From a virus, in the IMG/VR virus record IMGVR_UViG_3300024323_000061, positions 1 through 24,276 of that record: a stretch of 24,276 nucleotides of DNA; one strand, 5' to 3'. Position 1 is the stretch's first letter, and each line of letters starts with the position of its first letter. A program made the position numbers and the translations under genes. Positions 1-24,276 of this stretch are shown here, piece after piece. The notes beneath the pieces were generated by a model, which was given only the letters and a program-made list of their open reading frames with translations, was not told the DNA's origin and searched no databases.

Positions 1-100
1 CCTCAGCCTGACGGCGGGACCTCACAGCACCTGCCCTCGCCTCCTTGATGCGCTGCTTACGTTCAGCACGCCGAGGCCACGGAAACAGGTGCCAGTTCAC
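1..100 (-). CDS. Partial gene, short basic protein (N-terminus only)
   Basis: A reading frame opens with GTG at 100-98 and stays open for 33 codons to the window edge. The GTG overlaps the TGA stop of the preceding holin-like gene by four bases (GTGA), a typical coupled junction. A strong ribosome binding site, GGAGGG, lies six bases upstream. The visible residues begin MNWHLFPWPRRAERKQR and continue Arg/Lys/Ala-rich, with a helix-like pattern. Small basic proteins of this look often follow the holin-like gene in actinobacteriophages, but I do not recognise the family. The C-terminus is outside the window and the function is unknown. Confidence 0.6.
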   Translation of the reverse strand, partial: MNWHLFPWPRRAERKQRIKEARAGAVRSRRQAE

Positions 101-396
101 GGCGGACCCTCCAGCGACGGATGCCCGCGTTTCTCATTTACCCGCAAATCCTGATCATGTGCCATCTGGATTCCTGCCTGGATAGCAGCCATCACATCAC
201 GTGTGGCCTGCATTGCCGCGATAGCGGCGTCGGCACGTTCCCGCTGGCTGTCACGATCAGCCTTCAGTTCCCTATTCTCTTCCTTCAGGTCAGTGACAAC
301 TGCACGCGGGAAGACGAGCCCGAGGATGAACAGGATGCAGAACACCCCGGCCACCCCAGCGCTTGACAGAATACTGAGGAGTGCAGAATCGGGCAC
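97..396 (-). CDS. Small membrane protein with coiled coil, holin-like candidate
   Basis: This 99-residue protein starts at GTG 396-394, with GGGAGAA about eight bases upstream. Residues 7-30 (LLSILSSAGVAGVFCILFIL and on) form one strong membrane segment. Residues 36-70 (DLKEENRELKADRDSQRERA and on) are charged and heptad-like, suggesting a coiled coil in the cytoplasm. One membrane helix at the N-terminus plus a coiled coil, placed right after the last tail protein, fits the small holin-like or lysis-accessory membrane proteins of actinobacteriophages. No endolysin is present in this window to confirm a lysis cassette. An alternative is a tail- or membrane-associated accessory protein. The next gene overlaps its stop codon. 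Confidence 0.7.
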   Translation of the reverse strand: MPDSALLSILSSAGVAGVFCILFILGLVFPRAVVTDLKEENRELKADRDSQRERADAAIAAMQATRDVMAAIQAGIQMAHDQDLRVNEKRGHPSLEGPP

Positions 397-399
397 AGC

Positions 400-447
400 T
401 CACTTCTCCCGCGCCCGAGCTTCCAACTGCAGTTCATCATCCGCCAC
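400..447 (-). CDS. Possible 15-residue acidic mini-protein
   Basis: In the gap between the glycine-rich tail protein and the holin-like gene, a GTG at 447-445 opens a 15-codon frame (VADDELQLEARAREK) ending at TGA 402-400. It is preceded by AAGGGGAG with a spacer of about four bases, a better ribosome binding site than chance would often give. Its end overlaps the ribosome binding site of the holin-like gene, so its translation could help couple the two neighbours. It may equally be a leader with no product. Evidence is limited to the ribosome binding site and the helical, charged composition. Confidence 0.25.
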   Translation of the reverse strand: MADDELQLEARAREK

Positions 448-461
448 ACATCTCCCCTTGA

Positions 462-2888
462 TCAAGCTCCGAGCCGCTCAAACGACGACGTAAGGCACGT
501 AATCGTCGGGGCACCCGTAGTGCTGCCCCACAGCGACTCGATTTCCATAGTGTGACTAATTGTTGTATTAAAAGTTGTCAGCGTGTTATTCGGTCCCGTG
601 ACAACCACGATCGAGTTCACCGCAGCTGTCCCCGGGCTGATACCCGCAGCGTTCGCGGAAATCCAGAAAGTCAGCGTCGGGATCACCGTCCCGCCCGTGC
701 CCGTTGTCACCACCGTGATCTCGAACACCGCACGCCAGCACACCGGGGTGCTTATCGCGAACGCGGTAGCCGCGATCCGTCCCACCCCGCCGCCGCCGGT
801 CACGTTCCCCAGGTCAATGCAGCCGATCGACTGGAGAGTCTGCTGCGTTGACCCCCACGTGCCGTACCCCGATGCGGTAAGCCGGTACACAGTGTTGACC
901 TGCGGGTCACCCGCCTGGATGTTCCAGAGATTAGTCAGCTGCGCCTGCGCCGCCTGCGTCACCGTATGCGGTGTCGTGTCCACCTGCGCGGACCCGAGCA
1001 GCCCCGAGTACCCCGACGGGAGACTCACCAGGGGAGTGCCCGCAAGGTTCGCTGACAGCGACGACGTGCCCGCGTTCGCGGACGGCGGCACAGCGGACCC
1101 CACCAGGTTGAACTGCCCCCCGGTGAACCCCGGGCCGAACGTGTACCCGTACGCATCCGTGGAAGACACCGACGCGATAGCCAGGTTCAGTGTCGGCACC
1201 GACGGGTTATAGGAAAGGATGACCTGCCCGTCCGCGCCGTTGCCCGCAGTGACCACAGCGGAACCCGTGTAATAGTTCACCACGATGCGCGGTGACTCGC
1301 CCGCCTCACCCGAGTCGAACGTCCCCCAGTACGCCTGGTTAGTAAGCAGCGACGACGGGATCGGGCCGACCTTCATCGACTTCGCGTTCCCGTTCTGAAG
1401 CGCCGTCCCGATGTTCCCGTTCCGGCCCACGTTGATCGTGGTGACCTTCCCGACCGTGAACGGGCTGATCGTCACCTGCACCGACGTGACCCCCGTCGGG
1501 GCCACCGCACCGAACGCGCCCGCGTTCGAGTAGGACACCTGAGAATGCAGGATCTTCCCGATCGCCACCGACACGGACTTCATGACAACCGACACGGACG
1601 TGACCGTCACCCCGGCCAGGTCAGACTGGATCGTCGCGAACGGCAGCAGGAAATAAGCGAACTGGTTTCCTGCAGCCAGCGTCCCGAAACTGCCCAGGTT
1701 CTGGAACCCGGTGTACATGCCGCCGCCATGCTGCCGCAGCTGGTTCGGGGCCAGCGAATCCGCACCGAAATACGACCAGGTGCCAGTCGTAACATACGTT
1801 TTCGTATGCGAGTTGACCACCGCAGCGCCCGCACCGCCCCCGCCGCCGCCCGGCCCGCCGCCGCCGATGCCGTTCAGGTCAGATGCACCGCCGCCGCCGC
1901 CGACCCCCCCGTTCAGCGGTGCGGCACCCCCCGACCCGCCGGCGTTACCAGCAGACTGGACACCAGGATTACCCTGGTTCGTGGTGCCGCCTGAGGAACC
2001 GCCGCCGTTACCGCCGAACAGGCCCGACCCGTTCGCCCCGTTACCGCCGTCGAAATGAATCGTGTTACTGGACCCTGTGCCGCCAGGACCGCCGGTGAAC
2101 GCGGACCCGCCCGTCGCCCCGTTCGCGAGCACGGTAGTCCCGCCGAACCCGTTCGGCGCGAACGAGGTGTCCCCGCCGTCATTGCCGGACTGCCCGGTGA
2201 TCGCCCCCGCACCGCCCTGACCCACATTGATCACGTAAACAGTGCCGGGATTCACCCCGTACAGCGGCTCTTCCGAGTACTCCCCGCCGCCGCCGCCCTC
2301 ACCGCCCTGGGTGGCTGTCCCCCCCGACCCCCCCGACCCCGCTCCCCATGCCTGCACCCGCAGGGAGTTCACCCCGGTCGGCACAGTCCACAGGTACAGG
2401 CCGTTCGTTGCGAACGTCACAGCGGTGGCACCCTGCGTGTACCCGAGAACCTGCCCGCTGCCGTTCGTCATGGTGTGCACCAGCGACACTGCGGTGCCGC
2501 CGCTGATCACCGGGGTCAGCACGCTCCCGTTCGCCAGGGTGCTGCCCTGCATCAGCGTGGTGGCGTCCATGATCGCGCCGATCAGCGACACCGTGGCCAG
2601 CGTGCCGCCCGCCACGTTCAGCCCGGCCCCGTACGTGTTCCCGAACTGGTCGGTGCCGTCCGCAGCGGCCAGCGAGAAATACAGGTTCCCCGCAGAAGGG
2701 CTGCCTGAATAGCCGAACATGCCGCCGCCGCTGGTCTGCGACGCGAAATTCAGCTGGGAAGTGTTGACAGTCATTCCCCAGGCACCGATGGCATACCCGG
2801 GAATCATGCCCTGCGTGGAATACGGGAGCAGTGACGACGCCTGCGAATACGGGTCGTAAGCCGGGTAAGCCCCGTAAGGTGTTGTCAC
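462..2888 (-). CDS. Glycine-rich minor tail protein with an inserted domain
   Basis: This 808-residue protein starts at GTG 2888-2886, with TAGGAGT overlapping the previous stop. Residues 1-160 resemble N-termini that attach tail appendages. Residues 167-360 begin with a WTVPTGVNSLRVQAWGAG strand and become a long Gly/Ser/Asn/Ala region (for example GGGGPGGGGGGAGAAV), typical of glycine-rich sandwich domains in phage tail fibres and tips. The usual closing strand, VTAGNGADGQVILSYNP, appears only at 546-562. Residues 361-540 form a separate beta-rich domain set inside that fold. Residues 640-808 look like another beta-rich binding domain. Family knowledge suggests a receptor-binding or adhesion role at the tail tip; the host ligand is unknown. 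Confidence 0.8.
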   Translation of the reverse strand: MTTPYGAYPAYDPYSQASSLLPYSTQGMIPGYAIGAWGMTVNTSQLNFASQTSGGGMFGYSGSPSAGNLYFSLAAADGTDQFGNTYGAGLNVAGGTLATVSLIGAIMDATTLMQGSTLANGSVLTPVISGGTAVSLVHTMTNGSGQVLGYTQGATAVTFATNGLYLWTVPTGVNSLRVQAWGAGSGGSGGTATQGGEGGGGGEYSEEPLYGVNPGTVYVINVGQGGAGAITGQSGNDGGDTSFAPNGFGGTTVLANGATGGSAFTGGPGGTGSSNTIHFDGGNGANGSGLFGGNGGGSSGGTTNQGNPGVQSAGNAGGSGGAAPLNGGVGGGGGASDLNGIGGGGPGGGGGGAGAAVVNSHTKTYVTTGTWSYFGADSLAPNQLRQHGGGMYTGFQNLGSFGTLAAGNQFAYFLLPFATIQSDLAGVTVTSVSVVMKSVSVAIGKILHSQVSYSNAGAFGAVAPTGVTSVQVTISPFTVGKVTTINVGRNGNIGTALQNGNAKSMKVGPIPSSLLTNQAYWGTFDSGEAGESPRIVVNYYTGSAVVTAGNGADGQVILSYNPSVPTLNLAIASVSSTDAYGYTFGPGFTGGQFNLVGSAVPPSANAGTSSLSANLAGTPLVSLPSGYSGLLGSAQVDTTPHTVTQAAQAQLTNLWNIQAGDPQVNTVYRLTASGYGTWGSTQQTLQSIGCIDLGNVTGGGGVGRIAATAFAISTPVCWRAVFEITVVTTGTGGTVIPTLTFWISANAAGISPGTAAVNSIVVVTGPNNTLTTFNTTISHTMEIESLWGSTTGAPTITCLTSSFERLGA

Positions 2889-2894
2889 ACACTC

Positions 2895-4712
2895 CTAGTT
2901 ACTCAGCCACAGCAGCTCAAAATGGCTGTTGAAATTGTGGGTGACATCAGTAGTCCATGCGGTGCGCGCCTGAGACTGGTACATCATCGCCGGGGCGATC
3001 GTCTCCCCCTGGTTCAGGTAATAGCAGCCGATCGCGGTAGCGCCCGCCGGCTGGGTGCCCCCCGACACGAGCGGCAGCGACTGATACCAGTCCGGCTGCC
3101 CGTGACTTGTCGCCGGCGACGCGAACCCTCCCGACGTCGGCACGGAGAACCCTGCTGTGATCTGATCCGATGCGCCTGCCCCTGCGGTGACGGAGATTTC
3201 CTCCACTGCCAGGTACCAGCCGGCTACCTGCGCGGTGTACTTGTTGTTCACCGCTGACCAGCCGCCGTAATTGTCTCCTGTTGACCCGTGGACCAGGCCC
3301 CCGACTGCCTGCATCGTGACCGGCACGAACTGGTTCACCGTGCTTGACTGTGCTGTCGACTGATGCACCATCAGGTAGGGGCGGTTCAGGAGAAAGTTCA
3401 GGTCGTTCGCAATTTTAGTATTCATTATCCCGGCAAGCTGGGTAGCTGCCGTGCCGGGCGGGGTCGCAGCCTGGAACTGGAAGCCGGTTACCTCCGGGGG
3501 CACCCAGGTGAGGCCCCCGGAAGTGATCGCGCCCATCCACACCATGTTCCAGTGCGAGGAACTGACCGCAGACAGGATCTGCCCGCCGGTGGACGACTGG
3601 ACGAACGTGGTGATGGTGTCCCCTGCGTTCAGGTCCAGGATTTTCGTGGCTGCCGCACCGTAATACTGGTTCTGCGCTGTGCCGTAGGTGTACCAGCCGC
3701 CGAAATAGTTCGTCGCACCCACCTTGAATCCCGTGGCGAACTGCCCCGGGACACCGCCGTGTTCCAGCACTGTCGTGCAATGGCAGAAGTACAGTCCGCT
3801 TAGCGGCACAACATAGTTCGTGCTCTGGCTGAACCCGCTGAAGTTGTCAATTACCGGGGTGTTGCTGGACCAGTTCAGGGTGGTGAGCGCGGTGCCGAGG
3901 ATGCCGCCCAGCGGAGCCTGGATGCTCATCATCGGCGGGTAGTTCAGCAGCGCGAGAGTCTGCTGGATGGAGGAGTTCAGTGTCCCTGAAGACAGCGGGG
4001 TTGCCGCCCCGATCGACGTGATCGGCGACGGCACCGACCTGATCAGCAGGTTGTTCCCGGACAGGACCCCGCACCAGATTTCCCCCACACGCGGTGTTTC
4101 CCCGCAGGTACTGGTCACGTTCGACCTGACGGTGCCGTTCCTCCCGGTCCCGTCCGTCATCCATGCGCCCACGGTCAGGCCGCCGTCACCTGGGGTGCGC
4201 AGCACCAGGTCCACCGCGAACCCGCAGTTGTCATACACCGCTGAACCCGGCTGAACAGGGCCGATGTCCTGCTGCGCGGTTGTTCCCAGGTACCAGGCGC
4301 TGCCGAACGCAGACCCTGTTGTCTGCGAGAACGGTGACACCGGGACGAAGTTGAAAATCAGGTTCCAGCCGCCCTGCACCCCCGCGATGCCCGCTGACCC
4401 GGGAGCGACCGCGCCTGCTGACCGGAATTTCGCTGCATCCGCCGGGGCATCTGCGCCCACCCCGAACAATGCTGCGTTGTCCAGCACGGAAATGGCACTG
4501 CCGACGGTGCCGCCGAGGATCGTGGTTTTCCCGCCTTTCGGTGCGCCCAGCACCTGCGCGGTGGTGTACGTCTCGACCAGCAGAGGCCGGTTCGAGTGGA
4601 ACAGCACCCCGTTAGCGGCGAAATAGGAACCGTCATACGTGTACATGTCCTGGTTCAGCTGGTGCGCCGTGATAGGCGAGAAAGTCTGCCAGGTAGACGG
4701 TGACAATGGCAT
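2895..4712 (-). CDS. Minor tail protein with three repeated helix plus jelly-roll modules
   Basis: This 605-residue protein starts at ATG 4712, with TAAGGAT upstream overlapping the stop of the giant tail-tip gene. Three short helical segments resemble each other: around 16-50 (HQLNQDMYTYDGSY, then NRPLLVETYTTAQ), 245-270 (LNSSIQQTLALLNYPP), and 425-456 (LAGIMNTKIANDLNFLLNRP, then VHQSTAQ). Each is followed by a beta-rich segment. The segments at about 275-397 and 460-603 have the look of C1q/TNF-like jelly rolls (for example YVVPLSGLYFCHC with a later LNAGDTITTFVQ, and YTAQVAGWYLAVEE with LNQGETIAPAMM). It is probably a trimeric tail-tip protein that binds the host surface. The jelly-roll assignment is by pattern only. 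Confidence 0.75.
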   Translation of the reverse strand: MPLSPSTWQTFSPITAHQLNQDMYTYDGSYFAANGVLFHSNRPLLVETYTTAQVLGAPKGGKTTILGGTVGSAISVLDNAALFGVGADAPADAAKFRSAGAVAPGSAGIAGVQGGWNLIFNFVPVSPFSQTTGSAFGSAWYLGTTAQQDIGPVQPGSAVYDNCGFAVDLVLRTPGDGGLTVGAWMTDGTGRNGTVRSNVTSTCGETPRVGEIWCGVLSGNNLLIRSVPSPITSIGAATPLSSGTLNSSIQQTLALLNYPPMMSIQAPLGGILGTALTTLNWSSNTPVIDNFSGFSQSTNYVVPLSGLYFCHCTTVLEHGGVPGQFATGFKVGATNYFGGWYTYGTAQNQYYGAAATKILDLNAGDTITTFVQSSTGGQILSAVSSSHWNMVWMGAITSGGLTWVPPEVTGFQFQAATPPGTAATQLAGIMNTKIANDLNFLLNRPYLMVHQSTAQSSTVNQFVPVTMQAVGGLVHGSTGDNYGGWSAVNNKYTAQVAGWYLAVEEISVTAGAGASDQITAGFSVPTSGGFASPATSHGQPDWYQSLPLVSGGTQPAGATAIGCYYLNQGETIAPAMMYQSQARTAWTTDVTHNFNSHFELLWLSN

Positions 4713-4722
4713 TCTTTTATCC

Positions 4723-7700
4723 TTACCAGCTCAGGGACTGAGTGCCCGGCGTGTTCTGCCCCGACTGATCCGCGATCAGCGCCTGGTTTTCCGGGTAAAC
4801 CGGGGAAATCTGGTACTTCGTCGTCCACTGTGACGGGCCGATATCATGCTGGATTTCCTGGATTGCCCCTGTCACGCTGAGAACTGCCCCGCCCACCGGA
4901 CGGCGGTTCACCGTGACTGTCTGGTTCAGTTCCAGCCCGAGAATTGTCGGGAACAGCGTCGGGAACTTGCCCTGCCCCGCAGCCACGTTAATGGACAGCA
5001 CCTGACTGCGCTGCACCGGCTGCTGGTACTTCGCAACCGACCAGTTCACCACGTCATTGACGTCAAACGGGGTCAGCGCGAACGACTGGATTTCCAGCCC
5101 GGACCTGTTGAAGTAATTCGTCTGGCTGGTATGGTCTGCCACCTGATAGAAAAATGTCTGGTCCGGGCCACGGTTCTGCGTCGCGTTCACCGTGTTGTAG
5201 ATGAACGAGTTGTCCACGGAGAACGTGGAATCCTGCATGAGCGGCAGTTCCGTTGTCCCGTTGTCCCCGAATGTGGCAACCACCGGCTGGTTGTACCGCG
5301 CCCAGCGGATGACATAGACAAGACTGCCGTTCGCCTGGGTGAAACAGCGTCCGCCTTCCGTCTGCGTAAGCTGCTGCATGACATCCGCGCCAGTGCTGCC
5401 CTCATAGGAGTACGCCTCAGACATGAACGTGTTCTCAACGGTCCCGTAAGTGCCGTACCAGGCGGTACCGCCCCGCTTCAGGCCCAGCAGCCCCCATGTG
5501 AGCACCTGCGCGAACCTGCCCGGCGCGGGAATGTACCCTGACCCGTAGAACCCGGACGCGAAATGGTTGCTGATCTGCGCTGGGGTCAGCTCATACGGGT
5601 AGATGGCAAGATGCCCGGCCGCGAAGTTGAAACCGTTGTAAACGCACAGGTCAGACACGTCATAGGAGAACCGGGCGGGTCCCAGGGTGATCGCGCGGAT
5701 CAGCGGGTGCGTCGCGATCCCGTTGCTGACCCCCACCCCCACCCCGTTCAGGTAACAGGACAGCGACTGCGCGTACAGGCCAGTCGGCCCGGACACCAGC
5801 ACGAAATGCTGCGGTGCGAACGTGTTCTGATTGAAGTGGAGCGCCGCGCCGATCTCCGTGCCGTTAACGTACAGGCCGGTTGCCTTGGCTGTGTTCGACC
5901 CGGTGTTGATCCCGACGGTGATCACCCCGCCGACCGTGCCGATCTGCGGGGCAGCCGCGAAGAAACTGGACGGTCCCGCCCACGCGTTCAGCAGCGTGGT
6001 AGACGCCAGTGTCGTACCGCCCCAGGTGAACCAGAACTCCAGTGTCATCCCGGTTGTGTTCGTCGGGATGTTCGGATCGAAGTAGAACATGCCGGGACCG
6101 TTAGTGTTGGTTTCCGGGGCAATGTACGTTGAGGCACCCATCACCGTGTCACTGTCGCCCAGCAGGTTCAGCGCCTGCCCTGTCGTCGCCGGCTGGTCAC
6201 TGCCGTCCCGGTACGCGCCGACCCGGTTGTTGCCCGGAGCCTTGTTCACCGCGATCAGCCCGTTAGCGTCAAGCGGGGCCTTGATCGGGTCCAGCGACTG
6301 GGTGGTGAAACTGTACTGCTCATCCGTCGCGAAGTACGCGTACGGGGAATCTTTCCGGATGTCCCCTTCCACGGCGGAAGACAGGGAGGTGCTCGCCAGC
6401 GGCCCGTAGGCGTCCGTGGCGACCAGCGTGGAGAATCCCCACTGCGGCATGTCCGGCCATTCCTGCGGCCACCGTTCCACGTACCCGAACGCGACCGGGT
6501 ACTGGGTGCCGTTCCACCAGGCTGTCACCCGCACCGGCACGTTCGGGACAACGCAGTTAGTTGACACCAGGTTCGATCCGTTCAGGATCGCGCACTCATC
6601 TACGTAGAAGACAGTGGCAGCGGAAGGCAGGCCGGACAGCTTGGCGTCCACCCGGGCGAAGACAGCTGTTGACGGGGCCTGGGTGTTCACCAGCGTAACC
6701 TGCGTCCACACGCCGGCCGGGACGGACTTGCTGGCAGAAGTCGTGGAAATGAAAACCTGGCTGGCGTTGTACCAGTCAACGGAAACCTGTGTTGTGCTCC
6801 ACCCGAGCGGGATGTACACCCAGAATGAGGCGGTGACGATCCCGCTGTTCAGCCGGATCAGCTGCGAGCTGATGAACGGGTTGCTCGTCACCCCGTCCGG
6901 GGTCACCTGCATGGAAGTCGTGCCGCTGTGCGCGAACGCGGTTGACGGTGCCATGACGGAGTTGTTGTTCGCCGTCCACCCGGTGGTGCCCAGCCCGAAG
7001 CTCATGTTCGGGTTCAGCGCGTTGCTCCAGTACGGGCTCGCAGTATTGCCGTACGTGAACGCGCCGTCATGATTGTCCAGGGTGAGGGTCAGCTCCCCGG
7101 TTTCCTCCTGGGAAATCTCGTACTGCCGGCCACGGGTGATCTTGATGCGTCCCTGGCCCTTGTCCCCGATGACCCGCGTGGAAATGTCCGTCCACGTCAG
7201 CCCTGTGATGTCCCAGGTGTAGTCAACGCTTTGCGTCCAGTCTCCCGGCGTGGCCCCGAACGCGGCCTCCACCGTGACCAGGGGATAGTTCGGGTTCGTC
7301 TGAAGCGGTGCCGCCGCAGTCAGCTTCAGGCCCACGATAAGACCCGACGCCGGCACTGTGTTCGCCCATGTAGGAGCGAACGGGACACCCCCGGCGGCAT
7401 TGTTCGGGATGTACATCGAATAGGTGGTGGCCTGCGCGGACAGCGCCCCGCCCGCCGCCGCGATCCCCGACCAGCCGGACGGCACCGTCAGCGCACCGCC
7501 GCCGCCGCCCGTGGAAAGCACCCCGAACACAAGGTCGCTTGTCGTGGCTGTCCCCGCAGGGATCGTCAGGGCGGCAACCCCCGCCGTGGATACCGTGGTC
7601 TGCACGAAGTCGATCACCGGCGTACCGAAGCTGCCCGGCAGGTTGTGGACTTCAGCGATGGTGTACGAGGTGGCGTAAGCCCACCCGGTGAGCGCCACCG

Positions 7701-10700
7701 AAACCCAGGACACCTGACGGGGATTGTCGCAGAACCAGATGCTGCTGCGGGACACCCCCTGCGCCGGGGTGATCCCGATCTGCCGCCACAAGTTCCCCGC
7801 AGAGTCCGACACGTTCACCGCAGGAGCCTTGCCAGGGGCGGTGGCAGCGGAGAACGGGGACACGTTCCAGCCGATGAACGCGACCAGGCCCGTTGTCGTG
7901 CCGGTGCTGCTGATCGTGTACGGGACGTCATCCAGCCCGTAATCGTTGATCACGTTCCCGGACACGAAACTGTACACGAACGGCTGCGCCCCGGTAGCGG
8001 CCCGCCCGGACAGTGCCAGCGGCTGCATCACGTACGTGCCGGTGGCGGTTTCCGAGGTGAGCCGGTCCGCAGCGTTCGAACTGAACATGAACGGCTGGAT
8101 GCCCATGCTGCCTGACGATGACTTCCCGGCCGGGCCGAGGAAGTTCGACGGGGACAGTGCGATGTCATCCATGTACATCAGCGGCTGGGACGGGTGGCTG
8201 TGCGTCCACCCGAACTCAACCTCAGCGACACCGCCGGTGCCACCCCAGGCGCTTGTCGCGTCAGTGTGCGACTCGATCACGCTGAGACTGTCACCCGCAT
8301 AGTAGCTGATGGTGAACGACCCGTTACCTGCCGTGCCTGCCAGCAGGTACCACTCGATCCGGTACCAGGTATTGGTGGACAGGGCCGTGGTGAACGTGAA
8401 GATCGTCGTGAAGCTGGGATTCTGGAGAACCAGGTGACCGCCCGTGTCGATCTGGATGTTCCCCGCATTAGATGCGCTGGTGCCGCGCAGCTGAACGTTC
8501 GCGTCCACCACCGCCGGCAAGCCCGTCAGGTAAACGTAAACACGCCCGTACGATGTCAGCGTCGCGGGAATCGTGGTCCACCCGACGAAAGCGGTGCCGC
8601 TGCCTGCCGTGGTAGACGCCGCCATCGCCAGGGAACCGTGCGCCGCCTGCGTTGAGGAGAACGTCAGCGACCCGTTCGCCACCGTCGCCACGTCGAACGC
8701 ACGCCCGGAAGCACCCCCGGAGTTCCCTGTGGTGATCGTGGTGGTGTTGGTGCCGCCCTCGAACGTGTTGTAGTAAAACGTGTTCGTGTCGGTAGCTGAG
8801 TTGCTGGTGGAAAACGCGGGGGTCTGCAGCACCAGCGCGCCGGTCACCGGATGCCCCGCCGGACCCATGTACCCGGTCGTGGACAAGCCCAGGTCATCCA
8901 TGTACATAACATGCTGGTTGGCGAGCGCCGTGTTCCACCCGAACGAAACCTGGCTGATCGCCGCACCCACCCCGTACGGGCCTGAGGTGTCAGTGAACGT
9001 GGCCGTGATCGTGGTGGAGTCCATCGACAGGTAATAGTTCACGGTCAGCGATGCGGTGCCGGTAGGCCCGCAGACCACCTGCCATTCAACCCGGAACCAT
9101 GAGCCGACCGGGACCGTCACCCCGACGCTGCTCCTGCCGCCTGAGGTGTTCTGCGTCATCAGCGCCCCGGCAGCGGTGATCATGACCCCGCCGCCGAACG
9201 CGCCGTTGCTCAGGAACTGGACAACAGTGTCATCTGAGGTCGGCCATGCGGTCATGAAGATGTAAGCACGCCCGTACACCACAGTCTGGTAGCCCAGCTG
9301 AGTGGACCAGAACACATTGCAGAGACCCGCATTGAATGTGGTGAACGCGATCATCGACGTGCCGTGCGCCGACTGCGAGAAGTACCCGGGGAAGATAAGC
9401 CCGTTCGGGTTCGGGTCCTGTATCGTCGTAACCCCGTCGAACGCGTTCGTGACAGCGGTCCCTGACAGGGCAACAGTCACCGTCTGCCCGCCGGCAGGGG
9501 GAGTTATGTCACAGTTGTTCACCAGGAACGCTGCGCTTGACGCAGGACCCGGGTACCCCTGAAGGTTCACGTTCAGGCCGCCGAGGTACACCGCCGGCTG
9601 GCTCGCGTGGTTGCTGGTGCGCCCGTAGTTGATCGTGTTGATGCTGCCGCCGGACCCGAACGCGCCTGCGGTGTCGATAACTGACTGGGTGATCGTCACC
9701 GAGTCCGCAGATGAGTAGTAGTTCAGGTTCAGCGACGCTGCCCCCGCACTGCCGCACACCAGCTTGAACTCAACCCGCGTCCACTGGTTCAACGGCAGGA
9801 TCGGGCCGCCGCCGACCTCACCCGACGATGCGTTCTGCGTGCGGAGCTGACCGCTGGTCGCGATCATCACCCCGCCGCCGAACGTACCCGAGTTGCGGAA
9901 CTCGACAATGTTGTCGTCCGCAGCAGGGTACGCCTGCATGTACACGTACACGCGACCGTAAATCGTCGTCTGCGACCCCAGTGATGCCGCCCAGGTAACC
10001 ATCGCCACCCCGGCCACGCCGGATGTGGTGAACGCGCCGGACAGTCCCGAGTGGATCGCTGCCACATTCGAGTAGACGGCGGTGGCGCTGTTCGTGGTGG
10101 TAACCGAGTCGAACGCGTTCTCCCCGACACCGCCGCCGGAGTTGCCCGTGGTGATGCCGGTGCCGTTGGTGCCCTCGTTGAAGTCGTTTGACAGCAGCGT
10201 CGTGGTTCCCGGCCCCCCGGACGGGGAGATCACCCACGTGAACGACGCACGGCCGGCAGCAGAAGTCCCGTCCGTGGCTGTCACTGTGCAGTTGAACGTC
10301 CCCGCGACAGTCGGGGTGCCGGAGATGAGGCCGCTGGAAGCGTTGATCGACAGAGACGTCGGCAGCCCGGAGGATGTCCAGGTGAAAGTCTGCCCGGAAG
10401 CGGAGTCCGTCGCTGTCATCTGCAACGATGCGGCGGTGCTCACCACCCCGGTCTGCGACCCGGGATTCGCTACCGTGACAGTGTTGCCGGAGGCAGGGTT
10501 GATCGTCCACGTGAACGAGGTGGACCCCGCAGCTGAGGTGGTGTCCGTCGCGGTGATCGTGGGAGTGTAAACACCCTGGGTGGTGGGGGTGCCGGTGATC
10601 TGCCCGGTGGTGGAGCTGATGGACAGGCCGGTGGGCAGGCCGTTAGAAGAATAGGTGAGGGTCTGCCCTGCTGCGGAGTCCGTGGCGTTGATCTGAAGCG

Positions 10701-12066
10701 TCGCGATAGCCGACCCGGCTGTGCTCGACTGGGAACCCGGGTTGGTGACGGTGACAGTGTTGCCGGTCTGCCCGTTCGGGAACACATCGATGCTGACCGC
10801 AGTGTTCGCAGGGACCGTGTAGGAAATCGTCCCGCCGGAGAACCCTGCGTTGTGCACATCCTCCGTGATGGCACCGGGCGGGTTACCCGCGTTCTGCGTC
10901 TTCCAGACGTTGTACGTGCCGCTGGTGACCCCGCCGGTCAGCGTGATGCCGATGGAGAGCGCCTGGCTGGACCCGGACTTGTTGACGATGACGATCTTGT
11001 TGCTGTCCGACGCGTAAACGGACAGCGTGCCGAAAGCCAGCGTCGTGGAAGCGGACACGAAATGCGCGCCGTACTTCTTGAACTGGCCGTTCATCCCGCA
11101 CCAGATGCCGAGACCCCAGTATGCCGGGAATTTCGTGTACTTCCCGCCAGGCATGTTGTTCTGGTTGGAACCGTCATTCATCATGCCGAGCGCGCCGTTG
11201 GCGTCCGAGTACATCGTCGCGTGCCCGCCGGCGCTCAGCGCCATCCCGATGTTGTCAGCGATGAAACACGTGTTAGTAGCCGAGTAAAACGTGTTGTCAT
11301 TGTTGTAGGACGAATGCCAGTTGAATTCCTCAATGCCATAGTGAATGCCAGCCTTGTAACTAGGCATGTCATTCTTCATGTGGTTGTACAGCTGCCGCCC
11401 GGTCGGGTACGCGGAACCCGTCGAGTCGTCAGTGTTCGCCCCGTCGTACGCGTGGTAGGACATCGTGCCGATATTGGCTACGCCTGCCGACCACTGCAAA
11501 AGCGGCGCATCCCAGTGTCCCGCAGTCGGGATGCCGATGTTGATCGTCGGATCAGCCGTGTGCATCGCCGCGAGCGTTGCCGACGCTGATCCCTGACCGC
11601 TGCCGGACTGGTAAATGCCGGTGCCGCCGCTGAACTCCGGCTCATTCCCGATCGACCAGTACTGAATGCGCCCGCCATGCTGACCGCCGTTGTCATTGAA
11701 AAAATGAACAAGCGACCCGCCGTCAGCAGGCTGGAAGTTATTGTCCGCCGTGTTCCCGTTGAATGACACCAGCGGGATCGCGCCCATGTTCTTCACCGCG
11801 TTCAGTAGCCCGCTGGCCGCGCTCCCCCCGGAGCCCTGCTGTCCGGGGCTGCCGCCCGCACCGTAACTCGGATTGCCGTTGTACCAGGCCAGCGAGAAAC
11901 GAATGTGCCCCACCCCGAGCGCCGCCAGCGCCGCATTCCATGTGTTATCGCTGACAATGGCGACAATTCCGCCGTTGTTAAGGAACTCTGAACACACGAA
12001 ACCCGCCCCTAGCGGGTCCGTCGTCGCGACGTTCTGCGTGAAGTTGACAGTGACGTTATTCGCCAT
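4723..12066 (-). CDS. Giant tail-tip/hub protein: glycoside hydrolase, Ig-like and lectin-like modules fused to a tail-hub core
   Basis: This 2447-residue protein starts at ATG 12066 with AGGAT upstream. Residues 1-340 look like a clan-A TIM-barrel glycoside hydrolase, GH39/GH5-like: YWSIGNEPEF supplies the acid/base candidate E142, and GIEEFNWHSSY the nucleophile candidate E247 (or E246). A beta-sandwich follows at 340-432. Two putative-Ig (He_PIG-like) repeats lie at 436-525 and 528-615 (GLPTGLSI, GLPTSLSI). Three related concanavalin-like modules lie at about 621-845, 848-1070 and 1092-1315, each with GRVYVYM/GRAYIFM-type strands. A distinct beta domain covers 1368-1583. Residues 1590-1680 and 2180-2447 resemble the hub-type minor tail protein of actinobacteriophages. 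Between them lie a CBM4/9-like jelly roll (1681-1832) and a LamG-like domain (1990-2160). It probably acts at the tail tip, binding and cutting a surface polysaccharide. Domain names rest on pattern recognition; substrate unknown. Confidence 0.85.
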   Translation of the reverse strand: MANNVTVNFTQNVATTDPLGAGFVCSEFLNNGGIVAIVSDNTWNAALAALGVGHIRFSLAWYNGNPSYGAGGSPGQQGSGGSAASGLLNAVKNMGAIPLVSFNGNTADNNFQPADGGSLVHFFNDNGGQHGGRIQYWSIGNEPEFSGGTGIYQSGSGQGSASATLAAMHTADPTINIGIPTAGHWDAPLLQWSAGVANIGTMSYHAYDGANTDDSTGSAYPTGRQLYNHMKNDMPSYKAGIHYGIEEFNWHSSYNNDNTFYSATNTCFIADNIGMALSAGGHATMYSDANGALGMMNDGSNQNNMPGGKYTKFPAYWGLGIWCGMNGQFKKYGAHFVSASTTLAFGTLSVYASDSNKIVIVNKSGSSQALSIGITLTGGVTSGTYNVWKTQNAGNPPGAITEDVHNAGFSGGTISYTVPANTAVSIDVFPNGQTGNTVTVTNPGSQSSTAGSAIATLQINATDSAAGQTLTYSSNGLPTGLSISSTTGQITGTPTTQGVYTPTITATDTTSAAGSTSFTWTINPASGNTVTVANPGSQTGVVSTAASLQMTATDSASGQTFTWTSSGLPTSLSINASSGLISGTPTVAGTFNCTVTATDGTSAAGRASFTWVISPSGGPGTTTLLSNDFNEGTNGTGITTGNSGGGVGENAFDSVTTTNSATAVYSNVAAIHSGLSGAFTTSGVAGVAMVTWAASLGSQTTIYGRVYVYMQAYPAADDNIVEFRNSGTFGGGVMIATSGQLRTQNASSGEVGGGPILPLNQWTRVEFKLVCGSAGAASLNLNYYSSADSVTITQSVIDTAGAFGSGGSINTINYGRTSNHASQPAVYLGGLNVNLQGYPGPASSAAFLVNNCDITPPAGGQTVTVALSGTAVTNAFDGVTTIQDPNPNGLIFPGYFSQSAHGTSMIAFTTFNAGLCNVFWSTQLGYQTVVYGRAYIFMTAWPTSDDTVVQFLSNGAFGGGVMITAAGALMTQNTSGGRSSVGVTVPVGSWFRVEWQVVCGPTGTASLTVNYYLSMDSTTITATFTDTSGPYGVGAAISQVSFGWNTALANQHVMYMDDLGLSTTGYMGPAGHPVTGALVLQTPAFSTSNSATDTNTFYYNTFEGGTNTTTITTGNSGGASGRAFDVATVANGSLTFSSTQAAHGSLAMAASTTAGSGTAFVGWTTIPATLTSYGRVYVYLTGLPAVVDANVQLRGTSASNAGNIQIDTGGHLVLQNPSFTTIFTFTTALSTNTWYRIEWYLLAGTAGNGSFTISYYAGDSLSVIESHTDATSAWGGTGGVAEVEFGWTHSHPSQPLMYMDDIALSPSNFLGPAGKSSSGSMGIQPFMFSSNAADRLTSETATGTYVMQPLALSGRAATGAQPFVYSFVSGNVINDYGLDDVPYTISSTGTTTGLVAFIGWNVSPFSAATAPGKAPAVNVSDSAGNLWRQIGITPAQGVSRSSIWFCDNPRQVSWVSVALTGWAYATSYTIAEVHNLPGSFGTPVIDFVQTTVSTAGVAALTIPAGTATTSDLVFGVLSTGGGGGALTVPSGWSGIAAAGGALSAQATTYSMYIPNNAAGGVPFAPTWANTVPASGLIVGLKLTAAAPLQTNPNYPLVTVEAAFGATPGDWTQSVDYTWDITGLTWTDISTRVIGDKGQGRIKITRGRQYEISQEETGELTLTLDNHDGAFTYGNTASPYWSNALNPNMSFGLGTTGWTANNNSVMAPSTAFAHSGTTSMQVTPDGVTSNPFISSQLIRLNSGIVTASFWVYIPLGWSTTQVSVDWYNASQVFISTTSASKSVPAGVWTQVTLVNTQAPSTAVFARVDAKLSGLPSAATVFYVDECAILNGSNLVSTNCVVPNVPVRVTAWWNGTQYPVAFGYVERWPQEWPDMPQWGFSTLVATDAYGPLASTSLSSAVEGDIRKDSPYAYFATDEQYSFTTQSLDPIKAPLDANGLIAVNKAPGNNRVGAYRDGSDQPATTGQALNLLGDSDTVMGASTYIAPETNTNGPGMFYFDPNIPTNTTGMTLEFWFTWGGTTLASTTLLNAWAGPSSFFAAAPQIGTVGGVITVGINTGSNTAKATGLYVNGTEIGAALHFNQNTFAPQHFVLVSGPTGLYAQSLSCYLNGVGVGVSNGIATHPLIRAITLGPARFSYDVSDLCVYNGFNFAAGHLAIYPYELTPAQISNHFASGFYGSGYIPAPGRFAQVLTWGLLGLKRGGTAWYGTYGTVENTFMSEAYSYEGSTGADVMQQLTQTEGGRCFTQANGSLVYVIRWARYNQPVVATFGDNGTTELPLMQDSTFSVDNSFIYNTVNATQNRGPDQTFFYQVADHTSQTNYFNRSGLEIQSFALTPFDVNDVVNWSVAKYQQPVQRSQVLSINVAAGQGKFPTLFPTILGLELNQTVTVNRRPVGGAVLSVTGAIQEIQHDIGPSQWTTKYQISPVYPENQALIADQSGQNTPGTQSLSW

Positions 12067-12082
12067 TACGCGATCCTAAAGA

Positions 12083-12487
12083 TTACGGCTGAGCCTGGGT
12101 CACGACGAAAGAGGAAACCGAAACGGTGTCGCCAGCGGAAATTGATGTCGTGTTGAAGTTCAGCTCAGCAGCGGACGTAGCGCATGCACCCGTGGAAACC
12201 ACTGTCGCGTTATCCGACTTGAACAACGCGAAATAGCCGGCGGTGCCGGTCGCGCCTGCGGTCGCCGCAGTGATCGTGTTCGCTGTCATCGACCCGCCTG
12301 ACCCGGCTGCACCCGCAGTCTGGAAAGCGGTAGCGCTCATCGACAGGGACGCCAGCAGCGTCCCCGTCACCCCTGCGTCCACAGCAGGCTGCGCACCCGT
12401 GTAAACCTTCAGGAACCCTGAATTCATCAGCGCCCCGTAAGCATTCAGCGCAGTCGTGATCCCGGTATCGTAAATATGCGAAGTCAT
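12083..12487 (-). CDS. Small virion protein between tape measure and tail-tip protein
   Basis: This 134-residue protein starts at ATG 12487, nine bases after the tape measure stop, with GGAGAGAGA between them as ribosome binding site. It begins MTSHIYDTGITTALNAYGAL and is rich in Ala, Gly, Thr and Ser with alternating beta-strand patterns (LKVYTGAQPAVDAG, YFALFKSDNATVV). Actinobacteriophages and related siphoviruses commonly encode small beta-rich virion proteins of this kind near the tape measure or hub genes. Its exact place in the tail is not readable from sequence. Confidence is high that it is a gene and low on its role. Confidence 0.7.
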   Translation of the reverse strand: MTSHIYDTGITTALNAYGALMNSGFLKVYTGAQPAVDAGVTGTLLASLSMSATAFQTAGAAGSGGSMTANTITAATAGATGTAGYFALFKSDNATVVSTGACATSAAELNFNTTSISAGDTVSVSSFVVTQAQP

Positions 12488-12496
12488 TCTCTCTCC

Positions 12497-15400
12497 TTAA
12501 AGCGGGCTCCAGCCGCCGTTAACACGCCCGCTGTTGCGCAAGTTATAACGAACGGTCTGCACCTGCAGGCGGTCCCACAGGTTGTCCATGGCAAGGTCAC
12601 CATGCAGGTGCACCTCAACACCGCCATTGCCCCCGGCACCCGGAGGAGTGACCATTTCCGGTTTCCCGGTGCCGTTATAGGCAAGCGTCAGCCCTGGCAT
12701 CAGGTAACCGCCGCTGTCATAGCCGATGTACTTCCCGCCCCTGTCAAGGCTCAGGATGCCGGGAACGTTGAACACCGTCCCGTACCGCGCCTCGATATAC
12801 CGGATAGCCGCAGCGATGTTCGCAACCGGATCGTAAATATTGAAACTGGTCCCCGCCTGGTGATTCCCCAGGAACGTGCTCATGATGACCTGCATGATCC
12901 CGCGAGACGGATCTCCGGCAGCAGCATTAGAGTCGGACAGGTTAATCGCGTTCGGGTTCTGCCCTGACTCATAGAAAGCAATGGTCAGCAGGTCAGGCAG
13001 CCAGGACTGCGGGACACCCGTCAGCGACATTGCCTTAGCCATCCATGCCATCACTGACCCTGACGGATGCCCCGGAACTGAAATCCCGTTCGCTACCGCC
13101 TGCGCCTGGGACACCTGGTTCTTGAAGAAGGAAACCACTGACTTCATCTCAGCGGCCATCGCTTGTGAAACGAAATTAGATGCGTTGTACGCGGTGAATT
13201 CCTCCGGTCCCGCAGGACCCACGAACCCGCCCGCAGCGAACCCCGGAACGCCCTTGCTGCGCATCAGCGGCGCGACCATGTTCGTCAGGTGCTTCGGCAC
13301 CACTGTCTCCCCGGGTTCCAGCAGCGCCGGCACTGAGTCCCCGCCTCCGAAGCCGGGAATCCGGCCGCCTCTCGCCATTCCCGCGAAGTGCAGCAGCGCG
13401 TTCTTCTGCCCCGCAGGGATCGCCAGTCCCGCGATCGTCGCGACGACACCGCCCGAACCGCTGGCATGCGCGGTGATGTTCGTGTTCACGTTCTTCGGCA
13501 CATGCGACAGTGCGGGAATCAGGTTGTTCCAGATCTGCGCGGCGAGATGCTCCGTCTTCCCCTTCGCGTCATCGAAATTGTTGCTCAAGTGGTGCACCGG
13601 AGGCTCAGTCTGGCTGAACGCGCCGGTCAGTTCCTGCTCAATCTGCTTGACCTCAACAGCCTTGAACCCGTAATGCTCCAGCGCCTTGGTCAGCGCATCC
13701 TGGGCGCTCTGCGTCTGCGGTGCCTTCGCCCCGTACTGGGACAGCGCATTCGTGTAGTTCTGCGTCAGGCCCGTGATGTTCGACGTGGATATCCCCGCCT
13801 GCGCGATGGCGTTCAGCACATCCGTCTGGAGCGTGGACGCGAACGTCCGTGCCACCTGCGTCACGTTCGACAGTTTCTGGGTGAGCGAGTCGATCATCCC
13901 GGAGAACTTGTCCGATGACGTGGCGTTCTTGTCCACCCAGTCTTTCAGCGCCTGGAACCCGCCGACAGCAGGCCCGCCTGCCTCCTGCGCCAGCGCGGAC
14001 ACCTCCGCCAGCGCCGCCTTCGACTTCGACGCGTACGGCAGCAGCTCCGCGACCACCGTCGCGACCGCCTCCGTGTACTGCTTCTGCGACAGCACCCCCG
14101 CCACCGATGCGACACGGAAATTGTCAAGCAGCGTGTTCGCCTGGGTGACAGACTGGTTGAATGACTGCCAGATCTGCGCGGACGACCCGCTGAACTTCGT
14201 CAGCGCCTGCGCGATCTGGCTGACAGTCAGCTGAGTGCCCTGCGCTGTCGTGGAGAACGCCGCGATCTTCCCGCCGACGGTCGGCGCGATGTTGCCGAGC
14301 TGCTGGAAGTCCAGCAGCAGCTGCGAGTAAGCGCCGGTGAGGCTGGTGGACAGGCCGATGAAGTAATCCCAGGCGCTGTTCACCTTCCCCACCTGGGAAG
14401 CCTGAATGCCAGCCTGCACATTGAGCGCGTTGATCGTGTTGTTCAGCGCACCGCCGGTCAGGTCCATCTTCTGGTAGCCGAGGAGCAGCGCCTGAATCTG
14501 GAGCTGCGCTTGCTGCGCCGCCTTCGACTGGCCGACGAACCCGTTGACCAGCTTCACCCCGGCCATGTCCGCCAGTGCCAGCGCATTCGCGTACGTCACG
14601 TGGTACGTCTTCGCGATGGCGTCAGCACCCTGGATGACAGTGAAGTTCTGGGTAGCGAGCTTCTGCTGCTCGTTCGTCAGTTCCTCCACAGCGCCGCGAG
14701 CCTGGTTGACTGCCGAAGTGTGGAGTGCCATGCGGGCTGTGCCGGTCAGCATTTCAGTCGAAACGCTCCTCGTGGCGGTGCTCAGGTTCCGCTGGGCACC
14801 CGCGAGCGCGTTCGATGTTTCCGCCATGCCCTGGGAGATACGGTTCATCACCGTCAGGTTGGTCGCGGCGGTGACCGCACTGTTAATGCTGCTGACCAGC
14901 TGGTCAGTGGCGTTCTTAGTGTGCATCATCCAGATAGCGAGAGCTGTCAGGCCCAGCACGCCCAGAGCAATCGCAGCACCCCACGGGCCGGACATGAAGT
15001 CAGCTGCCGCACCCAGCGCACCGACCATCTTCGTGGCCGCCGCATCCGTCTTGGCACCCAGCACGCCGATCTTCTCGCCCATCGCGACGAAGTTGATGAT
15101 CGCGCTGCCAACGCCGGTGATGATGTTCGCGACCATCATCCCGAAGTTCATCCCGATCTTCGCGAACACCGGGATGCCCAGCGTCCCGACCAGGGCAATA
15201 GCCCGTCCGATCATTGAGAAGATCCCCGCGAGCACCCCGGACCAGCGGTACAGCTCCTCAATCACCATGATCACGTAAATCAGCGCCGGGGGCAGCTGGG
15301 ACACCCACTTGATCAGCTGGGTGAACATGTCGATCAGCCGCAGCACGATCTCCGCAGCACCCGGCATCGCCGCCGCGAAGTTAAGGATCGCATGCCCCAG

Positions 15401-16615
15401 GTTCCCGAAGATCTGCCCGAACTCACGCAGGTCCGTCATTGAATTCGCCAGCAGGCTGTTCAGCGCACCCATGTTGCTGGACAGCTCAACAACAACCTTC
15501 GCGCCGAACTGGTCCAGCATGTGCGTAACATCCAGGCCCAGCTGAGCGAACGGGGAAAGCCCCTGGGAGTTCAGCTTCCCCATCGCCGCGTTAGCACCGA
15601 GGATCGCCTCGCCGAGCAGCTCGTACGCACCCGGGTTCGCCATGTTCTGCGCAAGCTGAAGCGAATGCCCCAACCCCAGCACATCACCGGCCGTCTTCCC
15701 GAAAATGCCGCCCATCGCCTCAGTGGCCGTCTTCACGGCGACGATCTGCGGGACAACTTTCTCCGCAAGCCCCTGGTAAAGCACCGCCGCTGCGGCCCCG
15801 GCTGCGTACATGGCAGGGATGAACACGGCCAGGAACTCGAACACGCCCATTACGATCAAGTGCAGCGCCTGCGCGGACAACCCGAAGATGACCGCCGCGC
15901 CGCCCATCCCGAACGCGGCAGCTCCCGTCGGGATGACCATCGCGCCTATGGAACTGCCAGCCTGCTTTGCCGCTGTGGCCAGGGCAAGCATCGCGAGACC
16001 GCCGCCGTCCGACGCCCGCTTCACTTCCCCGACAACGCCGGGCATGTCCTTGAGGACGCCTTTCTGCCACTCCAGGGTTTCCCCCGCCGCACGGGTACGG
16101 GCAGCCATGGCCAGTTCAGACTCGCCCATCCTGGCGATGACGTCATCGATCTCCGCCATCGCAGCTTCTTCTTCTCGCAGCTGCGAGGCGTACACCCCTG
16201 CCTGCCTGCCCGCATCTGCCTCCGCACGGGCAATGTCTTCCAGCTCCAGGCCCATCGCGTAGATAGCCTCAGCGACCCGGTTCGCATCCCTGATCTGCCC
16301 CGCAGTTGCAGTACGCAGTTCCGTCTGCGCCGCAGCTGCATCCCGCGCAGCTTCCGCCTCAGCGTGAAGCGCACGACTGATCCGGATAATCTCATCAGCT
16401 GCGTCAGAGCCCCCGCCGGCGGTCGTCACCGTTTCCACAACCTGCTGCACCGAAGCGACGTCCGGGGCGTTACCCTCAGTCGTAATCCGGTAAATAACAT
16501 TGACGACCTTGGTGTCAGGAAGAGAGTTGATCGCGGTGCGCAGCTCAGCGATCCTGTCAATGTCTTCCCGGATCGCCGAAGCGAGACGATCAGCCTGGTC
16601 AATCATCTCCTGCAA
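12497..16615 (-). CDS. Tape measure protein with C-terminal lytic transglycosylase domain
   Basis: The protein has 1372 residues from TTG 16615. At about 0.15 nm per residue this predicts a tail near 200 nm. The N-terminus is alpha-helical and coiled coil. Hydrophobic stretches lie at about 215-300, 440-515 and 545-567, as in tape measures that insert in the host membrane. Residues 1189-1290 form an SLT-type lysozyme fold: FYESGQNPNAI with catalytic Glu candidate E1216, GDPSRGIMQVIMSTF, and NIYDPVANIAAAIRYIEARYG. This would open peptidoglycan during DNA entry. The start is doubtful: the TTG has no good ribosome binding site, and the frame stays open upstream to the TGA of the previous gene at 16693-16691 with coding-like sequence (SESFDADASGFLSALQ), but no ATG, GTG or TTG. 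The true start may be a rare codon, or a sequence error may hide it. Confidence 0.92.
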   Translation of the reverse strand: MQEMIDQADRLASAIREDIDRIAELRTAINSLPDTKVVNVIYRITTEGNAPDVASVQQVVETVTTAGGGSDAADEIIRISRALHAEAEAARDAAAAQTELRTATAGQIRDANRVAEAIYAMGLELEDIARAEADAGRQAGVYASQLREEEAAMAEIDDVIARMGESELAMAARTRAAGETLEWQKGVLKDMPGVVGEVKRASDGGGLAMLALATAAKQAGSSIGAMVIPTGAAAFGMGGAAVIFGLSAQALHLIVMGVFEFLAVFIPAMYAAGAAAAVLYQGLAEKVVPQIVAVKTATEAMGGIFGKTAGDVLGLGHSLQLAQNMANPGAYELLGEAILGANAAMGKLNSQGLSPFAQLGLDVTHMLDQFGAKVVVELSSNMGALNSLLANSMTDLREFGQIFGNLGHAILNFAAAMPGAAEIVLRLIDMFTQLIKWVSQLPPALIYVIMVIEELYRWSGVLAGIFSMIGRAIALVGTLGIPVFAKIGMNFGMMVANIITGVGSAIINFVAMGEKIGVLGAKTDAAATKMVGALGAAADFMSGPWGAAIALGVLGLTALAIWMMHTKNATDQLVSSINSAVTAATNLTVMNRISQGMAETSNALAGAQRNLSTATRSVSTEMLTGTARMALHTSAVNQARGAVEELTNEQQKLATQNFTVIQGADAIAKTYHVTYANALALADMAGVKLVNGFVGQSKAAQQAQLQIQALLLGYQKMDLTGGALNNTINALNVQAGIQASQVGKVNSAWDYFIGLSTSLTGAYSQLLLDFQQLGNIAPTVGGKIAAFSTTAQGTQLTVSQIAQALTKFSGSSAQIWQSFNQSVTQANTLLDNFRVASVAGVLSQKQYTEAVATVVAELLPYASKSKAALAEVSALAQEAGGPAVGGFQALKDWVDKNATSSDKFSGMIDSLTQKLSNVTQVARTFASTLQTDVLNAIAQAGISTSNITGLTQNYTNALSQYGAKAPQTQSAQDALTKALEHYGFKAVEVKQIEQELTGAFSQTEPPVHHLSNNFDDAKGKTEHLAAQIWNNLIPALSHVPKNVNTNITAHASGSGGVVATIAGLAIPAGQKNALLHFAGMARGGRIPGFGGGDSVPALLEPGETVVPKHLTNMVAPLMRSKGVPGFAAGGFVGPAGPEEFTAYNASNFVSQAMAAEMKSVVSFFKNQVSQAQAVANGISVPGHPSGSVMAWMAKAMSLTGVPQSWLPDLLTIAFYESGQNPNAINLSDSNAAAGDPSRGIMQVIMSTFLGNHQAGTSFNIYDPVANIAAAIRYIEARYGTVFNVPGILSLDRGGKYIGYDSGGYLMPGLTLAYNGTGKPEMVTPPGAGGNGGVEVHLHGDLAMDNLWDRLQVQTVRYNLRNSGRVNGGWSPL

Positions 16616-16690
16616 AGCAGAAAGAAAACCAGACGCATCAGCATCAAATGACTCGCTAACCGGGGGCAGATCAGGCGCACCAACACCTCC

Positions 16691-17182
16691 TCACGCAGTG
16701 AAAAAACCACGGATCTCACGGTAAAACGCATCAGCAGCCGCCCGGGAAAGCGACCCGTCCTGGATCATCTGCACCACCGTCGGCTCAAAATACGGGTGCG
16801 CCGGAACGTAAACCTGCTTCATCCACCACGAACCCCGGCTGTTCACCCAGTGCATGTACGCGCTTGTCCTCGCCCGCGCGAACCCGCCGAACTCCTGCAT
16901 CGCCGCGTACCTCGCATACGCCCCCACATACGCTGTCGCCAGCACCGAACCTTTAGCCGGCGTCATCCGCACGGACCGGGCCAGCTCCCCCGACGCATAC
17001 GCAGGCGGCCGGCCCGCCATCGCCTTCCAGAACAGACCCGGAGGGTGAACCGTCTGCCGCAAAGTGACACTAACCACACGATCCTGGAAAGCACCCGCCA
17101 TCGCATTCGCCGCCGGAGCCGCACCACCCGCAGCAGCATCTTTCAGTGCACGCAAATAGGCGGGGAGGGATGCAGTATCCAT
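16691..17182 (-). CDS. HK97-gp10-like tail/neck morphogenesis protein
   Basis: This 163-residue protein starts at ATG 17182 with GGGGAGGG upstream. The central part (PPAYASGELARSVRMTPAKG, then ATAYVGAYARYAAMQEFGG), followed by HPYFEPTVVQMIQDG near the end, matches the pattern of HK97-gp10/phage virion morphogenesis proteins: a Gly-x-Leu-x-x-Ser segment, a tyrosine-rich strand ending in a Glu-Phe-Gly-Gly turn, and a proline-containing C-terminal helix. These proteins normally sit just before the tail terminator, near the connector; here the gene lies after the glycosyltransferase and just before the tape measure. Its ribosome binding site is inside a strong hairpin. Its stop is in the same frame as the tape measure gene. 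Confidence 0.72.
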   Translation of the reverse strand: MDTASLPAYLRALKDAAAGGAAPAANAMAGAFQDRVVSVTLRQTVHPPGLFWKAMAGRPPAYASGELARSVRMTPAKGSVLATAYVGAYARYAAMQEFGGFARARTSAYMHWVNSRGSWWMKQVYVPAHPYFEPTVVQMIQDGSLSRAAADAFYREIRGFFTA

Positions 17183-17202
17183 GCATACCCTCCCCGCCTA
17201 TT
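17155..17202 (-). promoter_or_regulatory. Hairpin burying the ribosome binding site and start of the gp10-like gene
   Basis: A perfect 15-base inverted repeat pairs 17155-17169 with 17188-17202 (AATAGGCGGGGAGGG and its complement). Five more pairs (ATGCA with TGCAT) form inside after one bulged base, leaving a seven-base loop. In the minus-strand mRNA the 5' arm contains the GGGGAGGG ribosome binding site; the ATG is at the stem-loop boundary, and the 3' arm is codons 5-9 of the gene. There is no T-run after the hairpin on either strand, so it is not a normal intrinsic terminator. The glycosyltransferase stop is 11 bases before the stem, so terminating ribosomes could open it. Confidence 0.7.
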
Positions 17203-17213
17203 AAAAACTCTTG

Positions 17214-18350
17214 TCAGCGACGCGACATCCGGGACAGAAGCTCCTCCACAGCTGGCCCCATATGCTCCACAGCCACCTTATCCACATCATATTCACGGGC
17301 GAACTGCCGCAGCTTCCCCGGCTTCACATCCGCCCGCGCAGCATACGCATCCTCATACGCCTGCACCAGCCCCGGCACAGCCGGACGAGTCCACCAGCCC
17401 TTATGCACCCCGTTCCAGAACGGTTCCCCGTCCACCTGAATCCCCAGCGGATTCAGCTCCTCCATCGAAGAGCAGCGGGTAGTGATAACCGGGCAGCCAG
17501 CCGCCTGCGCCTCCATGATCGGCAACCCGAAACCCTCACCATAGGACGCAGCGGAAAGCACATCGATAACGTTGTACCACTCATTCAGATCCTGCTGGCT
17601 GATCTGCCCCGCCGTATACCTGTACTGATCGACAACCCGCACCTTATCCAGGATGCCGATGTTCTCCGCGAGCGCCTCAAGATCCTGCCCCCCATCCTGA
17701 TGCACCCCAGAATGAAGAGTCATGATCGCATCAGGATGATTCCTCGCGAACTTCGCAAAAGCCAGCATCTGCTCCGGGAGAGCCTTACGGATCGCATCAT
17801 TATTCGCACCATTGATACCGATCACGAACTGATCATCATCAATACCGCATGACTCACGCAGCTTGTCCCGGTCCGGCAGCCACCGGAACACCGTCGTGTC
17901 AATCGCATGCGGAACATACACCGAGTCATAACCCGCCTGCCGGAAATTACGCTGCCCGAACTGGCTCATCGCGATCAGCTGAGCCCCCGAAGCATCCACC
18001 ACCATCCGGTCAGCCAGCGACATCGGCCTGCAATCCGACGGCAGCCAGTGCGCAATCGGCAGCTCCCGCAGAATATTCGGGTCCATCACCCACACATCAC
18101 CCAAAGTGATGATGAGATCCGGCTTCACCATCAGCGCATGCTGCCCCAGAGACGTAGAACAGTACGCATTCCCGAACCCCGGGTACACCGGAATCCCGTT
18201 CCACTGGGTAGCACCCCCCTGAATCCCCCAGTACGAGGAAATCGATACCTCATGCCCCATCTCTTTCAGCTTCGTCGTCCATATCGCCGTCTGAGTACCG
18301 TACCCCGACGGAGCCCACGGGCTGCAAGAATGCCAGAGAATACGAGCCAT
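17214..18350 (-). CDS. GT4-type (group 1) glycosyltransferase
   Basis: This 378-residue protein starts at ATG 18350. It has the GT-B layout of retaining family 4 enzymes. The N-terminal Rossmann half (MARILWHSCSPWAPSGYGTQ) has a Gly-rich loop near residues 15-20. A linker PHAIDTTVF lies at 147-155. The C-terminal nucleotide-sugar half has GINGANNDAIRKALP (178-192) and the EX7E-type motif EGFGLPIME (E272 and E280) followed by AAGCPVITT. Enzymes of this family transfer a sugar from an activated donor to protein, lipid or glycan. It lies between the tail chaperones and the tape measure, so the likely target is a virion protein or a host surface glycan, but that is inference. No signal peptide or membrane segment is evident, so it should act in the cytoplasm. 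Confidence 0.9.
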   Translation of the reverse strand: MARILWHSCSPWAPSGYGTQTAIWTTKLKEMGHEVSISSYWGIQGGATQWNGIPVYPGFGNAYCSTSLGQHALMVKPDLIITLGDVWVMDPNILRELPIAHWLPSDCRPMSLADRMVVDASGAQLIAMSQFGQRNFRQAGYDSVYVPHAIDTTVFRWLPDRDKLRESCGIDDDQFVIGINGANNDAIRKALPEQMLAFAKFARNHPDAIMTLHSGVHQDGGQDLEALAENIGILDKVRVVDQYRYTAGQISQQDLNEWYNVIDVLSAASYGEGFGLPIMEAQAAGCPVITTRCSSMEELNPLGIQVDGEPFWNGVHKGWWTRPAVPGLVQAYEDAYAARADVKPGKLRQFAREYDVDKVAVEHMGPAVEELLSRMSRR

Positions 18351-18364
18351 TCGCCGCTCACTTC

Positions 18365-18969
18365 CTAATCGCGATCCTGCTCAAGTGCAGCTTGCACAGC
18401 TTCCTCAATGATAGGAAGCCACTCCATCTCATCCAGGTGCAGCTCATCCACCTGACGGGGATGCCAGTTCCGTGCCCGTGCATACCAGTTATACACAAGC
18501 ATCTTCTGAGGGAAACCCTCCGGGTAAGCCGGCTGGAACTCCGGACGCCCTCCCCGCATCCGGTAACTGAAAACCTGCGCCAGCTGGCCTACTGCTTTTT
18601 TGGGTCGCCCTTCACAGACGTACCTGAGATCTTGTCCATCAGCGGCTGAACCGCGTCAACCAGCGCCTGGTAATCATCCAGGTCAAGCAGCTCCCCCAGG
18701 ATCACGTCTGCTGCCTGGAAGCTGTTGTCCTTCGGCACCGGCACCTGGAACGACCACTTCTCAATGATCCGGCCCAGCAGCGCATTCCGCTGATCATTGA
18801 TCATCCCGAGAGAAGCCCGGTTCCCCTCACTGCGGAATTCCAGCATCACCGCATCCTGCACATGGAAACGGTCACTGGCCTTCAGCTGATCCCGGTACTC
18901 AACCCATCCGCCACTTGGCAGCTCAACACGTGCCATTCGCAGTCCCTTCGCTTTCCTCGTATTAGACAT
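18365..18969 (-). CDS. Tail assembly chaperone, frameshifted long form (G-T fusion)
   Basis: The second chaperone frame ends at TAG 18367-18365 and is made by a -1 shift at A AAA AAG (18601-18595). After Lys125, decoding resumes at GCA 18595-18593, adding 76 residues: AVGQLAQVFSYRMRGGRPEF, then NWYARARNWHPRQVDELHLDE and a helical acidic end. The fusion is 201 residues. The extension has an ATG at 18559 but no good ribosome binding site of its own, so independent translation is unlikely. In lambda-like siphoviruses the short form G and the rarer G-T fusion chaperone tape measure and tail tube assembly. Here the glycosyltransferase and the gp10-like gene separate the pair from the tape measure gene. 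Confidence 0.85.
18589..18969 (-). CDS. Tail assembly chaperone, short form (G)
   Basis: The zero-frame product has 126 residues from ATG 18969 and ends at TAG 18591-18589, just after the slippery site. It reads MARVELPSGGWVEYRDQLKA from residue 12, then helical segments (IIEKWSFQVPVPKDN, ILGELLDLDDYQALVDAVQP), the pattern of first tail-assembly chaperones of actinobacteriophages. A second possible start is ATG 18936, preceded by AAGGGA at about seven bases; it gives a 115-residue form and matches the usual start of the family. The upstream ATG depends on a G-run that is paired in a hairpin. Both starts keep the same frame and frameshift. Confidence 0.85.
   Translation of the reverse strand: MSNTRKAKGLRMARVELPSGGWVEYRDQLKASDRFHVQDAVMLEFRSEGNRASLGMINDQRNALLGRIIEKWSFQVPVPKDNSFQAADVILGELLDLDDYQALVDAVQPLMDKISGTSVKGDPKKQ
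18595..18601 (-). other. -1 ribosomal frameshift slippery heptamer A AAA AAG
   Basis: Read in the chaperone frame the codons are CCA AAA AAG CAG TAG, so the heptamer A AAA AAG is in the exact X XXY YYZ phase needed for a -1 slip. The -1 frame is open from here through the whole second chaperone part. The zero frame stops two codons after the heptamer. This is the standard arrangement at tail assembly chaperone genes. Confidence 0.88.
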
Positions 18970-18972
18970 GAA

Positions 18973-19002
18973 TCAACCCCCCAGCAATAGCCGGGGGGTT
19001 GA
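18973..19002 (-). promoter_or_regulatory. Hairpin between major tail protein and chaperone genes
   Basis: A perfect 10-base inverted repeat (TCAACCCCCC and GGGGGGTTGA) surrounds a ten-base loop. It starts four bases after the major tail protein stop and ends three bases before the chaperone ATG at 18969. The GGGGGG that could serve as ribosome binding site for that ATG is the 3' arm. There is no U-run after it, so it is a weak terminator at best. It may attenuate transcription after the highly expressed tail gene, or couple translation because ribosomes reaching the tail-gene stop would open the stem. Confidence 0.65.
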
Positions 19003-19006
19003 CCTG

Positions 19007-20323
19007 TTAGTAGGTAGGCGTGGCATTCACAAGCGTGATCGTGCCCGGCCCGAGCCCCCCGGAACCCCCGACATCCGTAGAGTTCGCGATGCCCTCAAAG
19101 CTGTTCGCATAACCGAACAGCGCCTTGGAACGCATCGGCTTCGCCTTAACATTCGCAAGCTGCGACATAGTGAACGTCAAAGTAAACGGAGTACCCGAGT
19201 TCGGGATACCCGAGTTCGTCACAACAATGGTCATCGGAGCCTGCGCATTCAGCAGCATGTAGTCCAGCGGCCACTCATTGATGGTCGGGTCATACTGAAT
19301 CGTGCCGTCCACATTCAAAGGACCACGGGCGATAACCAGCGGCGTCTGAGTACCCTGGACAGTCCAGTAAACCTGCGTCTGCCGCTTGAACGAAACACTG
19401 AACTCGCCGACATCCGTCATAACCTGGTTGCCGCCAGGACCGATAGTTGAAACAGTGCTGTTCCAGTTAGGAATCGGCCGGCTATTAGTCGTTATGTTCG
19501 TAGGGGCGGAAGCAGAAGGCCATGGCTGCGACAGGAACGAGTCACCCGACATCTTGATGCCCAACAACTGCTCCGCATTCCCGGAGAAGTCAAGCTGCTT
19601 CAGAACCGAGAACGGGTAGTACCTTGCACCGAACGGGTTAGTCGCCGCAGTACCGTATGTTGCGTTCGTGAACGTGCTGACAATGTTAGTGACGTCAGTG
19701 AACGTATGCGTCGGCGGCTGAGCACCGAAAGCGCCGCCATACCCGAGCTGTGAGTTCAGTGCCGCGAACTTATGCGTATACGGGGAAGTAACAGTATTGA
19801 CAGTCGCGGCAGCATGCGCGAACCGCAGCGGGTTGTTAGTGAAACCGACAACATTCGATGCAGCCGTCGAAGAGATAATCACCACTTCAGCGCTGGCACC
19901 CGTGCCGATCTGGATAACCGCACCTGCCGTGTACTGCGTCGGAGGCGCAGACGCCAGCGTCATCAGCGTGTTCCCGATCGGCGCAGTCGACGCCGACATG
20001 GTAGCCGCATTCGTAGGGGTGCTGCCGATCGTGGACAGGTCCCCGAACACGTTGTCGAAGAAGTACCCGTGGCTGTCCAGGAAGTTCGGGCCGCCGAACG
20101 AGAACGTCGCCGACTCAACACCGAGCGTCTCGTAGAACAGGTCAGTCATCGCGCCACGGATCGACTTGTCCTGAAGGAATTTAGGCGTGTCCTCAGGCTC
20201 AAACGAGCCCTGCTCCAGCGGATGAGTGATAACAGGAAGAACCGGGACGCCGCCGGTCAGTTCCCGCGCAACACCCAGCCAGGTGAGGACGCCAGGATAG
20301 ATGTTGGGACCGCCAAGGGCCAC
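19007..20323 (-). CDS. Major tail (tube) protein
   Basis: This 438-residue protein starts at GTG 20323-20321 with GAGGAGC upstream. It has the pattern of actinobacteriophage tail tube proteins: FEPEDTPKFLQDKSIRGAMT (41-60), a middle PYTHKFAALN, GAQPPTHTFTDVT, and a C-terminal FTLTFTMSQLANVKAKP region. The tube subunit polymerises around the tape measure. Position between tail terminator and chaperones is canonical. Residues about 112-178 look like an inserted beta domain (IGNTLMTLASAPPTQYTAGA, then GASAEVVIISS and FAHAAATVNTV), resembling a segment of the connector protein; it may be exposed on the tail surface. A hairpin follows the stop codon. Confidence 0.88.
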   Translation of the reverse strand: MALGGPNIYPGVLTWLGVARELTGGVPVLPVITHPLEQGSFEPEDTPKFLQDKSIRGAMTDLFYETLGVESATFSFGGPNFLDSHGYFFDNVFGDLSTIGSTPTNAATMSASTAPIGNTLMTLASAPPTQYTAGAVIQIGTGASAEVVIISSTAASNVVGFTNNPLRFAHAAATVNTVTSPYTHKFAALNSQLGYGGAFGAQPPTHTFTDVTNIVSTFTNATYGTAATNPFGARYYPFSVLKQLDFSGNAEQLLGIKMSGDSFLSQPWPSASAPTNITTNSRPIPNWNSTVSTIGPGGNQVMTDVGEFSVSFKRQTQVYWTVQGTQTPLVIARGPLNVDGTIQYDPTINEWPLDYMLLNAQAPMTIVVTNSGIPNSGTPFTLTFTMSQLANVKAKPMRSKALFGYANSFEGIANSTDVGGSGGLGPGTITLVNATPTY

Positions 20324-20349
20324 ACAGCTCCTCTGCTAAAACGTAAACG

Positions 20350-20601
20350 TCAGCCCTCGTCAGGCTGACTGTTCTTCTTCCCGGCGTCCTCCGCCGGAAT
20401 CTCAACCGGGGCCTTCACTTCACGGCCGGTACCTGCCGAGAACCGGCCGTCAGTCGGCACCGCAGGCCGCGCAACCGCATGCCCGTTATTCGGAACAAAG
20501 TTGTAACTCTGCCCCGGCACGCAAACCAGTGTCTTACCCGTAGCCGTGTCAATGTAATCCATGTAGGTCATGGTCACATGACCGTTGAAAACAGTAGCCA
20601 T
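20350..20601 (-). CDS. Small hypothetical protein in tail operon
   Basis: This protein has 83 residues from ATG 20601. I choose this start over the ATG at 20607 because AGGAGG lies directly against the upstream ATG, but six bases before the ATG at 20601. The sequence starts MATVFNGHVTMTYMDYID, has a beta-like CVPGQSYNFVPNN, and ends in a flexible acidic/Lys tail (EIPAEDAGKKNSQPDEG). Small proteins of this kind often sit between tail terminator and tail tube genes. I do not recognise a family. It could be a minor virion or assembly factor. Confidence 0.65.
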   Translation of the reverse strand: MATVFNGHVTMTYMDYIDTATGKTLVCVPGQSYNFVPNNGHAVARPAVPTDGRFSAGTGREVKAPVEIPAEDAGKKNSQPDEG

Positions 20602-20611
20602 AACCATCCTC

Positions 20612-21127
20612 CTACGCGTTGATGATTTCCCAGACCGGCAAAGAAATCAGGCAGTCATACCGTATCCAGCGCTCATCCTCCAGCGCCTCAATACCCGGCG
20701 TCCACCGCATCTCCTCCCCCACGTTATAAATCGTGGAGGTAATATTCAGGTTCGGGTCAGTCACATACGCCGGGTTCGGCTGACTGTACCGCAGCGCCGC
20801 CAGGATGGCATCAATCATCCCAGGGAAAATCGGGTCAGACTGCTGCGCATTGTTAATCGACATCCACGTCAGGTAGATGTCCATGTTATGCATCAGCCCT
20901 TTAGTGCCCGACGCGGTGCCCTTCCCCGTATTACGGGGCACCGTCCCCCCCAGACGGTCCGACCTGTTCTCCTCCGACGGCGCAGGCCAGATGTAAATCG
21001 CCGGAATCCTCGCCTGCACCCGGGGGTCAGGGGGAGTCACGAACGCGTTCGCCGCTGGCTGCCCGTACGGCATCTGCAACCCGTCCAGCAGCTGCAGCAG
21101 GTAAGACTGGACCGACACAATCGGCAC
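20612..21127 (-). CDS. Tail terminator-like protein
   Basis: This 171-residue protein starts at GTG 21127-21125, with GGGGGAGG nine to ten bases upstream. The order of patterns is an N-terminal helix (VQSYLLQLLDGLQMPYGQ), a strand RIPAIYIWPAPSEENR, a loop with GTASGTKG, a long strand LMHNMDIYLTWMS, a helix GMIDAILAALR, and a last strand ERWIRYDCLISLPVWEI. This is the alpha/beta layout of tail terminators or tail-completion proteins, which cap the tail tube and join it to the head. The position just before the major tail protein agrees with this. No close family name can be given from sequence alone. Confidence 0.68.
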   Translation of the reverse strand: MPIVSVQSYLLQLLDGLQMPYGQPAANAFVTPPDPRVQARIPAIYIWPAPSEENRSDRLGGTVPRNTGKGTASGTKGLMHNMDIYLTWMSINNAQQSDPIFPGMIDAILAALRYSQPNPAYVTDPNLNITSTIYNVGEEMRWTPGIEALEDERWIRYDCLISLPVWEIINA

Positions 21128-21195
21128 TTATCCCAGCCTCCCCCGGGCAATAGTCACCCAGCCGTGATTATACGCCACCACTAAACAGACCGCAT

Positions 21196-21561
21196 TTACC
21201 GTGCCCGCCAAGCCGTCTGAGCCTTCTGCGCCCGCCCGGCCTTCTGCGCATGAGCTGCCTTCATGATCCGCCCCGACGGCTTGTACGCAACCTTCTTCTT
21301 CTTGTTGACGCTGGTCGACACCGCATGCCGGGTCTTCTTCTGACAGACCACCTTGTGCTTCAGATGATGTATCAGCTGCTTCTTCGTCTTCCTCTTCACC
21401 GGCTTGTGCACCAGCTTGTTGATCTTCTTCTTCGCTTTCACCTTCGGCGCAGGCTGATGCACCAGCTTATGCACCACAGCCTTCTTCTTCGCCTTGCCCT
21501 TCACTGGCGTCTTCTGCTTCACATGCACAATGCGCCGGGTAGGAGCCCGCCCGCAAGACAT
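21196..21561 (-). CDS. Extremely basic Lys/His-rich protein in the neck gene position
   Basis: The product has 121 residues from ATG 21561, overlapping the connector stop by one base (TGATG), so translation is probably coupled. Lys dominates, with many His, Arg and Val. Imperfect repeats run through it: HKLVHQPAPKVKAKKKINK, then KLVHKPVKRKT, then HHLKHK. There are almost no acidic residues. It resembles histone-tail or nucleic-acid-binding low-complexity proteins more than any neck protein. The place is normally taken by a small neck or gp10-like protein, and in this genome that gene lies farther down. It may bind packaged DNA or the head interior. The frame is well supported by the overlap and by codon composition; the role is unknown. 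Confidence 0.65.
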   Translation of the reverse strand: MSCGRAPTRRIVHVKQKTPVKGKAKKKAVVHKLVHQPAPKVKAKKKINKLVHKPVKRKTKKQLIHHLKHKVVCQKKTRHAVSTSVNKKKKVAYKPSGRIMKAAHAQKAGRAQKAQTAWRAR

Positions 21562-22547
21562 CAGATCGTCCTTCTGTACGGATGCAAAAGCAGCTCAGCT
21601 TCAGCATTCAACGTGGAAATATCCTGATCCGAACTCGCCGAATGCCCCCCGATCGAATGAATCGTCGTGGACGTAGCCCCGCGCACCAGCGCCTGAGCAC
21701 AGCAAAACAAAATCGCCGCCTGCTCAACAGCCGCAGGAATAGTCGTGATCAGCGTCCCCGCCTGATGCGGGTAAACCGTCGGCGAAGCGAGAGTCAGCGT
21801 CCCCGGGCCGGAAGTCGTAGACGACGCCGTAATATGAACAGACTCCTGCCGGCCCGCATCCTTGATAACACCAGTCGCACCCGTAATGGTCGTCTGATAG
21901 TTAGACACCGCCCACCCGGTCGTGTCATTCACCGTGATCGTGGACGCCCCAGCACTCGCAGTAACGGAAATCTCCGAATGCGGCCACCCGTTAATATAAG
22001 AAATCTGAAGAATGTACCCGTTCCTGCCCAGGCACCTGTCCACATACCCCGGAGCGATCAGGATCGCCTGAGACCCGTTCGCATCACTCGCCGGCGCAAC
22101 ACTGTTATACAACCCGAAAGGCGGGTACTCCGGCTCCGCGAACCCGGCCGGGAGCGTCACCCAGTTCCTCGGCCACGACGCATTCGCAGACACCTGCACC
22201 TTCGTCACACCCAGGATCGGCCACCGCGCCATAATGCACCGCGTATTCGACCCCGCAGTCCCCCAGTACGGAGTAGCAGTACCACCCCCCGCAGCAGGTC
22301 CCACCGTCACCCGGTAATCAGGCCCGTGCAGAACCTCAGTATCCAGTGTCGCCCGCAAAGTCTGATTGCAATATTGATCGGCCATTGCCGTCGCCCGCTG
22401 GCACAGATTCCACAGCTCAGACGCATTCGCAGCAGGATCAAACGTCGGAGTAGCCGGGATAGTCGAGAAGTCAATTCCGGTAGGTGCGTTCTGAAGGATC
22501 TCAGGAGTGACATACGGGATCTGGATCAGCGGCAACGGCGTAGTCAC
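21561..22547 (-). CDS. Head-tail connector (gp6-like adaptor) with beta insertion
   Basis: This 328-residue protein starts at GTG 22547-22545 with CAGGAG upstream. The head-tail connector pattern is split. An N-terminal helical part (ASELWNLCQRATAMADQYCN, 42-61) is followed by a strand region with RWPILGVTKVQV (108-119), then YILQISYINGWP (178-189), and the C-terminal helix EQAAILFCCAQALVRGA (275-291) ending LLLHPYRRTI. Adaptors of this type are usually shorter. The extra length comes partly from a beta-rich insert at about 193-271 (ISVTASAGASTITVNDTTGW, then RQESVHITASS). It would form the ring under the portal that receives the tail. The gene starts the late tail block in this window. Confidence 0.75.
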   Translation of the reverse strand: MTTPLPLIQIPYVTPEILQNAPTGIDFSTIPATPTFDPAANASELWNLCQRATAMADQYCNQTLRATLDTEVLHGPDYRVTVGPAAGGGTATPYWGTAGSNTRCIMARWPILGVTKVQVSANASWPRNWVTLPAGFAEPEYPPFGLYNSVAPASDANGSQAILIAPGYVDRCLGRNGYILQISYINGWPHSEISVTASAGASTITVNDTTGWAVSNYQTTITGATGVIKDAGRQESVHITASSTTSGPGTLTLASPTVYPHQAGTLITTIPAAVEQAAILFCCAQALVRGATSTTIHSIGGHSASSDQDISTLNAEAELLLHPYRRTI

Positions 22548-22585
22548 ATCGGCTCCTGTGATAAAGTCAACGCTACCCGACCAGT

Positions 22586-22660
22586 AGGTACGGCAGGTTT
22601 GGCATGGCTGGGTTCGATAAGGTTGGGCGAGGTCGGGTGCTGTCAGGTAAGGCAGGTTCT
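22586..22660. repeat. GGYNN pentamer array 1
   Basis: From 22596 to 22655 twelve consecutive five-base units run ggttt, ggcat, ggctg, ggttc, gataa, ggttg, ggcga, ggtcg, ggtgc, tgtca, ggtaa, ggcag. Ten of these begin with GG followed by a pyrimidine. The array opens with aggta cggca. It fills the gap between the 63-residue zinc protein and the connector gene and contains no gene. It shares its opening and its GGTTGGGC core with the array at the right end of the window. It is degenerate, so it is not a simple slippage microsatellite. Confidence 0.7.
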
Positions 22661-22702
22661 AAATGCCTCCGCGTTCATTAGCAGCGCGGAGGCATTTAGA
22701 AC
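22656..22702. repeat. Perfect 18-bp inverted repeat with 11-base loop
   Basis: Bases 22656-22673 (GTTCTAAATGCCTCCGCG) are the exact reverse complement of 22685-22702. The loop is 22674-22684. The repeat covers the last codons and the TAG of the 63-residue zinc protein gene: one arm encodes SKCLR and the other RGGI and the stop. The hairpin abuts the pentamer array. No T-run follows on either strand, so an ordinary rho-independent terminator is doubtful. mRNA 3'-end protection, factor-dependent termination or a DNA-binding site are possible. Confidence 0.75.
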
Positions 22703-22850
22703 AATAATACGCCCCATCCACCCATTTCGAATGTTTCGCGCAAACATCGTCACCGCAGCGAGCGCACTGCGCAATAGGTGCGGAAATCCGCGCTGACCTG
22801 CCCCTTTTCGGTCCTCCGCACCTGCGGCACAACCCTGCAGCTCTCGACAA
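22659..22850 (-). CDS. Small zinc-binding protein with four Cys pairs
   Basis: This 63-residue protein starts at TTG 22850-22848, with GGGGGAG three bases upstream and nine bases after the previous stop. Cys pairs are at 8/11, 29/32 and 50/53, and a Cys-x-x-His at 37/40, giving CxxC-x17-CxxC-x4-CxxH-x9-CxxC. This suggests two zinc sites in a compact fold. The first 30 residues are basic (RRCGGPKRGRSAR), which would suit nucleic acid binding. It is in the same transcript as the SAP protein before it. No enzyme motif is present. Function unknown; a transcription or packaging accessory role is possible. Confidence 0.65.
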   Translation of the reverse strand: MSRAAGLCRRCGGPKRGRSARISAPIAQCARCGDDVCAKHSKWVDGAYYCSKCLRAANERGGI

Positions 22851-22859
22851 AAGCTCCCC

Positions 22860-23510
22860 CTATGCGATACCCAAACGCGCCATCATCTGCGCTTTTGTCC
22901 CGTAATCCGGCAAACCCCGCTCCTTGCACCGCCGCTTCAGCTCCGCCAGGGTCAGATTCACCGACTCCGCAGCAGGCAGCTCAGCAGCCGATGCGCGCCC
23001 GCTCATCGGCTTGCCGCACTTAGAGCAGTACTCACTGCCAGCGGTGTTCTCATGCCCGTCCGGGCACTCCGTGGTCCCCTTTAGAACGCGGGGATCGAAA
23101 TTCTGTTCCAGCAGCCACATTGCGTTCGCCGGGATATCGATACCAGCTGCCTTCGCAGCGGCGAGCGCCTTAATGAATTCCAATTCCTCCGCGCCGAGCT
23201 GCTTGCGCCTGCGCACATGCACTGACTCGTCAGGAGTCTGCGGGACGCTCTCCGGGGTGGCGCTCCAGTGCGGATCAGTGTCCGCGACTCGCTCTTGCCT
23301 CGGCAGAAGGCCGGTTTCTTTGTCGCCGGGGGAGTACTGGAGGCGGGTACGTCCGCCGCCTTTCAGGTACGCCTCACAGCCGAGGCAGTCCAGCTGCCAT
23401 GTTTTTGCTGGTGCTCCGTTGCGGACGGGTCGGCTGTGGCTCTGCCCGCAGCCTCCGGATGCAGTCGGAATGGAGATGTGCAAGATGTCTGATCTTGCGT
23501 ACAGGGTCAT
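22860..23510 (-). CDS. Zinc-ribbon protein with C-terminal SAP domain
   Basis: This 216-residue protein starts at ATG 23510, with GAGAGGA about seven bases upstream. A first zinc site is likely from C21, H25, C42 and C45 (GGCGQSH, then DCLGCEAYL). A second, ribbon-like site is at 149-167 (CPDGHENTAGSEYCSKCGKP). Residues 185-213 (NLTLAELKRRCKERGLPDYG, then AQMMARL) match a SAP/HeH helix-extension-helix DNA-binding motif. The linker is helical at 105-125. SAP or HeH proteins are often encoded next to head genes in siphoviruses, so a role with DNA at the head is plausible. It faces the divergent promoter region at its start and is probably the first gene of the minus-strand transcript here. Confidence 0.75.
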   Translation of the reverse strand: MTLYARSDILHISIPTASGGCGQSHSRPVRNGAPAKTWQLDCLGCEAYLKGGGRTRLQYSPGDKETGLLPRQERVADTDPHWSATPESVPQTPDESVHVRRRKQLGAEELEFIKALAAAKAAGIDIPANAMWLLEQNFDPRVLKGTTECPDGHENTAGSEYCSKCGKPMSGRASAAELPAAESVNLTLAELKRRCKERGLPDYGTKAQMMARLGIA

Positions 23511-23533
23511 GCGCCTGTCCTCTCATAGGAGTG

Positions 23534-23563
23534 TTGACAAAACCACCGACTCGGGTATATGAT
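23534..23563 (+). promoter_or_regulatory. Sigma-70-type promoter for the plus-strand operon
   Basis: TTGACA at 23534-23539 and TATGAT at 23558-23563 are separated by 18 bases, a near-consensus vegetative promoter. It lies 29 bases before the ATG of the first plus-strand gene and within the 82-base divergent gap. Consensus -35 and -10 boxes at normal spacing are rare by chance in sequence this GC-rich. I see no equally good promoter for the minus strand here. Confidence 0.75.
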
Positions 23564-23592
23564 TCGGGGGAAGGTGAAAGAAGGGAACGAAA

Positions 23593-23823
23593 ATGAAGAT
23601 CGAAATCGACAGCTGGGAAGACCGCTCCGGAGGTCCCGCCGGACCCACCTCATTCGGGTACGTCTACTTCACCGACGGCTCCCGCGTCGGCTTCTCCCCC
23701 GCTACCGAAGACCACGACGACATCTGGCAGCCACGCACCAACGGCGGCGGCAAGTACCAGGCAGTCACCACCGAGCACGTGCGCCTCGCCCGCGAACTCC
23801 TCCACGAGGAAGGTGTCCTCTGA
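23593..23823 (+). CDS. Small hypothetical protein, first gene of plus-strand operon
   Basis: This 76-residue protein starts at ATG 23593, with GAAGGGAACG upstream and the strong promoter before it. It begins MKIEIDSWEDRSGGPAGPTS, then GYVYFTDGSRVGFSPATEDH, and ends with an alpha-helix (TTEHVRLARELLHEEGVL). The layout is a few beta strands and one helix. It is acidic overall. It overlaps the next gene by one base (TGATG), so the two are translated together. I do not recognise the family. Expression from an early-looking promoter suggests a non-structural role. Confidence 0.7.
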   Translation: MKIEIDSWEDRSGGPAGPTSFGYVYFTDGSRVGFSPATEDHDDIWQPRTNGGGKYQAVTTEHVRLARELLHEEGVL

Positions 23824-24200
23824 TGGCAGTTACCGTCAGTCAGCGTTCCGTCATCACCCAGGACGTCCCCAGCCGCCTCCTCGCCGTCACGCTCCCCCCA
23901 GGAACAACCCTGGAAAAGTACGTTGAGGCGGAAACGGACAGGCTGCGCGGCCTTTACCCAAAGCCGAAGACGAATTCCGTGGAACTCGGCCCGGAACTCG
24001 CCGAAATGCTCTCCATCGCGAAATACAATCGCGCCTATTGGGAAGAGCGATACCAGCTGGTCAAGCTGGAAATCAGAGAGCAGCTCGGCTGGGCGAAGAA
24101 GGGCCTCAACGGGGGTATCGCGTTCGCTGACCGACGGCAATTCCCCGTCACCGGCTACGAAGTCGAGTCATTCGAACAGGATGCCATTTTCCCGCTTTAA
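23823..24200 (+). CDS. Hypothetical protein, second gene of plus-strand operon
   Basis: This 125-residue protein starts at ATG 23823-23825, coupled to the previous stop (TGATG), and ends at TAA 24198-24200. The same frame is open back to 23559, but that part is the arginine-rich shadow of the first gene, so I reject the longer start. The N-terminal half is beta-like (VITQDVPSRLLAVTLPPGTT). The C-terminal half has a helix with AKYNRAYWEERYQLVKLEIR, then GWAKKGLNGGIAFADRRQF. The second half weakly recalls the tail of YqaJ-type viral recombinase proteins, where a long helix leads to a short strand with an Arg-Phe motif, but the nuclease part is absent. Function unknown. Confidence 0.6.
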   Translation: MAVTVSQRSVITQDVPSRLLAVTLPPGTTLEKYVEAETDRLRGLYPKPKTNSVELGPELAEMLSIAKYNRAYWEERYQLVKLEIREQLGWAKKGLNGGIAFADRRQFPVTGYEVESFEQDAIFPL

Positions 24201-24202
24201 TT

Positions 24203-24273
24203 AGGTACGGCAGGTATGGCAGTTTTCGGTCTGGCCGGGTGCGGTTGGGCAAGGCAGGTACGGCATGATCAGG
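24203..24273. repeat. GGYNN pentamer array 2
   Basis: Just after the TAA of the last plus-strand gene the sequence divides into ggtac, ggca, ggtat, ggcag, ttttc, ggtct, ggccg, ggtgc, ggttg, ggcaa, ggca, ggtac, ggcat, gatca, gg. Most units begin GGY. The opening taggtacggcaggt and the GGTTGGGC core recur in array 1 with the same orientation. No gene is seen in it up to the window edge. Confidence 0.68.
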
Positions 24274-24276
24274 ATC

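Follow-up and report, generated by a model that had tools for sequence, protein, structure and literature searches.

Tail-mounted enzymes, hub-fused lysins and one hub-fused glycosidase, that of phage PSA, are already known. The Tal protein of this listerial phage ends in a glycosidase domain (PMC7291167), and in the majority (86.7%) of enterococcal prophage genomes the Tal position was reported to be occupied by an endopeptidase (PMC10194240). In solved mycobacteriophage structures, the hubs are trimeric (PMC13033339, PMC13252515). Glycosidases are also reported from soil viromes, where they were interpreted as auxiliary genes (PMC6172770). The initial annotation of the locus described below assumed that depolymerase and hub usually reside on separate phage proteins. 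This premise is only partly right and is unsupported in that form, because in siphophages of Gram-positive bacteria a hydrolase is often found on the Tal/hub chain itself, the PSA glycosidase and the enterococcal endopeptidases being examples.

The window, by which we mean the whole 24,276-base record of an uncultivated virus analysed here, contains a gene for a single chain with a predicted glycosidase domain at its N-terminus and a modelled baseplate hub at its C-terminus (Table 1). Like the Tal hubs of Gram-positive siphophages (PMC7291167, PMC10194240), this protein combines a hub fold and a predicted surface-polymer hydrolase on one chain, and its gene lies just after that of the tape measure. 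In contrast to the Tal hubs, its enzyme is N-terminal and, in place of a peptidase or lysin, is related to GH39/GH51, no separate Dit-sized gene precedes the hub, and approximately 1,150 residues of modules separate the enzyme from the hub. With a predicted enzyme and a hub in one frame, the gene places a predicted hydrolase domain on a tail protein, one of the two features by which tail-associated lysins are recognized, the other being degradation of a host envelope polymer. The evolved Dit and Tal proteins (PMC7291167) resemble it in having CBM-type domains in loops of the baseplate core, whereas the inserts in the window are CBM22-like and LamG-like and share their protein with a predicted glycosidase. 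The tail protein of Thermobifida phage P1312, likewise encoded by a tail gene of an actinophage, starts with an enzyme domain and has a CBM_4_9-like part that resembles the hub insert of the window; compared by these parts only, it differs in that its enzyme is a PhoD-like phosphatase instead of a glycosidase. The window domain shares with GH39 and GH51 glycosidases a homologous barrel sequence, an acid/base and a nucleophile in register, and a beta-sandwich after the barrel, but it falls below every family cut-off and belongs to a predicted virion protein. A literature search for hub-fused GH39/GH51 enzymes found no description, which does not prove that none exists. What appears to be new is that a GH39/GH51-related enzyme stands at the N-terminus of a hub, that related hubs differ by having gained or lost it, and that another tail protein carries it next to a GH12 domain.

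Table 1. Features of the hub gene, its neighbours and the compared loci. Positions are those of the window unless a locus is named.
Feature	Position	Strand	Basis
Whole gene, 2447 aa (enzyme, modules and baseplate hub)	4723..12066	-	One open frame, ATG start
Predicted clan GH-A glycosidase domain, GH39/GH51-related, residues 1-430 (barrel ~1-335, beta-sandwich ~336-430)	10777..12066	-	Homology via Embleya/Nonomuraea proteins; profile against PDB
E142, predicted acid/base (IGNEP)	11641..11643	-	Aligned with E172 of PDB 3s2c; unchanged in the two bacterial homologs and all four viral copies
E247, predicted nucleophile (EEFNW)	11326..11328	-	Aligned with E281 of PDB 3s2c; Glu in four viral copies
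Two Ig-like (He_PIG) repeats, residues 433-616	10219..10770	-	Pfam PF05345, E 5e-26, two stretches
Three related ConA/Cip1-like repeats and linkers, residues 617-1372	7951..10218	-	Mutual identity 36-41%; weak Cip1-like and PDB 3zyp matches
Domain preceding hub, residues 1373-1589 (~220 residues)	7300..7950	-	Aligned with L007 counterpart, 54%
Modelled baseplate hub, residues 1590-2447	4726..7299	-	phrog_5313; model pLDDT 78.5; Foldseek to lambda, T5, MuSo2 and injection-system tail proteins
CBM22-like insert in hub loop, residues ~1683-1838	6553..7020	-	Profile match to xylanase CBM22 structures, 1e-6; Foldseek CBM22/CBM16
LamG/pentraxin-like insert, residues ~1964-2156 (approximate borders)	5599..6177	-	Profile match to pentraxin structures, 2e-7; beta strands in model
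Virion structural protein, 134 aa, between tape measure and hub	12083..12487	-	phrog_3758, 9e-21
Tape measure protein with C-terminal transglycosylase-like (SLT) domain	12497..16615	-	PHROGs tape measure families; Pfam SLT 1.6e-8
GH12, GH-A and ConA-like repeat protein of L088, 848 aa	L088:7296-9839		GH12 Pfam 2.9e-22
Second GH-A-like domain	L008:8075-9070; L026 hub protein residues 213-545		Motifs
Thermobifida phage P1312 tail protein (L010), annotated phosphodiesterase	L010:7174-10464		N-terminal PhoD-like phosphatase, Pfam 4e-14

An AGGA stretch was found a few bases upstream of the ATG of the hub gene. The same 2447-aa frame occurs in two further IMG/VR contigs (L002 and L003), whose enzyme domain and hub are 100% identical to those of the window, and the domain order is kept in two divergent viruses, L006 (59% identity in the enzyme domain and 76% in the hub) and L011, equivalent to L017 (57% and 62%, respectively). 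A chance fusion during assembly was therefore ruled out. The hub gene was placed in a tail operon because the tape measure gene stands next door; the 134-aa gene follows the tape measure gene and precedes the hub gene, and no gene of Dit size, which a Tal-type hub gene would be expected to follow, lies between the two.

Residues 1590-2447 match a PHROGs family of unknown function, and a scan for relatives of the hub yielded 72 viral loci. The hub was modelled from an alignment of 43 sequences, and the model was compared with PDB using Foldseek. Chains of the lambda tail tip, the T5-type tail tip, MuSo2 (3cdd) and contractile injection system baseplates were matched with E-values of 1e-8 to 1e-6, the whole-chain TM values being low because of the inserts and the flexibility of the protein. 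Comparison of the same model with BFVD gave actinophage minor tail proteins. On the basis of the model, this part of the protein is a baseplate hub of the gp27-like/Tal type. The CBM22-like insert is absent from L006, L007 and L008, and the stretch of the CBM-type insert is largely filled in approximately 26 of the 43 hubs, so that the insert was rejected as a novelty of the window virus. Its loop is an insertion site: another small domain (WSFTVAGTP...) occupies it in L011, and none is present there in L006. A small domain similar to the L011 loop domain was seen at the C-terminus of L006.

The region between the enzyme and the hub begins with the Ig-like repeats, and each of the ConA/Cip1-like repeats that follow is approximately 220 residues long. 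Ten copies of the latter repeat weakly resemble the Cip1/polysaccharide-lyase-like core (Pfam E of 2.8e-5 for the best member, among the relatives; profile E of 0.26 against PDB 3zyp). Stretches similar to residues 1373-1589, a putative jelly roll according to the initial annotation, begin many relatives of the hub. The initial annotation had read the gene as a single 2447-residue frame with a clan-A glycosidase, two Ig-like repeats (He_PIG, located here at residues ~438-615), three related concanavalin-like modules, a LamG-like domain and a hub-type C-terminus. The frame is real and lies on the minus strand, and all of these parts were recovered, whereas the CBM22-like insert in the hub had been missed.

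Families GH39 and GH51 belong to clan GH-A and comprise beta-xylosidases and alpha-L-arabinofuranosidases. The clan (4/7 superfamily) is marked by a (beta/alpha)8 barrel in which two glutamates lie near each other, an Asn-Glu pair ending strand 4 and a Glu ending strand 7. Residues 1-430 alone gave no Pfam match up to E 10, and the window domain fell below the curated GH39 cut-off (PF01229). Single-sequence searches with the domain gave nothing decisive, with weak GH1 and GH51 matches in PDB at best, and scans of genome contigs found no relative; Klotho was no more than a weak GH1 match. On the other hand, the domain matched a protein with a signal-peptide-like start encoded on an Embleya megaplasmid (tblastn E 2e-7), and a Nonomuraea protein was found as a second homolog, the bacterial family covered here comprising these two members. 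The Embleya homolog scored above the Pfam GH39 cut-off and was similar to GH39 xylosidase structures (2e-7). A profile made from the two bacterial proteins only covered window residues 4-424 with an E-value of 1.8e-19 (scaled to the PDB set), and the same profile gave no match to reversed and shuffled copies. In the hmmsearch with this two-sequence profile, the window and L088 were listed and L006 and L011 were absent; the enzyme domains of L006 and L011 were tied to the Nonomuraea protein by blastp (1.6e-18 and 1.7e-12, respectively). A six-sequence profile searched against PDB matched GH51 arabinofuranosidases (2-3e-10) and GH39 enzymes (~1e-6), and its C-terminal sandwich matched 3fw6 and 3ii1, which are called 'Cellulase' (1.8e-8). 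Through the secreted Embleya and Nonomuraea homologs, residues 1-430 are predicted to be a clan GH-A glycosidase domain, and on the same searches the window domain is not filed under GH39.

An AlphaFold2 model of the enzyme domain, made from only three sequences, reached a pLDDT of 39. When this model was searched with Foldseek, most of the matches were sandwich-bearing enzymes of clan GH-A (GH30, GH44 and GH79 first), but with TM values of ~0.25. Because of the low pLDDT of the direct model, both the barrel and the spacing of the two glutamates are deduced from homology. In the six-sequence profile and the GH51 alignment, N141-E142 and E247 are in register with residues 172 and 281 of 3s2c, which we take to be the acid/base and the nucleophile of that GH51 enzyme. 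The motif NEP corresponds to N141-E142-P143 and EEFNW to residues 246-250. Across the four viral copies, which are only ~60% identical, Asn141, Glu142 and Glu247 do not vary, and H205 and Y207 are conserved as well. The proline of the first motif is replaced in L006 and L011 (GNEA in place of GNEP). The positions of both motifs and the pair E142/E247 agree with the initial annotation, whereas E246, which it had offered as another candidate nucleophile, was ruled out, since GEFN in the Nonomuraea protein and DEWN in 3s2c both put the catalytic Glu at position 247; MAFFT sets the Nonomuraea Glu one residue off.

The distribution of the enzyme was followed in a motif scan of the hub proteins with long N-termini. 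Among the hub proteins of the 72-locus scan, this enzyme was found in three distinct ones, and a second N-terminal domain, with WQEP/WHEP and FETG/GEWN motifs, was found in two (L008 and L026). The two copies of the second domain are related to each other (6e-16); they showed no detectable relation to the window enzyme and no Pfam match, and their GH-A nature is therefore a motif-level assignment. In the hub tree, the window pairs with L006, and L017 pairs with L007, whose hub protein has neither the enzyme nor any ConA-like repeat. On this tree, the enzyme was either gained once and lost once or gained twice. The same enzyme domain is found in L088 (62-64% identity with that of the window), where it lies behind the GH12 domain on a separate tail-region protein, and the next large gene starts with a ConA-like repeat followed by a hub-like start. 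These comparisons mark the enzyme as an exchangeable module that related hubs have acquired or lost.

Taken together, the gene product is probably the baseplate hub of a siphovirus-type tail, to whose N-terminus a retaining clan GH-A glycosidase (GH39/GH51-related) is joined by Ig-like, ConA/Cip1-like and further beta-rich modules. In this protein, E142 would act as the acid/base and E247 as the nucleophile. The enzyme would be carried by the virion at the baseplate, in three copies if the hub is trimeric as in solved hubs. There the hub would seal the tail and make contact with the cell, and with the enzyme on the hub chain every particle would be equipped with a polysaccharide cutter. The particle may be anchored to a surface polysaccharide by the modules together with the CBM and LamG inserts, so that the enzyme can trim this polymer, and the tape-measure transglycosylase would act afterwards on peptidoglycan. 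The polysaccharide is probably that of an actinobacterial host, since the cellular relatives of the enzyme occur in Embleya and Nonomuraea and the named relatives of the hub are phages of Streptomyces, Actinoplanes and Thermobifida. It is improbable that the GH-A domain has ceased to cut and persists as a glycan-binding, lectin-like remnant on an adhesion arm. Such a pseudo-enzyme would fit the location of the domain among binding-type modules, the variable proline after the acid/base, and the dispensability of the domain seen in L007. It is at odds with the invariance of the catalytic residues across divergent viral copies, and also with the dN/dS of ~0.24 for the enzyme domain between the window and L006, a rough value because dS is 1.5.

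It is also unlikely that the enzyme and the binding modules work on environmental or plant polysaccharides, for anchoring in litter or for auxiliary metabolism, instead of on a host surface glycan. All of the relatives are of the plant-biomass type (GH39, GH51, GH12, CBM22 and Cip1-like), and the auxiliary-gene interpretation of soil-virome glycosidases (PMC6172770) points the same way; nevertheless, the domain belongs to a structural hub protein in a tail operon, so it would be expected to end up in virions and not to leave the host cell as a secreted protein. A cut of the chain after translation, which would leave enzyme and hub separate in the virion, has a parallel in L088, where the same domain types are on two genes, but we consider it very unlikely, given that three distinct viruses retain the fusion and that domain scans of the neighbouring proteins gave no protease domain. 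A virion-borne, hub-fused glycosidase is the preferred reading of the gene.

In that reading, a baseplate hub takes up whole glycosidase domains at its N-terminus, which are gained or lost between related viruses. The locus provides a concrete case for asking whether glycosidases of environmental viromes, which are frequently interpreted as auxiliary metabolic genes (PMC6172770), may instead take part in host entry. An unstudied glycan of the cell surface, probably actinobacterial, is indicated as well, together with an enzyme for probing it. As a tentative and rather speculative extension, these viruses might mount a small, exchangeable kit for degrading polysaccharides, of the plant-biomass type (GH39/51-like, GH12, CBM22-like and Cip1-like), both on the tail hub and next to it. 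Its target would be a glycan of actinobacterial cells that resembles cellulose or hemicellulose, in which case some of the 'carbon-cycling auxiliary' glycosidases of soil viromes would be infection machinery.

Further genes of the window were noted. A 378-aa glycosyltransferase (window 17214-18350, minus strand; phrog_2170, 1e-31) is encoded inside the operon just before a neck-like gene and the tape measure gene, and similar-looking frames are found at the corresponding site of L007 and L011. Its role may be the glycosylation of virion proteins. After the hub, two large proteins of 808 and 605 aa are encoded on the minus strand (window 462-2888 and 2895-4712). One of them has a Pfam glycine-rich domain (1e-8), and both are probably tail fibre or adhesion proteins of unknown family.
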